Assembly: GCF_032401055.1 (NCBI RefSeq)
Contig: NZ_CP135529.1
Location: 6,012,501-6,076,500 of the forward strand
Length of the DNA stretch: 64,000 bases
From: Tardiphaga sp. 709
Lineage (GTDB): Bacteria > Pseudomonadota > Alphaproteobacteria > Rhizobiales > Xanthobacteraceae
Direction of reading: 5' to 3'
How positions within the stretch are numbered: position 1 is the first letter of the stretch; each line of letters opens with the position of its first letter. Positions 1-64,000 of this stretch are shown here, piece by piece. The notes below the pieces were generated by a model. That model did no database searches. It saw only the letters and a program-made list of their open reading frames with translations, and was not told the origin of the DNA. The position numbers and the translations under genes were made by a program.

Positions 1-860
1 GCTCCAATCTGGCGCATGAAGGCGGTTGGGAGAAATCCGCCAATAACAGCTATGAGGTGCGCGGCAAGACGCTCGGCATCGTCGGTTACGGCAGCATCGG
101 CTCGCAGCTCTCGAACCTGGCGGAAGCGCTGGGCATGCGCGTGATCTTCTACGATCACACCGATCGATTGCGTCACGGCAACACCGAACCTGTCGGAAGC
201 CTGCAGGAACTGCTGGCGCAGAGCGATGTGGTCAGCATGCATGTGCCGGAGACACCGGCCACGCAGGGGATGATCGGTCACGACGAGTTCGCCGCCATGA
301 AGGACGGCGCCTATTTCATCAACAACAGCCGCGGCACGGTGGTCGATCTCGATGCGCTGGCCGATGCACTGCGCCAGGGCAAAGTGCGTGGTGCAGCCGT
401 CGACGTATTCCCCGTCGAGCCCAGCTCCAATCAGGAGCGCTTCGTTACGCCGCTGCAGGGTCTGGAGAACGTCATCCTGACGCCGCATGTCGGCGGCTCC
501 ACCGAAGAGGCTCAGGAGCGCATAGGCGCGGAAGTCGCACGCAAACTGATCGACTACAGCGACAGCGGGTCGACTATGGGCACGGTGAACTTCCCGCAGG
601 TACAACTGCCGGCGCGCCCGTCAGGTACACGATTCATCCAGGTCCAGCGCAACGTTCCGGGCATGCTGGGGCGGCTGAACGAGGTACTGGCGCGTCATGC
701 GGTCAACATCGCCGCGCAATATTACGAGACCAACAACGACATCGGCTATGTCGTGCTCGATGCCGATGCATCGGCGGCGGACAGCGAGCGGGTGCTGGCG
801 GATATTCGGGCGCTGGAAGGTACCATCCGCGCCCGCTTGTTGTATGAATACAAGGACTGA
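1..860 (+). CDS. serA: D-3-phosphoglycerate dehydrogenase, 3' part
   Basis: Catalyses the first step of serine synthesis, NAD-dependent oxidation of 3-phosphoglycerate in the cytoplasm. The frame is open from base 3 to the stop at 860, so the gene begins before the window and about 285 residues are visible. The text reads like the E. coli-type enzyme: a Rossmann motif (GIVGYGSIGSQL), the substrate-loop arginine (INNSRGTVVD), the catalytic His region (LTPHVGGSTEEAQ), then a C-terminal ACT domain (NVPGMLGRLNEVLARHAVNI) ending in GTIRARLLY. The ACT domain is the serine-feedback module in this family. The next gene, dusA, starts 38 bases on and seems functionally unrelated. Confidence 0.95.
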   Translation, partial: SNLAHEGGWEKSANNSYEVRGKTLGIVGYGSIGSQLSNLAEALGMRVIFYDHTDRLRHGNTEPVGSLQELLAQSDVVSMHVPETPATQGMIGHDEFAAMKDGAYFINNSRGTVVDLDALADALRQGKVRGAAVDVFPVEPSSNQERFVTPLQGLENVILTPHVGGSTEEAQERIGAEVARKLIDYSDSGSTMGTVNFPQVQLPARPSGTRFIQVQRNVPGMLGRLNEVLARHAVNIAAQYYETNNDIGYVVLDADASAADSERVLADIRALEGTIRARLLYEYKD

Positions 861-898
861 GCGGTAGTTCTGCTGCACGAACGACATGGATTAAACGC

Positions 899-1894
899 TT
901 GAAGTACGAGGACATCCGTTTCTCCGTCGCGCCCATGATGGACTGGTCGGATACCCATTGCAGGGTATTTCACCGGATACTGTCAAAGCGGGCGCGGCTC
1001 TATACGGAGATGCTGACGACGGGCGCCGTGATCCATGGCGATCGTAGGCGGTTGCTTGGCTTTGACGCCAGCGAACATCCGGTGGCGCTGCAGCTTGGTG
1101 GTTCGGAGCCGGCGCACCTCGCAGAGGCTGCAAAGATCGGTGCGGATTTCGGCTATGACGAAATCAACATCAATGTCGGCTGTCCTTCGGATCGCGTGAA
1201 GGACGGGCGCTTCGGGGCGTGTCTGATGGCGGAGCCCGATCTGGTGGCGCGCGGTGTGGCCGCGATGAAGCAGGCCGCGGACGTGCCGGTCACCGTGAAG
1301 TGCCGCATCGGCATCGACGATCAGGATCCCGAAGTGGCGCTCGATACGCTGGCACGAGCGGTGGTCGCCGCCGGCGCCGACGGCCTGATCGTGCATGCGC
1401 GCAAGGCGTGGCTCAATGGCCTGTCGCCGAAAGAGAACCGCAACATTCCGCCGCTGAATTACGACCGTGTCTATCGGCTGAAGGCGGCGATGCCCGGCGT
1501 GCCGATCGTGATCAATGGCGGCATCGTCGGTGTCACTGAAGCCGTTGCTCATCTCGTGCATGTGGATGGCGCGATGCTCGGCCGTGCCGCCTATCAGGAG
1601 CCTTGGCGCTTGCTGTCGGTGGATCCCGAATTGTTCGGCGAGCCGGCGCCGCATGCGACGATGAAAGACGCGTTCGAGGCGATGATGCCCTATATCGAGG
1701 ATCAGCTCGCGCAAGGCACGCGGCTGCACTCGATCACTAGGCATTTTGTCGGCGCGTTTCACGCGGTGCGCGGTGCGCGCGCGTTCCGGCGCCATCTTGC
1801 GGAGAACGGCGTCAAGCATGGCGCTGGCATCAATGTACTGCGCGATGCGATAGCGCTGGTCGAGGATGAACCGGCGGTGTCAGAAGCGGCCTAA
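899..1894 (+). CDS. dusA: tRNA-dihydrouridine(20/20a) synthase DusA
   Basis: Flavoenzyme that reduces uridine in the tRNA D-loop. The 331-residue product matches the length of DusA. It starts with the FMN-binding signature (VAPMMDWSD, residues 10-18) and carries the catalytic cysteine in NVGCPSDRV (Cys95), a CRIG strand, HARK and an INGGI phosphate-binding segment, all in the order expected for a TIM-barrel Dus enzyme. The start is a TTG at 899, chosen because it keeps the first beta strand before the FMN motif; an ATG at 934 would cut into that motif. The gene converges on an aspartic protease gene with only 5 bases between the stops. Confidence 0.93.
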   Translation: MKYEDIRFSVAPMMDWSDTHCRVFHRILSKRARLYTEMLTTGAVIHGDRRRLLGFDASEHPVALQLGGSEPAHLAEAAKIGADFGYDEININVGCPSDRVKDGRFGACLMAEPDLVARGVAAMKQAADVPVTVKCRIGIDDQDPEVALDTLARAVVAAGADGLIVHARKAWLNGLSPKENRNIPPLNYDRVYRLKAAMPGVPIVINGGIVGVTEAVAHLVHVDGAMLGRAAYQEPWRLLSVDPELFGEPAPHATMKDAFEAMMPYIEDQLAQGTRLHSITRHFVGAFHAVRGARAFRRHLAENGVKHGAGINVLRDAIALVEDEPAVSEAA

Positions 1895-1899
1895 TCCGG

Positions 1900-2412
1900 T
1901 TACGGATAGCCGCGCAGCATCAGCCTGTCGGCGCGGACTTCCCAGCTTTCCAGGCGATCGAGAAAACTCATGCCGAGCAGATTGGTCTTCATCTGCCCAC
2001 GCGGCACCACCAGTGCCGGCACCGAACGCTCCACCAGTTTGCCGACGGCCAGACGATCCAGCGTCAATCGTGCCGCCTTGGTGCGACCGCCGGCAGTCTC
2101 GACGTCGACATTGTAGTCGAGCAATTCGAGCGGCAGGCCCGCGGCCTTTGCGGTCTCATAAGTCAGCACCACCGAGGTTGCGCCGGTATCGATCACCATC
2201 GCCGTCTTGACGCCGTTGATCTTGACCTGAAGTCCGAACTCGCCAGTGTTGCCGCGCGGGACGTCGACCAGCCGCAGTGGCGGCGGGCTCTGCTTGCGCA
2301 AAATTTCTGTGACGAGATTGCCGGCCTTGGAAATTTGTTTGGGATCGCCATAAGCGAGGGCGGCGCCCGCGGTCGCGACGATGACGGCGACGAGAAGAAA
2401 GACCCGGCTCAT
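1900..2412 (-). CDS. Retropepsin-like aspartic protease, TIGR02281 type
   Basis: A 170-residue protein with an N-terminal hydrophobic segment (residues 1-20, ending AGAALA) that can be a signal peptide or anchor, followed by a single aspartic protease half-domain. The active-site motif is visible as MVIDTGATSVVL (Asp75-Thr76-Gly77). Proteins of this clan AA group occur in many alphaproteobacteria and presumably dimerise to form the active site; their substrate is unknown. The start lies 10 bases downstream of the stop of the DUF1289 gene on the same strand, so the two are probably co-transcribed. Confidence 0.82.
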   Translation of the reverse strand: MSRVFLLVAVIVATAGAALAYGDPKQISKAGNLVTEILRKQSPPPLRLVDVPRGNTGEFGLQVKINGVKTAMVIDTGATSVVLTYETAKAAGLPLELLDYNVDVETAGGRTKAARLTLDRLAVGKLVERSVPALVVPRGQMKTNLLGMSFLDRLESWEVRADRLMLRGYP

Positions 2413-2422
2413 GGCGAGCCTC

Positions 2423-2638
2423 TCAGGTGGCCGCGGATGTCTTCCTTGCGTATGTCGACGAAGGCTCCAGCCCGGCCTCGGCCATGCGGGCCGGCAGCAG
2501 CGCCATCGTATCCAGACGCTCCGCGCTGTCCATTTTTCCCCAGCGCGCGATCTCCGGCAGCGTGCGTCCGCAGCCGAGGCAGAGCTTGGTCTTGGGATCG
2601 ATGAAGCAGACTGCGATGCACGGTGTTTCTTTGCTCAT
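2423..2638 (-). CDS. DUF1289 small cysteine protein
   Basis: A 71-residue protein with the cysteine pattern of DUF1289: CIAVCFIDPKTKLCLGCGR near the N-terminus, followed by a helix with RWGKM and ER. The four cysteines suggest metal or Fe-S binding, but no function is established for the family. I chose the ATG at 2638 (MSKETPC) because homologues begin just before the first cysteine; longer in-frame starts add a stretch that looks non-coding. It lies upstream of the aspartic protease gene in the same orientation. Confidence 0.8.
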   Translation of the reverse strand: MSKETPCIAVCFIDPKTKLCLGCGRTLPEIARWGKMDSAERLDTMALLPARMAEAGLEPSSTYARKTSAAT

Positions 2639-2683
2639 TCCGTAATATTGAAGCGGATCGGCTTGCTTGCGCAAGCGTCGAAA

Positions 2684-4285
2684 TCACAGCCCGGTTCCTG
2701 CATTCATGATGGGTTTGTTGCGGACCCGACGCTTTTCATCGGCGATGTTCGTCTCGTATTCCGGCTGTAACGGCGGTGCATCGGGCGTCATCGGCGCAAG
2801 TGCCGACATCACGCGCTCCGGTGGGAAGGTGATGATCACTTCGGTGCCGACCCGCAGCTTCGATTTCAGCGTGAAGGTGCCGCCATGCATGTCGACCAAG
2901 CTCTTGGCGATCGGCAGACCGAGACCCGCGCCCTGTTCGGCAGATTTGATCGAGTTCGATCCCTGACCGAACGACGCCAGCACGATCGGAATCTCTTCTT
3001 CGGCGATGCCCGAGCCAGTGTCCTTGCAGCTCAAATACTGCCCGCCGGAGGCGGTCCAGCCGACCTTGAGCCAGATCTCGCCGCCCTGCGGCGTGAACTT
3101 GATCGAATTGGACAGCAGGTTCAGCACGATCTGCCGGCAGGCGCGCTCGTCGCCCCAGACCCGCGGCATGCCGTGTTCGAACACTTCGTGGATGGTGATG
3201 CCGCGGCTCAATGCGCGCAGCTTCAGGAGATGATGGCAGTCCGCGACGACATGCACGAGCGAGACGGCTTCTTCGTTGAGTTCGTAGCGGCCGGCTTCGA
3301 TGCGTGACAGATCGAGGATCTCGTTGATGAGATTCAGAAGGTGCACGCCGGAATTATGGATGTCGGCGGAATAGTCCTTGTAGACTGGCACGGCATGGCC
3401 GCCGAAGATTTCGCTCTTCATCACTTCGGAGAAGCCGAGAATGGCGTTCAGTGGCGTGCGCAATTCATGGCTCATCTGCGCAAGAAAGCGCGATTTGGCG
3501 ACATTGGCGGCTTCAGCGCGGTGGCGTGCTTCGTCGGAGATTGCCTTGGCTTGTTCGAGTTCGCCGATCAGCGCGTCTTTCTCGGCGCGAGCTTCCAGCG
3601 TCGCAAGCGTCGTCGAGTGCAGACGTTGTGCGAGCAGGGCGAAATAGCCTTCGGCGGCGACAGCCAGAACGGCCAGCACGTAGTTGTCGAAGGTGCCGCG
3701 CAGGATGAAGCTCAGCGCCACGCCGAGGGTCACCGGCGCGGTGGCGGCAAAGGCGGCAATCGGGAGGCTCGCGGCGAGCATGCTGGAGACCGCGACCACC
3801 AGCAGCATCAGGAACATCATCAGTGAATTGGAGACGACGTCGACGCCGGTCGGATGCACCAGGATCACTGTCCACGACAGGCCGTAGAGCAGGTCCAGAA
3901 AGATAAAGCGCAGCCGCCATTTATGCGTGCTGCTGGGTGTCGGTGTTTCCGCCAGATAGCGATTGCAGGCGCGCAGGATCACCGCGTGAATGCACAGCAT
4001 GCCGCATGACCATGCGGCGGCCGGCAGCGGCTGCATCCAGAACCCGAACAGGATGCCTGTGCCGACGACCAGCAGCGTGATGACAAGCGAGGCGGAGAGG
4101 CGGGTCTGGGCGTATTGGCGGAGCAGTTCGCGATCGAATGCGGGGCGTGTTCCTGAAGTCGAGGTCAGCCGGTCGCGCGCTTCGCGCACCCGCTGTTGTG
4201 CCGCCCGGCGATTGCGCGGCGGAACAGCGACGGGCGTTTCAGCCGGAAGCTGGACGACCTCGGGCCTGGCGGCGGGCTCACTCAT
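2684..4285 (-). CDS. Membrane sensor histidine kinase, PleC/DivJ-like
   Basis: Hybrid-free sensor kinase of about 533 residues. The first half has several hydrophobic segments, roughly residues 60-220, that form a membrane sensor region. A coiled-coil linker with alternating Ala/Glu follows, then the HisKA domain with the phospho-acceptor His in FLAQMSHELRTPLNAILGF (about residue 273) and a HATPase domain with N-box (LNLLSNSIKF), G1 (DTGSGI) and G2 (GAGLGLPIAKSL). The H-box and linker resemble the PleC/DivJ cell-cycle kinases, but many alphaproteobacterial kinases share this form, so the role is open. No response regulator lies next to it. The ATG at 4285 (MSEPAARPE) is preferred over 4351. 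Confidence 0.88.
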   Translation of the reverse strand: MSEPAARPEVVQLPAETPVAVPPRNRRAAQQRVREARDRLTSTSGTRPAFDRELLRQYAQTRLSASLVITLLVVGTGILFGFWMQPLPAAAWSCGMLCIHAVILRACNRYLAETPTPSSTHKWRLRFIFLDLLYGLSWTVILVHPTGVDVVSNSLMMFLMLLVVAVSSMLAASLPIAAFAATAPVTLGVALSFILRGTFDNYVLAVLAVAAEGYFALLAQRLHSTTLATLEARAEKDALIGELEQAKAISDEARHRAEAANVAKSRFLAQMSHELRTPLNAILGFSEVMKSEIFGGHAVPVYKDYSADIHNSGVHLLNLINEILDLSRIEAGRYELNEEAVSLVHVVADCHHLLKLRALSRGITIHEVFEHGMPRVWGDERACRQIVLNLLSNSIKFTPQGGEIWLKVGWTASGGQYLSCKDTGSGIAEEEIPIVLASFGQGSNSIKSAEQGAGLGLPIAKSLVDMHGGTFTLKSKLRVGTEVIITFPPERVMSALAPMTPDAPPLQPEYETNIADEKRRVRNKPIMNAGTGL

Positions 4286-4469
4286 CACTCGTACACAAAT
4301 CCTGCACGCAAACGCGTGCGGTTTTTCACAGACCCTATCTGTGCCGCACAATCATTAAGAGGTGCCTTAAAGAACGAAGTAATCCGGTTAATATTCAATA
4401 AAAATGGTATCGACGGAGGGCGCCTGTAGGGCGCCGCTCCACCGTGATTTGTTCAGGAAACCTAGATGG

Positions 4470-5339
4470 TTACCGGGGCAATCTTGCCAAGAGACTTGAA
4501 GTGTCCCATCGCTTGCCGCCGAGTGCTTCGACCTCGCCGTAGAACTGATCGACAGTTGCCGTGACCGGCAGGCTGGCACCGTTGCGGCGGGCCTCGGCGA
4601 GACAAATCGAGAGGTCCTTGCGCATCCATTCGACGGCGAAGCCGAAGTCGAATTTTCCGTCATTCATGGTCTTGTGACGGTTCTCCATCTGCCACGACTG
4701 CGCGGCGCCCTTGGAGATCACCTCGACCACCGCATTGACGTCGAGACCGGCCTTCTTGGCGAAGTGAATGCCTTCGGACAGTGCCTCGACGAGGCCGGCG
4801 ATGCAGATCTGGTTGACCATCTTGGTGAGCTGGCCGGAGCCTGCGGGACCGAGCAGCTTCTGCATCTTGGCGTAGGCCGTGATGATCGGCTCGACCTTGG
4901 CATAGACCTTGGCGTCGCCGCCGCACATCACAGTGAGGGCGCCGTTTTCGGCGCCGGCCTGGCCGCCGGACACCGGCGCGTCGATGAAGTGGAAGCCGGC
5001 CTTGGTCGCAGCCGCATCGAGTTCGCGCGCCACTTCGGCGGAGGCGGTGGTGTGGTCGACGAAGATCGCGCCCTTGGCCATGCCGGAGAATGCGCCATCG
5101 GCGCTTGTGGTGACCGAGCGCAGGTCGTCGTCATTGCCGACGCAGCACATCACGAAGTCCTGGCCTTCGGCAGCCGCTTTCGGGGTTGGTGCGGACTTGC
5201 CGCCGAACTTCTCCACCCATGCCTTGGCCTTGGCTGCGTTGCGGTTGTAGACGGTGACCTCGTGGCCGCCCTTGGCGGCAAGGTGACCGGCCATAGGGAA
5301 ACCCATGACGCCGAGACCGATAAATGCAACTTTAGCCAT
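4470..5339 (-). CDS. NAD(P)-dependent beta-hydroxyacid dehydrogenase (HIBADH family)
   Basis: A 289-residue dehydrogenase of the 3-hydroxyisobutyrate / 2-hydroxy-3-oxopropionate reductase family. The N-terminus has the Rossmann fingerprint FIGLGVMGFPMAGHLA, the substrate-binding loop is DAPVSGGQAGAENG, and the catalytic lysine lies in GSGQLTKMVNQ. The start at 5339 puts the first beta strand directly after the initiator. The family acts on small beta-hydroxy acids such as 3-hydroxyisobutyrate (valine breakdown) or tartronate semialdehyde. No other valine or glyoxylate pathway gene is adjacent, so the substrate cannot be fixed from context. Confidence 0.87.
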   Translation of the reverse strand: MAKVAFIGLGVMGFPMAGHLAAKGGHEVTVYNRNAAKAKAWVEKFGGKSAPTPKAAAEGQDFVMCCVGNDDDLRSVTTSADGAFSGMAKGAIFVDHTTASAEVARELDAAATKAGFHFIDAPVSGGQAGAENGALTVMCGGDAKVYAKVEPIITAYAKMQKLLGPAGSGQLTKMVNQICIAGLVEALSEGIHFAKKAGLDVNAVVEVISKGAAQSWQMENRHKTMNDGKFDFGFAVEWMRKDLSICLAEARRNGASLPVTATVDQFYGEVEALGGKRWDTSSLLARLPR

Positions 5340-5652
5340 GTCCGTACCCTTTGGATGCTGTCGGCTTTGCTGCCGAACGTCGACTGTTGGGAAGTGAGGC
5401 GCCGCCCTGGTTCGTGGCGGCGAGATCGCGGGTGATGAGGAGCGCCAGCATAGTCGCTGCACAGGACGCGGCAAAGCCCCCGTTACCACTCATGGCTGCA
5501 GTCGCTTATGGTGCGCTGCGAAAGAAAATCTCATGCCGGTCTTGTGCCAGAGCAATCTCGGAATTCTCAACATAGCCTAGAAACGGCATGGACTTAGGGC
5601 GGAAGTTCTCTATCTGTGCGGTCTAGTTTGTCCGTCGATCGGGAGACACGCA
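5340..5652. other. Intergenic region between divergent genes
   Basis: 313 bases between the start of the HIBADH-family gene (minus strand) and mrp (plus strand). No convincing ORF is present. It should hold both promoters. A GC-rich potential hairpin (CGCCGCC pairing with GGCGGCG, around 5400-5425) lies closer to the minus-strand gene. I could not pick reliable -35/-10 boxes. Confidence 0.5.
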
Positions 5653-6834
5653 TTGAGCGTTTCGAAGCAGCAGGTTCTGGATGGTCTGGCCAAGGTGACA
5701 TCGCCGCGCGGCGTGCCGCTGATCCATGCGGATGTTTTGTCCGAGATCGTCGTGACGGACGGCAAGGTGCTGTTTTCGATCAATGTGGACGCCGCTGAAG
5801 CGCGGGCCTGGGAAAGCGTGCGCGCGCAGGCGGAAGCCGCAGTGCGAGCGATCCCTGGTGTCTCCGGCGCAATGGTCGCGCTGACCGCCGAGCGCAAGCC
5901 GGGCAGCGCACCGCCTGCGCCGCAGCGCCACGACCATGCAGGGCATTCTCATGGCCCCGGCGGGCATTCGCACGGTCCGCAGTCCGGCGGCGTACAGCCG
6001 GTCTCGGCGCATCGCCCGCACGCCAACCCGGCCAACTCGCCAATGTCAAAACAGGCTGAGATTCCTGGCGTCGCCGCGATCATCGCGGTGGCCTCGGGGA
6101 AGGGCGGTGTCGGCAAGTCCACGACGGCACTCAATCTGGCGCTGGGGCTGCGCGATCTCGGCCTGAAGGTCGGTTTGCTCGACGCCGATATCTATGGTCC
6201 TTCGGTGCCGCGGCTGACCGGCATCAATGAAAAGCCGACCCTGGACGACAACAGGAAGATGATCCCGATCGAACGCTTCGGTCTGTCGATCATGTCGATC
6301 GGCTTCCTCGTCGAGGAGGAAACCGCGATGATCTGGCGCGGGCCGATGGTGATGTCGGCGATCACCCAGATGCTGCGCGATGTCGCCTGGGGCACGCTCG
6401 ACGTCCTTATCGTCGACATGCCCCCTGGCACTGGAGATGCACAGCTCACGCTGGCGCAGAACGTCCCCCTGAAGGGCGCTGTGATCGTCTCGACGCCGCA
6501 GGATCTGGCGCTGATCGACGCGCGGCGCGGCCTTGCGATGTTCACCAAAGTCAACGTGCCCGTGCTCGGCATCATCGAGAACATGAGTTATTTCCAGTGC
6601 CCGGAATGCGGCACCCGATCGGACATTTTCGGCCATGGCGGCGCCCGTCATGAGGCCGAGCGGCTCAAGGTGCCGTTCCTCGGCGAAGTGCCGCTGCACA
6701 TGTCCATCCGCGCCATGTCGGATGCCGGCACGCCGGTGGTCGTGAGCGAGCCCAACGGCCCCCACGCCGCGATCTATCGGGCCATCGGCACGCAGATCCG
6801 CGACCGGTTGCAGGGCGTTATTGCGGCTGCGTAA
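5653..6834 (+). CDS. mrp: Mrp/ApbC-type Fe-S cluster carrier ATPase with His-rich linker
   Basis: P-loop NTPase that carries and transfers iron-sulfur clusters in the cytoplasm. The 393-residue protein has an N-terminal MIP18/DUF59 domain (about 5-80), a linker, and the ParA-like ATPase domain with deviant Walker A (SGKGGVGKST, 148-157), LLDADIYGPS, IVDMPPGTGD, and the conserved Cys pair C316/C319 (QCPECG) that coordinates a bridging cluster between monomers. Unusually, the linker at 92-122 is histidine-rich with two HSHGP-type units, which may bind metal. The start is a TTG at 5653, preceded by GGGAG at about the right distance. Confidence 0.92.
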   Translation: MSVSKQQVLDGLAKVTSPRGVPLIHADVLSEIVVTDGKVLFSINVDAAEARAWESVRAQAEAAVRAIPGVSGAMVALTAERKPGSAPPAPQRHDHAGHSHGPGGHSHGPQSGGVQPVSAHRPHANPANSPMSKQAEIPGVAAIIAVASGKGGVGKSTTALNLALGLRDLGLKVGLLDADIYGPSVPRLTGINEKPTLDDNRKMIPIERFGLSIMSIGFLVEEETAMIWRGPMVMSAITQMLRDVAWGTLDVLIVDMPPGTGDAQLTLAQNVPLKGAVIVSTPQDLALIDARRGLAMFTKVNVPVLGIIENMSYFQCPECGTRSDIFGHGGARHEAERLKVPFLGEVPLHMSIRAMSDAGTPVVVSEPNGPHAAIYRAIGTQIRDRLQGVIAAA

Positions 6835-7037
6835 GCCGGCCGGTGGCCGCGGCCGAGATGTCGCATAGAACTTTCGTTCAATTGGGCTGGCAACGACGTT
6901 CGTCGTGTTTTCCGCGGCTGAATAACCGTGTTAGACAGCCTCTGCACCAGAGCGTCTTCGGTTGAATCGCGTAACGATTTGCCGCTGAATATGCTCAAAG
7001 GAATTCTAGGGAAAACGCCCGCAAAAGGAGAGCTTGA

Positions 7038-8126
<1,089 letters not shown>

Positions 8127-8148
8127 TCTTAAGCCTTGATCAAACATG

Positions 8149-8185
8149 AAGCCCGGCCTTCGCGAGAAGGTCGGGCTTTTTGTTG
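8149..8185 (+). terminator. Rho-independent terminator after the TRAP receptor gene
   Basis: A 12-bp stem, AAGCCCGGCCTT (8149-8160) against AAGGTCGGGCTT (8167-8178) with one G-U wobble, closes a CGCGAG loop and runs into TTTTTG. It begins 23 bases after the receptor stop codon and separates it from the hydratase gene. Confidence 0.88.
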
Positions 8186-8278
8186 GAGCACGCGCGCGTG
8201 CCGCGCGGTATTGCCGGGCGTAGAAATCCGCTAAGTCTCGCACACACCGCGAAGCCTGTGTCCTTGAGAGATGCCGCC

Positions 8279-9028
8279 ATGACCGAATCAGAGATCGCCG
8301 CCGCTGCAGAAATCCTTGCCGAGGCGCGCCGCAGTGGGACGCAGATCGAGGGACTCCCGGTCACGCCATCTTCGGTTGGAGAGGCGCACGAGATTCAGGA
8401 TCGCGTGTCCTTTCTCGTTGGACAGCCCATCGGTGCCTTCAAGGCCGGTGCGCCGCCCGAGGGTGAACCGACGCGCGGTCTGATCGAAGCCCGAATGATC
8501 CGTTCGAGCCCGGCGCGTATGTCGGTGGCTGAAGTCCCGCATCTCGGCGTCGAGGGCGAGGTCGCCTTCCGCTTTACCCGCAATCTGCCGGCGCGCAGCG
8601 AGGCTTACACCCGCGACGAGATCGCAGAGGCCGTCGCGGTGCTTCCGGTGATCGAGGTGGTCTCCAGTCGTTTTCGCGAGCCGCTGAGCCGGCCAAAGCT
8701 CGAGCAGCTTGCCGATTGCGGCATCAATGGCGGGCTGGTGCTCGGGCCTGAGATGGCCGACTGGTCACATCTCGATTTGCCGAACCTGCAGATGACGTTC
8801 ATCGTGAATGGTGAAATCCGGATCGAACGCAAGGGTGGCCATCCCACCGACGATCCCATCGCGGGCGCTGTCGCGCTGGCGAACATGATGCGCGCAGGTG
8901 GCGGCGTGAAGGTCGGTCAGATCGTGACCACAGGCAGCTGGACCGGGCTGCCGTTCCTGAAGCCTGGCGATCGCTGTGTGGTGCGATTTGAAAAGCTCGG
9001 CGAGGCCGAGATAATGTTTGTCGGCTGA
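8279..9028 (+). CDS. 2-keto-4-pentenoate hydratase family protein
   Basis: A 249-residue member of the fumarylacetoacetase-C / MhpD-like hydratase fold. Conserved features include the substrate/metal region around KAGAPPEGEPTRG, the acidic cluster in LGVEGEVAFRF, the PVIEVVSSRF strand, and VTTGSWTGLPFLKPGD, which resembles the family's C-terminal TGS...G motif. In meta-cleavage pathways such enzymes add water to 2-hydroxypenta-2,4-dienoate. The neighbouring TakP-like receptor for 2-oxo acids makes a role on a 2-keto acid plausible but unproven. GAGAG precedes the ATG at 8279. It converges with the GFA gene with 5 bases between stops. Confidence 0.83.
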   Translation: MTESEIAAAAEILAEARRSGTQIEGLPVTPSSVGEAHEIQDRVSFLVGQPIGAFKAGAPPEGEPTRGLIEARMIRSSPARMSVAEVPHLGVEGEVAFRFTRNLPARSEAYTRDEIAEAVAVLPVIEVVSSRFREPLSRPKLEQLADCGINGGLVLGPEMADWSHLDLPNLQMTFIVNGEIRIERKGGHPTDDPIAGAVALANMMRAGGGVKVGQIVTTGSWTGLPFLKPGDRCVVRFEKLGEAEIMFVG

Positions 9029-9033
9029 TCGCG

Positions 9034-9381
9034 TTAGCGATCCTTGCCGTCGAACTGCTGGATTTCCAGAGCGCTCAGATCGACCGCAGGCAGGCAGCGC
9101 ACATTGACCGATGCCATCATCATTCCGTTGGGTGCTTTTCCTTCGCCGAACGGGGCAATGCCGCAGGTGCTGCAGAAGTGATGCTGAATGGCGTGGTGAT
9201 TGAACGTATAGGTCGACAGGCTTTCTTTCGCGGTCTTCAGCACCAGTTTGTCGCGTGGAACGAAAGCGAGCAGGCCGCCGCGTCGCCGACACATCGAACA
9301 GTTGCAGTCGATGGCCGAATTGAAGTCGCCCTCGACTTCAAAGGCAATGTTGCCGCAATGGCAGCTTCCTTCATGCAGCAT
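9034..9381 (-). CDS. GFA family zinc protein
   Basis: A 115-residue protein of the glutathione-dependent formaldehyde-activating / CENP-V fold. The zinc-binding cysteine sets are visible: GSCHCGNIAFEV near the N-terminus, CNCSMCRRRGG, and FCSTCGIAPF. Family members are mostly uncharacterised; Gfa itself binds S-hydroxymethylglutathione. It lies upstream of the TRAP permease genes on the same strand, 42 bases before the large-subunit stop, so it is transcribed away from nothing obviously linked in function. Confidence 0.85.
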   Translation of the reverse strand: MLHEGSCHCGNIAFEVEGDFNSAIDCNCSMCRRRGGLLAFVPRDKLVLKTAKESLSTYTFNHHAIQHHFCSTCGIAPFGEGKAPNGMMMASVNVRCLPAVDLSALEIQQFDGKDR

Positions 9382-9423
9382 CGGCTATCCCCTGATCGTC
9401 ATGCGCGATAGCGACGTCATCCG

Positions 9424-10833
9424 CTACTTTGCCGGCCCGAAGTCGGGCATCGCAGGCATTTCGATTTGCGGAATCTCGATCTTCACGTTGGACGTATCCA
9501 CAGCCGTGTTGTCGATCCAGTAGGTCACGAGACCGGGCCAGTAGATCACGATGATCACCAGGATGATCTGCATCCCAACCCATGGCAGCGCGCCGAGATA
9601 GATATCGCGGCTCTTCACTTCGGGCGGTGCAATGCCGCGCAGATAGAACAGCGCGAAGCCGAACGGCGGATGCATGAATGACGTCTGCATGTTCACGCAG
9701 AGCAGCACGCCGAACCATACGAGATCGATGCCGAGCTTGGCCGCGACCGGCGCCAGCAACGGGATGATGATGAAGGCGATCTCGAAGAAGTCGAGGAAGA
9801 ACGCCAGGAAGAACACGAAGATGTTCACGAAGATCAGGAAGCCGATCGCACCGCCGGGCAGGCCGGTGAGCAGATGTTCAATCCAGCGTGCGCCATCCAT
9901 GCCCTGGAAGACGAGGCTGAAGCAGGTCGAGCCGATCAGGATGAACACCACCATCGAGGTCAGGCGCATGGTCGATGTCATCGCCTGGTCGATCAGCGGC
10001 CAGGTCAGGCGGCGATGCAGCGCGGCGAGCACCATGGCGCCAACCGCACCCATGGCGCCGGCTTCGGTTGGCGTCGCGAGGCCGAGGCCGATGGTGCCGA
10101 GCACCAGGAAGATCAGCACGATTGAGGGGATCATGCCCCACAGCACACGGCTGATGAGCTTCCAGTTCATGGGCTCGCGCGCATGTTCCGGGATCGGCGG
10201 CATCGCGCTCGGCTTCAGGATCGACAATACGACGATGTAGAGAATGAAGATCACGACCTGGATGATCGAGGGGCCGATGGCGCCGAGATACATGTCGCCG
10301 ACCGAACGGCCGAGCTGGTCGGCGAGCACGATCAGCACCAGCGACGGGGGGATGAGCTGCGTGATGGTGCCCGATGCGGCGATGACGCCGGTGGCGAGCT
10401 TCATGTCGTAGCCGTAGCGCATCATGATCGGCAGCGAGATCACGCCCATGGCGATGACCGAAGCAGCAACGGTGCCGGTGATGGCGCCGAGCACGGCGCC
10501 GACGAGAATCACCGCATAAGCGAGACCGCCGGGGATCTTGCCGAACAACTGGCCGGTGCCTTCGAGCAGGTCTTCAGCAAGGCCGCAGCGCTCGAGGATC
10601 GCGCCCATGAAGGTGAAGAACGGGATCGACAGCAGCAGGTCGTTGGAGATCGTGCCGTAGAAGCGAAACGGCAGCGCCTGCAGGAAGGACGGATCGAAGT
10701 GACCGGTGAAGATGCCGAGAATGCCGAAGAACAGGCCGACCGCGGCCAGCGAGAAGGCGACCGGGAAGCCGAACACCATGAAGCAGATCATGGTGCCGAA
10801 CATCAGCGGGGGGAACACGCCGTAGGAAAACAT
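9424..10833 (-). CDS. TRAP transporter large permease subunit (DctM type)
   Basis: Integral inner-membrane subunit that carries the sodium-coupled translocation pathway. The 469-residue product has about a dozen hydrophobic segments; typical DctM text includes GAILERCGLAEDLLEG, ITGTVAASVIAMGVISLPIMMRYGYD and a second LTSMVVFILIGSTCFSLVF half. The C-terminus carries an extension after IYWPGLVTYWIDN rich in acidic and Met/Pro residues. The small subunit gene lies 75 bases upstream on the same strand. The TakP-like receptor at 7.0-8.1 kb is the probable partner. Confidence 0.92.
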   Translation of the reverse strand: MFSYGVFPPLMFGTMICFMVFGFPVAFSLAAVGLFFGILGIFTGHFDPSFLQALPFRFYGTISNDLLLSIPFFTFMGAILERCGLAEDLLEGTGQLFGKIPGGLAYAVILVGAVLGAITGTVAASVIAMGVISLPIMMRYGYDMKLATGVIAASGTITQLIPPSLVLIVLADQLGRSVGDMYLGAIGPSIIQVVIFILYIVVLSILKPSAMPPIPEHAREPMNWKLISRVLWGMIPSIVLIFLVLGTIGLGLATPTEAGAMGAVGAMVLAALHRRLTWPLIDQAMTSTMRLTSMVVFILIGSTCFSLVFQGMDGARWIEHLLTGLPGGAIGFLIFVNIFVFFLAFFLDFFEIAFIIIPLLAPVAAKLGIDLVWFGVLLCVNMQTSFMHPPFGFALFYLRGIAPPEVKSRDIYLGALPWVGMQIILVIIVIYWPGLVTYWIDNTAVDTSNVKIEIPQIEMPAMPDFGPAK

Positions 10834-10908
10834 CGGTGGTCCTGACTATCGAACTGGTTCTATCGAACGGATTGGTCGAAATGCGAGAGGCTGAAAAAGC
10901 GAACGCCG

Positions 10909-11445
10909 CTATTGCAGCGGCGCTTCGTAATGGGTGTCGATCTGGACGACGCCGGCGAGCGCGGCGATGCGCTTGGCGAGTTCGGCCAGACCCTGCAGTA
11001 GCAGCAGACCGAAGCCGAGCGGCAGCACAAGCTTCACTGGCCACAGGATCAGGCCGCCCGCATTACTGGAGACCTCCTGCGAATTCCAGGAATTCAGGAA
11101 AAACGGGAACGTCATGTAAGTGAGGTATGTCATCGCTGGCAGCAGGAAGATGCAGAGGCCGATGATGTCGATCCACAGCCGCGCGCGATCGGAGACCGCC
11201 GAATAGAGCAGATCGACGCGCACATGCTCATTGAGGCGCAGTGTCTGCGCCGCGCCGAAAAACACGATGCCGGCGAACATGTACCACTGGATTTCGAGCC
11301 AGCCGTTCGACGAATAGTTGAAGAGATAACGGATCGTGGCGTTGCCGGCGCTGACGAGGCAGGCGAGCAGCACGAGCCACTTGGCGATGAAGCCGAACAC
11401 ATCGCTCAGTGCATCGATCGCACGTGTGAATTTGAGTACGTCCAC
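10909..11445 (-). CDS. TRAP transporter small permease subunit (DctQ type)
   Basis: A 178-residue protein with four hydrophobic helices, for example WLVLLACLVSAGNATIRYLF and LWIDIIGLCIFLLPAMTYLTYM, and the DctQ-like motif NEHVRVDLLYSAVSDRAR between helices 2 and 3. It is longer than minimal DctQ proteins but typical of the TakQ-type. It precedes the large permease gene on the same strand, so the two form an operon transcribed away from moaA. It pairs with DctM in the membrane. Confidence 0.9.
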   Translation of the reverse strand: MDVLKFTRAIDALSDVFGFIAKWLVLLACLVSAGNATIRYLFNYSSNGWLEIQWYMFAGIVFFGAAQTLRLNEHVRVDLLYSAVSDRARLWIDIIGLCIFLLPAMTYLTYMTFPFFLNSWNSQEVSSNAGGLILWPVKLVLPLGFGLLLLQGLAELAKRIAALAGVVQIDTHYEAPLQ

Positions 11446-11631
11446 AGTTTCCCCCGAAAGTCGCCCCGCTGTCCGCTCATCACGTCTTTCTCACTGAGAA
11501 AGCGTAGCTTTTTCCGCTGGGCGAAAGAATTCGGCGGCACCATTTCAGCGCGTCATGCAATCGTCAATCGGAAATTGACGGTTTGTCGCAGGCCATTGGT
11601 CGAGGGGGAGGACGGAGCACCGCCGGTGGGG

Positions 11632-12663
11632 TTACCCCCCGGTCACGCTCATATGCCGGCTGACGCTCGGCCGGTTGTGGCGGCGATCGATGATGAAATC
11701 GTGCCCCTTCGGCTTCAGGCCGATGGCGCGGTCGATCGTGGCGTTCAGGAGGTCATTGTCGGCGGAAGCCCGCAGCGGCTTGCGCAGGTCGGATGCATCC
11801 TCGTGGCCCAAACAGGTGTGAATCGTGCCGGTGCAGGTGATGCGGACGCGGTTGCAGGATTCGCAGAAATTATGGGTCATCGGTGTGATGAAGCCGATCT
11901 TGCCGCCAGTTTCGGCAACGCGGACATAGCGGGCGGGACCGCCGGTGTCGTCCGGGAGATCCGTCATCGTGAACTGACCCGCGAGCCGCGTGCGCAGCAG
12001 CGACAGCGGTACATACTGGTCGATGCGACCTTCGCCGATATCGCCCATGGGCATCACTTCGATCAGGGTCAGTGCCATGTCGCGGCCGTGCGCCCATTCG
12101 ACCAATGAGGGGATCTCGTGCTCATTCATGTTCTTTAAGGCGACGGTATTGATCTTCACGGCAAGGCCCGCTGCCTGCGCGGCGTCGATGCCGGTCAGCA
12201 CCTTGGAGAGATCGCCCCAGCGCGTGATGGTGCGGAATTTCGCGGGATCGAGCGTGTCCAGGGAGACATTGATGCGCTTCACGCCGCAATCGGCCAGCTC
12301 AGCGGCATATTTGGACAGCAGCGAGCCGTTGGTGGTCAGCGTCAGCTCTTTCAGTGCGCCGGTCTTGAGGTGGCGCGACAGCGAACGCACGAGGCCCATG
12401 ACGTTGCGTCGGACGAGCGGTTCGCCGCCAGTGAGTCGCAGCTTGGTGACGCCCTTGGCGATGAATGCGGAACAGAGCCGGTCGAGTTCTTCCAGCGTCA
12501 GCAGGTCGGCCTTGGGCAGGAAGGTCATATCTTCCGACATGCAGTAGAAGCAGCGCAGATCGCAGCGATCCGTGACCGAGACACGCAAATAGCTGATCCG
12601 CCGACCGAAGGGGTCGGTCATGGCAGAGGAGGCCAGGGCGGGGCTCAACTCGGAGACGGTCAT
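11632..12663 (-). CDS. moaA: GTP 3',8-cyclase MoaA
   Basis: Radical SAM enzyme that starts molybdenum cofactor synthesis, converting GTP to 3',8-cyclo-7,8-dihydro-GTP. The 343-residue sequence has the N-terminal radical-SAM cluster motif C34-x3-C38-x2-C41 ([11 protein letters not shown]), the SAM motif LTGGEPLV, and the second cluster-binding cysteines near the C-terminus ([11 protein letters not shown] and HTCLG). It ends in the Gly-Gly tail typical of MoaA (MSVTGG). No other moa gene is nearby. Confidence 0.96.
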
Positions 12664-12775
12664 TCAGATGCCTGACTGCAAAACATGAATTGCTCGCGCG
12701 GCGAAAAACGCCGCACGTTCAATCTAGTCACGGGTTGCAGCTGGCACAATCACGCCAACGTATATGTTTGGTGGA

Positions 12776-13219
12776 TCAGCGAGGGGCGGGGAACGGCGAG
12801 CCCGCCGCAGATGCCGCGGCGGCCGGGGCCGCGGCAGGCGCTGCTGCACGCTTTGCAGCCTTGCGGGCGCGGCGTGGCGGCGTTGCGGGCTGCAGTTCGG
12901 CGACGACCGGGCTCGGATCGACCGTGGTCCGTGCCGGTGAGGTGAAATCCCCGGGAACGCGGGTGACGGTCACCGGAACTGTCATCGGCTGGAATTTTGC
13001 GAGGGTAAAGGTTGCGCTGAACCCGGTTTCCGTTGCCAGAGGCAGCGAGCACGGGGTCTTGCAGCTCGGGCCAATCGACGTGACCACTTCTGCGCCGGGC
13101 GGAACCGAGTCGAACTGCACGGTAACCGGTTCCGGTGCCGACTTGAATGCGTCCATGGAGAACGACGTGCAACCGGCCAGGCTCAGGCCTGCCGCTGCCA
13201 AAACTATTACTCTACGCAT
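12776..13219 (-). CDS. Putative lipoprotein with PEGA-like domain and Ala/Pro-rich tail
   Basis: About 147 residues. The ATG at 13219 gives a lipoprotein signal peptide: MRRVIVLAAAGLSLAGC, with lipobox LAGC. The mature part has a short beta-rich region (VQFDSVPPGAEVVTSIGPSCKTPCSLPL, quoted here in two overlapping ideas: SVPPGAEV and CKTPCSLPL) that resembles PEGA-type repeats, then a basic Ala/Pro-rich tail. It is probably outer-membrane or periplasmic and its function is unknown. It lies 112 bases upstream of moaA on the same strand, too far to assume coupling. Confidence 0.75.
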   Translation of the reverse strand: MRRVIVLAAAGLSLAGCTSFSMDAFKSAPEPVTVQFDSVPPGAEVVTSIGPSCKTPCSLPLATETGFSATFTLAKFQPMTVPVTVTRVPGDFTSPARTTVDPSPVVAELQPATPPRRARKAAKRAAAPAAAPAAAASAAGSPFPAPR

Positions 13220-13367
13220 GGGTATATCCGTCACGTTTTGCGGCTAGCCGCCATCCCCGGCAACCATAGGAGCGTCGTACATATGACGCAACACGCAGGC
13301 CGCTTATAGTTAATTGATGGTTAACGAAGTCGCCAAATAATCTGAGAAACTCAATTATCTGAACAGG

Positions 13368-14051
13368 CTAGGCGAGGCGGCGGGGCAACAGGCAGTCGAC
13401 GGTCGTCGGTAGATCGCGGAAATGGTCGATCACGATGTCGGGCTTGAGATCGATAATCGGGACATCGGTATAGCCGAATGTAACGCCGATCACCGGGACA
13501 TTGGCCCGCCGCGCCACACCGACATCGGGGCCGGCATCTCCGACCATGACAACGGACGACATCACGCCACCGGCACGCGCTACCGTCTGCTGCAGGATGA
13601 CGGGGTCGGGCTTCGCGACGCCGAAGGTGTCAGCGCCGCAGATCGCCGCGAATCGGTCCGTCAGCTCCAGCTTGTCGAGCAGCAGCTTCGACAACCATTC
13701 CAGCTTGTTGGTGCAGACCGCGAAGCGGTAGCCACGCCCCGCCATCTCGTCGAGCGCCGCAATCAGCCCCTCGAAGGGGCGCGACTCGTCGGCGATATGC
13801 TCCGCGTAATAAGCGATGAAATCCTCGGTCAGGCGTGTGACCTCATCCGGGCTCATTTCGCGCCCTTCCAGCTCGAGCCCGCGTTCGATCAGGCGCCGGG
13901 CGCCCTGGCCGATCATTTTCCGCGCGGATTCCAGCGGGACGGGGGCCAACCCCTCCTGATGGAGCACATGATTCAGCGCGCTGATGAGATCAGGGGCGGT
14001 ATCGACGAGGGTGCCGTCGAGGTCGAAAACGACGAGGGGTGCTTGGGTCAT
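13368..14051 (-). CDS. gph: Phosphoglycolate phosphatase (HAD family)
   Basis: A 227-residue HAD hydrolase. Motif I is VFDLDGTLVDTAPDL with the nucleophilic Asp, motif II is FAVCTNK, and motif III/IV is GVAKPDP followed by VMVGDAGPDVGVA. The cap-domain sequence (LNHVLHQEGLAPVPLE, MIGQGARRLIERGL) is typical of Gph, which removes phosphate from 2-phosphoglycolate formed in DNA repair or photorespiration. The start at 14051 (MTQAPLVVFDLDG) places motif I near the N-terminus as usual. It is divergent from rpiA; a perfect palindrome lies between them. Confidence 0.9.
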   Translation of the reverse strand: MTQAPLVVFDLDGTLVDTAPDLISALNHVLHQEGLAPVPLESARKMIGQGARRLIERGLELEGREMSPDEVTRLTEDFIAYYAEHIADESRPFEGLIAALDEMAGRGYRFAVCTNKLEWLSKLLLDKLELTDRFAAICGADTFGVAKPDPVILQQTVARAGGVMSSVVMVGDAGPDVGVARRANVPVIGVTFGYTDVPIIDLKPDIVIDHFRDLPTTVDCLLPRRLA

Positions 14052-14112
14052 GAGCGGATCGCTACCGGTCCGCGGCCGATCCCGCAAGGGGGGCGGACGT
14101 AGCCCAGCATCC

Positions 14113-14142
14113 CCCTTGGAATGCAGGCCTGCATTCCAAGGG
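14113..14142. repeat. 30-bp perfect palindrome between gph and rpiA
   Basis: The half-site CCCTTGGAATGCAGG (14113-14127) is followed directly by its exact reverse complement with no spacer. It lies 62 bases upstream of the gph start and about 100 bases upstream of rpiA. A regulator operator or a small mobile palindrome are both possible; no flanking duplication is evident. Confidence 0.8.
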
Positions 14143-14243
14143 AAAGCACGTCCTTCGCCCTGTTCCTTGCCCCCAAACGTCGCTAGATATGCGGCGCATC
14201 CCGTCCGCGGGACCGTTTTTGAACTGCAAGGACCGCCGCGCCG

Positions 14244-14942
14244 ATGAATATGGACGAGCTGAAACGACAGGCTGCCGCCAAGGCACTTGAGCACGTACGC
14301 GACGGCATGAAGCTCGGACTCGGCACGGGATCGACGGCGAAGCATTTCGTCGAATTGCTCGGTGAACGCGTGGCGGGTGGTCTCAAGGTTATTGGCGTTC
14401 CGACGTCCGAGGCCACGCGGGCCGATGCCGAACGTTGCGGCGTGCCGCTGACCACACTCGACGAGGTCGATCGGCTCGATCTCACGGTCGACGGTGCCGA
14501 CGAAGTCGATCCGGCGCTGAATCTCATCAAGGGCGGCGGCGGCGCATTGCTGCGCGAGAAGATCGTGGCGGCGGCGTCCGACCGCATGATTGTCATCGCC
14601 GACGATTCCAAATGGGTGCCGACCCTCGGCCGCTTCCCGCTGCCTGTGGAAGTGATCCCGTTCGGCCTGTCGGCAACGCGCCGCGCGATTGCCGATGTGT
14701 TCGCCAAGTGCGGGTTGCACGGCGAAATGACTATTCGTGGTGGCAAGGACGGCCATGCTTTCGTCACCGATGGTGGCCACTGGATCATCGACGCCCGGCT
14801 CGGGACCATCACCGATGCGCCCCGACTGGCTGGGCTGCTCGGCGCCATTCCGGGAGTGGTCGAGCACGGTTTGTTTATCAGTCTGGCAAGCACCGCCATG
14901 CTGGCAGGATCGCAGGGAATTCGCGTTTTCGAGCGTCCGTAA
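14244..14942 (+). CDS. rpiA: Ribose-5-phosphate isomerase A
   Basis: Interconverts ribose 5-phosphate and ribulose 5-phosphate in the pentose phosphate pathway. The 232-residue product has the RpiA motifs: [15 protein letters not shown] phosphate loop, [23 protein letters not shown] with catalytic acids, [14 protein letters not shown] with the active-site lysine, and a C-terminal [12 protein letters not shown]. Length is as expected. The ATG at 14244 begins [11 protein letters not shown]; an alternative ATG two codons on is possible. A DUF2059 gene follows after 23 bases and is probably co-transcribed. Confidence 0.96.
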
Positions 14943-14965
14943 CGGCGCAATCAAGGAGAATTGGA

Positions 14966-15505
14966 ATGAAGAAGCTCTCGCACATGCTGCTGTCCGCTGG
15001 TCTGGCGCTCAGCGTTGCAGTGATCGCGCTGCCGGTCTCCGCGCAGCAGGCATCTCCGGAAGGACAGGCTCGTCCGATCAAGCCGGCATCGCCAGCTGCG
15101 ATCGCTTACGCCAAGGAAATTCTGGCGATGAAGAACGCCAGCGCGATGTATGCCAATGCGGTGCCGAACATGGTTCAGCGCGTCAAGGATTCGCTGCTGC
15201 AGAGCAATCTGAACTATCAGAAGGATCTCAATGAGGTCGCCATCACCATCGCGCAGACGATGGCCGGGCGCGACAAGGAGATCACCGAGCAGATGGCGAA
15301 GATCTATGCCAGCGACTTCACCGAGGCGGAGTTGAAGGACCTTGCGACCTTCTACAAATCGCCGCTTGGCCAGAAACTTCTGGTGCAGGAGCCCCAGTCG
15401 ATTTCCGCCAGCATGACCTATATGCAGCAGTGGGCGCAGCAGTTTTCGGAGCAGGTCAACGGCCTGTTCCGCGCTGAAATGCGCAAGCGCGGCAAGGAAA
15501 TCTAA
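14966..15505 (+). CDS. DUF2059 periplasmic protein
   Basis: A 179-residue exported protein. Residues 1-27 form a Sec signal peptide (KKLSHMLLSAGLALSVAVI..., cleavage near VSAQQ). The mature part is helical, with the DUF2059 pattern AYAKEILAMKNASAMYANAVP and FTEAELKDLATFYKSPLGQKL. The family is found in the periplasm of many proteobacteria and has no assigned activity. A clear AAGGAGAA Shine-Dalgarno precedes the ATG by 5 bases. It sits between rpiA and gor in the same direction, with a hairpin before gor. Confidence 0.85.
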   Translation: MKKLSHMLLSAGLALSVAVIALPVSAQQASPEGQARPIKPASPAAIAYAKEILAMKNASAMYANAVPNMVQRVKDSLLQSNLNYQKDLNEVAITIAQTMAGRDKEITEQMAKIYASDFTEAELKDLATFYKSPLGQKLLVQEPQSISASMTYMQQWAQQFSEQVNGLFRAEMRKRGKEI

Positions 15506-15514
15506 GGGCGTAAG

Positions 15515-15540
15515 CTGAGGCCCGTCATCCCGGGCCTCAG
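15515..15540 (+). terminator. Intercistronic hairpin between DUF2059 gene and gor
   Basis: A 10-bp perfect stem, CTGAGGCCCG (15515-15524) against CGGGCCTCAG (15531-15540), with a 6-base loop. No T-run follows, so it may attenuate transcription or protect the upstream mRNA rather than terminate fully. Confidence 0.55.
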
Positions 15541-15559
15541 TCCGCAGTTCGGAGCGATC

Positions 15560-16948
15560 ATGGCTGACATCGACGTCGATCTGTTTGTCATTGGTGGCGG
15601 TTCAGGCGGCGTGCGCGCCGCCCGTATCGCTGCCGGCTACGGCGCGAAGGTCATGGTGGCCGAGGAATATCGCTTCGGCGGCACCTGCGTGATACGCGGC
15701 TGCGTGCCGAAGAAGCTGATGGTCTATGCCTCGCACGTCCAGCGCGAGATCGACGATGCCGCGGGCTTCGGATGGACGATCCCGACGGCGACGTTCGACT
15801 GGTCGACCTTCATCGCAAACAAGGACAAGGAGATCGCCCGGCTCGAGGGCATCTATCAGTCCAATGTGGAGAAGACCGGCGCGACGACCGTCAAGACCCG
15901 CGCAGTATTCGAGGATCCGCACACGCTGCGCCTCGGCACCGGCGAGACGGTAAACGCCAAGCATATCCTGATTGCGACCGGTGGCGCGCCCAATCATGGG
16001 CCTGTGATTCCCGGCATTGAGCATGTGATCTCCTCCAACGAGGTGTTTCATCTGCCCGAACTGCCGAGGCGCATCGTGATCCAAGGCGGCGGCTATATCG
16101 CGCTCGAATTCGCCTGCATCTTTGCAGGATTGGGCTCCGACGTGACGGTGATCTATCGCGGCGACAACATCCTGCGCGGCTTCGATGAAGACGTGCGCGC
16201 CCATGTCCGCAGCGAGATGGAAAAGGATGGCATCACCATCCTGACCGGCTGCACGGTGACCAAGGTCGAGAAACACCGGCACGAATTCACGACGCATCTG
16301 TCCAGTGGCGCAAGCATCGCATCCGATCAGGTGTTGTTCGCGATCGGCCGCAATCCGAACACCGCCAATCTCGGTCTTGAGAAGGCTGGCGTTGCACTCA
16401 AGCCCGCCCATGGCGGCATCATCGTCAACGAGTTCTCGCAGACCAATGTGCCGCATATCTACGCGGTCGGCGACGTCACCAACCGCATCAACCTGACGCC
16501 GGTGGCGATTCGCGAAGGCCACGCCTTTGCCGATACGGTATTCGGCAAGAAGACCGTGAAGGTCGATCACAGCAATATCCCGACCGCCGTGTTCACCCAG
16601 CCGGAGGTCGGCACCGTCGGCATGAGCGAAGAAGAGGCGCGCGCCACCTTCAGCCACGTCGATATCTACAAGACCAATTTCCGGTCGATCAAGTCGACCA
16701 TCTCCGGCAGCGAAAGCCGGGTGCTGATGAAGCTGGTGGTCGACGGCGCGACGGATATCGTGGTCGGCGCCCATATCGTCGGACCGGAAGCGGCCGAACT
16801 CATCCAGGTGCTGGGCATCTGCGTGAAGCTGAAGGCGACCAAGGCTGACTTCGACGCCACGGTGGCCGTGCATCCGAGTGCGGCCGAGGAGCTGGTGACG
16901 ATGCGCACGCCGACCGCGCGCTACGTGCGTGAAGCTGCCGCGGAATAG
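15560..16948 (+). CDS. gor: Glutathione-disulfide reductase
   Basis: FAD enzyme that reduces oxidised glutathione with NADPH. The 462-residue sequence shows the FAD loop VIGGGSGGVRAARIA, the redox-active disulfide C43/C48 (GGTCVIRGCVPKK), a second Rossmann loop IQGGGYIALEFACIFAGLG (quoted within limits), AVGDVTNR for FAD, and the C-terminal catalytic His-Glu in VHPSAAEELV. The active-site and C-terminal sequences distinguish it from lipoamide and mercuric reductases. The gene is cytoplasmic and follows the DUF2059 gene by 54 bases. A palindromic repeat lies right after its stop. Confidence 0.95.
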   Translation: MADIDVDLFVIGGGSGGVRAARIAAGYGAKVMVAEEYRFGGTCVIRGCVPKKLMVYASHVQREIDDAAGFGWTIPTATFDWSTFIANKDKEIARLEGIYQSNVEKTGATTVKTRAVFEDPHTLRLGTGETVNAKHILIATGGAPNHGPVIPGIEHVISSNEVFHLPELPRRIVIQGGGYIALEFACIFAGLGSDVTVIYRGDNILRGFDEDVRAHVRSEMEKDGITILTGCTVTKVEKHRHEFTTHLSSGASIASDQVLFAIGRNPNTANLGLEKAGVALKPAHGGIIVNEFSQTNVPHIYAVGDVTNRINLTPVAIREGHAFADTVFGKKTVKVDHSNIPTAVFTQPEVGTVGMSEEEARATFSHVDIYKTNFRSIKSTISGSESRVLMKLVVDGATDIVVGAHIVGPEAAELIQVLGICVKLKATKADFDATVAVHPSAAEELVTMRTPTARYVREAAAE

Positions 16949-16971
16949 TTTGACCAGGGCGTCGTCGTTGC

Positions 16972-17062
16972 GATCGTAGGATGGGTAGAGCGTCTTCGCG
17001 AAACCCATCGCTTTCACCGAAGAGATTGATGGGTTTCGCTGCGCTCTACCCATCCTACGATC
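16972..17062. repeat. REP-like palindromic element
   Basis: A 91-base element bounded by perfect 21-base inverted arms, GATCGTAGGATGGGTAGAGC-G at 16972-16992 and its reverse complement at 17042-17062. A second pair of inner inverted segments (GCGAAACCCATC and GATGGGTTTCGC) makes a nested hairpin. The sequence type is a familiar dispersed intergenic repeat in this bacterial group. It fills the space between the convergent gor and hydrolase genes and can act as a bidirectional terminator. Confidence 0.85.
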
Positions 17063-17066
17063 TCCG

Positions 17067-17987
17067 CTATTTCTCCATCTGGATCCATTCGGCAGCGCCG
17101 CGCCACAGTGTGTCGCGGTGTTCCGGCCGGAAGAATCCGAAATGGCCGACCTTTTTCGAGCCGGCTTCGATGGGGCGGATACTGTCGATCTCCGGCTTGA
17201 TCGACGTGAAGCCGGCACAGAGCATTTCCACGGCGGCGCGTGTGGCCCATGGATCGTCCGAGAAGCTCAGGGCCCGCATCTCGCCGCGATAGCGCGGGAA
17301 ATTCACCAGCGCCCTGAGCTTGCGGTCGTCGAAGAAGTAGCGATCGCTGGTGACCCAGCCCGCCCATTCCAGAAACACGTCGCGTGGCAGGTCGTAGCCG
17401 AGGCCGATCCTGCCGGGTGCATAGCCGATGACGCGCGCCAGCGGTGCGCCGACGAATTTCATCAGCGCGTAGATGCGGTAGCCCTCAGGCGGCGTCATCA
17501 GTCGCCAGGTGCCGGCCTGTGCCGCGATGAGCAGGGCGCGTGACACCTCGGAATTGTTGGGGATCAGGCCGAGCGCCTGACCGCCGAAGGAATGGCCGAC
17601 AAAGGCAAGTGGCATTGCCTTGTAGCGCTCGCGCATCCAGATCACCGCGGCGGTGACATCGAGCGCAGCCCAGTCGGTCATGGACGCCTTGAAACCCACC
17701 AGAGCGTTCGACCGGCCGGACAGGGGATCGGCCTTGGGCCGCGAATCCCCGGTGCCGCGGTAGTCATAGGTCAGCACGGCACAGCCACGGCTCGCGAGGT
17801 AGCTGGCGAAGCCTCTGTAGATTTTGCGGGGAACGGCGGTTGCGGAATTGATCAGAACCGCGTGAGTGCGGGCGCCGCGGGGCAGGTACAGCGTCGCGCC
17901 CAACGAATAGCCGTCGGTCGCCTGGAAGGTAATGTCATCGGCAAAAGCGTCGTCCAGTGCAGCCTCCGACACCGCAGTTTCTCCCAT
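17067..17987 (-). CDS. Alpha/beta hydrolase family protein
   Basis: A 306-residue hydrolase. The nucleophile elbow is GHSFGGQALG (Ser133), preceded by the oxyanion-type region LINSATAVPRKIYRGFASYL and the YDYRGTGDSRP strand typical of COG4757-like predicted hydrolases. No signal peptide is seen, so it is likely cytoplasmic. The C-terminal HFGFFR segment supplies a plausible catalytic His. Substrate is unknown. It converges on gor across the REP-like element. Confidence 0.82.
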   Translation of the reverse strand: MGETAVSEAALDDAFADDITFQATDGYSLGATLYLPRGARTHAVLINSATAVPRKIYRGFASYLASRGCAVLTYDYRGTGDSRPKADPLSGRSNALVGFKASMTDWAALDVTAAVIWMRERYKAMPLAFVGHSFGGQALGLIPNNSEVSRALLIAAQAGTWRLMTPPEGYRIYALMKFVGAPLARVIGYAPGRIGLGYDLPRDVFLEWAGWVTSDRYFFDDRKLRALVNFPRYRGEMRALSFSDDPWATRAAVEMLCAGFTSIKPEIDSIRPIEAGSKKVGHFGFFRPEHRDTLWRGAAEWIQMEK

Positions 17988-18146
17988 GGTGTCCCATATG
18001 TTCCTTACCCGAGCCTAGCAAATGCGAATTCGGCTTTGGCTGCAAGGGCTTGGGGCGCAATGTGGATTTCGAACTGGCGATCCCCATCTGTGCTGTGTAT
18101 AACGCGGCCTCCGCAGCCATAAAGCGCGGTTTTCAGGAGAGAAGTG

Positions 18147-19535
18147 ATGTCCGAGCGTTGGACGCCCGACAGCTGGCGCGGCAAGCCCGTGCTGCAAATG
18201 CCGGAATACCCGGATCTCAAGGCCCTTGGCGATGTCGAGGCGCAGCTTGCCACGTTTCCGCCGCTGGTTTTTGCAGGTGAAGCGCGCAATCTGAAGAAGT
18301 CGCTCGCCCGCGTGGCTGCCGGCGAAGCCTTCCTGCTGCAGGGCGGCGATTGCGCCGAGAGCTTTGCCGAGCATGGCGCCAACAATATCCGCGATTTCTT
18401 CCGAGCCTTCCTGCAGATGTCGGTGGTGCTGACCTATGCCGGCGCGCTGCCCGTGGTGAAGATCGGCCGTATCGCCGGTCAGTTCGCCAAGCCGCGGTCC
18501 TCGCCGATGGAGAAGCTCAACGGCGTCGAACTGCCGAGCTATCGCGGCGACATCATCAATGACATCGCCTTCACGCCAGAATCCCGCGTGCCCGATCCGC
18601 AGCGCCAGCTGATGGCCTATCGCCAGTCGGCGGCGACGCTGAATCTGCTGCGCGCTTTCGCGACCGGCGGCTTCGCCAATCTCGGCAGCGTGCATCAGTG
18701 GATGCTCGGCTTCCTGAAGGATTCGCAGCAGTCGCGCCGTTACAAGGAACTGGCCGACCGCATCTCGGACGCGCTGAACTTCATGCGCGCCTGCGGCCTC
18801 AATCTGGAAAGCCATCCGGAACTGCGTTCGACGGATTTCTACACCAGCCACGAAGCGCTGCTGCTCGGTTACGAGCAGGCCTTCACGCGCGTCGATTCCA
18901 CGACGGGCGACTGGTACGCGACCTCGGGCCATATGATCTGGATCGGCGACCGTACGCGGCAGCTCGATCATGCCCATGTCGAATACTTCCGCGGCATCAA
19001 GAATCCGATCGGCCTGAAGTGCGGCCCGTCGCTGAAGCCTGATGAACTGCTGAAGCTGATCGACGTCCTCAATCCGGACAATGAGCCCGGCCGCCTCACG
19101 CTGATCAACCGCTTCGGTCACGAGAAGGTGGGGGAGCATCTGCCGGGCTTCATCCGCGCGGTGCAGAAGGAAGGGCGCTCGGTGGTATGGTCGTGCGATC
19201 CGATGCACGGCAACACGATCACGTCGAATTCCGGCTACAAGACCCGGCCGTTCGACCGCATCCTGTCCGAGGTAAAGTCGTTCTTCCAGATTCATGCGGC
19301 CGAAGGCACCCATGCCGGCGGCGTACATCTGGAGATGACCGGCCAGAACGTGACGGAATGCACCGGTGGCGCGCGCGCTATTTCGGACGAGGACCTCAAC
19401 GACCGCTACCACACGGTCTGCGATCCGCGCCTGAATGCCGAGCAGTCCATCGACATGGCGTTCCTGATCGCCGAACTGCTGAAGACGTCCCGCGTCGACA
19501 GGGCGGAGCCGCTGCCGGTGGCATCGGGTCTCTAA
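18147..19535 (+). CDS. 3-deoxy-7-phosphoheptulonate synthase, class II
   Basis: First enzyme of the shikimate pathway, joining phosphoenolpyruvate and erythrose 4-phosphate. The 462-residue sequence is of the plant-like class II type: [19 protein letters not shown] at the N-terminus, [11 protein letters not shown] with the metal-binding Cys69, [14 protein letters not shown], and [11 protein letters not shown] near the metal site. The ATG at 18147 is preferred to the adjacent GTG; CAGGAGAG lies at a suitable distance upstream. dgkA begins two bases after its stop, so the two are translationally close. Confidence 0.95.
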
Positions 19536-19537
19536 AC

Positions 19538-19891
19538 TTGTCGCGCCTCTGGCGGGCCACCATCAACACCTGGAATGGCCTGACCTTCGCAACGCGATCG
19601 GAGCAGGCCATTCGCGAGGAGCTGTTTGCGCTGCTCCTCGCGGTGCCGCTGTCATTCCTCATCGGCACCACCGCAGCGCGCCGGCTCGAGCTGGTGGCGG
19701 TGGTTTTGCTGCTGCTCACCGTCGAACTCCTCAACACCGCCATCGAGAAACTGGCCGACCGGCTCACCACCGAACACGATCCGCAGATCGGGCGTGTGAA
19801 GGACATGGGATCGGCGGCCGTCGGCGTCGCACTGGTGATTGCCGGCATGACCTGGCTGTATGCGCTCGGTGAGCGCATAGGCATCTTCTAA
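19538..19891 (+). CDS. dgkA: Diacylglycerol kinase DgkA
   Basis: Small inner-membrane kinase that phosphorylates diacylglycerol, recycling lipid by-products of envelope synthesis. The TTG at 19538 gives 117 residues, close to the E. coli length. The active-site blocks are visible: RSEQAIREEL, VELLNTAIEKLADR and the GRVKDMGSAAV segment. Three hydrophobic helices are present. The non-ATG start lies two bases after the stop of the DAHP synthase gene, which suggests translational coupling. nadE follows after 43 bases. Confidence 0.93.
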   Translation: MSRLWRATINTWNGLTFATRSEQAIREELFALLLAVPLSFLIGTTAARRLELVAVVLLLLTVELLNTAIEKLADRLTTEHDPQIGRVKDMGSAAVGVALVIAGMTWLYALGERIGIF

Positions 19892-19934
19892 TCCCGCAGT
19901 TGCGAAGGGTGAGCCGGTAGGCTTGGATGTTTCC

Positions 19935-21686
19935 ATGACAGAATTGACGCGCTTCACCGTCACGCTCGCCCAGCTCAATCCCATCGTCGGTGATATCACC
20001 GGCAATGCCGCCAAGGCGCGCGCCGCGCGGGCGCAGGCCCAAGCCGACGGCGCGACGCTGATCGTGTTTCCTGAATTGTTTATCGCCGGCTACCCACCGG
20101 AAGACCTGGTGCTGAAACCGGCCTTTCAGGCGGCCTGCCGGGCGGCCATCGAGAATCTGGCACGCGAGACCGCGGACGGTGGTCCGGCCGTGCTGATCGG
20201 TTCGCCCTGGGTCGACGGCGGCAAGCTCTACAATGCCTGCGCGTTGCTTGACGAAGGCCGCATCGCCGCGATCCGCTTCAAGGTCAATCTGCCGAATTAC
20301 GGTGTGTTCGACGAAAAGCGCGTCTTCGCGCGCGGCTCGGTCTCGGGACCCGTCACCATCCGCGGCCTGCGCGTCGGCGTGCCGATCTGCGAAGACACCT
20401 GGATGGAAGAGTCCGCCGATTACGAAGACGTGGTCGAGACGCTGACCGAGACCGGCGCCGAAATCCTGATCGTGCCGAACGGTTCGCCATATGCCCGCGG
20501 CAAGACGGATCTGCGCTTGTCGGTGCAGGTCGCCCGCGTCACCGAGAGCCATCTACCGATGGTCTACCTTAATCAGGTCGGCGGTCAGGACGAACTGGTG
20601 TTCGACGGCGCGAGCTTTGTGCTCAATGCCGACCGCTCGCTGGGCGCGCAATTGCCGTCCTTCACCGAGAGCATCACGACGCTGACATTCGAGAAGATCG
20701 ACGGCCACTGGCGCTGCGACGGACCGATCGCACCGGTACCGGAAGGCGACGAGGGCGACTACGCCGCCTGTGTGCTTGGCTTGCGCGATTACGTCAACAA
20801 GAACGGCTTCCCCGGCGTGCTGATGGGCATCTCCGGCGGTATCGACTCCGCGCTTTGCGCCGCGATCGCCGTGGATGCGCTCGGCGCCGACCGCGTGCGC
20901 GGCATCATGCTGCCATTCCGCTACACCGCGCAGGTGTCGCTCGACGATGCCGACAAGCTCGCGAAGGCGCTGGGTTTCCGTTACGAGATCCTGCCCATCG
21001 CCGATGCGGTCAACGGCTTCGAGAAGATCCTTGCCGATACCTTCAAGGGTCTCGCGCGCGACATCACCGAAGAGAACCTGCAAGCGCGCACCCGTGGTAC
21101 GCTGTTGATGGCCGTCTCCAACAAGACCGGCGCGATGGTCGTCACGACAGGCAACAAGTCGGAAATGTCGGTAGGCTATGCCACGCTCTATGGCGATATG
21201 AATGGCGGCTTCAATCCGATCAAGGATCTCTACAAGACCCAGGTGTTCCGTATCTCGACCTTGCGCAATTCATGGAAGCCCGAAGGCGCGCTCGGTCCCG
21301 ATGGCGAAGTGATCCCCAACAACATCATTATCCGTCCGCCCACGGCCGAACTGCGCGAAAACCAGACCGACCAGGACTCGCTACCTCCCTACGGTATTCT
21401 CGATGGCATTCTCGAACGCCTGGTCGAACGCGAGGAGCCGTTGTCGGAGATCGTGGCCGCCGGTTACGAGAAGGACGTGGTGACGCGGATCGACCGGCTG
21501 CTCAACATCGCCGAATACAAGCGCCGGCAGGCGGCACCGGGCGTGAAAGTAACGCGGAAGAACTTTGGTAGGGATCGCCGCTATCCGATCACCAACAAGT
21601 TTCGCGATTTGGCCAATCCATTGCCGAGGCCCGATGAGGACTTGGTGACGCGGCCCGGCAAGGGCACCAGCGAAGCGTTCGAATGA
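19935..21686 (+). CDS. nadE: Glutamine-dependent NAD+ synthetase
   Basis: Converts deamido-NAD to NAD using ammonia from glutamine. The 583-residue protein has two domains. The N-terminal nitrilase-type glutaminase shows the triad Glu47 (FPELFIAG), Lys116 (RFKVNLPNYG) and Cys152 (PICEDTW). The C-terminal synthetase has the PP-loop GISGGIDSALCA, TTGNKSEMSVGYATLYGD and a C-terminal K/R-rich tail. The ATG at 19935 is chosen; a TTG at 19923 is in frame. A hairpin follows the stop. Confidence 0.96.
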   Translation: MTELTRFTVTLAQLNPIVGDITGNAAKARAARAQAQADGATLIVFPELFIAGYPPEDLVLKPAFQAACRAAIENLARETADGGPAVLIGSPWVDGGKLYNACALLDEGRIAAIRFKVNLPNYGVFDEKRVFARGSVSGPVTIRGLRVGVPICEDTWMEESADYEDVVETLTETGAEILIVPNGSPYARGKTDLRLSVQVARVTESHLPMVYLNQVGGQDELVFDGASFVLNADRSLGAQLPSFTESITTLTFEKIDGHWRCDGPIAPVPEGDEGDYAACVLGLRDYVNKNGFPGVLMGISGGIDSALCAAIAVDALGADRVRGIMLPFRYTAQVSLDDADKLAKALGFRYEILPIADAVNGFEKILADTFKGLARDITEENLQARTRGTLLMAVSNKTGAMVVTTGNKSEMSVGYATLYGDMNGGFNPIKDLYKTQVFRISTLRNSWKPEGALGPDGEVIPNNIIIRPPTAELRENQTDQDSLPPYGILDGILERLVEREEPLSEIVAAGYEKDVVTRIDRLLNIAEYKRRQAAPGVKVTRKNFGRDRRYPITNKFRDLANPLPRPDEDLVTRPGKGTSEAFE

Positions 21687-21689
21687 AGC

Positions 21690-21712
21690 TGTAGGGCGAA
21701 TGACGCCCTACA
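21690..21712. terminator. Hairpin between convergent nadE and DUF1217 genes
   Basis: TGTAGGGCG (21690-21698) pairs with CGCCCTACA (21704-21712) across a 5-base loop. It lies immediately after nadE and 30 bases beyond the stop of the opposite gene. No long T-run is present, so it is a weak terminator candidate for either side. Confidence 0.5.
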
Positions 21713-21741
21713 AACCCGTCGTGTATCGGCGCGTGATCCCG

Positions 21742-23799
21742 TCACCGCGCCGTTTTGGCCACCGCCGCAAAGGTTGAATCGCTCAGGACGCCACCGCCCT
21801 GAAACAGGGTGACGACGGGTGAGGATGCGGCGCTGGTGCTGTTCTTGATGTCATACAGCGCCGAGAAACGGTTCAGCAGTTTGGCCAGCTTGGCGGGATC
21901 GGCGAGGTCCTTCAGATTGAGGTGTTTCTCCACCACCTTGGCCTGCTGATCGATATCCATCGCGCCGACCTCGTCCGGCAGGCTGAAGATGGTGCGGAAC
22001 ACTTCCGCCAGCGCCTTGTCTGCAAGCAGGTCATATGCCGAGGTGATGCTCGGCGCCTTGCGCTCGAAGTAGAGCGCGAGCCGCACGCCGGGATTGCTTT
22101 CGCCCTGCTGCGTCTCCAGCGTCTGTTGCAGATATTTGTGCTGGGTTTCCATGAACTGGTCGCGGGTCTGCGGCCCGAATTTCGGTAGCCGCGCGATCTC
22201 GCCGTCGTCGTCGAAATTGAACGAGGCCACCAGCTCCGCGAAACGCGGATCCTTCTGCGTGTTGACGAAGCTCTTGGGGTCGTTCAGGTCGGAATCGAAC
22301 ATCTTGCGCAGATCGGCGGTGGTCACCTTGGCGGGGTCGAGGTCCTTGGCGACGAGCGCGATGTCGATGAGCTTCCTGTCGGCAAGCAGATCCTTCACGC
22401 TCTCGATATTGGCGATGTTTTTCTGATAATAGACCGCGTCCTTGTCGGCCGCCTTGCGCAGCTCGGCCTGTTCCTTGTCCTTCGTGAAGCGTGTCTTGGC
22501 GATGATGTAGTCCTTCATCACCTGGGTGACTTCCGCGGCGTCCTGCGCCACCACAGGCGTCGTGATATGTCCGCTGCTGTCGAAATTGAATGCCCGAGCG
22601 AGCTGAACGTATCGGTCGTCGTGCAGCTTGTTCACGTAGCTCTTTGGATCGTCCGGATCGCTTTTGAGCACGTTTTTGATGATCGTCGGCGAAACCTCTT
22701 CGGGATCAAGGCCAAATGCTTTCAGAGCAAAATTATAGACGTTTGGCGTCTTGAGAAAAGCATCGACCGTGGTCACCTTGGCGAGACCGGCGCGATACTG
22801 CTTGATCAGCGATGCCGCGTACTTTTCGTCCGCTGCGAGATAGGTCGCGCCCTGGCTGTTGACATATTTGGCATGGGTGTCGCTCAGCTGCGCGGCTGTC
22901 TGGGCAGACGTTCCGGTGGGCAACGTGCCGTCGGGCGAGAACTCGAAAGCGCCCGCAAGCGCCACATAGCTGTCGATCGTCTCGAGTGCATCCTTATAGC
23001 TGAGGATGCTGACCTCATTCATCGATCCGCGCGCGCGCTCCAGCTCGATCTTCTGGCGCAGGTCGGCCATATCGGCGCCCGGCTGTTTCAATGCCGCCAT
23101 GTATGTGTCGATCTTGCTGGCGGCGTCGAGCATCGCTGCCTGGGCCTTGGTGATATTCGCATTGATGTCGGCTTTCTGCGACACCCAAACGGAATTGACA
23201 TAGCTGTTCGGATCGGACGGATCGCTGCTCAGCACCTTGCTGATCGTGTCCTGGGACCAGCGATTCTTGTCGATGCCGAAGGCCGAGAAAACATAATTCC
23301 GCAGCTTGTCGTCGGCGAGCAGGCCATTGACGTTGGTGATCTTTTCGATCGTGAGATTGTAGTAGTTCTTGTTCGCGTCGATGGCATCGACCCCGCGCTG
23401 CGCTACGGCCGTGTACAGACCGATCATGTCGTCGGCCTGGTTCTCGGACTGGGCGGTGTTGGTGCTGCTGCTGGTGGTCCCGAAGGGGAAGGCCGCTGCG
23501 AAATCCCGGTAGCGTTTGTCGCTCAGCTTGTTGGCAAAACTGTTGGCGTCGGAGAGATCGCTTTCCAGCACCTTGCGCAGGAAGGCCTTGGCATAGGCCA
23601 TGTCCTCCAGACCATAGGCCGTCGTTGCATAAGTATAGAGCCGATAGTCATTCAGGAGATCATCGACGGTTTTCACCTTGCCGATGTTCTCTTTGTAATA
23701 GGCCGTATCCCGCGAGACGGTGGCCTGTTGCGAGACCCGCGTCAGCGATTGGGTGAGATTGCGGGAGACGATATTATAGTTGAGATAAGTCGAGACCAT
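21742..23799 (-). CDS. Multi-repeat DUF1217 protein
   Basis: A 685-residue protein built from about five copies of a DUF1217 unit. Each unit reads roughly YY..NI.KV..V.DLL.D..L..YA..AFGLD......I..VL.SD..DP.SYVNKL.D.RY..LA.AF.F. Copies begin near residues 34, 145, 330, 440 and 580; the last is divergent. There is no signal peptide, and the start (MVSTYLNYNIVSRNL) resembles the hook-end style of flagellar axial proteins. DUF1217 genes are often found in flagellar clusters of Rhizobiales, but no flagellar gene is adjacent here; motAB lie about 11 kb away. Function is unproven. Confidence 0.82.
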   Translation of the reverse strand: MVSTYLNYNIVSRNLTQSLTRVSQQATVSRDTAYYKENIGKVKTVDDLLNDYRLYTYATTAYGLEDMAYAKAFLRKVLESDLSDANSFANKLSDKRYRDFAAAFPFGTTSSSTNTAQSENQADDMIGLYTAVAQRGVDAIDANKNYYNLTIEKITNVNGLLADDKLRNYVFSAFGIDKNRWSQDTISKVLSSDPSDPNSYVNSVWVSQKADINANITKAQAAMLDAASKIDTYMAALKQPGADMADLRQKIELERARGSMNEVSILSYKDALETIDSYVALAGAFEFSPDGTLPTGTSAQTAAQLSDTHAKYVNSQGATYLAADEKYAASLIKQYRAGLAKVTTVDAFLKTPNVYNFALKAFGLDPEEVSPTIIKNVLKSDPDDPKSYVNKLHDDRYVQLARAFNFDSSGHITTPVVAQDAAEVTQVMKDYIIAKTRFTKDKEQAELRKAADKDAVYYQKNIANIESVKDLLADRKLIDIALVAKDLDPAKVTTADLRKMFDSDLNDPKSFVNTQKDPRFAELVASFNFDDDGEIARLPKFGPQTRDQFMETQHKYLQQTLETQQGESNPGVRLALYFERKAPSITSAYDLLADKALAEVFRTIFSLPDEVGAMDIDQQAKVVEKHLNLKDLADPAKLAKLLNRFSALYDIKNSTSAASSPVVTLFQGGGVLSDSTFAAVAKTAR

Positions 23800-23907
23800 C
23801 CGAACACCCTCGCGGTTTGGCGTGAGCCTACCGTTCGGAGGTTGTCCGAAGCTGGACGCAGGGGCCGTGCGCTCGTCGCCCTGCCTGGCTGGGCGACGTC
23901 ACGGGGC

Positions 23908-25092
23908 CTACCGCGGCGCGTTGTTCGGCAGGAATTGCGGACCGACCGTGCGGATCTGGCCCGGTGTGGACGGCGCCGCCGGTTGCGCGGGAACTGCTGC
24001 TGCTGGCGCCTCCGGTGCTGCGCCCTTCTTCAAGGCGGCAGGCATGCCCTTTTGCGGCTGCGACATCCGCTTGGCACGTTCCTCGGTGACGATGATGTCA
24101 CCATTCTCCGCTGCTGATTTGTCGTCGACATTCTTCAACGCCTCGGACCAGGTCTGGCCTTGCGCCTTGCAGGAACACGACGGATTGAATTCGGTGCGAT
24201 ACTTGAAAGCGTTCGGCGATGACGAATAGGGCTGCCCCGAAACCGAGACGGCCGAGTTCATGTCCTCGCCGGGATTGCGATAGGTGAACAGGTTGGCGTC
24301 GGAGGCCGGGCAGAGATTCTTGCAGGTCCGCTCGTCATCGCCGAAACGCGCCGGGATCGTCGCGAACGAGATCGGGAAATAGAAGCCGTCGCAGGTGCGC
24401 ACGCAGACGGTGCGGTAGGTGCCGGACGGAACGGGCGACATATTGCCGTCCAGCGGCGGCGCGCCGGGGCTTGGTTCGTTATTGCCGAACAGGTTGCTCA
24501 GGAAACCGCCGGGGCCTGAATTCTGCGGGGCGGCGCGCTGCGCAGCGGCGGCGTATTGCGGGCCGCAATTGTTCTGCGCGAGGGCCAGCAGCACCGAGCG
24601 GCGCTGGGTATCACGGTCCGAACTGCCGGGCGTGCCGACGCGCAGGCGTTCGAGATTGCTGGTGATCTGATCCAGATTGCCGCGCATCTGCTGGATCTGA
24701 TTGTTGACCGGGCCGCACTGCTGCGACTGTCCATTGAACAGCGAGAAGAAGCCGGAACTGTCGCAGCCCATCCGCTTGGCCTGCGCAGAAACGCGGTCGA
24801 GCTCGCTTTGCTGCTTGGACGCGGCGTCCTCATAGCGGCGAAGCTGTTCGGCGCGCGCGGGATCGAGGCCGTTACCGCGATCGATGGTCGCAAGCTGCGC
24901 CTCGAGGCGCCCGCACATCGGATTGCCAGAGCCCTGCTGCTGCGCCTGGCTCGGCGGATAGACCTGCTGCGCGGGATAGGCCGGGGGCGGTCCGTTCTGC
25001 GCCGATGCAGGAGTGCCCAGCGACAGCGCACCAACCAGTGCGGCACCAACGAAAGCCCAGCGAGAAAGGGAAGCAGTCACAGTGTCAGACAT
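23908..25092 (-). CDS. DUF2865 exported protein
   Basis: A 394-residue secreted or periplasmic protein with a signal peptide (cleavage near TPASAQ). A Pro/Gln-rich stretch is followed by a helical region NPMCGRLEAQLATIDRG with heptads, then the DUF2865 core GTYRTVCVRTCDGFYFPISF and DDERTCKNLCPASDANLF, whose cysteines probably form disulfides. The core resembles a small cell-wall- or enzyme-inhibitor-like fold, but I know of no assigned role. A low-complexity Ala/Pro C-terminus follows. It lies 108 bases upstream of the DUF1217 gene on the same strand. Confidence 0.82.
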   Translation of the reverse strand: MSDTVTASLSRWAFVGAALVGALSLGTPASAQNGPPPAYPAQQVYPPSQAQQQGSGNPMCGRLEAQLATIDRGNGLDPARAEQLRRYEDAASKQQSELDRVSAQAKRMGCDSSGFFSLFNGQSQQCGPVNNQIQQMRGNLDQITSNLERLRVGTPGSSDRDTQRRSVLLALAQNNCGPQYAAAAQRAAPQNSGPGGFLSNLFGNNEPSPGAPPLDGNMSPVPSGTYRTVCVRTCDGFYFPISFATIPARFGDDERTCKNLCPASDANLFTYRNPGEDMNSAVSVSGQPYSSSPNAFKYRTEFNPSCSCKAQGQTWSEALKNVDDKSAAENGDIIVTEERAKRMSQPQKGMPAALKKGAAPEAPAAAVPAQPAAPSTPGQIRTVGPQFLPNNAPR

Positions 25093-25322
25093 ATCCGGCC
25101 AATGCGCGAGTCAGAAGCGAGCGAGACAGAAACAAGCGGGGTGGTGCGGCATCGCGCTTCGATACCGCCGCCAACCTCTCGCCGACGTTGCCAGACGCGC
25201 GCGATGAAAATGCGGCGGCGAACGCGGCTTTCCATAGCTGCTTCTCGCGGCAGGGTCACGTCGTTTCCGGGGCCTCACTGTGGCCGCAAGCGTGACGCAA
25301 GAAAGTCGCAAGCCGGGGGATG

Positions 25323-25628
25323 TCAGCGCTGGCAGGTAATCGCAACGAATTCGTCGCATTTGCCGTGATGGCAGGCGCTGCCTGACGTCGGGACCGAGCC
25401 GGTCACTTCATCGGGATCGACGCGGCGATAGGCGACGGCCTGGTCGAAGGCGCGCGATTTGCAATAGGACAGGGCGGCATGCGCGCCGCATTTCTCGCCG
25501 CGGGCGAGGCACTGGTCGATACCGTAACCGTCAGACTGGTTGGCGATGATGAAGACGCGGGAATCGGCAAAGGCCGAGGAAGCGGCCAGAACAAATGCCG
25601 CCGTCAGAACGACTGAAATGGATTTCAT
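25323..25628 (-). CDS. Small Cys-rich exported protein
   Basis: A 101-residue protein with a clear Sec signal peptide (MKSISVVLTAAFVLAASSAFA, cleavage after residue 21) and six cysteines in the mature part (DQCLARGEKCGAHAALSYC and SACHHGKCDEFVAITC, each within a short stretch). It is probably a disulfide-stabilised periplasmic or secreted protein. I recognise no family. It may share regulation with the DUF2865 gene downstream, though 230 bases separate them. A short inverted repeat, GAATGAGG/CCTCATTC (25641-25664), lies just upstream of its start. Confidence 0.72.
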   Translation of the reverse strand: MKSISVVLTAAFVLAASSAFADSRVFIIANQSDGYGIDQCLARGEKCGAHAALSYCKSRAFDQAVAYRRVDPDEVTGSVPTSGSACHHGKCDEFVAITCQR

Positions 25629-25930
25629 AACTCACCGAATGAATGAGGAAATTCGCCCTCATTCGATACGCCCCAAAGATTAACAATCATTAACCATGAG
25701 CGGCGTAGCGATGGATTGAGGCCGAAATCAGCCCTTTACGGCATAGTTCCACACCCTTGACGGGCCACCTGGGGTTGCCCCATGGTGCCCCGATGAACGG
25801 TTCTCTCGCCATTTGTGGCATTTGCCGCGAGATTAAGAGCTAGCGATTCGCTGGCTGAGGCCGTCTTTTCTCACACGAGATCAATCTCAAGAGGGATGAG
25901 GAGACGCCCGGCCGCAAGGGACGGACATCC
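25629..25930. other. Intergenic region upstream of cysS
   Basis: 302 bases between divergent genes, with no credible ORF. It contains the 8-bp inverted repeat at 25641-25664 near the minus-strand gene, and a GC-rich hairpin at 25761-25792 (CACCTGGGG pairing with CCCCATGGTG, one bulged base) in what would be the cysS leader. AGGGATGAGGAG and AAGGGACGG purine stretches precede the cysS ATG. Confidence 0.5.
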
Positions 25931-27325
25931 ATGGAACTGCGCCTTTACGACACTCTGACCCGCGAGAAGCGCGTCTTCACGCCGATCGATGCCGACAACG
26001 TCCGGATGTATGTCTGCGGGCCGACGGTCTACGACTTCGCCCATATCGGCAATGCGCGCCCGGTGATCGTGTTCGACGTGCTGTTCCGGCTGCTGCGGCA
26101 CATCTACGGCGCCGACAAGGTCACCTATGTCCGCAACATCACCGACGTCGACGACAAGATCAACGACCGCGCGTTGCGCGATTTTCCGGGCCTGCCGCTG
26201 AACGAGGCAATCCGCCGGGTCACCGAGACCACGGCCAACCAGTTTCAGGCGGATGTCGCGGCGCTGGGATGCTTGTCGCCGACAGTGCAGCCGCGGGCGA
26301 CGGACTTCGTGCTGCCGCGGCCCGACGGCAAGACCGATATGGTCACGCTGATCAGGGAATTGATCGCGCGCGGCCATGCCTATGAGGCTGCGGGCGAAGT
26401 GTTGTTCGACACCCAGTCGATGGCCGACTATGGCGCACTCTCCGGCCGCAAACTGGAAGACCAGCAGGCCGGCGCGCGCGTCGCCGTCGATGCGCACAAG
26501 AAGCATCCGACCGACTTCGTGTTGTGGAAGCAGTCATCCGCCGAAGAACCCGGCTGGGAAAGCCCGTGGGGCAGGGGCCGTCCGGGCTGGCACATCGAGT
26601 GCTCGGCAATGGCGGAGGCCTATCTTGGCACGATCTTCGACATTCATGGCGGCGGCCTCGACCTGATCTTCCCGCATCATGAAAACGAAATCGCCCAGTC
26701 GCGCTGCGCGCACGGTACGCATGCGATGGCGAATTACTGGATGCATAACGGCTTCCTGCAGGTCGAAGGCGAGAAGATGTCGAAGAGCCTCGGCAACTTC
26801 TTCACGATCCGTGAACTGCTGCAAGATTGGCCGGGCGAAGTGCTGCGCCTGAACATGCTGAAGACACACTATCGTTCGCCGATCGACTGGACCGTGAAAG
26901 GTCTGGAAGAAAGCGCCAAGACGCTCGATGACTGGTATTGGGTCGCAGCGGATGCAACAGGTGGCGACGTCTCCGACAAGGTGATGGAGCCGATGTTCGA
27001 CGATCTGAATACGTCGCTGGCTGTTGCGGCGTTGCACGGTCTTCGCAACAGTGCGGCAGCAGGCAATGACGGCGATCGCAGTCAATTTGCAGCGTCGTTG
27101 CGTGCGCTCGGTTTCCTGTCGGAAACGGCTGCTGCATGGAATGGACGCAAACAACAGGCCAGCGGGATCGATGCAGCAAAGGTCGATGGTTTGATTGCGG
27201 ATCGTACAGCCGCGCGGGTTCGCAAGGACTTCAAGGAGTCCGATCGTATCCGCGACGAACTTGCCGCCATGGGCGTCGTCATCAAGGACTCGAAGGAAGG
27301 CACCACTTGGGAGATCGCGCGATGA
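25931..27325 (+). CDS. cysS: Cysteine--tRNA ligase
   Basis: Charges tRNA-Cys with cysteine. The 464-residue class I synthetase has the zinc-binding Cys29 ([10 protein letters not shown]), HIGN motif (residues 38-41), a second zinc cysteine in WHIECSAM, the [11 protein letters not shown] zinc histidine, and KMSKS ([12 protein letters not shown], about residue 280). The DALR-type helical domain ends in the usual [13 protein letters not shown]. The gene overlaps by four bases (ATGA) with a tiny membrane-protein gene, which itself overlaps an acetyltransferase gene. Confidence 0.97.
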
Positions 27326-27435
27326 GCCGACCCGACACACCGTTTCCAAAGCACTGGAAATATTACATTGCGCTGAAATGGGCGCTGATCATCGGCGCGA
27401 TAGCGCTGGCGCTGAAGCTGGTGGATTTCTGGTGA
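27322..27435 (+). CDS. 37-residue predicted membrane protein
   Basis: A very small gene joined to both neighbours by 4-base overlaps, ATGA with cysS at its start and GTGA with the acetyltransferase at its end. The product has a polar N-terminus ([15 protein letters not shown]) and a single hydrophobic helix [21 protein letters not shown]. The exact translational coupling argues that it is real. No function can be given. Confidence 0.68.
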
Positions 27436-27935
27436 GCGCGATGGGCGAGGCGAAACCGGCACTGCGGCCGTTCCTGCCGGATGACACCGCGATTGCGGCT
27501 GCGATCTATGTGGCCAGCATCGAGGAATTGACGGGCGACGATTACAGCGAAGCGCAGCAGGAAGCCTGGGCTGCAACGGTCGACGACGAGGTGGCCTTCG
27601 GCAAGCGGCTGGCGTCGCAACTCACGCTGATCGCGACGCTGGACGGCGTGCCGGTCGGCTTTGCATCGCTGAAAGGCGCCAACCACATCGATCTGCTTTA
27701 CGTGCATCCCAATGCCGCCCTGCAGGGTGTGGCATCGCTGCTGATCGATGCGATCGAGAAGCTGGCAGGTGCACGCGGCGCCAAGCTGCTGACCGTGGAT
27801 GCCAGCGACACCGCCGAGCCCTTCTTCAAGAAACGCGGATATATCCCGACACAGCGCAACAGCGTGCCGCTGAATGATGAGTGGCTTGCCAACACCACGA
27901 TGCAGAAGACGCTGGGCGAAGCCGGGGTGTCCTAA
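27432..27935 (+). CDS. GNAT family N-acetyltransferase
   Basis: A 167-residue acetyltransferase-fold protein. The acetyl-CoA region reads IDLLYVHPNAALQGVASLLIDAIEKLA, where LYVHP and Q-x-G-V-A fit motif A of GNAT enzymes, and the late beta strand is LTVDASDTAEPFFKKRGY. The GTG at 27432 overlaps the upstream stop; an ATG at 27441 is an alternative. The acceptor is unknown. It belongs to a chain cysS - small membrane protein - GNAT - VOC protein on one strand. Confidence 0.85.
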   Translation: MSAMGEAKPALRPFLPDDTAIAAAIYVASIEELTGDDYSEAQQEAWAATVDDEVAFGKRLASQLTLIATLDGVPVGFASLKGANHIDLLYVHPNAALQGVASLLIDAIEKLAGARGAKLLTVDASDTAEPFFKKRGYIPTQRNSVPLNDEWLANTTMQKTLGEAGVS

Positions 27936-27966
27936 ATCGAATGAAGAAGGCAGGGGAGGAAGACCG

Positions 27967-28359
27967 ATGATCGATCACATCTCCATCGCGGTCAGCAATC
28001 TCGAACGTGCCGTGCCCTTCTACGAGCGTAGTTTCGCGCCGCTTGGCATGACCCGGCTGGTAACACGGCCGGCAATGGTTGGGTTCGGCAAGACCTATCC
28101 CGAAATCTGGCTCAATCTGCGTGCAGGCATGGCACCGCTACCGCTTGATAGCGGTGTGCATCTTTGTCTGCGCGCGAAGACGACGGATGAGGTTGATGCG
28201 TTTTATGCGGCAGCCATGGCCGCCGGCGGTGTCTCGGAAAGTGCGCCCTCGCTGCGGCCGCATGATCGCGTGCGCTACTATGCGACTTTCATCGCCGATG
28301 CCGATGGCAATCGCATCGAGGTGGTGACGTTCCCGAAGGACGACGCCACCACGTCGTAG
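27967..28359 (+). CDS. VOC (glyoxalase/bleomycin resistance) family protein
   Basis: A 130-residue single vicinal-oxygen-chelate protein. It begins MIDHISIAVSNLERAVPFYE with a metal-ligand His, and has the second-half HLCLRAKTTDEVDAFYAAA and the C-terminal DADGNRIEVVTFP carrying the metal-ligand Glu. Such proteins act as lyases, dioxygenases or binding proteins, so no substrate is proposed. A strong AGGGGAGG Shine-Dalgarno precedes the ATG at 27967. It converges with the LOG gene with six bases between stops. Confidence 0.87.
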   Translation: MIDHISIAVSNLERAVPFYERSFAPLGMTRLVTRPAMVGFGKTYPEIWLNLRAGMAPLPLDSGVHLCLRAKTTDEVDAFYAAAMAAGGVSESAPSLRPHDRVRYYATFIADADGNRIEVVTFPKDDATTS

Positions 28360-28365
28360 AAGGCC

Positions 28366-28971
28366 TCAGAGCCGCGTCGCGACGTCCGGAGCCAGCTTCT
28401 TGGCTTCGTCGGAGGCCAGTGCCGCAGCGGTGCGGAGCCGGGGCAGGATGTCTTCGGCACGGTCGGCCGTCAGCACGTCCAGCGGCAGTGTCGGCCGGAT
28501 GAAGGCGGTCGAGCGCATGTGTTTGAGCAGCTCGAGCAGCGGCTCCCAGAAGTTATCGATATTGGCCATCAGGATCGGCTTGCTGTGGCGGCCGAGCTGT
28601 TGCCAGGTGAGCTGTTCGACCAGCTCTTCCAACGTGCCGATGCCGCCGGGCAGGGCGACGAAGGCGTCCGACCGCTCAAACATCAGCCGTTTGCGCTCAT
28701 GCATGTCGTGGGTGACGATCAGTTCCTGGGCGGCGGTCAGCGCGTTTTCGCGCTTGGTCAGGAATTCCGGGATGATGCCGGTGACCCGTCCGCCATTGTC
28801 CAGCACGGACTTGGCTACCGCGCCCATCAGGCCGATGGAGCCGCCGCCATAGACTAGGCCGATACCTTGCTCGGCCATGATCTTGCCGAGCGTAACGGCT
28901 GATTCGACGAAACTGGGATTGGTACCGGGGCCGGAGCCGCAATAGACGCAAATCGTTTTAATTGTGCTCAT
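28366..28971 (-). CDS. LOG family protein (cytokinin riboside 5'-monophosphate phosphoribohydrolase type)
   Basis: A 201-residue Rossmann-like protein of the LOG (TIGR00730) group. It has ICVYCGSGPGTNP at the N-terminus, LVYGGGSIGLMGAVA, and the signature PGGIGTLEELVEQLTW with the catalytic Glu, plus the arginine in MHERKRLM. LOG enzymes cut the N-glycosidic bond of nucleoside 5'-monophosphates. The ATG at 28971 is used; another in-frame ATG lies three codons upstream. The Atm1-type exporter gene is divergent, 209 bases away. Confidence 0.9.
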   Translation of the reverse strand: MSTIKTICVYCGSGPGTNPSFVESAVTLGKIMAEQGIGLVYGGGSIGLMGAVAKSVLDNGGRVTGIIPEFLTKRENALTAAQELIVTHDMHERKRLMFERSDAFVALPGGIGTLEELVEQLTWQQLGRHSKPILMANIDNFWEPLLELLKHMRSTAFIRPTLPLDVLTADRAEDILPRLRTAAALASDEAKKLAPDVATRL

Positions 28972-29180
28972 GGAATCCATGTGGCACTGCGGGATAACAG
29001 CGTCAAGACACGGAATGAACGCGATACGGGAAATTCCTGCCCGGGACACCTCTCCGCAGGGAAAAGAATGCTCCGCGAGGGTGCGACGTTCCGGCAAAGC
29101 GCCTATATGCATTCTAATGAAATCGACCTCCATTTTGAGCCGGCCCCGGGCCGCAGCTCCGTTCGCTCCAGGCGCCGTGC

Positions 29181-31136
29181 ATGTCTGATTCCGATCCCGC
29201 GCTGAACGACGAGACAGCTCCCAACCCGGCCTATATCGAGCGCGGCACGCTGTTCGGAACGCTCGCCCATTTGTGGCCCTATATCTGGCCGGGCGACCGC
29301 GACGACCTGAAGATGCGCGTCGTCTGGTCCATGCTGCTGCTGCTGGTCGCCAAGGCGGCCACCCTGACAGTGCCGTTCACCTTCAAATGGGCGATCGATG
29401 CGCTGACCGGCGCCGATACGGCTCCGGTCCAGTCCTCGAACTGGACGCTGTGGCTGATCGCATCGCCGGTCGCCATGACCGTCAGCTACGGCGCGATCCG
29501 CGTGCTGATGGCGATCTTCACGCAATGGCGCGACGGCATCTTTGCCAAAGTGGCGATGCATGCAGTGCGCAAGCTGGCCTATCTCACTTTCGTCCATATG
29601 CACGAACTGTCGCTGCGCTTTCATCTGGAGCGCAAGACCGGTGGTTTGACGCGCGTGCTCGAACGCGGCCGCGCAGGCATCGAAGTCATCGTGCGCATGG
29701 TGATCCTGCAACTGGTGCCGACCATCGTCGAGCTGTTGCTGGTGATGGGTGTGCTGCTCTGGCAGTTCGACTGGCGCTATGTGCTGGTCGTAGCGATCAC
29801 CGTGGTCGTCTACATGTATTATACGTATCTGGCGACCGAGTGGCGCATCGCCATCCGCCGCAATATGAACGAGTCCGATACCGAGGCGAATACCAAGGCG
29901 ATCGACTCGCTGCTGAACTACGAGACGGTCAAATATTTCAGCGCCGAAACGCGTGAGGCCGAACGCTATGACAAGACCGTCGAGCGCTTCGAGCGCGCCA
30001 GCGTCAAGACCTATACCTCGCTGGCTGTCCTCAATACCGGGCAGGCGATCATCTTCACGCTCGGTCTGACATCGACCATGCTGATGTGTGCGGTCGGCGT
30101 GCGCAACGGCACCCACACGGTGGGCGATTTTGTCATGATCAACGCCATGATGATCCAGCTGTACCAGCCGCTGAATTTCATGGGCATGGTCTATCGCGAG
30201 ATCAAGCAGGCGATCATCGACATCGAGAAGATGTTCGGTGTCCTGAACCGCAATCCGGAAGTGAAGGATATTCCAGGAGCCAAGCCGCTGCTGGTGACAT
30301 CCGGCGCTGTGCGCTTCGACGATGTACGTTTCGCCTACGATCCGGAGCGGCCAATCTTGAAGGGGCTCTCCTTCGAGGTGCCGGCCGGCAAGACCGTCGC
30401 CATCGTCGGCCCGTCGGGCGCCGGCAAGTCGACGATCTCGCGGCTGCTGTTCCGGCTCTATGACGTGTCCGGTGGCACGATCTCCATCGACGGCCAGAAC
30501 ATTCGCAATGTCACGCAGGCCTCGTTGCGCCAGTCGATCGGCATGGTCCCGCAGGACACCGTGCTGTTCAACGACACCATTCGCTACAACATCCGCTACG
30601 GCCGCTGGGACGCGACGGACGAAGAGGTCGAGGAAGCTGCCCGGATGGCGCAGATCGACCCGTTCATCCGGATGTCGCCGAAGGGCTACGAGACCGAAGT
30701 GGGCGAGCGCGGACTGAAACTCTCCGGCGGCGAGAAGCAGCGCGTGGCCATTGCGCGGACCGTGCTGAAGGGCCCGCCGATCTTGCTGCTCGACGAAGCG
30801 ACGTCGGCGCTCGATAGCCATACCGAGCAGGAGATCCAGGACGCGCTGGAGAAGGTCTCGCAGGGCCGTACCTCGCTGGTGATTGCGCATCGACTGTCCA
30901 CCATTGTCGGCGCCGACGAGATCATCGTGCTCGACCAGGGCCGGATCGCCGAGCGCGGCACCCATGGCCAGTTGCTGGCCGCCGGCGGTCTCTATGCCAG
31001 CATGTGGAACCGGCAGCGCGAGGCCCAGGAGGCCCGCGAACGGCTCGCCCAGATAGGCGACGATGCCATCGCCCCCAATCGCACTCCGCCGCCGGTCGAC
31101 GACGATCGCCTGATGACGCCTGACGCGGCGGAATAA
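29181..31136 (+). CDS. Atm1/HMT1-type ABC exporter, fused permease and ATPase
   Basis: Half-transporter of 651 residues in the inner membrane. The N-terminal half is an ABC type-1 exporter domain with six hydrophobic helices and the Atm1-typical block MNESDTEANTKAIDSLLNYE (within limits), where the ATM family binds glutathione derivatives. The C-terminal ATPase has Walker A GPSGAGKST (about residue 409), signature LSGGEKQRVAIAR (about 514) and Walker B ILLLDEATSALD (about 533). Bacterial homologues export glutathione-bound metals; this activity is inferred. The psd-pssA genes follow on the same strand. Confidence 0.92.
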   Translation: MSDSDPALNDETAPNPAYIERGTLFGTLAHLWPYIWPGDRDDLKMRVVWSMLLLLVAKAATLTVPFTFKWAIDALTGADTAPVQSSNWTLWLIASPVAMTVSYGAIRVLMAIFTQWRDGIFAKVAMHAVRKLAYLTFVHMHELSLRFHLERKTGGLTRVLERGRAGIEVIVRMVILQLVPTIVELLLVMGVLLWQFDWRYVLVVAITVVVYMYYTYLATEWRIAIRRNMNESDTEANTKAIDSLLNYETVKYFSAETREAERYDKTVERFERASVKTYTSLAVLNTGQAIIFTLGLTSTMLMCAVGVRNGTHTVGDFVMINAMMIQLYQPLNFMGMVYREIKQAIIDIEKMFGVLNRNPEVKDIPGAKPLLVTSGAVRFDDVRFAYDPERPILKGLSFEVPAGKTVAIVGPSGAGKSTISRLLFRLYDVSGGTISIDGQNIRNVTQASLRQSIGMVPQDTVLFNDTIRYNIRYGRWDATDEEVEEAARMAQIDPFIRMSPKGYETEVGERGLKLSGGEKQRVAIARTVLKGPPILLLDEATSALDSHTEQEIQDALEKVSQGRTSLVIAHRLSTIVGADEIIVLDQGRIAERGTHGQLLAAGGLYASMWNRQREAQEARERLAQIGDDAIAPNRTPPPVDDDRLMTPDAAE

Positions 31137-31187
31137 TCTCTGCTAAAGCAGGGCCAGATTCTGCCCGAACCCAGGTTTTAAGCACCC

Positions 31188-31886
31188 ATGTCCATCGCAA
31201 ATTCCATCCGTGGCCAGATCCCGCCGATCCACAAGGAAGGCTATCCGTTCATTGGCGCCTTTGCGCTGGCGAGCCTGGTGCTGTTCTGGATCTGGACGCC
31301 GCTCGGATGGATCGGCACGGTCCTGACGGTCTGGTGTGCGCTGTTCTTCCGCGATCCGGTCCGCGTAACCCCGACCCGCGAGGGTGTCGTGGTGTCGCCC
31401 GCCGACGGGAAAGTGTCGATGGTGCAGCCGGTGCTGCCGCCGGCCGAACTCGGCCTTGGCGACCAGCCGCTGCTGCGTATCTCGGTGTTCATGAGCGTCT
31501 TCAACGTCCACGTAAACCGCAGCCCGGTGGCTGGCCGGATCGAGCGCATTGCCTATCGGCCGGGCAAGTTCATCAATGCTGAGCTGGACAAGGCCAGCGA
31601 GGACAATGAGCGCAATTCGCTGGTGATTTCGACCCCCGGCGGCCGGATCGGCGTGGTGCAGATCGCCGGGCTTGTGGCGCGCCGGATCGTGTCCTTCGTG
31701 CGCGAGGGCCAGACCCTGAGCGCCGGCGAGCGCTTTGGCCTCATTCGCTTCGGCTCCCGGCTGGATATCTACCTGCCGGAAGGCAGCAAGGCGCTGGTGG
31801 CCGTGGGGCAGACCGCGATTGCCGGCGAGACCGTGCTGGCCGATTTCCGGATCGGTGACGGCGGCCGGACCTACCGCGTCGATTAA
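31188..31886 (+). CDS. psd: Phosphatidylserine decarboxylase proenzyme
   Basis: Makes phosphatidylethanolamine from phosphatidylserine at the inner membrane. The 232-residue protein is the short bacterial type with an N-terminal hydrophobic region (about 20-50), the VSPADGKV motif, the [15 protein letters not shown] block and the self-cleavage Gly-Ser within RFGSRLD (about residues 187-190), where the pyruvoyl cofactor forms. pssA follows after 74 bases and makes its substrate, so the pair form a phospholipid operon. Confidence 0.95.
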
Positions 31887-31960
31887 CCCCGATTTCCTGC
31901 CGGTTTGGGCGGCAGGACGCCACAATGGCGGAGCAGGGTGGGATTTGCTAGGATCACGCC

Positions 31961-32842
31961 ATGCAAATGCCTCCTGACCAGTCTCCCGAGACGCGCCGCC
32001 GCCGGTTCCGGACCATTCCGATCCGGATGCTGGTGCCGAACATGATCACGCTGCTGGCGATCTGCGCCGGCCTGACGGCGATCCGCCTGTCCACCGAGGG
32101 CCGGATGGAACTCGCGGTTGCGGCCATCGTCTTCGCGGCCGTGCTCGATGGTGTCGATGGCCGTGTCGCCCGCATGATCAAAGGCCAGTCCAAATTCGGC
32201 GCCGAGCTCGACAGCCTGGCTGACTTCGTCAATTTCGGCGTTGCGCCTGGCCTGATCCTGTATTTCTGGCAGCTCCATGATCTCAGCAATGCTGGCTGGA
32301 TCGCCGCGATGGTGTTCGCCATCGCCGGCAGTCTGCGGCTGGCGCGTTTCAACGCCACTATGGACGATCCGGACAAGCCGGCCTTTGCCGCGAACTTTTT
32401 CACGGGCATGCCGGCGCCGCTGGGCGCGCTCACCGTGATGCTGCCGATCTATCTGGGCTTCCTGGGCATGCCGATGCCGCCCGCCATCCTGACGACCCTC
32501 TACACGCTGCTGGTCGGCTTCCTGATGGTGTCGCGGCTGCCGGTGTTCTCCGGCAAGGCCGTGAACATGCGGGTGCCGCGTGAGCTGGTGCTGCCGGTGT
32601 TCGTCGGCGTCGTGCTCTTCATCGCGCTGCTGATCGGCTACCCCTGGCACATCCTGTCGGCGCTCTCGATCATGTATCTGCTGAGCCTTCCGCTGGGCTG
32701 GAAATCGTATCGCGATCAGGAACGTGCGCTCGCCGCGCAGTCGGTGGTCCCTGTCGATCCGGCGGCGCCCCATGCGTCGACGCCCTATACGCCGGGGGCA
32801 CCTGAGATCGCACCGGATGATCGGCCCGCACGCCTGAACTGA
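31961..32842 (+). CDS. pssA: CDP-diacylglycerol--serine O-phosphatidyltransferase
   Basis: Integral membrane enzyme that makes phosphatidylserine for the psd step. The 293-residue product carries the complete CDP-alcohol phosphotransferase signature Asp63-x2-Asp66-Gly67-x2-Ala70-Arg71-x8-Gly80-x3-Asp84-x3-Asp88 (within DGVDGRVAR and GAELDSLAD). Several transmembrane helices follow, and the C-terminal 50 residues form a polar tail. The gene ends before a strong terminator at 32865. Confidence 0.95.
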   Translation: MQMPPDQSPETRRRRFRTIPIRMLVPNMITLLAICAGLTAIRLSTEGRMELAVAAIVFAAVLDGVDGRVARMIKGQSKFGAELDSLADFVNFGVAPGLILYFWQLHDLSNAGWIAAMVFAIAGSLRLARFNATMDDPDKPAFAANFFTGMPAPLGALTVMLPIYLGFLGMPMPPAILTTLYTLLVGFLMVSRLPVFSGKAVNMRVPRELVLPVFVGVVLFIALLIGYPWHILSALSIMYLLSLPLGWKSYRDQERALAAQSVVPVDPAAPHASTPYTPGAPEIAPDDRPARLN

Positions 32843-32864
32843 TTGTCCATCTCGCGAACAATTC

Positions 32865-32906
32865 ATGCAGCCGCTTTCCACGACGAAAGCGGCTGCATTT
32901 CGTTTT
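32865..32906 (+). terminator. Rho-independent terminator after pssA
   Basis: A 14-bp perfect stem, ATGCAGCCGCTTTC (32865-32878) with GAAAGCGGCTGCAT (32885-32898), around a 6-base loop, followed by TTCGTTTT. It lies 23 bases after the pssA stop and ends the exporter-psd-pssA transcript. Confidence 0.9.
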
Positions 32907-33000
32907 GGGCATGCAGTGAAGTCGGCTATATCCGAAGTCACTCAGCGACGACGACGTCCCGCGAAGACGGGATGCGATAATCACACACAGGAGAAACGCC

Positions 33001-33720
33001 GTGACGAATTCCGCGACCGGTCCGCTGCCCGCATCCGTTCTGGAAGCACTGGGCCGCTACGACACGCCGACCATCTGCAATGCGATGGAGATCGTCGCCC
33101 CCGAGCGCCGGTTGATCGGCTACACCACGCGTCCGCTGGTTTGTCCGTTTCCGAATCTGCCGCCCATCGTCGGCTATGCGCGCACCGCGAGCATTCGCGC
33201 GACCATGGCGTCTGGTCTGCCTGCCGCGGAGCAGAAGGCGCGGCGGCTCGCTTACTACGAGTATGTCGGTACGGGCATCGGTCCGCGCATCAGCGTGATC
33301 CAGGATATCGACGGGCCCGACGCGGGCTATGGCGCGTTCTGGGGTGAGGTGAACAGCGCCGTACACAAGGCGCTCGGTTGCCTCGGTGTGGTCACCGATG
33401 GCTCGATCCGCGATATCCCGCAATGGGCCCCGGACTTCCAAGCGCTCGCCGGCACGATCGGTCCGTCGCATGCGCATGTGCATGTAAGCGAGTTCGGCAA
33501 TGAAATACGCGTGGCCGGCATGAGTGTTCGTTCGGACGATCTGATCCATGCCGATCAACACGGCGCGGTTGTGATCCCGCTCGATGTCGCCGCGAAACTG
33601 CCGGAAGCGGCGGAGCTGTGCGGGCGGCGCGAGACACCCATTCTCGATATTGCGCGCAGTCCGTCATTCACGCTCGAGAAGCTGAAAGAGGCGATGGCGC
33701 GCTCGTCGGAAATACACTGA
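33001..33720 (+). CDS. RraA-like / aldolase family protein
   Basis: A 239-residue RraA-fold protein starting with GTG at 33001, preceded by AGGAGAA. The family core is seen as VVTDGSIRDIPQW, with the Arg-Asp pair used for substrate and metal binding in the HMG/CHA aldolases, and HADQHGAVVIPLDVA near the C-terminus. Members are 4-hydroxy-4-methyl-2-oxoglutarate aldolases, oxaloacetate decarboxylases or RNase E inhibitors. The sequence is rather different from the LigK-like protein at 57 kb, so it probably has another substrate. No catabolic neighbours are present. Confidence 0.8.
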   Translation: MTNSATGPLPASVLEALGRYDTPTICNAMEIVAPERRLIGYTTRPLVCPFPNLPPIVGYARTASIRATMASGLPAAEQKARRLAYYEYVGTGIGPRISVIQDIDGPDAGYGAFWGEVNSAVHKALGCLGVVTDGSIRDIPQWAPDFQALAGTIGPSHAHVHVSEFGNEIRVAGMSVRSDDLIHADQHGAVVIPLDVAAKLPEAAELCGRRETPILDIARSPSFTLEKLKEAMARSSEIH

Positions 33721-33840
33721 AATCCGGGGCTATTAAGACTAACGATAAAGGTTAGATGCCGATCAACCCGAACCAGCTCCGGTTGCTTGCGCGGCCGGAG
33801 GGCTTCGGGCTAACTGCCCGTTCCGCCGTGGAGACGGGTA

Positions 33841-34599
33841 TTGGAGACGGTATTGCCTCAGACCAAGGATATGAAGAAAGCTTGGAATGAGCGAGCAAAT
33901 CGTGACCCGTTCTTTTACGTCGAGACCGAGCTGTGGGATCACGATCCCGAAAAATTCTTCGCACTCGGTCGCGAACGCGCAACGCTGCTGATCGATCCTG
34001 TTCTCGCAAAATATGCACTTGATCCCGTCGGCAAGACGGCGGTCGATATCGGCTGCGGCGTCGGACGTTTCACGCAGGCGCTTGGCCGGCGTTTCACCAG
34101 GGCTGTCGGCATCGATGTGTCTGACGTCATGGTGGAAAAGGCCAAGGCGGCGGCAGCGGCGTTCAGCAATCTCGACTTCGTCGCCGGCAATGGCGTCGTG
34201 TTTCCCTTGGCGTCCGAAACTGCGGATTTCGTATGGTCATATGAGGTCTTTCAGCACATGCCGTCGCATGACGTCGTGAAGGCCAATCTGGTCGAGGTCG
34301 CCCGCATCCTGCGTCCATCCGCGCTTGGACTCATTCACTTCCGAACGGCGCATGAGTATCCGACTATCCTCTGGCATATCGCCAAGTTCGTCCCGACGCC
34401 TGTCATCCAGCGCCTGAAGATGATGCTCGGCAAGGATCCGCTGACGGCGGATACGTCGTGGCGTGGTGCAAAGCCGCTGCCGAAGAGCACGATCGCCGAC
34501 TTCTGCGTGGCCGCTGGGCTCAAGCCCATCGAGTTTCTCGATGACCCGACCCACGCACCGGGATCACGTACCTTCGTGGTCGTCCGGCGCGCTGTCTGA
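33841..34599 (+). CDS. Class I SAM-dependent methyltransferase
   Basis: A protein of up to 252 residues with a Rossmann methyltransferase core. Motif I is AVDIGCGVGRFTQALGRRF, motif II includes GIDVSDVMVEKAKAAA, and a later block FVWSYEVFQHMPS fits the post-motif region of methyltransferase type 11. The start is uncertain: TTG 33841, TTG 33853 or ATG 33871 (MKKAWNERANRDPFFY) are all in frame, and the ATG matches the usual N-terminus of this group. Substrate is unknown. The gene stands alone, 213 bases before motA. Confidence 0.82.
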   Translation: METVLPQTKDMKKAWNERANRDPFFYVETELWDHDPEKFFALGRERATLLIDPVLAKYALDPVGKTAVDIGCGVGRFTQALGRRFTRAVGIDVSDVMVEKAKAAAAAFSNLDFVAGNGVVFPLASETADFVWSYEVFQHMPSHDVVKANLVEVARILRPSALGLIHFRTAHEYPTILWHIAKFVPTPVIQRLKMMLGKDPLTADTSWRGAKPLPKSTIADFCVAAGLKPIEFLDDPTHAPGSRTFVVVRRAV

Positions 34600-34812
34600 C
34601 GCCGCACAGTCGCCCTCAATCTGTCTGCTGAACGAACTTTCAGTATCGTTCCACGCACGCTCGCGCGTCATTAATCTGTCGTTAATGAACCGTGAAGCGG
34701 TAACGCGTCCTTAATCGCAGTATCGCTAAGGTACCTTCGCGCGGCCTGATCTCGAGGCGTGCCGCCGTCCAGGACGGGCGTCGTTCGATACGTGTATAGC
34801 GTCGGAGTTGAC

Positions 34813-35586
34813 ATGGATATCACAACACTCGTCGGTTTTGTCGCTGGCATCATTGTGCTGTGTACCCTGGTCCTCATGGGCGGCAGCTTCGGGATGTTCT
34901 ACGACATCCATGCCGTTATCATCATTTTCGGCGGTTCGTTTGCCGCGACGCTGATCCGCTTTCCGCTCTCGTCCATCCTTCATGGCATTCCGCTCGGCGC
35001 CAAATTTGCGTTCACGCTGAGCCGTCTGAACGCTCGTGATCTCGTTGACGAACTCGCTCGCATCGCGGAAATCGCAAGGAAGCAGGGACCGGTCGGACTC
35101 GAAAAAGTCGAAACTGATGATGCATTCCTCGCCAAGGGAATCCGCTTCGTTGCCGACGGCTACGACCTCGAATTCATCCGCGACAATCTTGAGCGCGACC
35201 GCGACAATTTCCTCATGCATCTCGACGAAGGCTCGAAGATCTACCGCGCCATCGGCGATTGCGCGCCGGCCTTCGGCATGATCGGTACGCTGCTGGGCAT
35301 GGTGCAGATGTTCTCGAACATGTCCGATCCGTCCAAGCTCGGACCGTTCATGGCCGTCGCGCTGCTGGCGACGCTGTATGGCGCGATCGTCGGCAACCTG
35401 ATCTGTCTGCCCATCGCCGACAAACTGCACGTCAAGGTGCTCGATGAAGAGACCAACCGCACGCTCATCATCGACGGCATCCTGATGATCCGCGACTCGA
35501 AGAGCCCGGCGCTGGTGCGCGAAATGCTGCTGGCCTATCTGCCCGAGAAGCACCGCCATGACGAAAGTGAGCCGGTCCCAGCGTAA
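34813..35586 (+). CDS. motA: MotA-type flagellar motor stator protein
   Basis: Ion-channel subunit of the flagellar stator. The 257-residue protein has two N-terminal helices (LVGFVAGIIVLCTLVLM and the DIHAVIIIFGG strand region), a cytoplasmic loop with the charged residues used for torque (ARDLVDELARIAEIARKQG), and two C-terminal helices with the conserved proline in PAFGMIGTLLGMVQMF and another in CLPIAD. The ATG at 34813 (MDITTLVGF) is chosen because it starts just before helix 1. motB follows after 30 bases. Confidence 0.9.
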   Translation: MDITTLVGFVAGIIVLCTLVLMGGSFGMFYDIHAVIIIFGGSFAATLIRFPLSSILHGIPLGAKFAFTLSRLNARDLVDELARIAEIARKQGPVGLEKVETDDAFLAKGIRFVADGYDLEFIRDNLERDRDNFLMHLDEGSKIYRAIGDCAPAFGMIGTLLGMVQMFSNMSDPSKLGPFMAVALLATLYGAIVGNLICLPIADKLHVKVLDEETNRTLIIDGILMIRDSKSPALVREMLLAYLPEKHRHDESEPVPA

Positions 35587-35616
35587 TACACTGGAGGCAG
35601 GCTCGGAGCACGTCCG

Positions 35617-36441
35617 ATGGCGAAGAAAAAGCGCGGAGAAGCACACGGCGGCCACGGCTGGTTCGTGACCTTCGCCGACCTGATGGCGCTGCTGCTCAGC
35701 TACTTCGTCATGCTCGTGGCATTCTCCAGCCCTGACGGCGCCAAACTCAAGATCGTTGCCGGCTCGGTCCGCGAAGCCTTCGGCGTGCAATCCGATGCGC
35801 GATATTCGGGCGTGATCGAATCCGATGGTCTGCCGACGCGCGGCCAGACGAAGAACAAGGACCATGTGTCGCCGGACGATGCGTCCAACGTCACCAGTCC
35901 GAGCGAGAAGGGCGGCCGTCCCGCGGGCGCCAAGCTGAAGATGGACCGCGAATTCGCGCTCGCCTCGGCGTCACTGCGGCAGGCGCTGCAGGACATGCCG
36001 GAGATCAACGAGATCTCCAAGAACATCATGTTCGAGGAAACCAAGCAGGGCCTCAATCTGGAAATCATCGACCAGAACGGCCGCTCGATGTTTGCTGACG
36101 GATCCAAGGTTCCCTATGAGCGCACACGTCTGTTGCTGCAGAAGCTCGCCGGGCCACTAAAGGCAACACCGCTGCGCGTGGCTATCGTCGGTCACACCGC
36201 CGCGGGCTTCGTACCGGCGCGCAGCGAATACGATGCATTCGATCTGTCGGCCGATCGCGCCAATGTCGTTCGACAGATTCTGGAACGGGAAGGGCTGCCG
36301 TCGTCCCATATCTTCTCGGTGTCGGGCAAGGCGGACAGCCAGCCGCTATTCCCCGACGATCCGACCATGGCTGCCAACCGGCGGGTGACCATTACGCTGA
36401 TGCGGGAAGACCCCCCGCTGCCGCCAAACCTCAAGCCGTAA
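35617..36441 (+). CDS. motB: MotB-type stator protein with OmpA peptidoglycan-binding domain
   Basis: Partner of MotA that anchors the stator to peptidoglycan. The 274-residue sequence has a basic N-terminus, one helix with the proton- or sodium-binding Asp21 ([16 protein letters not shown]), a long linker, and an OmpA-like domain (about 145-265) including [25 protein letters not shown] and NRRVTITLM. It overlaps no neighbour; an ATG 30 bases after motA with GGAGGC upstream is used. No other flagellar genes are in the window. Confidence 0.9.
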
Positions 36442-36611
36442 AACAGTCAATTCCTTTTTTACTGCTCCAGCCTCTTTTTTGCTGGGCAATGCCGATTTTT
36501 GCTGCGCTCCCGATAAGCGATCTGCGGCAGTATAGGCTAGTGTCCCGGTTGACTGGCATTGCCCGGCGCGCCATAGCCGGGTCCGGATTGTCCAGAGGCG
36601 TTACGAGCAGA

Positions 36612-38513
36612 ATGGCCGTTACGGAAACAACAGGCGAGGGACCGATCGAAGTTCCGGTTCATACCGGCTTCTGGTCGCTCACGGTCGGCAGTATCGGCGT
36701 CGTATTTGGCGACATCGGAACGTCGCCACTTTACGCTTTCCGCGAGGCGGTACACGGCGCGACGCATGGCGCCCCGGTGACGCCCGTCATCGTGCTCGGC
36801 GTGCTCTCATTGATCCTGTGGGCGCTGTTCATCGTCGTGACAGCGAAATACGTGCTGTTCCTGCTGCGCGCCGACAACAATGGCGAGGGCGGGACGCTGT
36901 CGCTGATGGCGCTCGGCCAGCGTGCCTTGGGTCGGCGGAGCTTGCCGCTGATGGTACTGGGCGTGATCGGCGCCTCGATGTTCATCGGCGATTCCATGAT
37001 CACTCCCGCGATTTCGGTGCTGTCGGCGGTGGAAGGTCTGAAACTCAAGGCGCCCGCGCTCGAACCCTATGTCGTGCCGGTTACGGTCGCGATTCTCGTG
37101 GTGCTGTTTTCCGTTCAGCGGATCGGTACCGCCAAGGTGGCATCCGCCTTCGGGCCGGTGATGATCATCTGGTTCACGACGCTGGCATTGATGGGTGCTT
37201 CGCACATCTCGGATGATCCGACCGTGCTGAAAGCGATCAATCCATATTATGCCGTACAGTTCATGTTGAGCCACGGCACCATTGGTCTCGTCACCTTGGG
37301 CGCAGTCTTCCTGGCCGTGACCGGCGGTGAGGCGCTCTACGCGGATCTCGGCCATTTCGGTCGCAGACCAATTCAATACGGCTGGTTCTTCTTCGTGCTG
37401 CCGGCGTTGATGATCAATTATTTCGGGCAGGGCGCGCTCGTGCTGTCGAACCCGGCCGCGATCGAAAATCCGTTCTATCGGATGGCACCTGAATCGATGC
37501 TGTTGCCGCTGATCGCGCTGGCGACGGCCGCTACCGTGATCGCGAGCCAAGCGGTGATCACCGGTGCCTATTCATTGGTGCGTCAGGCGGTGCAGCTTGG
37601 CCTGCTGCCGCGCTTCGAAGTGCGCTTCACCTCCGAGACCCATGCCGGCCAGATCTATTTGCCTCGGGTCAATCGTCTGCTGCTGATCGGTGTGCTGCTG
37701 CTGGTGCTGCTGTTCAAATCGTCGAGTGGTCTGGCCTCGGCCTATGGCATCGCGGTCTCCACCACCATGGTGGCTGATGGTATCATGGGCTTCGTGGTGA
37801 TCTGGAAGCTGTGGAACTGGAAGGCCGCGACTGCCGCTGCGATCATAGCGCCGCTGGTGTTCGTTGATCTGGCCTTCCTCAGCGCCAATCTCCTGAAGCT
37901 GCTGGAAGGCGCTTGGGTGCCGTTGCTGTTCGGCGTGCTGATGGCCGGCATGATCTGGACCTGGCGCCGCGGCGCGGCGATCCTGATCACCAAGACGCGC
38001 CGTATCGAAGTGCCGTTGCGCGATCTCATCAAGAGTCTGGAAAAGCGCCCCCCGCATATCGTGAAGGGCACCGCGGTGTTTCTCACCAGCGATCCCGAAT
38101 TCGTGCCGACGGCGCTGCTGCATAATCTGAAGCACAACAAGGTTCTGCACGAACACAACGTGATCCTGACCATCGAGACCGCGCAGACGCCGAAGGTCGA
38201 TCTCGGCGAACGCGTTCGTATGGAGAATATCAGCGACAAGTTCTCGATGGTGAAGCTGCGTTTCGGCTTCATGGAATCGCCAAACGTCCCCAAGGCGCTG
38301 GTCGTCGCGCGTAAGCTCGGCTGGCAATTCGACATCATGGCGACGTCGTTCTTCGTGTCGCGGCGCTCGCTGAAGCCGTCGGCGCAATCCGGTATGCCGC
38401 TGTGGCAGGATCATCTGTTCATTGCGCTCAGCCGTTCGGCGAACGACGCCACCGACTATTTCCAGATCCCCACCGGACGCGTGGTGGAGGTCGGTACTCA
38501 GGTGACGATCTAA
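36612..38513 (+). CDS. kup: Kup system potassium uptake protein, copy 1
   Basis: Twelve-helix potassium/proton symporter in the inner membrane, 633 residues. The KUP signature [21 protein letters not shown] opens the first helix, followed by [16 protein letters not shown] and [19 protein letters not shown] cytoplasmic C-terminal domain of about 180 residues ends in [19 protein letters not shown]. The ATG at 36612 ([10 protein letters not shown]) is preferred to 36489, which would add a long unrelated extension. A second kup gene lies 124 bases downstream in the same direction. Confidence 0.93.
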
Positions 38514-38637
38514 GCATCTTTTGTCATGTCCGGTTCCCCGATTTGCGCTATAACGGGTGTGATCATCGGGGCCGGGAACGGCCTCGCTGCCCCGCTGTTC
38601 AGAGACCTGCGATTCAGAAGTCTTCGAGGCCGTTTCC

Positions 38638-40560
38638 ATGACCATCGATAGCGCATCTCCCGCCGCGGCATCCCCGGCGGACCCTACCCATGGGCACTCG
38701 ACGGCCAGCTTCGGCTCGCTCGTCATGGGCAGTATCGGCGTCGTCTATGGTGACATCGGCACCAGCCCGCTTTACGCGCTCCGTGAGGCGCTGGTCGCGG
38801 CCGGGGGCCACAAGGCGCCCGGCATCGACAATGAAGCAATCCTGGGCGTCCTCTCGCTGATCCTGTGGGCACTGATCATCGTGGTCACGCTCAAATATGT
38901 CGTGCTGCTGCTGCGCGCCGACAATAACGGCGAGGGTGGCCCGCTGGCCCTGATGGCGCTGGCCCAGCGCGCGATCGGATCGAGCGGGCCGGTGGTGGTG
39001 ATGCTCGGCATTATCGCCGCGGCGCTGTTCTACGGCGACGCCGTGATTACGCCGGCACTGTCGGTCCTGTCAGCCATTGAGGGCGTCAAGCTCGTCACCA
39101 CCGCCTTCGATCCCTATGTCGTACCGCTCACCATCGTGATCCTTGTGGCGCTTTTCGCCGTGCAATCGCGCGGCACTGCGAAGGTCGCGACGTTCTTCGG
39201 ACCGATTATGTGCCTATGGTTCGTCGTGATCGCGGTAGCGGCCATTCCGCAGATTGTGAAGCATCCTGAAGTGCTGGCGGCACTCAATCCCGTGCATGCG
39301 ATCTACTTCATGTTCCATCACGGCATCATCGCCTTCGTGACGTTGGGCGCAGTGTTTCTCGCCGTGACCGGCGCCGAAGCGCTTTATGCCGATCTCGGCC
39401 ATTTCGGCAAAAAACCGATCCAGCTGGCCTGGCTGTTTCTCGTGCTGCCGTCGCTGGCCATCAACTATTTCGGCCAGGCTGCGCTGGTGATGCATGATCC
39501 CACCGCGCTGGAAAATCCGTTCTATCTGATGTTTCCCGACTGGGCGCTGATCCCCATGGTGATCCTCGCGGCGACTGCCACTGTGATTGCGAGCCAAGCC
39601 GTGATCACCGGCGCCTATTCGCTGACGCAGCAGGCGATCCAGCTTGGCCTGCTGCCGCGTTTCGAAATCCGGCACACATCGGAGTCGCATTCCGGCCAGA
39701 TCTACATTCCGCGCGTCAATATGCTGCTGTTCATTGCAGTGATCGTGCTTGTCGTGCTGTTCAAGTCATCGAGCTCGCTGGCCTCGGCCTATGGCATCTC
39801 GGTCACCGGCACCATGGTCGTCACTGCGATGATGGGCTTTGTGGTGATCTGGCGCGGCTGGAAGTGGTCGCCGATCGCGGCTGCGGCGCTGATCGTGCCG
39901 TTTCTGGTGATCGACGTCACGTTCCTCACCGCGAATCTCTTGAAGGTGTTCGACGGCGGCTGGGTGCCGCTGGTGATGGGCGGCGTGATCATTCTCATGA
40001 TGTATACGTGGCGGCGCGGTAGCCGCCTGCTGTTCGAGAAGTCGCGCAAGCTGGAGTTTCCGCTGGCCGATCTCGTGGCCATGCTGGAGAAACGTCCGCC
40101 ACAGCGCGTGGCCGGCACGGCGGTATTTCTCACCAGTGATCCGCAGAGTGCGCCGACGGCGCTGATGCATAGTCTGAAACACTACAAAGTGCTTCACGAG
40201 AAGAACGTTATTCTCACCATCGAAACCGCACCGACGCCGCGCATCGATCCGAGCGAACGCGTGCGTATGGAAGAGATCAGCGCGACCTTCTCGAAAGTGA
40301 CGCTGCGCTTCGGCTTCATGGAATCGCCGAATGTGCCGAAATCCCTGGCGATTGCGCGCAAGACCGGCTGGCAGTTCGACATCATGTCGACGTCGTTCTT
40401 CCTGTCGCGCAGGGCGCTGAAGCCTGCGGCGCATTCCGGCATGCCGCGCTGGCAGGACCATTTGTTCATCGCGCTCAGCCGCACCGCCAATGACGCGACC
40501 GACTATTTCCAGATCCCCACAGGGAGGGTGGTCGAAGTGGGCACGCAGGTGACTATCTAG
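38638..40560 (+). CDS. kup: Kup system potassium uptake protein, copy 2
   Basis: Second tandem Kup transporter, 640 residues, with the same architecture as copy 1: [55 protein letters not shown] and a C-terminal domain with an almost identical final 30 residues. The N-terminus is Ala/Pro-rich. The intergenic region contains TATAAC-like bases that could be its own promoter. A palindromic repeat begins right after the TAG stop. Confidence 0.93.
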
Positions 40561-40606
40561 GCCTGATCCCGAAAAGTGGGCTTGCGGCTTTCGGGCAAGA
40601 TCAGGC
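40561..40606. repeat. Palindromic repeat after kup copy 2
   Basis: A 46-base imperfect palindrome with arms GCCTGATC and GATCAGGC, and inner complementary CCGAAAAG and CTTTCGGG segments. It begins at the base after the kup stop. It shares TGATCCCGAAAAGTGG with the element at 46723, so both belong to one dispersed family. It may act as a terminator. Confidence 0.75.
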
Positions 40607-40728
40607 CCGACAATAAGCTCTTCCGACGCTTGATTTTCGCGGCGCGAGAGGCGACGTTGGCGCCCGAAAACAGGGGCGTTTCCGCCCCTTCGTATTCGCT
40701 CCGGACACCGGGGCGGCAGGAGGTTGTG

Positions 40729-41061
40729 GTGGCAGGCGAAGCTCATACCGTTCACGATTTGACGCCGGAGGAAGTGTCCAAGGGGATCGCCGACGGCAAG
40801 TATCTGCTGGTCGATGTACGCGAACCCAACGAGGTCGCGGTCGAGGCCTATCCGGATGCCGTGGTGGTGCCGCTGTCGGGCTTCGATAGCGCCGATCTGC
40901 CCGATCCGGCGGGCAAGCAGATCGTGTTTGCGTGCCGCTCCGGCAAGCGCTCGGTGACCGCCTCGCTGGCCGCCCAGGCCGATGGCCTTGCCTATGACAA
41001 GCATCTCGCCGGCGGCATTCTGGGGTGGAAGGCTGCGGGCCTGCCGACCAAGGCTGGCTGA
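40729..41061 (+). CDS. Rhodanese-like domain protein
   Basis: A 110-residue single-domain sulfurtransferase. The fold markers are LLVDVREPNEVAVEAYPDAVVVPLSG and the active-site loop VFACRSGKRS with Cys69, whose CRSGKRS loop length is that of sulfur (not phosphate) transfer rhodaneses. The start is a GTG at 40729 with GGCAGGAGG five bases upstream. It precedes an aminotransferase gene by seven bases and is probably co-transcribed. Confidence 0.88.
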   Translation: MAGEAHTVHDLTPEEVSKGIADGKYLLVDVREPNEVAVEAYPDAVVVPLSGFDSADLPDPAGKQIVFACRSGKRSVTASLAAQADGLAYDKHLAGGILGWKAAGLPTKAG

Positions 41062-41068
41062 TCGCTCG

Positions 41069-42223
41069 ATGAACAAGATCTTCTCTGAGCTGCCCGTCAC
41101 GGTGTTCGAGGCGATGTCGCAGCTTGCGCGCGACCATAACGCCATCAATCTCGGGCAGGGCTTTCCCGACCATCCCGGCCCCGACGATATCCGTCAGGCG
41201 GCCGCCGATGCTGTGCTGAACGGTTACAACCAGTATCCGTCGATGATGGGCATCCCGGAGCTGCGTCAGGCGATCGCCACGCATTACCAGCATTGGCACA
41301 AGCTCTCGCTCGATCCGATGACGGAGGTGATGGTGACCTCCGGCGGTACCGAGGCATTGACCTCGTCGATCCTTGCGGTGGTCGAGCCCGGCGACGAAGT
41401 CGTGTGCTTTCAGCCGGTCTATGATTCCTATCTGCCGATCATCCGCCAGGCCGGCGGCATTCCGCGTCTCGTCAGCCTCAAGCCACCCCATTGGCGTCTC
41501 ACGGAAGAAGATTTGCGCGCGGTCTTCAATCACAAGACCAAGGCCGTGCTGTTCAACAGCCCGCTTAATCCCGCCGCGGTGGTGTCGCCGCGCGAGGATC
41601 TCGAATTGCTGGCGAAGTTCTGCCAGGAATTCGATACGATCGCGATCTGTGACGAAGTGTGGGAACACGTGACCTTTGACGGCCACGACCATATCCCGCT
41701 GATCACCATTCCCGGTATGCGCGACCGCACTATCAAGGTCGGCTCGGCCGGCAAGATCTTCTCGCTGACAGGCTGGAAGATCGGTTTCGTTTGTGCCCCG
41801 CCGCATCTCTTGCGTGTCTGCGCGAAGGTGCATCAGTTCCTGACCTTCACGACCGCACCCAACCTGCAGGTCGCGGTGGCCTATGGTCTCGGCAAGTCCG
41901 ACGAGTACTTCAAGACCATGCGCGCCGATCTCGCGCGCAGCCGCGATCGTTTGGCTGCCGGTCTGGAGAGCATCGGCTTTCCCGTCATCAAGTCGCAGGG
42001 CACGTACTTCCTCACTGTCGATCTGTCGCCGCTGGGGCTGAACGAGACCGACGAGGAATTCTGCCGGCGGCTTGTCTACGACTACAAGGTCGCCGCGATT
42101 CCTGTGTCGGCCTTCTATGAGCAGGACAAGGTGACGTCGGTGGTGCGTTTCTGTTTCGCCAAGAACGACGCGACGCTCGATACGGCGCTGGAGCGTCTGC
42201 ACAACGCCGTTCATCGCCGCTAG
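41069..42223 (+). CDS. PLP aminotransferase class I, kynurenine/methionine aminotransferase-like
   Basis: A 384-residue fold-type I aminotransferase. It has NLGQGFPDHPGPDDI and YNQYPSMMGIPELRQAIA in the N-terminal substrate region, VTSGGTEAL for the cofactor phosphate, DEVWEHVTFDG with the PLP-binding Asp, and the Schiff-base Lys229 in SAGKIFSLTGWKIG. The overall text resembles the YbdL/kynurenine aminotransferase group, which transaminates methionine and aromatic amino acids with 2-oxo acids. The specific substrate is not fixed. A periplasmic polyamine-binding protein gene follows after nine bases. Confidence 0.9.
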   Translation: MNKIFSELPVTVFEAMSQLARDHNAINLGQGFPDHPGPDDIRQAAADAVLNGYNQYPSMMGIPELRQAIATHYQHWHKLSLDPMTEVMVTSGGTEALTSSILAVVEPGDEVVCFQPVYDSYLPIIRQAGGIPRLVSLKPPHWRLTEEDLRAVFNHKTKAVLFNSPLNPAAVVSPREDLELLAKFCQEFDTIAICDEVWEHVTFDGHDHIPLITIPGMRDRTIKVGSAGKIFSLTGWKIGFVCAPPHLLRVCAKVHQFLTFTTAPNLQVAVAYGLGKSDEYFKTMRADLARSRDRLAAGLESIGFPVIKSQGTYFLTVDLSPLGLNETDEEFCRRLVYDYKVAAIPVSAFYEQDKVTSVVRFCFAKNDATLDTALERLHNAVHRR

Positions 42224-42232
42224 GGGAAGTTG

Positions 42233-43345
42233 ATGCGCATAGGCAAGTACGGGATCGCGTGGGTCGTCGGAGCGGCGCTGCTGTGGTCCTTGCCGGTGCA
42301 GGCGCAAGACCAGAAGGCAGAGCGCGTCGTCAACTTCTACAACTGGTCGAACTATATGGCGCCCGGCGTGCTGGAGGCGTTCACCAGGGAGACCGGCATC
42401 AAGGTTGTCTACGACACCTTCGACGCCAACGAGACGCTGGAGACGCGTCTCTTGGCCGGCAAGTCCGGTTACGACGTCGTGGTGCCGACGGCGTATTTCC
42501 TGCAGCGCCAGATCACCGCAAAGGTGTTCCAGAAGCTCGACAAGGCGAAGCTGCCGAACCTTGCCAACGCGTGGCCGGAGGTGACCAAGCGCCTCGCGAT
42601 CTACGATCCCGGTAATACATTCGCCGCGAACTACATGTGGGGCACGACGGGCATCGGCTACAACGTCAAGCAGGTCGCGAAAATCCTCGGGCCTGACGCG
42701 GAGATTGATAGCTGGGACGTCATCTTCAAGCCGGAGAACCTTGCGAAGTTCAAGGATTGCGGTGTCCATATGCTGGATTCCGCCGACGACATTCTGCCGG
42801 CGGCGCTCAATGCGCTGGGCCTTGATCCGAACTCGATCAAACAGCCGGACCTCGAAAAGGCCGCCGATCTCGTCGGCAAGATCAGAGGCAATGTTCGCAA
42901 GTTTCACTCGTCTGAATATCTGAGCGCGCTTGCGACCGGCGAGATCTGTCTGGTGGTCGGCTGGTCCGGCGACATCATCCAGGCGCGTGCGCGGGCGGAT
43001 GAAGCGAAGAACGGCGTCGAGATCGGTTATGCGGTGCCGAAGGAGGGCGCGCAGATGTTCTTCGATAATCTGGCGATCCCCGCCGATGCGAAGAACGTCA
43101 ATGAGGCCTATGCGCTCATCAACTATCTCTACCGCCCGGACGTCGCCGCGAAGAATTCGGATTTCCTCGGTTATGCCAATGGCAATCTCGCCAGCCAGAA
43201 GCTGATCGATCCGAAAATCCTCAATGACAAGACGATCTATCCGGATGAGGCGATGCTGCAGAAGCTGTTCGTCATTACGGCGCGCGATCCGGCGACGCAG
43301 CGCGTGATCAACCGGCTGTGGACGAAAGTGAAGACGGGGCGCTAA
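42233..43345 (+). CDS. Polyamine ABC transporter substrate-binding protein, PotF-like
   Basis: A 370-residue periplasmic receptor. Residues 1-25 are a signal peptide ending near PVQAQ. The mature protein has the PotD/PotF family marks VVNFYNWSNYMAPGVLEAF, YDVVVPTAYFLQRQ, NYMWGTTGIGYN and a C-terminal MLQKLF region. It binds putrescine or related polyamines in characterised members. No ATPase or permease gene is nearby, so it is an orphan. An ATG at 42233 is used; a TTG directly upstream also is in frame. It converges on the lpxXL gene, stops 3 bases apart. Confidence 0.9.
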   Translation: MRIGKYGIAWVVGAALLWSLPVQAQDQKAERVVNFYNWSNYMAPGVLEAFTRETGIKVVYDTFDANETLETRLLAGKSGYDVVVPTAYFLQRQITAKVFQKLDKAKLPNLANAWPEVTKRLAIYDPGNTFAANYMWGTTGIGYNVKQVAKILGPDAEIDSWDVIFKPENLAKFKDCGVHMLDSADDILPAALNALGLDPNSIKQPDLEKAADLVGKIRGNVRKFHSSEYLSALATGEICLVVGWSGDIIQARARADEAKNGVEIGYAVPKEGAQMFFDNLAIPADAKNVNEAYALINYLYRPDVAAKNSDFLGYANGNLASQKLIDPKILNDKTIYPDEAMLQKLFVITARDPATQRVINRLWTKVKTGR

Positions 43346-43348
43346 GCG

Positions 43349-44284
43349 TTATCGCCAGCGCCGGTGCAGCCACAGCCACTGCTCGGGATATTCCCGGATC
43401 CAGCCTTCCAGCACGGACGTCACCGCCTGCATGGTGCCTTGAACGTCGACCTTGCCATTGGCATCGCGCACCGGTTTCACCTCTTCGGAGACTTCGATGC
43501 GGAAGCGATGATCGGGGAGGCGGATGATACGAACACCGTGGATCGGGCAATCGACCTGGCGCAACAGCCGCGCCAGCATCGGATTGGCATTGGTCTTGCG
43601 GCCGAAGAAATCCACCGGGACGCCGTTGGTGAACCACTGATCCACCAGCATGGCGACGTGCTTGCCCTCGTTCAGCGCGTGCGCGAGCTTGAGCGGTGCG
43701 TCATGGCTGGCCGGGATGAGATTGCCCATGTTGATCGCGCGCGTCTGATGAATGGCGCGGTCTGCGGCGGCGCTGTTCGGCCGACGATAGAGCACGGCTG
43801 CGTCAAGGCCGTGGGCCACGGCGGCGAGCGCAGGAATTTCCCAGTTGCCGAGATGGCTGGCGAAAATCAGTGCCGGCTTGCCGTCGTCGCGCAACTGATC
43901 GAAAATCTCGCCGGTGCGCGCCGAGAATTCGACATTGCTCGGCTTGGTCGGATTGGCCGGGTCATAGTCCCAGATCTTGTCGAGATGGGCGAATTCCGCA
44001 CCGATGCGCCCCATATTGTCCCAGACACCCGCGAGGATCTTGTCGATCTCTTCCGGTGATTTCTCGGGGAAGGCGGCAGTGAGATTGGCGCGGCCGATCT
44101 TGTCTTCGCGAAACAGCGGGCCGATGCGCTGGGTGATCTTGCCGAACCGATTGGCGGTCTTGACCGGATCGAAATAGCGCGTGGTGCGCAGGATGCCGAT
44201 CGTCAGCGCACCGACAGCGGCGTCGCCTGCAGGCTTCAGGGCATCGCGAATGCGGGCCTTGGTGCGAAGCAGCAGGCGGAGCAT
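43349..44284 (-). CDS. lpxXL: Lipid A very-long-chain acyltransferase LpxXL
   Basis: A 311-residue LpxL/HtrB-family acyltransferase at the inner membrane. The HX4E catalytic motif is His144...Glu149 (ASHLGNWEI). The N-terminus carries a short hydrophobic segment. Position as the last gene of a cluster that starts with acpXL is the known arrangement of LpxXL, which moves 27-hydroxyoctacosanoate-type chains from AcpXL to lipid A. Its ATG overlaps the TGA of the dehydrogenase gene (ATGA), indicating translational coupling. Confidence 0.9.
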   Translation of the reverse strand: MLRLLLRTKARIRDALKPAGDAAVGALTIGILRTTRYFDPVKTANRFGKITQRIGPLFREDKIGRANLTAAFPEKSPEEIDKILAGVWDNMGRIGAEFAHLDKIWDYDPANPTKPSNVEFSARTGEIFDQLRDDGKPALIFASHLGNWEIPALAAVAHGLDAAVLYRRPNSAAADRAIHQTRAINMGNLIPASHDAPLKLAHALNEGKHVAMLVDQWFTNGVPVDFFGRKTNANPMLARLLRQVDCPIHGVRIIRLPDHRFRIEVSEEVKPVRDANGKVDVQGTMQAVTSVLEGWIREYPEQWLWLHRRWR

Positions 44285-45306
44285 CAGAAGTGAACGATGA
44301 TCTTGCCGAACACCTGGCGGGTTTCCATCCGCTTCAGCGCGGTCTCGACATCGCTGATCGGCACTTCGGTATCGATCACCGGCAGCATGCCGTCGGCCAT
44401 CTTGTCGAGGCTCTCGGCAATGTTCTTCATGGTGGCGCCGAACGATCCGAAGATGCGGTATTGCTGCTGGAACAGCTGCATCAGGTTGATCGTCGTGGTC
44501 GGGCCCGAGGTCGAGCCGCAGGTGACGAGACGGCCGCCGCGCTTCATCACCAGCAGCGAACCATTGAAGGTATCGGCGCCGACGTGTTCGAACACGACAT
44601 CGACGCCCTTCTTCTTGGTGATCTTGCGCGTCTCGCCCTCGAAGCGATCCTTGCGATAGTTGATGACGTGGTCGGCGCCGAGGGCCTTCACGCCCTCGAT
44701 TTTGGAATCGTCGCCCACGGTCGTGATGACGGTGCAGCCGATCTTCTTCGCCATCATGATGGCGACGGTGCCGATGCCGGAGCCGCCGGCATGGACAAGA
44801 ATGGTCTCGCCGGGCTGCAGCTTGGCATTGTCGAACAGCATGTGCTGCACGGTGGAGAAGGCGATTGGCGCGCAGGCGGCGTCGCGGAAGCTGATGCCGT
44901 CAGGGACGGGGATCACGAGGCGCGCCGGCATGTTCATCAGCTCACGCGAGAAGCCGTCGATGTGAAAGCCATAGAGGCCGCCGACGTTCTCGCAGAAATT
45001 GTCACGGCCTTCCTGGCAGGCCTTGCAGTGGCCACAGGTCAGAGCGCCATACATCACGACCTTCTGGCCGGGCTTCACATGGGTGACGCCCTCACCGACG
45101 GCAGCGACCTCGCCGGAAGCTTCGGCGCCGATCGACAGCGGCAGCTTGCGCTTGGCGAAGGCCATGCCGCGAAAGCCCCAGACGTCGATATGGTTCAGGC
45201 CGACAGCCTTGACGCGGATCTGCACTTCGCCGGCACCAGGCGGCGGGGGCGGCGGCACGTCGACGACGACGAGCTCACGATCGGCAACAAGATTGAGCGC
45301 ACGCAT
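44284..45306 (-). CDS. Zinc-binding alcohol dehydrogenase family protein of the acpXL cluster
   Basis: A 340-residue MDR-family dehydrogenase. It has the structural zinc cysteines in TCGHCKACQEGRDNFC, a Rossmann motif VHAGGSGIGTVAIMM, and the YGALTCGH and HIDGFSREL blocks. In rhizobial acpXL clusters an alcohol dehydrogenase-like gene sits in this same place, probably acting in formation or redox trimming of the very-long acyl chain; its true reaction is not established. The ATG at 45306 (MRALNLVADREL) is used; one at 45324 is possible. It lies 104 bases after the end of the broken fabF1 gene. Confidence 0.88.
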   Translation of the reverse strand: MRALNLVADRELVVVDVPPPPPPGAGEVQIRVKAVGLNHIDVWGFRGMAFAKRKLPLSIGAEASGEVAAVGEGVTHVKPGQKVVMYGALTCGHCKACQEGRDNFCENVGGLYGFHIDGFSRELMNMPARLVIPVPDGISFRDAACAPIAFSTVQHMLFDNAKLQPGETILVHAGGSGIGTVAIMMAKKIGCTVITTVGDDSKIEGVKALGADHVINYRKDRFEGETRKITKKKGVDVVFEHVGADTFNGSLLVMKRGGRLVTCGSTSGPTTTINLMQLFQQQYRIFGSFGATMKNIAESLDKMADGMLPVIDTEVPISDVETALKRMETRQVFGKIIVHF

Positions 45307-45410
45307 GAACCGCGTCTCCGGCAAGAAAGGTTGATTCTGGATGGCCTGCGTATCGCCGGTTCACGTCATGACGTCAACCGGCGAGGGGCGGCCAACAGGG
45401 CCGGGGAGCC

Positions 45411-46690
45411 TTAAACGGGCTCGCCGGTGAGGATCAGCGAGGCATTCTGGCCGCCAAAGCCGAAGGAATTCGACATCACGGCCGTCACGCGTGCATCGCG
45501 GGCGGTATTGGGAACCACGTCGAACGGAATGGCCGGATCGGGAACATCGTAATTGATCGTCGGCGGGATCCGCTGGTGTTCCAGGGTGAGCAGCGAGAAC
45601 ACCGCCTCGACTGCGCCGGCGGCGGGAGAGTGTGGCCGACCATGGACTTGTTCGACGAAACCGGAATTTCCTTGGCGCGCTCACCGAACACGCTGGAAAT
45701 GCCGAGATACTCCATCTTGTCGTTTTCCGGCGTGCCGGTGCCGTGGGCGTTGATGTAGTCGATCTGGTCCGACGTCAGACCGGCATCCACCAGCGCATTG
45801 TTCACGCAGCCGATGATCGGCTTGCCGTCCGGGCTGGAACGGGTGCGGTGGAAGGAGTCCGCGAGCTCGCCGCAACCGGCGACAATGCCGAGGATCTTGG
45901 CGCCGCGCGCAGTGGCGGCTTCCAGGCTTTCCAGGACCAGCGCGCCGGCGCCTTCGGCCATCACGAAACCATCGCGGTTCTTGGCGAAGGGACGGACAGC
46001 TTTCTGCGGCGGGTCGTTATGGGTCGAGAGTGCCGATAGCAGCGAGAAGCGGATCAGCGCTTCCGGGTTCACCGAACCGTCGGTGGCCACGCACAGCGCC
46101 GCATCGGCTTCGCCGCGGCGGATCGCTTCGACGCCGAGCTGGATCGCAGTAGCGCCGGAGGCACAAGCGGTCGACAGCGAGATCGGTGAGCCCTTGGTTC
46201 CGAACGTGTCCGCGAGATGGTCGGCGACCGAGCCGAACAGGAAGCGGCGGTGATACTGAACGAACTTGCCGCCGCCGGCGACGCGCAGCAGCGTGTCGTA
46301 ATTGATATCGCTATTGGCGCCGGCGGCCTTCGCCAGCACCTGGCGCTGCGGCCACTCGACTTCGACGGGCGCAACCGCGAGGAACAGAGGGCCGGGGAAG
46401 TCGCCCTTGCTGCCGATATTGGCCTGCGCGATCGCTTCCTCGGTGACCAGTTCGCCGAGCTTCTCGGAGAGGTCAGTGGAGGAGAACGGCTCGACCGGCA
46501 CGAAATCGATCGTGCCGGCCATCGTCGTCTTCATGCCGTCGATGGGAAAGCGGGTGATGGTGCGAATGCCGGACTCGCCAGCGGTGAGCTTGGCCCAGTT
46601 GTCCTCTTTGCCGGCGCCGAGCGATGTCACGACACCCATGCCTGTGACAACAACAATCGGTCGGCCGAAATTATCGCGCGTTGCAGTCAT
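45411..46690 (-). pseudogene. Beta-ketoacyl-ACP synthase FabF1XL, frameshifted
   Basis: Condensing enzyme of the very-long-chain acyl cluster. Reading from 46690, the first 355 residues include the full catalytic set: Cys176 (STACASG), His316 (INAHGTGTPE) and His353 (SMVGHTL). Just after that, one base is missing around 45624-45628; the normal text would be a Ser or Gly codon before AAGAVEAV. The frame then runs out-of-frame for 46 residues to a stop at 45485-45487. The correct C-terminus, including the GFGG loop [14 protein letters not shown], continues in the next frame to 45411. Restored length would be about 426 residues. It may be a sequencing error in a CCC/CT run or a true mutation. 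Confidence 0.85.
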
Positions 46691-46722
46691 GCTCTCTCCG
46701 TCGGCCGCGTCGACCGCTTAAC

Positions 46723-46775
46723 TTGAGCATGATCCCGAAAAGTGGATGCCGGTTTTCGGATAAGATCTTGCTCAA
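46723..46775. repeat. Palindromic repeat inside the acpXL cluster
   Basis: A 53-base palindrome with arms TTGAGCA (46723-46729) and TGCTCAA (46769-46775) and inner CGAAAA/TTTTCG complementary parts. It shares TGATCCCGAAAAGTGG with the element at 40561. It sits between fabF2XL and fabF1XL, where it could lower read-through or stabilise the upstream mRNA. Elements of this sequence type are common in intergenic regions of the family. Confidence 0.8.
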
Positions 46776-46805
46776 ACATAAGAAAAATCTAGAGCCCAAT
46801 CGGCT

Positions 46806-48008
46806 CTAGATGGCTTCAACCAGCGCCATGCCTTCGCCGCGCCAATGGCCGGCGCCGATCACGACAATCTGGGTGGGCTTGCCGGACTTTTCAATCTCGA
46901 GGCCGGTTGAATCGTTCGGCGGAAACATCGCACCGCGCGAGATCGCGAGGGCCGCAAGGCCGAGGCCGAGCGGGAATTGGGTTTCGAGCGTATGTCCGAA
47001 GAGAGTGCCGGTGCCGCGGATGGCGACATCGGCATGATCCTTCAGGAAGGTGCGCTCTTCGGAGGTGACAGGCTCCGCGCCGGTCGCGCCGGTGATGATC
47101 GCTGCGTCACTCCTGGCGCCGAGCTGCGACCACAGTTTTTGCAGCGACGTCGTGACTTCGCCGGGCGTTTTGCGACGGGCTTGATCGGCAACGACGCTCT
47201 TCAACCGTGCCAGCGGCTTGGCGCCGCGCGCTTCAGCATGCGACCTGGATTCGATGACGAGGAATGCACCGGCGGAGCCGAGCGCGAAGCCCGAATTCGC
47301 CTCGCGTGCCCACACGGTCTCGAATTTGTTCTTCAGGTTGAAGTCGTCGAATTCGTATAGCAGCAGCAGATCCTTGCGCTCGCCGTTATGCGCGGCGCCG
47401 ATCAGTGCGATGTCGCTCTGGCCCGAGGCGATGCGTGCCAGCGCAATGCGCGCAGCATCGACGCCGGCGGCTTCCTCGCCCATGAAGGTACGCGACGAGC
47501 CGGTGACGCCGTGCACGATGGCGATGTTGCCGGCCAGCAGGTTCGAGAGCTGCGCCAGAAACAGGGTCGGACGAAGATCGTTCAGGAGCTTTTCGTTCAG
47601 CAGGCCCGGCGATGCTGCGCCATAGCCTTCAGAATTCAGGATACCGGAATCGACGGCGAGATCACGCTCACCGCCACCGGCGGCGACGATCATGTCCATC
47701 CTCGACAGGATGTCCTTGTTGCCTTTGACGCCAGCCGAATCCAGCGCAAGGCCGGCGGCATAAGTGCCGATCCGCTGCCAGGCTTCCATCTGCCGCTGAT
47801 CGCCCTTCTTGGGGATCTGCGCGTCGTAAGAGACCGGCGCGAGGGGGTGGACGATGTTCGGAGCGAAGCCGGTTTCATCGACGTTGATGCGCTTGTTGTT
47901 CAACGCATCCCAATGCGCGTCAGGGCCTTCGCCCAATGACGTGGCGAGGCCAATGCCGGTGATCCACGCTTCCACCGGCTCGGATGTCATCGGTCGGGTT
48001 TCAGCCAT
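46806..48008 (-). CDS. Ketosynthase-like protein FabF2XL lacking the catalytic cysteine
   Basis: A 400-residue thiolase-fold protein of the beta-ketoacyl synthase family. The position of the active-site cysteine reads GSSRTFMGEEAAG, with Phe175 where Cys is expected, and the first catalytic His is replaced in ITGATGAEPV. Only the second, GTLFGHTLETQ, retains a His. It is therefore probably not an active condensing enzyme but a partner of FabF1XL that shapes chain length, like the chain-length factors of type II polyketide systems. The gene overlaps fabZXL by 8 bases (an ATG at 47990 would avoid this). Confidence 0.85.
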   Translation of the reverse strand: MAETRPMTSEPVEAWITGIGLATSLGEGPDAHWDALNNKRINVDETGFAPNIVHPLAPVSYDAQIPKKGDQRQMEAWQRIGTYAAGLALDSAGVKGNKDILSRMDMIVAAGGGERDLAVDSGILNSEGYGAASPGLLNEKLLNDLRPTLFLAQLSNLLAGNIAIVHGVTGSSRTFMGEEAAGVDAARIALARIASGQSDIALIGAAHNGERKDLLLLYEFDDFNLKNKFETVWAREANSGFALGSAGAFLVIESRSHAEARGAKPLARLKSVVADQARRKTPGEVTTSLQKLWSQLGARSDAAIITGATGAEPVTSEERTFLKDHADVAIRGTGTLFGHTLETQFPLGLGLAALAISRGAMFPPNDSTGLEIEKSGKPTQIVVIGAGHWRGEGMALVEAI

Positions 48009-48474
48009 TGGTGATCGCCTGTAGGGGAAATCCGATGCGCTCGGCCACGATGTCCATGTGCCCGCGCAAATCCGGATGAGGGAACGGGACGGTCTTGAAG
48101 GTGAGCTGCGCGTTGCAGGTCAGCTTGCCGTCGACCTTGATTTTGACAGTGGTCATGTAGAAGCCGTCGCCTTCGTGCAGCACGCTGGCGTTGATGTCCA
48201 GCTTCGTACCCGGCGTGATGAAGGTGCGCATCTTGGCCTCCTTCACCGCGGCCAGGAACGGCATGCGCTTGAACTTCATCAGCGCGATCAGCAGCCAGCC
48301 CGAAGTCTGCGCCATCGACTCGATCAGCAGCACGCCGGGCATCAGCGGGTAGCCCGGGAAGTGGCCTTCGAAGATGGTGCTGGTCTCGGGGACGTTCGCT
48401 TCAACCGTGATCGTCCGTTCGCCGACATTGAGGTCGGTGATGCGGTCGATCAGGTGAAAATATTCGAGGTTCAT
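48001..48474 (-). CDS. 3-hydroxyacyl-ACP dehydratase FabZXL
   Basis: A 157-residue hotdog-fold dehydratase. The active-site helix region is FEGHFPGYPLMPGVLLIESMAQ in two parts, with His38 and Glu52 as the catalytic pair of the FabZ class. It removes water from 3-hydroxyacyl-AcpXL during extension of the very long chain, as judged by family and position. The gene starts 9 bases after the acpXL stop and overlaps the next gene, so it is the second gene of the operon. Confidence 0.92.
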   Translation of the reverse strand: MNLEYFHLIDRITDLNVGERTITVEANVPETSTIFEGHFPGYPLMPGVLLIESMAQTSGWLLIALMKFKRMPFLAAVKEAKMRTFITPGTKLDINASVLHEGDGFYMTTVKIKVDGKLTCNAQLTFKTVPFPHPDLRGHMDIVAERIGFPLQAITNG

Positions 48475-48483
48475 GGCGGGGCG

Positions 48484-48765
48484 TTACGCGCCCTTGGCCG
48501 CGACCAATTCGTCGATGCGCGCGCTGAGGTTCTTCAGGACGAAATACTGCTCGGTGGTCGCCTTGCCGTCGTTGACCTCCTGGGTCCACTTTTCGAGCGG
48601 CAGCTTGATCCCGAACGCCTTGTCGATCGCGAAAGCGATATCCAGGAAGTCGAGGCTGTCGATCCCCAGATCGTCGATGGCGTGGCTTTCCGGCGTGATC
48701 GTGTCGCGGGGAATGTCGCAAGTCTCGGCGATGATTGTGGCGACCTGATCGAATGTGGAGGACAT
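48484..48765 (-). CDS. acpXL: Acyl carrier protein AcpXL
   Basis: A 93-residue carrier protein that holds the very-long acyl chain destined for lipid A. The phosphopantetheine-attachment Ser37 is in [12 protein letters not shown], as in the carrier family, and length and C-terminal KGA tail fit AcpXL (about 92 residues) rather than AcpP (about 78). The start at 48765 ([12 protein letters not shown]) is preferred over a longer in-frame start at 48813. It is the first gene of the cluster; 189 bases upstream should contain the promoter. Confidence 0.93.
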
Positions 48766-48954
48766 TACTAAGCCTTTGATATATTGAAGATAATGTTCGA
48801 TCGGCGCGCGCAAAGACAGGGCTCCGCCCCGGGGTAGTCCCGGTCCGCCGTATAGAGTCGATTGCCCGTATATCGGAGCGGGGGCGGCAGTTCAATGCAG
48901 TTGAGCGCCCGCTCACCAGCCCCGGTAGGCTGTGGAAAGAGGGTTTGGCGCGCC

Positions 48955-49302
48955 TCAGCCGTGCGGCGCAACAATATGGGCGCAGTCGCGGCGGCCCATC
49001 AACACGCAATCCTGGGTTTTGCGGAGATCGGCGATGCTGACCGCCAGCCAGATCCCGACACCCACAAGGATCACCGTAAAGCCAAAGGCCGCGCTATTGG
49101 CCAGCATCCGGTGACGGAAGTCGTCGGGGTCGTCCTGTGCCTGTTGATAGCGGGACAGGTCGCTGGCGCCGGTGGTTTGGCGGCGGCGGGGTTGGTCGGC
49201 AGGAGCGGTGGGATGGTGTGGCAGCGTAGCCGAGGTGCGGGGCACGAAGCGAAGCACGCGGTGCTCGTCATCTTCTCCGATAATTGGCTGCTGGGTCTTC
49301 AT
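48955..49302 (-). CDS. Conserved hypothetical membrane protein
   Basis: A 115-residue protein with a polar N-terminus (MKTQQPIIGEDDEHRV), a Pro/Gln/Arg-rich middle and one helix near the C-terminus (SAAFGFTVILVGVGIWLAVS), followed by a short tail with two cysteines (TQDCVLMGRRDCAH). It resembles a single-pass membrane protein recurrent in this bacterial group. Function unknown. The ATG at 49302 is chosen because the sequence before it appears non-coding. It lies upstream of acpXL on the same strand. Confidence 0.65.
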   Translation of the reverse strand: MKTQQPIIGEDDEHRVLRFVPRTSATLPHHPTAPADQPRRRQTTGASDLSRYQQAQDDPDDFRHRMLANSAAFGFTVILVGVGIWLAVSIADLRKTQDCVLMGRRDCAHIVAPHG

Positions 49303-49477
49303 GGTCGTGGGTCTGCGCATGCGATGTCGCAGTCTAACACGAGGAGGCCGCTTCGCGCAGATAAAGTCCGCATGGCACGGATGCGGCGATCGGCAGAGAT
49401 GACGTGGAACTGATCGGCATCGGCGCGACCGCCATGCCATAGTTTGTTCTGAACAGGCGTCAGATATGGGAGGCCAC

Positions 49478-50104
49478 ATGCCGAATACACGCGAACCGTT
49501 GCTGCATCCGGTCCCGATCCTGTCGCTGCGGCCAACGCAGATGACGGTGGGCATGCGCGAGGTGAAGGAGAAGCGCAAACGATGGCGTGCGCATAAATCG
49601 AAGCGCAAACAGGCCGAGCTGCTCGGCCAGCACATGATCCCCGTAGTGCTGGGGCCGGATCAGCGCCACTACGTGGTCGATCACCATCATCTCGCACGTG
49701 CGCTGCATGACGAAGGCGTGAAGGATGTGCTCGTCACCGTGATCGCGGATCTCACGATGGTCGATATGAAAGCCTTCTGGGGCGTGCTCGATCACCGCCG
49801 CTGGGCCTATCCCTATGACGCCAAGGGCGAGCGACGGCACTTCAAGGATATTCCGAAATCGGTGACGGGCCTGAAGGACGATCCGTTCCGCAGCCTGGCC
49901 GGCGAAATTCGCCGCGCCGGCGGCTATGCCAAGGACACCACGCCGTTCAGCGAATTCCTCTGGGCGGACCTGTTTCGCAGCCGGCTCTCCACCAAGGAGG
50001 TCGATGCGGATTTCGCCAAGGCATTGGAGAAGGCGCTGGCGATCGCCAAAAGCAAGGATGCGATCTATTTGCCCGGCTGGTGCGGACCGGCGTCGGACGA
50101 CTGA
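49478..50104 (+). CDS. ParB-like nuclease domain protein (PF08857 type)
   Basis: A 208-residue protein. The central motif VVDHHHLARALHDEG matches the small ParB-like family whose members carry a HH-x-A-R-A helix, and the N-terminal LSLRPTQMTVGMREVKEKR is the family's target-recognition style. Despite the name, chromosome partition is unlikely for a protein lacking the HTH. The ATG at 49478 has GGGAGG five bases upstream. Its last 40 bases overlap, on the opposite strand, the end of the MgtC gene. Confidence 0.8.
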   Translation: MPNTREPLLHPVPILSLRPTQMTVGMREVKEKRKRWRAHKSKRKQAELLGQHMIPVVLGPDQRHYVVDHHHLARALHDEGVKDVLVTVIADLTMVDMKAFWGVLDHRRWAYPYDAKGERRHFKDIPKSVTGLKDDPFRSLAGEIRRAGGYAKDTTPFSEFLWADLFRSRLSTKEVDADFAKALEKALAIAKSKDAIYLPGWCGPASDD

Positions 50105-50574
50105 GGCGCATCCATCGGAATCGCCGCGGGATCGCCTTTGCCGCCGAGCACGCGATGCAGGGCGCGTTCGATCCTTCCGCCGAGCAGCAGCACAAGGAAG
50201 GCGATCACCACCGAGACGGTGACGATGCGCCAGTGGCCGGCGCCGCACATGATGCCGACACAGGCGGTCAGCCAGACGCAGGCGGCGCTGGTCAGACCGC
50301 GGACGCGGAAATGCCGCTCGGCATGAAAGATCACGCCGGCACCGAGAAAGCCGACGCCTGTGAGGATGCCCTGAATCACCCGGCTCCCGGCATCCGTGAA
50401 GCCGCCTTTGCCGAGCGGATCGGCCAGCACCACGATCATGGCCGTGGCCAGGCTGACGAGCCCCAGCGTGCGTACGCCGACAGGCTTGCCGTGCAGATCG
50501 CGGTTGAGGCCGATGGCGCCGCCGACGAGGGCGGCGACGCCCAGACGCAAGATGATGTCCGACCAGTCGAGCAC
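50065..50574 (-). CDS. MgtC/SapB family membrane protein
   Basis: A 169-residue membrane protein with four to five helices. Conserved blocks are AALVGGAIGLNRDLHGKPVGVRTLGLVSL and GFLGAGVIFHAERHFRVRGLTSAACVW, each with the charged residues that define MgtC, a protein tied to magnesium limitation in other bacteria. The polar C-terminal tail extends into the overlap with the ParB-like gene. The ligand is not known here. Confidence 0.88.
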   Translation of the reverse strand: MLDWSDIILRLGVAALVGGAIGLNRDLHGKPVGVRTLGLVSLATAMIVVLADPLGKGGFTDAGSRVIQGILTGVGFLGAGVIFHAERHFRVRGLTSAACVWLTACVGIMCGAGHWRIVTVSVVIAFLVLLLGGRIERALHRVLGGKGDPAAIPMDAPQSSDAGPHQPGK

Positions 50575-50600
50575 TACGAAATCCTTCTAAACCCGTGCCA

Positions 50601-51179
50601 TTACTTCGGCAGCCGGCCCATCATATAGAACTCGTCATTCGGTTTCATGTTGGTGACATTGGCCATCCGGTTCGACAGCGCAAAGAAGGCCGAGATCGCG
50701 GTGATGTCCCAGATGTCGTCGTCGCTGAAGCCGTGGCAGGAGACTTCGGCAAAATCCTGCTCGCCAATGGTCTCGGCAGACCGGCTCACTTTCATGGCGA
50801 AATCCAGCATCGCACGTTGCTTCGGCGTGATGTCGGCCTTGCGGTAGTTGACGGCGATCTGGTCGGCGATGGTCGGGTTCTTGGCGCGAATGCGCAGGAT
50901 CGCACCATGCGCGATGACGCAATAATGGCACTGGTTGGCGGCTGACGTAGCGACCACGATCATCTCACGCTCGGCCTTGGTCAGCCCGCTGTCCTTTTCC
51001 ATCAACGCGTCGTGATAGGCGAAGAACGCGCGGAATTCGTCAGGGCGATAGGCCAGCGACAGGAACACGTTCGGCACGAAGCCGGACTTTTCCTGCACGC
51101 CCATAATGCGCGTGCGGATGTCCTCGGGCAGTTTGTCGAGGGCGGGTGTCGGAAAGCGTTTCGCAATCGGCTGGGTCAT
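50601..51179 (-). CDS. Peroxidase-related (AhpD/CMD-like) protein
   Basis: A 192-residue carboxymuconolactone decarboxylase-superfamily protein. The redox motif CHYC is in SAANQCHYCVIAHGAILR, with the His three residues after the second Cys as in AhpD-type thiol proteins. It starts at 51179 (MTQPIAKRFPTP). It presumably protects against peroxides or participates in thiol redox; the substrate is unknown. It ends 27 bases before the MgtC start on the same strand and could be co-transcribed. Confidence 0.86.
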   Translation of the reverse strand: MTQPIAKRFPTPALDKLPEDIRTRIMGVQEKSGFVPNVFLSLAYRPDEFRAFFAYHDALMEKDSGLTKAEREMIVVATSAANQCHYCVIAHGAILRIRAKNPTIADQIAVNYRKADITPKQRAMLDFAMKVSRSAETIGEQDFAEVSCHGFSDDDIWDITAISAFFALSNRMANVTNMKPNDEFYMMGRLPK

Positions 51180-51267
51180 CTGGCATTCCCGTGAACGTTT
51201 CTGTTTCACGAGACCATAGGCGATCAAGCCGCCACGGCAAAGCGCTAGCGGCGCGCCAGCAGTGCGA

Positions 51268-53028
51268 TCAGCGCAGCGGTTTCTTGAGCAGCGAGAAGCG
51301 ATCCGGATCGAGGCCGAGCGAGGGTTGCAGCATCGGGGCTTCGACGCTGCGGCTCGGCGTCGCCAGCGGCCGCTCGATGAAGCCGGGATCGTTCGGCACC
51401 TCGCGATGCGATGTGGCGCCGCGCCAGCGTTCCAGCACCGCGCTGACGAACTGCATGTCGTGACCGGCGGCGACCGAGGGCACTGTCGCGATGGTGGCTT
51501 CGGAGCGCGGCAGCTGATGCGGTGGCACTTCCTTGAAGCGAAGGCGGGTCGGCAATGCGACGCCTTCACCGAAGGCGAGCACTTCGCGCGTGCCGAGTGA
51601 AGGCACAAAGGATAGCAGGTTGGCAGCGGCATCCGACACCGCGGAGCGCAGGAGGGCCTGGTCACGCTCGTTGGCAAGGCGCATGGCGAACAGTGTGTTG
51701 CACTGGGAAATGATCGTGGCGTCGAGTTCTGCCGGACGCTGCGTCACGAGGCCGAGATAGACGCCGTATTTGCGGCCTTCCTTGGCGATGCGGGACACTG
51801 CCTTGCGGGTCGGGCCAAAGCCGATATTGCGGTCGGCGGAGGCGTAGCGATGCGCTTCCTCGCAGACGAACAGCAGTGGCGAGGCGCCGTCGCTCCACAG
51901 GCCGAAATCGAATGCCATCCGGCACAGCACCGACACCACGCTATCGACGACTTCCGCGGGGAAGCCGGCGAGCTGCATGATGGTCATCGGCTTGCCGTTG
52001 GCGGGCAGGCGGAACAGATGGCTGATCACTTCCGCCATGGTGTCGCCGCCGACATTGGCGTTGTCGAACATGAAGGCGTAGCGCGGATCGTTCTTCACCG
52101 CTTCGATGCGCGAGATCAGCTTGTGATACTGGATGCGCGACGAGCGGTTCTCGAGCTTGCCCATGCGCTCGTCGATCAGCGAGATCAAATCGACCAGGCG
52201 ATAAGGCACCGGCGTATCGACGGTGTAGCCGATGGTCTTGGGATCGATGCGCTTGAGGCCAATGCGGTCGGCGTTCTGGTATTGCGTGTAGACGCCCTTG
52301 GCGATCGGGATGACTTCCGAGAGGATTTCGAGCTCTTCGGGCACGCCGGGGCGGCCGGCGAACAGCACGTCGACGATTTCCTCGAAATTGAACAGCCAGA
52401 ACGGCAGTTTCAGATTGCGCGGGTTCAGCACCAGCGACTTGTCGCCGAAGCAGCGGCCATATTCGTTATGCACGTCGAGCAAGAAGATGCGCAGATGTGG
52501 GCGTGACTTCAGGATCTCGTTGAGCAGCAGTGACACGCCGGTGGATTTACCGACACCGGTGGAGCCGAGCACCGCGAAGTGCTTGCTCAGCATTTCCTCG
52601 ACGTCGACATAAGCGGCGACCGACTTGTCCTGCTGCAGCGTGCCCACGTTGATCTGCTCGGAGCCGGACGGCGCATAGACCGTGCGCAGATCGTGATTGC
52701 TGATCAGATCGACGATGTCGTCGATCGTGGGATAGTTGGTGACGCCGCGCTGGAATTTGGCCTTGTCTCCATGCCCCATGATCTCGCCGAGCAGATCGAC
52801 CGAGGCGCTCGCGATATACATGTCCGATGCATGCATGTTCTCGGCGGACACTTCCGTGATCATGGCGATGATGGTCGAGGAGGCGCAACGGATGCTGACG
52901 AAGCGGCCGACCGTGCCGCGCATCTCCGAAGGCGTCATCGGGTTCACGGCGAGCAGGCCGACCCGGGCCAGCGAGCCGCGAACTGAGATAATGCGCCCGA
53001 ACGACGCCGCTGCGTTTAAACTGGTCAT
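51268..53028 (-). CDS. HerA/DUF87-type hexameric ATPase
   Basis: A 586-residue ATPase. The N-terminus (about 1-95) has the beta-barrel HAS-type fold, ending in the GEIMGHGDKAKFQRGV segment. The motor domain has Walker A LGSTGVGKST (155-163), a Walker B LLFVCEEAHRYA, the arginine-finger region TRKAVSRIAKEGRKYGV and Q-rich VTQRPAELDATIISQCNTLF, typical of HerA-FtsK. The C-terminal 100 residues are low in structure. HerA often works with the nuclease NurA, which is absent here. Confidence 0.88.
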   Translation of the reverse strand: MTSLNAAASFGRIISVRGSLARVGLLAVNPMTPSEMRGTVGRFVSIRCASSTIIAMITEVSAENMHASDMYIASASVDLLGEIMGHGDKAKFQRGVTNYPTIDDIVDLISNHDLRTVYAPSGSEQINVGTLQQDKSVAAYVDVEEMLSKHFAVLGSTGVGKSTGVSLLLNEILKSRPHLRIFLLDVHNEYGRCFGDKSLVLNPRNLKLPFWLFNFEEIVDVLFAGRPGVPEELEILSEVIPIAKGVYTQYQNADRIGLKRIDPKTIGYTVDTPVPYRLVDLISLIDERMGKLENRSSRIQYHKLISRIEAVKNDPRYAFMFDNANVGGDTMAEVISHLFRLPANGKPMTIMQLAGFPAEVVDSVVSVLCRMAFDFGLWSDGASPLLFVCEEAHRYASADRNIGFGPTRKAVSRIAKEGRKYGVYLGLVTQRPAELDATIISQCNTLFAMRLANERDQALLRSAVSDAAANLLSFVPSLGTREVLAFGEGVALPTRLRFKEVPPHQLPRSEATIATVPSVAAGHDMQFVSAVLERWRGATSHREVPNDPGFIERPLATPSRSVEAPMLQPSLGLDPDRFSLLKKPLR

Positions 53029-53333
53029 TGATGAATTCGCGTCTCACGCCCCGGTTGGGCCGACTATGCGGGTCAGGGACTGGACAAATTGTTAAGGCGC
53101 GTCCGCGGGCTATCGGCGGGCTCTGCTCGTCAAACTTGCATTGCGGAATTAGCTCCGCACTGGAACGCGGAAACTCCGGCACTGGATACCTTGTCGCTCA
53201 CGGCTGGCGATCCGGCTTTACGCGGTTTTAACCAGCCCGCGAGGTCGGCACAGGCTGGCGTCCTGACCTTGCATGGGTCGTCGTCGCCGCGTTATCTCAG
53301 CGCGGTCGCCTTCGGCCCGTGTACGGACCTCTC
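53029..53333. other. Intergenic region between HerA and LysR genes
   Basis: 305 bases between the minus-strand HerA start and the plus-strand LysR start. Short plus-strand frames exist, but none has a convincing product or RBS. It is a likely site for the LysR gene promoter and, on the other strand, for the ATPase. I see no strong repeat. Confidence 0.5.
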
Positions 53334-54230
53334 ATGCGCATCGATTTTCCCGGCCTGCAGGCGTTTCTGAGCATCGCGGAGCGGGGCAGCTTTTCGCGCG
53401 CGGCCGCGCACCTCAATCTGTCGCAGACGGCGCTGAGCCACCGGATCAAGAAACTGGAAGAGGATCTCGGCTTTCAGCTGCTGGCCCGGACCACGCGGCA
53501 GGTGGCACTGACCCCGGCCGGGCTGGAACTGCTGCCGACCGCGCGGCGGATGATCGGGGAGTTGTCCGATTCCATCGATCTGCTGCGGGCACGGGGCCGC
53601 AAGCGGCAGGAACACATCGCGCTCGGCTGCCTGCCGACCATCGCCGCCTATCACCTGCCGCGGGTGCTGAAGCAGTTCAATGCGGTGCATCCGGGGATTT
53701 CGATCAAGATCCACGACAATTCAGCCAGCGAGATTGCCACCTTGGTGCAGTCCGGGCAGGCAGAGTTCGGCATCACGATCACGGCGACCAATATATGGGA
53801 TCTGGCTGTGACCCCGCTGATCAAGGAACGCTTTGTTTTGCTGTGCACCAAGGACCATGCCTTTGCGCAGCGCAAGTTCGTGGCCTGGTCGCATCTCGAG
53901 GATATGCCGCTGATCCGTATCAGCCCGCAGGCTGGCAATAGGGCCCTGATCGACGACGCGCTCGGCCATCGCCGCGACAAGCTGAACTGGCGCTACGAGG
54001 TGCAGCATCTGCAGACGGCGGTGGGCATGGTGTTCGAGAAGCTCGGCATCGCCGTGGTCCCCAGTATCGCAGTGGCGACGCAGGGAACTGCCGGACTGGT
54101 CGCTGTGCCGCTGCGTAATCCCAGCGTCAGCCGCACGGTGGGCATCATCGTTAAGCGCGGACAACCGGTGAGCAAGCCGGCGCAGGCGCTGATCGACCTG
54201 ACCCGCAAATACTTCCAGGCTGCGGGATAA
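53334..54230 (+). CDS. LysR-type transcriptional regulator
   Basis: A 298-residue regulator. Residues 1-60 form the winged-helix domain (FLSIAERGSFSRAAAHLNLSQTALSHRIKKLEEDLG in overlapping parts), followed by a dimerisation helix and a periplasmic-binding-like effector domain. It precedes the catabolic operon on the same strand and is the likely regulator; LysR proteins of this class often respond to an aromatic compound or an acid. The ATG at 53334 (MRIDFPGLQ) is chosen; a GTG at 53319 would add five residues. Nested inverted repeats lie directly after its stop. Confidence 0.9.
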   Translation: MRIDFPGLQAFLSIAERGSFSRAAAHLNLSQTALSHRIKKLEEDLGFQLLARTTRQVALTPAGLELLPTARRMIGELSDSIDLLRARGRKRQEHIALGCLPTIAAYHLPRVLKQFNAVHPGISIKIHDNSASEIATLVQSGQAEFGITITATNIWDLAVTPLIKERFVLLCTKDHAFAQRKFVAWSHLEDMPLIRISPQAGNRALIDDALGHRRDKLNWRYEVQHLQTAVGMVFEKLGIAVVPSIAVATQGTAGLVAVPLRNPSVSRTVGIIVKRGQPVSKPAQALIDLTRKYFQAAG

Positions 54231-54297
54231 TCCGCTCGGTAGGATATATGCAGGAAACTGCACGATTATCCCAGATTTCTCATTTGTTTCATATATC
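54224..54297. promoter_or_regulatory. Nested inverted repeats ahead of the catabolic operon
   Basis: Three nested pairs: GGGATAATC (54224-54232) with GATTATCCC (54264-54272), GATATATG (54243-54250) with CATATATC (54290-54297), and TGCAG-GAAA-CTGCA (54249-54262). They span the end of the LysR gene and lie 116 bases before the Bug gene. ATAT-type spaced palindromes fit a LysR binding site; a weak terminator is the other option. Confidence 0.55.
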
Positions 54298-54412
54298 GGA
54301 ATTGGCTACTGCGGGAGCAGAACGGTCCATGGCCCTGTCGCGATGACGTGACGGCCATGGGTACCGACATAAAAACGGCAAGGGTGGACGCATCAAGCGT
54401 CTTCAATCCATC

Positions 54413-55417
54413 ATGACGCTCCGCTTCCCGACCAGGCTCAAGCATCTGCTGAGCGCCGCGCATTTGGCACTCGGTGCGATATTCCTCACGACCGCGGTAC
54501 CTGTGGCACAGGCCCAGTCCGGCTATCCGACCAAGCCCATTCGCGTGATTGTGCCGTTCGCAGCCGGTGGCGTCGCCGACATCACCATCCGCATCGTGGC
54601 CGAGAAACTCGGCGACAATCTCGGCCAGCGTCTGGTGATCGAGAACATGCCGGGCGCTGGCGGCGTCGTTGCGGCGCGCGCAGTGCTGTCGTCGCAGCCG
54701 GATGGCTATACGCTGGCGCTGCTCAGCAATGGCACCGCCGTCAGCGTGCCGCTGTTCAAGAGCCTGCCATTCGATCCCGTGAAGAACTTTGCGCCGATCT
54801 CCAGCATCGGCTTCTTCGATTTCATCGTCGGCACCAATACGAATTCGCAACACAAGACGCTGGCTGACGTCATCAAGTTCGCGCGCGACAATCCGGGCAA
54901 ACTGAATGTCGGCACCATCAGTGTTGGCAGCACCCAGAACCTGTCGGCCGAATTGCTCAAATCCACGGCCGGGATCAACTTCCAGATCGTGCCCTATCGC
55001 GGAACGCCGGAAGTCATTGTCGGGCTGCTGCGCGAAGACATCGATGTGATGATCGACAATTATGTCGGGATGAAATCCGCGCTGCAGGATGGCAAGATGC
55101 GTCCCGTCGGGACCACGGGCGAATCCCGTTCGGTGATCCTGAAAGACGTGCCGACGATGATCGAAGGCGGCGTGAAGGGCTATGACGTCGTGTCATGGAA
55201 TGCGCTGTTCGCGCCATCGGGTACGCCACCGGAAGCGATTGCGCGGTTGAATGCGGGCCTCCGCGAAGTATTGGCGATGTCCGATGTGAAGCAGAAGCTG
55301 CTCGATCTCGGCATCGAGGCGAAAGCCAGTTCACCCGAGGAATTGAAGGCCCGGTTGGTCGACGACATCGCGAAATGGACCGCCGTGATCGACAAGGCAG
55401 GAATTCCGAAACAATGA
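54413..55417 (+). CDS. Tripartite tricarboxylate transporter-type Bug receptor
   Basis: A 334-residue periplasmic binding protein of the Bug family. A signal peptide occupies about residues 1-35 (cleavage near VAQAQ). The family mark YPTKPIRVIVPFAAGGVADITIR follows in two overlapping parts, then NMPGAGGVVAARAV and DPVKNFAPISSIG. Bug proteins bind organic acids, aromatic acids or amino-acid-derived ligands. No TctA/TctB permease genes are nearby. Its stop overlaps the start of the amidohydrolase gene (ATGA), so it belongs to the catabolic operon and may sense or capture the operon's substrate. Confidence 0.9.
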   Translation: MTLRFPTRLKHLLSAAHLALGAIFLTTAVPVAQAQSGYPTKPIRVIVPFAAGGVADITIRIVAEKLGDNLGQRLVIENMPGAGGVVAARAVLSSQPDGYTLALLSNGTAVSVPLFKSLPFDPVKNFAPISSIGFFDFIVGTNTNSQHKTLADVIKFARDNPGKLNVGTISVGSTQNLSAELLKSTAGINFQIVPYRGTPEVIVGLLREDIDVMIDNYVGMKSALQDGKMRPVGTTGESRSVILKDVPTMIEGGVKGYDVVSWNALFAPSGTPPEAIARLNAGLREVLAMSDVKQKLLDLGIEAKASSPEELKARLVDDIAKWTAVIDKAGIPKQ

Positions 55418-56283
55418 CGAAACCAACCGTTCCCGGTCCCGATCCGCATACTAAGGTGCCGAAGTTCAAGCTGCCGCCGCTGGCCTGCGACGCGCATACG
55501 CATATCTTCGGGCCTGGCGCCAAGTACCCATATGTCGGCTCCTACATTCCGCCGGACGCGCCGCTAGAAGACTTCCAGGCGCTGCACAAGAAGCTCGGCA
55601 TCGGCCGCGCGGTGATCGTCAATGCCAGCGTGCACGGCACCGACAACCGCGTGGCGCTCGACGCCATTGCGGTGAGCGGCGGACGTTACCGCGCGGTGGC
55701 CAATATCGACGGCACGATCACGGAGCAGGGGCTGCGCGAACTCCACGAAGGTGGCTTCCGTGGCTGCCGCTTCAACTTCGTACGGCATCTCGGCGGCACG
55801 CCTGACATGAAGGTGTTCCATCGCATCATCGACATGATCGCGCCGATGGGCTGGCACGTTGATTTGCATTTCGATGCGATCGATCTCCCCGACTATGCTG
55901 ATCTGCTGGCAAAACTGCCGGTGATCTACACCATCGATCACATGGGGCGCGTGAAGGCTGCGGATGGCCTCGAACAGAAGCCGTTCCAGACGCTGATCGA
56001 CTTGATGCAGCGCGACGAGAAATGCTGGGTGAAAGTCTCCGGCTGCGAGCGCGTCACCTCGATGGGGCCGCCATTCACCGATGCGGTGCCATTCGCGAAG
56101 AAAATCTGCGAGACTGCGCCGGATCGCGTGATCTGGGGGACCGACTGGCCGCACCCCAACGTCAAGGCGATGCCGAACGACGGTGATCTCGTCGATCTGA
56201 TCCCGCTCTTCGCGCCGGATCCGGTGATCCAGCAGAAGATCCTCGTCGACAATCCCGCACGATTGTTTGAATTCGACACTTAA
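55414..56283 (+). CDS. Amidohydrolase, LigI/2-pyrone-4,6-dicarboxylate hydrolase-like
   Basis: A 289-residue metal hydrolase of the TIM-barrel amidohydrolase-2 group. The metal motif is CDAHTHIFGPG (His28, His30), the barrel includes YTIDHMGRV and WGTDWPHPN with a catalytic Asp. Length and motifs fit the LigI type, which opens the lactone 2-pyrone-4,6-dicarboxylate in protocatechuate/gallate breakdown; related enzymes hydrolyse other lactones. Overlap with the Bug gene and the next genes (GalB-like, LigK-like) supports a shared lower pathway. Confidence 0.8.
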   Translation: MTKPTVPGPDPHTKVPKFKLPPLACDAHTHIFGPGAKYPYVGSYIPPDAPLEDFQALHKKLGIGRAVIVNASVHGTDNRVALDAIAVSGGRYRAVANIDGTITEQGLRELHEGGFRGCRFNFVRHLGGTPDMKVFHRIIDMIAPMGWHVDLHFDAIDLPDYADLLAKLPVIYTIDHMGRVKAADGLEQKPFQTLIDLMQRDEKCWVKVSGCERVTSMGPPFTDAVPFAKKICETAPDRVIWGTDWPHPNVKAMPNDGDLVDLIPLFAPDPVIQQKILVDNPARLFEFDT

Positions 56284-56311
56284 GCGACGCGAAAATCCGA
56301 AGGAACATCCG

Positions 56312-57034
56312 ATGTCCAAAGCCAAGACCGGCCTCGTGGTCTCAGCCCATCCCGGCGATTTCGTCTGGCGCGCCGGCGGCGCCATCGCGCTTCATGCGAA
56401 GAAGGGCTACCGCGTCAAGATCGTCTGCCTCGCTTACGGCGAGCGCGGCGAGTCGCAATTTGCCTGGAAGCAGGCGGGCATGACGCTCGACAAGGTCAAG
56501 GCTGGGCGGAAAGACGAAGCCGAGCGTGCGGCGGCCTCGCTGGGCGCCGAGATCGAATTTTTCGATGCCGGCGACTATCCGTTGCATCTGACCGAAGCGC
56601 ATAAAGAACGGCTGATCGATGTCTATCGCGAGCTCAATCCGTCATTCGTGCTGACGCATTCGCTCGAAGATCCCTACAATGTCGATCATCCCGCGGCGAC
56701 CGCCGCCGCGCAGGAGGCCCGCATCATCGCGCAGGCGATGGGGCATAAACCTGAAGCGGAATACAGCTATTCCGCGCCGCCGGTGTTCCTGTTCGAGCCG
56801 CATCAGCCGGAGATGTGCAATTTCAAGCCGCAGGTGATCCTCAACATCGATGAGGTCTGGGACATCAAGCGCAAGACGTTTGAAATCCTCGCGGCGCAAA
56901 AGCACCTCTGGGCCTATTATGAGCGGGTAGCCTTGCAGCGCGGCATGCAGGGTGGCCGCAACACCGGCGCGGCCATGACTTATGGGGAAGCCTATCAGCG
57001 CCTGTTCCCGATGACCGTGGAGACACTGGCATGA
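56312..57034 (+). CDS. PIG-L family protein, 4-oxalomesaconate hydratase (GalB)-like
   Basis: A 240-residue zinc protein. Zinc-ligand motif [13 protein letters not shown] (His13, Asp16) and [11 protein letters not shown] (second His) define the PIG-L fold. The block [17 protein letters not shown] followed by REDEAERAA-like ([13 protein letters not shown]) and DAGDYPL closely match what I recall of GalB, a hydratase of 4-oxalomesaconate in gallate breakdown, rather than GlcNAc deacetylases. It sits between LigI-like and LigK-like genes, exactly where that step would fall. An AAGGA lies before the ATG. Confidence 0.83.
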
Positions 57035-57723
57035 AACCCGTCGTCGTCAGGAATATTCAACGCGCGGATGCCGACGTCGTGCAGCGGCTCGGCGCGCTCG
57101 GCGTCTCCACGGTGCACGAGGCCTATGGCCGCTTTGGCCTGATGAAGACCTATATGCGCCCGGTGTGGTCCGGCGCGGAGGCCGCAGGCACGGCGGTCAC
57201 GGTGCTGGCACAGCCCGGCGACAACTGGATGCTGCATGTGGCCATCGAGCAGTGCAAACCCGGCGACATGCTGGTGGTGGCCTGCACGACTGACAACACC
57301 GACGGCATGTTCGGCGATCTGCTCGCGACGTCACTGAAGGCACGCGGTGGCGTTGGCCTGATCATCGATGCCGGATGCCGCGATATCAAGACGCTGCGTG
57401 AGATGGGCTTTCCGGTGTGGTCACGCGCGATCTCGGCCAAGGGGACTGTCAAGGCGACGCTCGGCGCGGTGAACGTGCCTGTGGTCTGCGCCGGCGCGCA
57501 GGTGATGCCGGGTGACGTCATCGTTGCCGATGAAGACGGTGTCGTGGTGATCCCCCGTAAAGATGCCACTGAGGTTGCGGTGAAGGGCGAGAAGCGTTTT
57601 GCCGAAGAAGACGCCAAGCGCCAGAAGCTGGCATCCGGCATTCTCGGTCTCGACATGTACAATATGCGCGAGCCGCTGGCGAAAGCGGGTCTGGTTTACG
57701 TCGACGATCCCGATCAGGCTTGA
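57031..57723 (+). CDS. 4-carboxy-4-hydroxy-2-oxoadipate aldolase, LigK/ProA-like
   Basis: A 230-residue RraA-fold aldolase that splits 4-carboxy-4-hydroxy-2-oxoadipate to pyruvate and oxaloacetate. Conserved text such as [59 protein letters not shown] (Arg-Asp pair) and [11 protein letters not shown]-like [19 protein letters not shown] is typical of LigK and ProA. It overlaps the GalB-like gene by four bases (ATGA) and is the last lower-pathway enzyme here. Confidence 0.9.
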
Positions 57724-57740
57724 TCGGGAAGGAGGCTGGC

Positions 57741-58589
57741 ATGCGGCTTCGTATTCTGCTCGGCGATCATCCGCATACGACTGCATTGAAATCCCGCGCG
57801 ATCACGTCTGATCTCGTCGAACTGGACTTTGCCACGTACACGCCGACCAACAAGGGCTTCAAGCCCATGGTGCGCGACGGCGCTTTCGACGTCGCCGAAA
57901 TGGCCATCGTCACCTATCTGATGGCCAGGAGTTACGACAAACCGATGGTGTTGATGCCAAGCGTGATGATGGCGCGGCATCAGTTTGGTTTTGCGGTCAC
58001 CAACCCGGCAGCTCGCATCATCGGGCCGAAATGCCTCGAGGGCAAACGTGTGGGCATCCGCTCCTTTACGACGACGACGGGCGCGTGGCTGCGCGGCATG
58101 CTCGCCAATGACTACGGCGTCAATCTCGATGCGATCGAATGGGTCACCTTCGAGGAACCCCACGTCGCCGAATATGTCGACAGCACAACCAAGGCGCCTG
58201 CCGGCAAGGCGATCATGCAGATGCTGTTCGATGGCGAACTGGACGCCGTGCTCGGCGAGAAGAGTGACGATCCACGGGTGGCGCACCTATTCCCCGACGT
58301 GGCCGCTGAAGAGAAAGCCTGGCTGGCCAGGCATGGCGTGGTGCCGATCAACCATATGGTAGTCGTCAGCAAGCAATTGTCCGATACGCGGCCCGACGTG
58401 GTGCGCGAGCTGCAGCGCATGCTGGAGGCGAGCAGGGCGGCTGCAACGGGCAAGGTGCCGGCCTTCAGCAAGGATGACATGACGCGATCGCTGGAACTGA
58501 TCACGGACTATTCCGCACAGCAGAGACTGATCCCGCGCAGGTTCAGCGTTGATGAACTGTTCGACGACGTGACCAGAAAGCTGAGATGA
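57741..58589 (+). CDS. 4,5-dihydroxyphthalate decarboxylase family protein
   Basis: A 282-residue protein with a periplasmic-binding-protein-like fold but no signal peptide. MRLRILLGDHPHTTALKSRAI opens it (start ATG 57741 with AAGGAGG upstream), and blocks NKGFKPMVRDGAFDVAEMAI, FTTTTGAWLRGML and ITDYSAQQRLIP recur in 4,5-dihydroxyphthalate decarboxylases. Those convert 4,5-dihydroxyphthalate to protocatechuate. Because the fold is also used for substrate binding, I call the family rather than the reaction. It begins 17 bases after the LigK-like gene. Confidence 0.78.
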   Translation: MRLRILLGDHPHTTALKSRAITSDLVELDFATYTPTNKGFKPMVRDGAFDVAEMAIVTYLMARSYDKPMVLMPSVMMARHQFGFAVTNPAARIIGPKCLEGKRVGIRSFTTTTGAWLRGMLANDYGVNLDAIEWVTFEEPHVAEYVDSTTKAPAGKAIMQMLFDGELDAVLGEKSDDPRVAHLFPDVAAEEKAWLARHGVVPINHMVVVSKQLSDTRPDVVRELQRMLEASRAAATGKVPAFSKDDMTRSLELITDYSAQQRLIPRRFSVDELFDDVTRKLR

Positions 58590-58603
58590 ATTGGCCTCTC
58601 AGC

Positions 58604-58697
58604 CGTCATTGCGAGGAGCGAAGCGACGCGGCAATCCAGTGAGCCGCAAGTGAAGCAAGACTGGATTGCTTCGTCGCAAGGGCTCCTCGCAATGACG
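58604..58697. repeat. REP-like palindromic element inside the catabolic operon
   Basis: A 94-base element with CGTCATTGCGAGGAGC at its left edge and the complementary GCTCCTCGCAATGACG at its right edge, and inner GCAATCCAGT/ACTGGATTGC arms. It is a very widespread intergenic repeat in alphaproteobacteria. It separates the decarboxylase-like gene from the dioxygenase gene and may form a strong hairpin. Confidence 0.85.
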
Positions 58698-58732
58698 GGG
58701 ATAGGCCGTGAGGTTTCTAAGAGGATATGGCC

Positions 58733-59692
58733 ATGCTTCCCGAACCCATCTTCGATCTCGCCCATCTCGGCCATCTCGAACTGCTGACGCCGAAGCCGGA
58801 CGAGAGCCTGAAATTCTTCGTCGACGTGATGGGCATGACCGTGTCGGGCCGGCAGGGCGAGTCGGTCTATCTGCGCGGCTGGGACGACTATGAGCGCTAT
58901 TCGCTGAAGCTGACGGCGTCGAACACGTCGGGTATGGAGCATATGGCGCTACGGGCGCGCAGCCCGCAGGCGCTTGAGCGCCGCGTGGCGGCACTGAAGG
59001 GCTCTGGTTACGATATCGGCTGGACCGACGGCGATCTCGGCCATGGGCCGGCATTTCGCTGCCGTGATCCCGACGGCCATATCGTCGAACTCTATTACGA
59101 GACCGAATGGTACGAGGCGCCGCCGGAACTCAAGCCGGCGCTTAAAAATCAGGCGCAGCGCTATCCGGCGCGCGGCATCAATGTGCGGCGGCTCGATCAC
59201 CTCAATTGCCTTGCGGTGGACATCAAGGCCAACCGCGAGTTTTTCGAGCACTATATGGGGCTCCGCCTGACCGAGCAGATCGTGCTCAATGACGGCACGG
59301 AAGCCGCGATGTGGATGACCATGTCGAACAAGAGCTACGACTTCGCCTATTCGCGCGATCACTCCGGCACCAAAGGGCGCTTTCACCATGTCACCTACGC
59401 GCTGGACAGCCGCGAAGACATTCTGCGCGCAGCTGATATCTTTCTGGAAAACGGCGTCTTCATCGAGACCGGACCGCACAAACATGCGATCCAGCAGACC
59501 TTCTTCCTCTATGTCTATGAGCCCGGCGGCAACCGCGTCGAAGTCGCCAATGCCGGCGCACGGCTGATCCTGGCCCCGGACTGGAAGCCCATCGTCTGGA
59601 CCGAGGAGGAGCGCAAGAAGGGCCAGGCCTGGGGCCTCAAGACCATCGAGTCGTTCCACACCCACGGCACGCCGCCGGTGCCCCACAAGTAG
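58733..59692 (+). CDS. Type I extradiol ring-cleavage dioxygenase (VOC family)
   Basis: A 319-residue protein with two VOC modules, as in catechol 2,3-dioxygenase. The N-terminal module is LAHLGHLELLTPKPDESLKF, and the catalytic C-terminal one has the metal ligands His in VRRLDHLNC, His in GRFHHVTYAL, and Glu in GNRVEVANAG. It should use Fe(II) to cleave a dihydroxylated ring next to the hydroxyls. The ATG at 58733 sits 7 bases from GAGGA; 58727 is too close. It is downstream of the REP-like element. Ring substrate unknown. Confidence 0.85.
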   Translation: MLPEPIFDLAHLGHLELLTPKPDESLKFFVDVMGMTVSGRQGESVYLRGWDDYERYSLKLTASNTSGMEHMALRARSPQALERRVAALKGSGYDIGWTDGDLGHGPAFRCRDPDGHIVELYYETEWYEAPPELKPALKNQAQRYPARGINVRRLDHLNCLAVDIKANREFFEHYMGLRLTEQIVLNDGTEAAMWMTMSNKSYDFAYSRDHSGTKGRFHHVTYALDSREDILRAADIFLENGVFIETGPHKHAIQQTFFLYVYEPGGNRVEVANAGARLILAPDWKPIVWTEEERKKGQAWGLKTIESFHTHGTPPVPHK

Positions 59693-59764
59693 CAAGCCGC
59701 ACTGCCGGGATTGGTACGCGTCTTGCTTTGTTGACCCCAGGTTGTTTCTGACGTGGGGGCGAGC

Positions 59765-61186
59765 ATGACTAACTCTGAGTTGCGGGCAGACATCCACAGT
59801 ATCGAACCGATCCCCGATGCCGACCGGGATTCCACCGGGCCGCAGCAGATGTGGATCTGGGCCGGCGCCAATATCGCCCCGGTGAATTGGGCGCTCGGCG
59901 CGCTTGGTATCATTCTCAAGCTCGGTCTGTGGGAGACGATCGCGGTCATCGTCATCGGCAACGCGGCGGGCTCCGCGATCTTCGCGGCTTTCACGGTCAT
60001 GGGCCACAAGACCGGCGTCAACCAGATGGTCCTCGCGCGCTCGGCCTTTGGGCGCCGCGGCGCCTATCTGCCGAGCCTGTTGATGTTCCTGATGACGCTC
60101 GGCTGGATCGGCGTGAATACGTATTTTCCGGTCAAGATCTCGATGGCCATTCTCGGCCAGTTCGGGATCGCCGATAGCTGGTTCGCCAACCTCGTGGTCA
60201 TCACCATCGTGATGGTCACGCAGGTCGTAATCGGCACTTACGGCTTCTATGCGATCCGCACCTTCGAGAAATACACCGTGCCGGTCACGGTGGTGATCAT
60301 GGTGCTGATGAGCGTGCTGGCCTGGAGCCAGCCCGGCGTCGTCAACTGGAACCACACCACGTCGCTGCCGCCGGGACCGCATCTGGCGATGCTGTCGCTG
60401 CTGATGACCGCCGTCGGCGTCGGTTGGGGCATTTCATGGGTGACCTGGGCATCGGACTATTCGCGCTTCGTGCCGCGTTCGACATCGTCGAAGGCCGTGT
60501 TCTGGTACAGCTATCTCGGCATGTTCGTGCCGTCGGTGTGGCTGGCCATTCTCGGCGCCACCATCGCGTCGGTGACGCTCGACACCGATCCTGCCAAGAT
60601 GGTGTCGGCGGTGTTCGGTGGCATCGCCAGCATTCTCGTGCTGCTGCTGGTGCTGCACGGGCCGATCGCCACCAACATCCTCAATGTCTATTCGTCGGCG
60701 CTGGCGGCGCTCAGCATGGGCGTGCGCTTCTCGCGCACAGCACTGGCGCTGATCGTCGGCATCGCGGGCTATGCGGTGACGGTGTATTTCATCTTCGCGC
60801 CGTCTTTCGCCAAGGCGTTCGATAACTGGCTGATCAGCCTGCTGATGTGGATGAGCCCCTATGCCGGCGTGGTGCTGGCCGACTTCTTCATCAGGCGGAA
60901 AAGCCAGATCGATATCGCCGAGCTCTACAAGTCGCCGGAGACCAGCATCTATGGCGACATCAACTGGAGCGGGATGATCGCATTCTTCGCGGGCCTGATC
61001 GCCACCTGGCTGTTCCAGGATGGCCTGGTGCCTGCGTTGCAGGGGCCGATTTCGATCAACCTTCTCGGCGGCGCGGATCTGAGCTGGCTGGCGGGCATCG
61101 CCGTCGGCGGCGGTGTCTATCTGGCGGTCAGCAGGCGCCTGGCGCCGGAGCCGATGGCTATCCCGGTCGGTGGGCCGGGCGAATAG
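59765..61186 (+). CDS. NCS1 family nucleobase/cytosine-type permease
   Basis: A 473-residue inner-membrane transporter with about twelve helices. NCS1 marks include GPQQMWIWAGANIAPVNW-like text at the N-terminus, GNAAGSAIFAAFTVMGHKTG, and WGISWVTWASDYSRFVP in the middle. Characterised NCS1 proteins import cytosine, allantoin, uracil, hydantoins or thiamine. In this operon it is the likely uptake system, suggesting a nitrogen-containing ring or a compound that resembles one. The ATG at 59765 is used; 59753 is possible. A hairpin follows at 61199. Confidence 0.9.
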   Translation: MTNSELRADIHSIEPIPDADRDSTGPQQMWIWAGANIAPVNWALGALGIILKLGLWETIAVIVIGNAAGSAIFAAFTVMGHKTGVNQMVLARSAFGRRGAYLPSLLMFLMTLGWIGVNTYFPVKISMAILGQFGIADSWFANLVVITIVMVTQVVIGTYGFYAIRTFEKYTVPVTVVIMVLMSVLAWSQPGVVNWNHTTSLPPGPHLAMLSLLMTAVGVGWGISWVTWASDYSRFVPRSTSSKAVFWYSYLGMFVPSVWLAILGATIASVTLDTDPAKMVSAVFGGIASILVLLLVLHGPIATNILNVYSSALAALSMGVRFSRTALALIVGIAGYAVTVYFIFAPSFAKAFDNWLISLLMWMSPYAGVVLADFFIRRKSQIDIAELYKSPETSIYGDINWSGMIAFFAGLIATWLFQDGLVPALQGPISINLLGGADLSWLAGIAVGGGVYLAVSRRLAPEPMAIPVGGPGE

Positions 61187-61198
61187 GGCGAGGCGACC

Positions 61199-61227
61199 GG
61201 GCAGGCCGCGCCTTGTGTGGCCTGTCC
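61199..61227 (+). terminator. Hairpin after the NCS1 permease gene
   Basis: GGGCAGGCC (61199-61207) pairs with GGCCTGTCC (61219-61227), one G-U wobble, around an 11-base loop. No T-run follows. It lies 13 bases after the permease stop, so it may end the operon with help from Rho. Confidence 0.5.
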
Positions 61228-61372
61228 ATTGCCAGTGGTGTCAATGAGCCGTCATTTCCGTCCAGAGCCCTTGCGCTTTGTCCGGCGGACGGGCTAGAAC
61301 GCGCCCGAACGAGATGAGCATCTCTGTTCCGACCGATTCCAGACCGGATTTTCCGTAAGTCTCTGAATCGTT

Positions 61373-61446
61373 TGGGGAATGGTGTAACGGTAGCACAACA
61401 GACTCTGACTCTGTTTGTCTAGGTTCGAATCCTAGTTCCCCAGCCA
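61373..61446 (+). tRNA. tRNA-Gln (anticodon CUG)
   Basis: A 74-base tRNA including encoded CCA. The acceptor stem is TGGGGAA (61373-61379) with TTCCCCA (61436-61442), discriminator G and CCA at 61444-61446. The anticodon loop CT-CTG-AC has CTG at 61405-61407, and the T-arm GGTTCGAATCC is standard. It reads CAG glutamine codons. Adjacent sequence suggests it is an integration site. Confidence 0.96.
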
Positions 61447-61540
61447 CACTCGAATTTCCCTTCGCAGATCAAAGACTTCTAACCCGCAGCCTTTTCGAGA
61501 AAATTCGGTGGCCCACAACAATGGCCCACACGAGGCTCGA

Positions 61541-61640
61541 ATGGCGTCCGGTCGGTACCTGCGGCGGCGTGGCCATATATGGCTTTTGGCTTCCGACGGC
61601 CTGCGGCGCTTGCCGCTTGCCATATCTCGGGCCCAGAGAA
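61541..61640 (+). pseudogene. Possible integrase N-terminal remnant next to tRNA-Gln
   Basis: A frame starting with ATG 61541 reads MASGRYLRRRGHIWLL, a basic, aromatic start reminiscent of the arm-binding N-terminus of tyrosine recombinases in this bacterial group. The similarity decays within about 30 residues and the frame runs into the oppositely oriented YdcF gene. Its place 95 bases after a tRNA gene is where such genes usually lie. This is a weak, motif-level inference. Confidence 0.3.
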
Positions 61641-62441
61641 TCAATGTTTATCGGCGCCGGGCAGCAAGTCGTCGATCCGCCCCGTGGCTCGATAAGCAAT
61701 GAGCCCGAACCATTCGCGCACCGCGATGTCGGTCCGCGACAGCCCGTCAAGGGCGAGGGTGTTGAAGGAAAGTGCGTCGCGCCGACCGCCGACCAACCAG
61801 TCGACCGGATAAGCCTCGACCGGAAATCCCGCTTTGCGAAACAAGCCAATCGATCGCGGCATATGGAACGCCGATGTTACCAGAACCCAGCGCTCGCCCG
61901 GCTTCGGCGCCACGAGCGCCTTGGTGAACTCGGCGTTCTCATGCGTGTTGCGCGATTGCCGCTCCATGATCAACCGCGATCTGTCAACTCCAAGGCTTTC
62001 GAAGAGCGCGGCGGCGTAATCAGCCTCCCTGGCATCCGATACCAGTCTCGGACTGCCGCCGGTGAACACCACGCGTGCATTCGGATACTGTCGCGCCAGT
62101 GCTGCGGCTGCGATCATGCGGTCGGGCGAGCGACGGACGACCGGCGTGTCGCGCGCAAGTGAAACATCGGCATCGATCGAGCCGCCGAGCACGATGATGC
62201 CGTCAGGCGCACGCTGTCCGGGATCCCAGGGCGGGAAGCGCGATTCAAGCGGAGAGAGCAGCAATCTTCCAGCCGGCGAAAACGCGGCCACCACAAGCAG
62301 CACGGCGGCTGTGATCATAAGCCCGCGGCCAAGCGAAGAAAGTCGTGTTGCCGAAAGGACCGCGCCGAGCACACCGAGGCCGATCAGGAAATTGACCGGT
62401 GCAAGCGCGTTGCCAAGAGTCTTGGACAATACGAAAAACAA
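61641..62441 (-). CDS. YdcF/ElyC family membrane protein (DUF218)
   Basis: A 266-residue protein. Two N-terminal helices (about 1-55) are followed by a DUF218 domain with GIIVLGGSIDAD, VVFTGGSPRLVSDAREADY, RSRNTHENAEF-like (MERQSRNTHENAEF) and VTSAFHMPRSIGLFRKAGF. Related ElyC and SanA proteins act in envelope integrity. The exact role is unknown. It starts on the opposite strand from the HemK-like gene, 392 bases away. Confidence 0.87.
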   Translation of the reverse strand: MFFVLSKTLGNALAPVNFLIGLGVLGAVLSATRLSSLGRGLMITAAVLLVVAAFSPAGRLLLSPLESRFPPWDPGQRAPDGIIVLGGSIDADVSLARDTPVVRRSPDRMIAAAALARQYPNARVVFTGGSPRLVSDAREADYAAALFESLGVDRSRLIMERQSRNTHENAEFTKALVAPKPGERWVLVTSAFHMPRSIGLFRKAGFPVEAYPVDWLVGGRRDALSFNTLALDGLSRTDIAVREWFGLIAYRATGRIDDLLPGADKH

Positions 62442-62833
62442 CTTAAGGCCTCAGCCCCGTTGATACCAAGAGCGCCATAGCAGCAAACGGCCCACGAAGC
62501 CATCGCCACGAATCGTTAGCTCGCCGGACAGTGTGCCGGATCGCCGCGGCCCCGTTCATAAGAACTCGAAAGCGGAACAGACAAATACCACTCAGCCTCT
62601 AAGTGGCCGAAGTCAGAGCGAGGTCTGCGTCGTCGGATGACCATGCAGCCGGTAGGTTGCCGCATCGACAAATGCGTAAGGAGCGCTGCCGAAAACAACT
62701 GCATTGTCGCTATTGGCCCGTCTACCCCGTTGTGACTACCGCCATTGCCACATGGACAGGGCATGGTTCTGTCCGATGCATGATTAGGCCGCATGCAACA
62801 GTTGTCGCGCAACGTCCAGGCAGGGTGACCGCA
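62442..62833. other. Intergenic region upstream of the HemK-like gene
   Basis: 392 bases between the divergent YdcF and methyltransferase genes. No convincing gene: frames that extend through it have no RBS or recognisable protein. Its sequence seems less regular than neighbouring genes and may contain decayed DNA. ATG 62780 could give the methyltransferase 18 extra residues. Confidence 0.45.
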
Positions 62834-63529
62834 ATGAGCGAAGTGATCAATGTCGCCAAAGCTTACGATGAGGGACGCACTCTATTTATGGGAATAGAGC
62901 TGCTGGTCGCACCCGGTGCGCTCGTGCCCCGGCCGGAAACCGAATTGCTTTGCGCGAGCGCTGTCGATGCTCTGCTTCAGTTGAACGTGGCGGAGCCGCG
63001 GGTGATCGACATGTGCTGCGGCGCAGGCAATCTGGCATGCGCCATCGCTCTCAAGATCCCCGGCGCGCGCGTCTGGGCGAGCGATCTAACCGATGGATGT
63101 GTCACTGTCGCACGTCGCAATGTCGCCTATCACGGACTCACGCAGCGCATGTCGGTGTTTCAGGGCGATCTGTTCAACGCTTTTTCAGGTCTGCCGCTGG
63201 ATGGGACCATCGACTTGATCGTCTGCAACCCACCCTATATTTCGGAAACGCGGCTCAGGGGCGACCGTGCCCCCTTGCTCGAACTCGAACCGCGTGAGGC
63301 ATTCGCAGCCGGTCCTTACGGACTTAGTATCCATATGCGGGTGACGAAGGACGCAGTCCGATATTTGCGGCCGGGTGGCATCCTCTTGTTCGAGGTCGGC
63401 TCCGGTCAAGAGCGGCAGGTGACAACCCTTCTTGAGCGCAACAAGAGCTACGAGAGCATCAGCGTGGTGACGAACGAAACGGGCGAAGGCCGCGTCGTTA
63501 TGGGATACCGCAAGGGCACAGGAACCTGA
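62834..63529 (+). CDS. HemK/PrmC-like methyltransferase domain protein
   Basis: A 231-residue SAM-dependent methyltransferase core. It shows ALVPRPETELLC, motif I VIDMCCGAGNLACAIA, SDLTDGCVTVARRN, and the acceptor-binding NPPYISETRL. The NPPY motif methylates glutamine or exocyclic nitrogen in relatives. PrmC itself has an N-terminal helical domain of about 80 residues for release factors; here only about 30 residues precede the motif, so it is not an ordinary PrmC. It lies beside a stand-alone ACP and acyl-AMP ligase gene in convergent orientation. Confidence 0.8.
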   Translation: MSEVINVAKAYDEGRTLFMGIELLVAPGALVPRPETELLCASAVDALLQLNVAEPRVIDMCCGAGNLACAIALKIPGARVWASDLTDGCVTVARRNVAYHGLTQRMSVFQGDLFNAFSGLPLDGTIDLIVCNPPYISETRLRGDRAPLLELEPREAFAAGPYGLSIHMRVTKDAVRYLRPGGILLFEVGSGQERQVTTLLERNKSYESISVVTNETGEGRVVMGYRKGTGT

Positions 63530-63577
63530 ACCGCTGCGGTGGCGTTCGCGGCGCGGTTTGGACGCTGCAGACAAACA

Positions 63578-63844
63578 TCAGCTCTTCTTGCTCATGACGA
63601 AGCGCGCAATTCCCTCGATGGAATCGAGATTCTCAGGCAAGAGCTCGCTGTCTTCGACTGTGATGCCGAAGGTCTCCTCGATGAATCCGATGACCTCGAG
63701 CACTCCCGTCGAGTCGATGATGCCCTGGTCGAGCAGCGATGTGTCGACCTCAAGCGAGTTCGCTTCAGCAATGTAGAAGTTCGACAGCAAGAAATCACGA
63801 ACTTGCCTTCGATAGGTCTCGAGCGGTTCCCTGACTAGCAACAT
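63578..63844 (-). CDS. Stand-alone acyl carrier protein
   Basis: An 88-residue phosphopantetheine-binding protein. The attachment Ser45 is in DQGIIDSTGVLEVIGFIEE, an ACP/PCP-like helix II start. It is unlike AcpXL and the housekeeping AcpP, and the STG sequence is frequent in carrier proteins linked with AMP ligases. The start at 63844 is an ATG. An AMP-dependent ligase gene ends 39 bases upstream on the same strand, so they are likely one operon. Confidence 0.88.
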   Translation of the reverse strand: MLLVREPLETYRRQVRDFLLSNFYIAEANSLEVDTSLLDQGIIDSTGVLEVIGFIEETFGITVEDSELLPENLDSIEGIARFVMSKKS

Positions 63845-63882
63845 GATTCAACTCCAATGCGTAAAGAAAAGTCACGATCGGA

Positions 63883-64000
63883 TCATTCGGAAATCGACTC
63901 CTGCAGTGCTCTCTTGTTGAGTTTCTCTGTATTTGTTCGCGGCAGGCTGGGCACGATCACAATACACTTCGGCACCATGAAGCTTTCGAGGCGTCGCTGG
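63883..64000 (-). CDS. Acyl-AMP ligase / acyl-CoA synthetase, C-terminal end only
   Basis: The last 39 codons of a gene that runs past the window. The reading is RRLESFMVPKCIVIVPSLPR followed by TNTEKLNKRALQ and the stop at 63883-63885. This is the C-terminal subdomain of the ANL superfamily, where the lysine of T-x-K-L-N-K is near the adenylation active lysine position. It lies upstream of an acyl carrier protein gene on the same strand, so it probably activates an acid and loads it on that carrier. Too little is visible for more. Confidence 0.75.
   Translation of the reverse strand, partial: QRRLESFMVPKCIVIVPSLPRTNTEKLNKRALQESISE

Follow-up and report, generated by a model that had tools for sequence, protein, structure and literature searches.

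The eight-gene operon at positions 53334..61186 of the window (the whole 64,000-nucleotide stretch of Tardiphaga sp. 709 DNA that was analysed) probably serves the catabolism of gallate and/or 3-O-methylgallate, and the ring cleaver would be a type I (VOC) extradiol dioxygenase, not GalA, DesB, or DesZ of the LigB family. The proposal draws on the genes present and their homology, on conserved metal ligands, and on co-occurrence and gene neighbourhoods across genomes. A preliminary description of this DNA stands in its gene calls, in the class of the dioxygenase, and in the absence of LigC, but not in leaving the substrate fully open or in suggesting a nitrogen-containing ring: gallate or 3-O-methylgallate is indicated by the genome-wide co-occurrence and by the neighbours in relatives (OMA tautomerase, LigM, VanAB, and one tannase).

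All eight genes are confirmed on the forward strand, in the order LysR, TctC/Bug, LigI-, GalB-, and LigK-type enzymes, SBP-fold protein, VOC dioxygenase, and NCS1 permease, and their assignments are borne out by family, PDB, and NCBIfam matches. The same gene order was sought elsewhere, as had been suggested. Among the 41 loci found with the SBP-fold protein in genome contigs, 37 contain the VOC gene, 35 GalB, and 34 LigK (leaving out a 38% LigK-like match in locus L038), so the grouping is not due to chance. The LysR-type regulator (53334..54230; PF03466 1.1e-44, PF00126 8.4e-23) may start at GTG 53319 or ATG 53334. It has relatives at 55-61% identity in 10 loci of the order with GalB/LigK or VOC genes, and is likely the activator of the operon. 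The TctC/Bug-type periplasmic receptor (54413..55417; PF03401 6.9e-62) is followed by the LigI-like 2-pyrone-4,6-dicarboxylate (PDC) hydrolase (55414..56283), which, judged by its Amidohydro_2 domain (PF04909 1.3e-61), catalytic Asp, and LigI-like sequence, would belong to the LigI type. Its best PDB match is LigI (4d8l, 8e-64), and the motifs DAHxH and GTDWPHPN are retained; against NF042924, the 4-sulfomuconolactone hydrolase model, it scores 289 bits, under the cut-off of 500. The GalB-like protein (56312..57034), of the PIG-L fold (PF02585), has a 4-oxalomesaconate hydratase as its best PDB match (5cgz, 9e-84, spanning residues 5-240). The LigK/GalC-type 4-carboxy-4-hydroxy-2-oxoadipate aldolase (57031..57723) scores 361.8 bits against TIGR02798 (cut-off 304.5) and matches PDB 3noj at 3e-84. 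These two are the predicted hydratase and aldolase of a gal pathway, and the LigI-, GalB-, and LigK-type homology agrees with the earlier view that the lower steps match the protocatechuate 4,5-cleavage or gallate pathway. As read from the sequence, 4-bp ATGA overlaps join Bug to LigI (55414) and GalB to LigK (57031), and the spacers are 28 bp (LigI-GalB), 17 bp (LigK-SBP), and 72 bp (VOC-NCS1).

The VOC dioxygenase (58727..59692) scores 366 bits against the catechol 2,3-dioxygenase model TIGR03211 (cut-off 320.2, which the relatives L098 and L107 do not reach) and matches PF00903 in two stretches. PF02900, the LigB catalytic domain, is not matched. By these features it is a type I extradiol dioxygenase, as had been concluded before, and it does not belong to the LigB-family gallate dioxygenases (GalA/DesB). 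H158, H221, E272, H253, and Y262 are invariant across the 38 VOC proteins of alignment A1 (alignment A2 is without L183, which has an in-frame stop, and L185) and are also common to four outgroup sequences; presumably they form the 2-His-1-Glu iron site and the acid-base His/Tyr. In contrast, N201, Y204, R229, H251, Q256, and R279 differ from the four outgroup sequences. Foldseek matched AphC of Rhodococcus RHA1 (7q2a, TMq 0.90) and also XylE. In its VOC fold and 2-His-1-Glu site the enzyme thus resembles the type I catechol 2,3-dioxygenases, AphC among them. Identity in the Foldseek list is at most 39%, and, unlike those enzymes, the protein here is linked to the 4-oxalomesaconate pathway. 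The nearest solved sequence is PDB 9wgj (6.5e-125), deposited as 'Catechol 1,2-dioxygenase' and outside the Foldseek library. From co-occurrence and neighbours only, we propose that the VOC enzyme is the gallate/3-O-methylgallate ring cleaver. The portion of the open-access PMC literature covered showed no type I gallate dioxygenase. In the available part of the AromaDeg paper, gallate dioxygenases are placed in the LigB superfamily, the gallate and methylgallate ring cleavers are LigB-type, and the VOC substrate list, as shown there, does not include gallate (PMC4250580).

The genome, listed as 100% complete, gave no match to PF02900 (LigB family), PF19858 (LigC domain), or PF04303 (PrpF tautomerase). 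It therefore lacks the LigAB and LigC of protocatechuate 4,5-cleavage (lig/pmd) and the GalD-type OMA tautomerase of the gal pathway, and the VOC enzyme is the sole apparent feeder of the LigI-, GalB-, and LigK-type enzymes. The absence of LigC, reported earlier for the window, holds genome-wide by the PF19858 test. Two neighbouring intradiol dioxygenase genes could serve ordinary protocatechuate. The genome also encodes a VanA-type oxygenase 73% identical to VanA of Roseomonas pRo-1; LigM was not found in a search run without a positive control.

We surveyed 397 genomes of the order, which are not independent of each other, and the VOC enzyme occurs in 59. LigK over its cut-off is present in 55 of these (four lack it) versus 33 of the 338 others. 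The contrast is retained outside the own family (42/45 versus 31/333), at the genus level (29 of 30 genera with VOC versus 15 of 111 without), and among genomes without any PF02900 match (19/21 versus 4/209). Strong LigB was defined as PF02900 at E <= 1e-50 (49 genomes), a threshold chosen after the scores were seen; at 1e-5, 167 of the 397 genomes match, and the VOC genome G211 lies just outside the threshold (5.7e-46). On this definition, the 88 LigK genomes comprise 42 with VOC only, 24 with strong LigB only, 13 with both, and nine with neither. LigC was found in 25 genomes, all of which also have strong LigB (G026, not a VOC genome, was left off this list for its 45-residue match at a contig end). 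Three of the 59 VOC genomes have LigC, all three together with LigB, and none of the 46 VOC genomes lacking strong LigB does, so the cleavage product seems to need no semialdehyde oxidation, which is also the case with gallate or 3-O-methylgallate. Because 24 of the 49 strong-LigB genomes have no LigC either, its absence marks a semialdehyde-free route only in part.

Gene neighbourhoods in relatives are consistent with this association; the identity thresholds for the loci were set by us, and several loci stop at contig ends. Within 10 kb of the VOC gene in the 45 genomes outside the own family, GalB was found in 28, OMA tautomerase in 27, LigK in 26, and LigM in five, and 16 genomes had no GalB, LigK, or OMA tautomerase there. 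One neighbouring OMA tautomerase scores 521.5 bits against NF033377 (cut-off 440), and one LigM 654 against NF047885 (cut-off 580); the other LigM copies were recognised by 68-83% identity. On pAt of Agrobacterium Kin003, the genes for GalB, VOC, LigK, OMA tautomerase, and tannase (PF07519 6.8e-131) are consecutive; the tannase link is a single locus, from a search without L042-L071 and later-fetched loci. Pantoea pGABEKP28_1 carries galB, LigK, OMA tautomerase, DUF1932, an AAHS transporter, and VOC, and Roseomonas pRo-1 carries VOC with LigK, SBP, a LigI-like amidohydrolase, and VanA/VanB. GalB is not among the genes listed for the Roseomonas and Methylobacterium VOC stretches, and none of those listed up to 10 kb from VOC in Chimaeribacter is for GalB, LigK, or OMA tautomerase. 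An FAD monooxygenase gene without an NCBIfam match adjoins some VOC genes.

In the proposed pathway, gallate and/or 3-O-methylgallate derived from plant phenols such as syringate would be opened by the VOC iron enzyme, which would take the place of GalA/DesB/DesZ; each reaction, and any choice between the two substrates, is a prediction. The cleaved bond would bear the third oxygen substituent, and therefore the product would be a carboxylate or ester, either 4-oxalomesaconate or a compound lactonising to PDC. LigC would then be unneeded, and its absence requires no exotic substrate. 4-Oxalomesaconate would arise from the pyrone through the LigI-like enzyme and be hydrated by the GalB-like enzyme; LigK would then cleave the hydration product, giving pyruvate and oxaloacetate. 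Uptake would fall to Bug and NCS1, and regulation to LysR. The gal pathway of Pseudomonas putida KT2440 (GalA, GalD, GalB, GalC, and GalT) has the GalB and GalC/LigK types in common with the operon, LigC is in neither, and an OMA tautomerase like its GalD is present in many VOC relatives. In contrast to KT2440, the ring cleaver is VOC rather than LigB family (GalA), a LigI-like enzyme is encoded in the window, a PrpF-type GalD is missing from the genome, the transporters differ, and the SBP-fold gene is additional. The syringate/3-O-methylgallate routes of Sphingobium SYK-6 and Pseudomonas NGC7 are alike in passing PDC through LigI and ending with LigK, and LigM or VanAB demethylases adjoin the cluster in some relatives of the operon. 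Their hydratase is LigJ instead of GalB, and their ring cleavers, in the part of the source available, are LigAB, LigA2B2, DesZ, DesB/GalA, and MgaAB (PMC12314914).

If the proposal is correct, there is a second, unrelated enzyme family for gallate ring cleavage, whose members are now annotated as 'catechol 2,3-dioxygenase' or 'VOC family protein'. It would account for 42 of the 51 LigK genomes of the order without a strong LigB ring cleaver, and the use of gallate, syringate, and tannin may therefore be mis-predicted today in soil and plant bacteria, those of the Bradyrhizobium type included. It would also provide a new ring cleaver for PDC production or lignin funnelling.

Within the gallate-type pathway, 3-O-methylgallate rather than gallate could be the main VOC substrate, a possibility that we hold tentatively and lean against. 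VanAB would convert syringate to 3-O-methylgallate, the VOC enzyme would yield CHMOD/PDC, and LigI would take PDC. The LigI-like gene, the VanA, and the absence of a PrpF tautomerase in the own genome fit this sub-case, as does the spontaneous cyclisation of CHMOD to PDC (half-life near 70 min, in the available part of PMC12314914). However, the Roseomonas VOC gene has VanAB, an alpha/beta hydrolase gene, and a LigA+LigB pair nearby, so the 3-O-methylgallate role there may be that of the LigB enzyme, and in Agrobacterium gallate is what the neighbouring tannase would release. It is considerably less probable that the VOC enzyme acts as a type I protocatechuate 4,5-dioxygenase, with a non-LigC dehydrogenase oxidising the semialdehyde before LigI. 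Thermus oshimai, whose VOC protein is 66% identical, has nearby genes for an aldehyde dehydrogenase and a PobA-like 4-hydroxybenzoate 3-monooxygenase, which would fit protocatechuate, and the VOC-linked LigM is by its NCBIfam name also a vanillate demethylase, vanillate giving protocatechuate. A 6PGDH/DUF1932 protein (k15; NAD_binding_2 + DUF1932) is also common near VOC (20 of the 45 outside-family genomes). It was put aside as a simple LigC substitute, since LigAB clusters that encode a LigC-like PF19858 protein (L147, L149, and L150) carry it too. None of the eight operon proteins is a dehydrogenase, the LigC distribution (25/49 strong-LigB versus 0/46 VOC genomes without strong LigB) speaks against protocatechuate, and the intradiol pair could take this compound.

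The NCS1-type permease (59765..61186) lies directly 3' of the VOC gene and had been taken as a sign of a nitrogen-containing ring. The match to PF02133 (9.8e-48) is far over the cut-off, but TIGR00800 gives 157 bits against a cut-off of 353, and the similarity to Mhp1 is weak (4e-11). NCS1 is present in only six of the 41 related loci, five recorded as Tardiphaga and one as Bradyrhizobium sp. NFR13 (92-99% identical across the operon), and is absent from the Tardiphaga MAG locus L006; other relatives carry DctA-type, TRAP, LIV-ABC, or AAHS carriers. It therefore gives no support for a nitrogen ring. None of the eight genes is recognised as ring-nitrogen releasing, and degradation of an NCS1-imported N-heterocycle, rejected for this lack of conservation, is highly improbable.

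The SBP-fold protein (57741..58589) has no visible leader and is kin to 4,5-dihydroxyphthalate decarboxylase. Its model has a pLDDT of 94.8, with residues 2-6 as the first strand, and NCBIfam gave no match. The Comamonas testosteroni decarboxylase 9jp7 (1.2e-18; TMq 0.89) has the same fold, with 23% identity and a different operon context. In the fetched loci, SBP (at least 55% identity) occurs in 14 of 14 own-family VOC genomes versus 0 of 45 others, and OMA tautomerase in 0 of 14 versus 37 of 45; taxonomy confounds this contrast. Within the own family, an over-cut-off tautomerase was found in one of 13 SBP genomes (at least 58% identity) versus 32 of 106 others, which is non-significant (Fisher p 0.11). 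Mutual exclusion of the two is not borne out by this result. G112 has both, three others of the 13 (G143, G465, and G484) have PrpF relatives under the cut-off, and in G505 a 51% SBP adjoins a tautomerase. We consider it unlikely that two displacements hold jointly, namely a widespread VOC gallate/3-O-methylgallate dioxygenase family in Hyphomicrobiales, other Alphaproteobacteria, Enterobacterales, and Thermus, and, in Tardiphaga and Bradyrhizobium, an SBP-fold enzyme replacing the PrpF-type 4-oxalomesaconate tautomerase. That the SBP-like protein works as a genuine decarboxylase, supplying the VOC substrate from a polyhydroxyphthalate, is somewhat less doubtful. The nearest solved structure favours this role; the low identity, the absence of SBP from the fetched loci of the 45 outside-family VOC genomes (OMA tautomerase 37/45 and LigK 39/45 there), and the absence of a ring-hydroxylating phthalate dioxygenase from the window cluster argue against it. 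SBP is also no stand-in for k15, both being present in eight clusters (L127-L134), and its wider relatives (45-53%) mostly lack linkage to LigK. The 137-bp spacer between the SBP and VOC genes, about 30 bp only in the relatives L001 and L002, is occupied by a hairpin, a long imperfect palindrome at 58603..58698 (MFE -78.6 kcal/mol, z -8.5) whose 25-base end has a single occurrence in the window.

The eight genes of the preliminary description were all found on one strand at 53319-61186, and the operon is real. They encode a LysR regulator, a TctC/Bug receptor, LigI-like, GalB-like and LigK proteins, an SBP-fold protein (SBP; 57741..58589, + strand), a type I extradiol dioxygenase (VOC; 58727..59692, + strand) and an NCS1 transporter. 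The closest solved relatives are LigI (4d8l) for the LigI-like protein, 4-oxalomesaconate (OMA) hydratase (5cgz) for the GalB-like protein, 3noj for LigK, 4,5-dihydroxyphthalate decarboxylase (9jp7) for SBP, the extradiol dioxygenases 9wgj, AphC and XylE for VOC and, as a weak match, Mhp1 for NCS1. LigK and VOC passed their NCBIfam cut-offs. The Bug/LigI and GalB/LigK genes overlap by 4 bp, and the remaining spacers among the enzyme genes are short, except that between SBP and VOC, which holds a long imperfect palindrome (58603-58698; z -8.5). The 25-base end of this palindrome occurs once in the window. In the nearest locus (L001, Tardiphaga sp. P9-11), the eight proteins are 93-100% identical. 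Because the SBP/VOC spacer is ~30 bp in L001 and in a further compared locus, L002, the palindrome may be an insertion. A tRNA-Gln gene (CTG anticodon, 61373-61446) lies directly downstream of the NCS1 gene.

The host genome (6.36 Mb, listed as 100% complete) has no match to PF02900, the LigB family of ring cleavers, no PF19858 (LigC dehydrogenase) domain and no PrpF-family tautomerase. We surveyed 397 genomes of the order (VOC at E <= 1e-60, LigK over its cut-off, strong LigB at E <= 1e-50) and found VOC in 59, LigK in 88 and strong LigB in 49. LigK was present in 55/59 genomes with VOC versus 33/338 without it (Fisher p 4e-39; p-values here are descriptive only, because the genomes share ancestry). 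The corresponding counts were 42/45 versus 31/333 outside the host's own family, f1, 42/46 versus 9/302 among genomes without strong LigB, 19/21 versus 4/209 among those without any PF02900 match and 29/30 versus 15/111 when counted by genus. LigC was found in 25 of the 397 genomes, all with strong LigB, and 24 further genomes have strong LigB without LigC. Three of the 59 VOC genomes contain LigC, each together with LigB, and none of the 46 VOC genomes without strong LigB does. The LigK/VOC co-occurrence and the LigC distribution suggest that VOC replaces the LigB ring cleavers, apparently with a substrate that gives no semialdehyde on cleavage.

The 4,5-cleavage of protocatechuate yields a semialdehyde, which LigC oxidizes to 2-pyrone-4,6-dicarboxylate (PDC). 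Gallate cleavage gives OMA directly, and 3-O-methylgallate cleavage gives CHMOD, which cyclizes to PDC. The missing LigC fits gallate or 3-O-methylgallate as the substrate. The pathways are outlined in PMC12314914.

The neighbour genes of VOC agree with a gallate/3-O-methylgallate substrate. Of 45 VOC genomes outside f1, 27 have an OMA tautomerase gene no more than 10 kb from VOC, and at that distance 5 have LigM, 5 PurU and 6 MetF-like genes; on checking, one OMA tautomerase and one LigM were over the NCBIfam cut-off. The plasmid gene order is GalB-VOC-LigK-tautomerase-tannase in Agrobacterium Kin003 (walnut), GalB-VOC-LigK-tautomerase-carboxylesterase in A. vitis and GalB-VOC-LigK-tautomerase in Thioclava. 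VOC is accompanied by galB, LigK, tautomerase and an AAHS transporter on a Pantoea plasmid, and by DctA, LigK, tautomerase and TctC on a plasmid of an Agrobacterium from rose. A Roseomonas plasmid carries LigK, SBP (37%), TctC, an amidohydrolase, DUF1932, LigA+LigB, a hydrolase, VOC (80%), a LIV transporter and VanA/VanB; GalB is absent from the genes listed there near VOC. The host genome has a VanA-type oxygenase that is 73% identical to the Roseomonas one, and six intradiol dioxygenase matches, two of them adjacent, fitting the usual protocatechuate route.

Some observations count against a gallate/3-O-methylgallate substrate: no GalB, LigK or tautomerase gene lies within 10 kb of VOC in 16 of the 45 genomes outside f1, and the tannase neighbour is a single case. 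Moreover, the VOC-GalB-LigK cluster on Thermus oshimai pTHEOS01 (L191) may represent a version of this pathway that acts on protocatechuate; it contains ALDH, DUF6282 and PobA-like genes, and the ALDH and PobA-like genes suit protocatechuate. On balance, we regard it as rather probable, judging from sequence comparisons, that the operon encodes a gallate/3-O-methylgallate pathway whose ring cleaver would be non-homologous to the known ones. In the open-access literature searched, we found no publication that names a gallate dioxygenase of type I.

SBP has no visible leader (model pLDDT 94.8, strand at residues 2-6), and its fold resembles that of 4,5-dihydroxyphthalate decarboxylase (TMq 0.89) at 23% identity. 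In the fetched loci of VOC genomes, SBP was found in 14/14 from f1 versus 0/45 others, and OMA tautomerase in 0/14 versus 37/45, three of the 14 f1 loci being just ~4 kb long. Genome-wide in the family, an over-cut-off tautomerase was found in 1/13 genomes with SBP of at least 58% (G112) versus 32/106 others, which is not significant (p 0.11). The distribution allows SBP to be a putative stand-in for OMA tautomerase; the tautomerase role may be dispensable through spontaneous tautomerization.

In a quick tree, 47 VOC sequences, including those from Thermus oshimai, Agrobacterium and Pantoea, formed one group (SH-aLRT 96), with an unsure root because of the very long outgroup branches. A 48% homologue from Thermus thermophilus, located beside 4-hydroxy-2-oxovalerate aldolase genes, falls outside this group. 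The metal ligands are invariant, and N201, Y204, R229, H251, Q256, R279 and others occur in at least 95% of the 46 in-group rows versus 0/4 outgroup rows. Some of these residues adjoin H253, a position at which the enzyme could recognize a third substituent on the ring, although this is only suggestive. Because the related chain 9wgj is already solved, the family may be under study elsewhere.

The preliminary description had proposed looking for the gene order elsewhere, and one order recurs in most of the 41 genome_contigs loci retrieved with SBP as the query. These loci contain VOC (37/41), GalB (35/41), LigK (34/41) and NCS1 (6/41). In Bradyrhizobium-type loci, identity to the window is 89-94% for VOC versus 62-71% for SBP, pointing to more constraint on the dioxygenase. 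In six genomes of g2, taken as Bradyrhizobium, the pathway is split, with the VOC gene 24-27 kb from a TetR-LigI-GalB-LigK-SBP-k15 cluster (k15 is a DUF1932 protein), which in some of them includes a DctA-type carrier. In two further g2 genomes (G340 and G112), the rest of the split pathway is on a different contig from VOC. In these split g2 genomes (loci L112-L118 and L127-L134), the VOC gene alone adjoins the HerA-like anchor gene. A 6-phosphogluconate-dehydrogenase-like protein with DUF1932 occurs beside both VOC and LigAB clusters (L072:8039-8917, L127, L149, L190 and L194). Locus L119 (genome G216) has a LigI, GalB, SBP and VOC cluster, with no LigK in the locus or genome-wide at E <= 1e-60. 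In L022 and L023, which may be remnants, the SBP gene adjoins an MFS gene, and VOC, GalB and LigK are absent from the locus. Downstream of VOC in L024 (11989-13197) and 16 other Bradyrhizobium-type loci lies a cytochrome P450 gene (PF00067; cluster k12), a possible candidate for an aromatic oxygenase.
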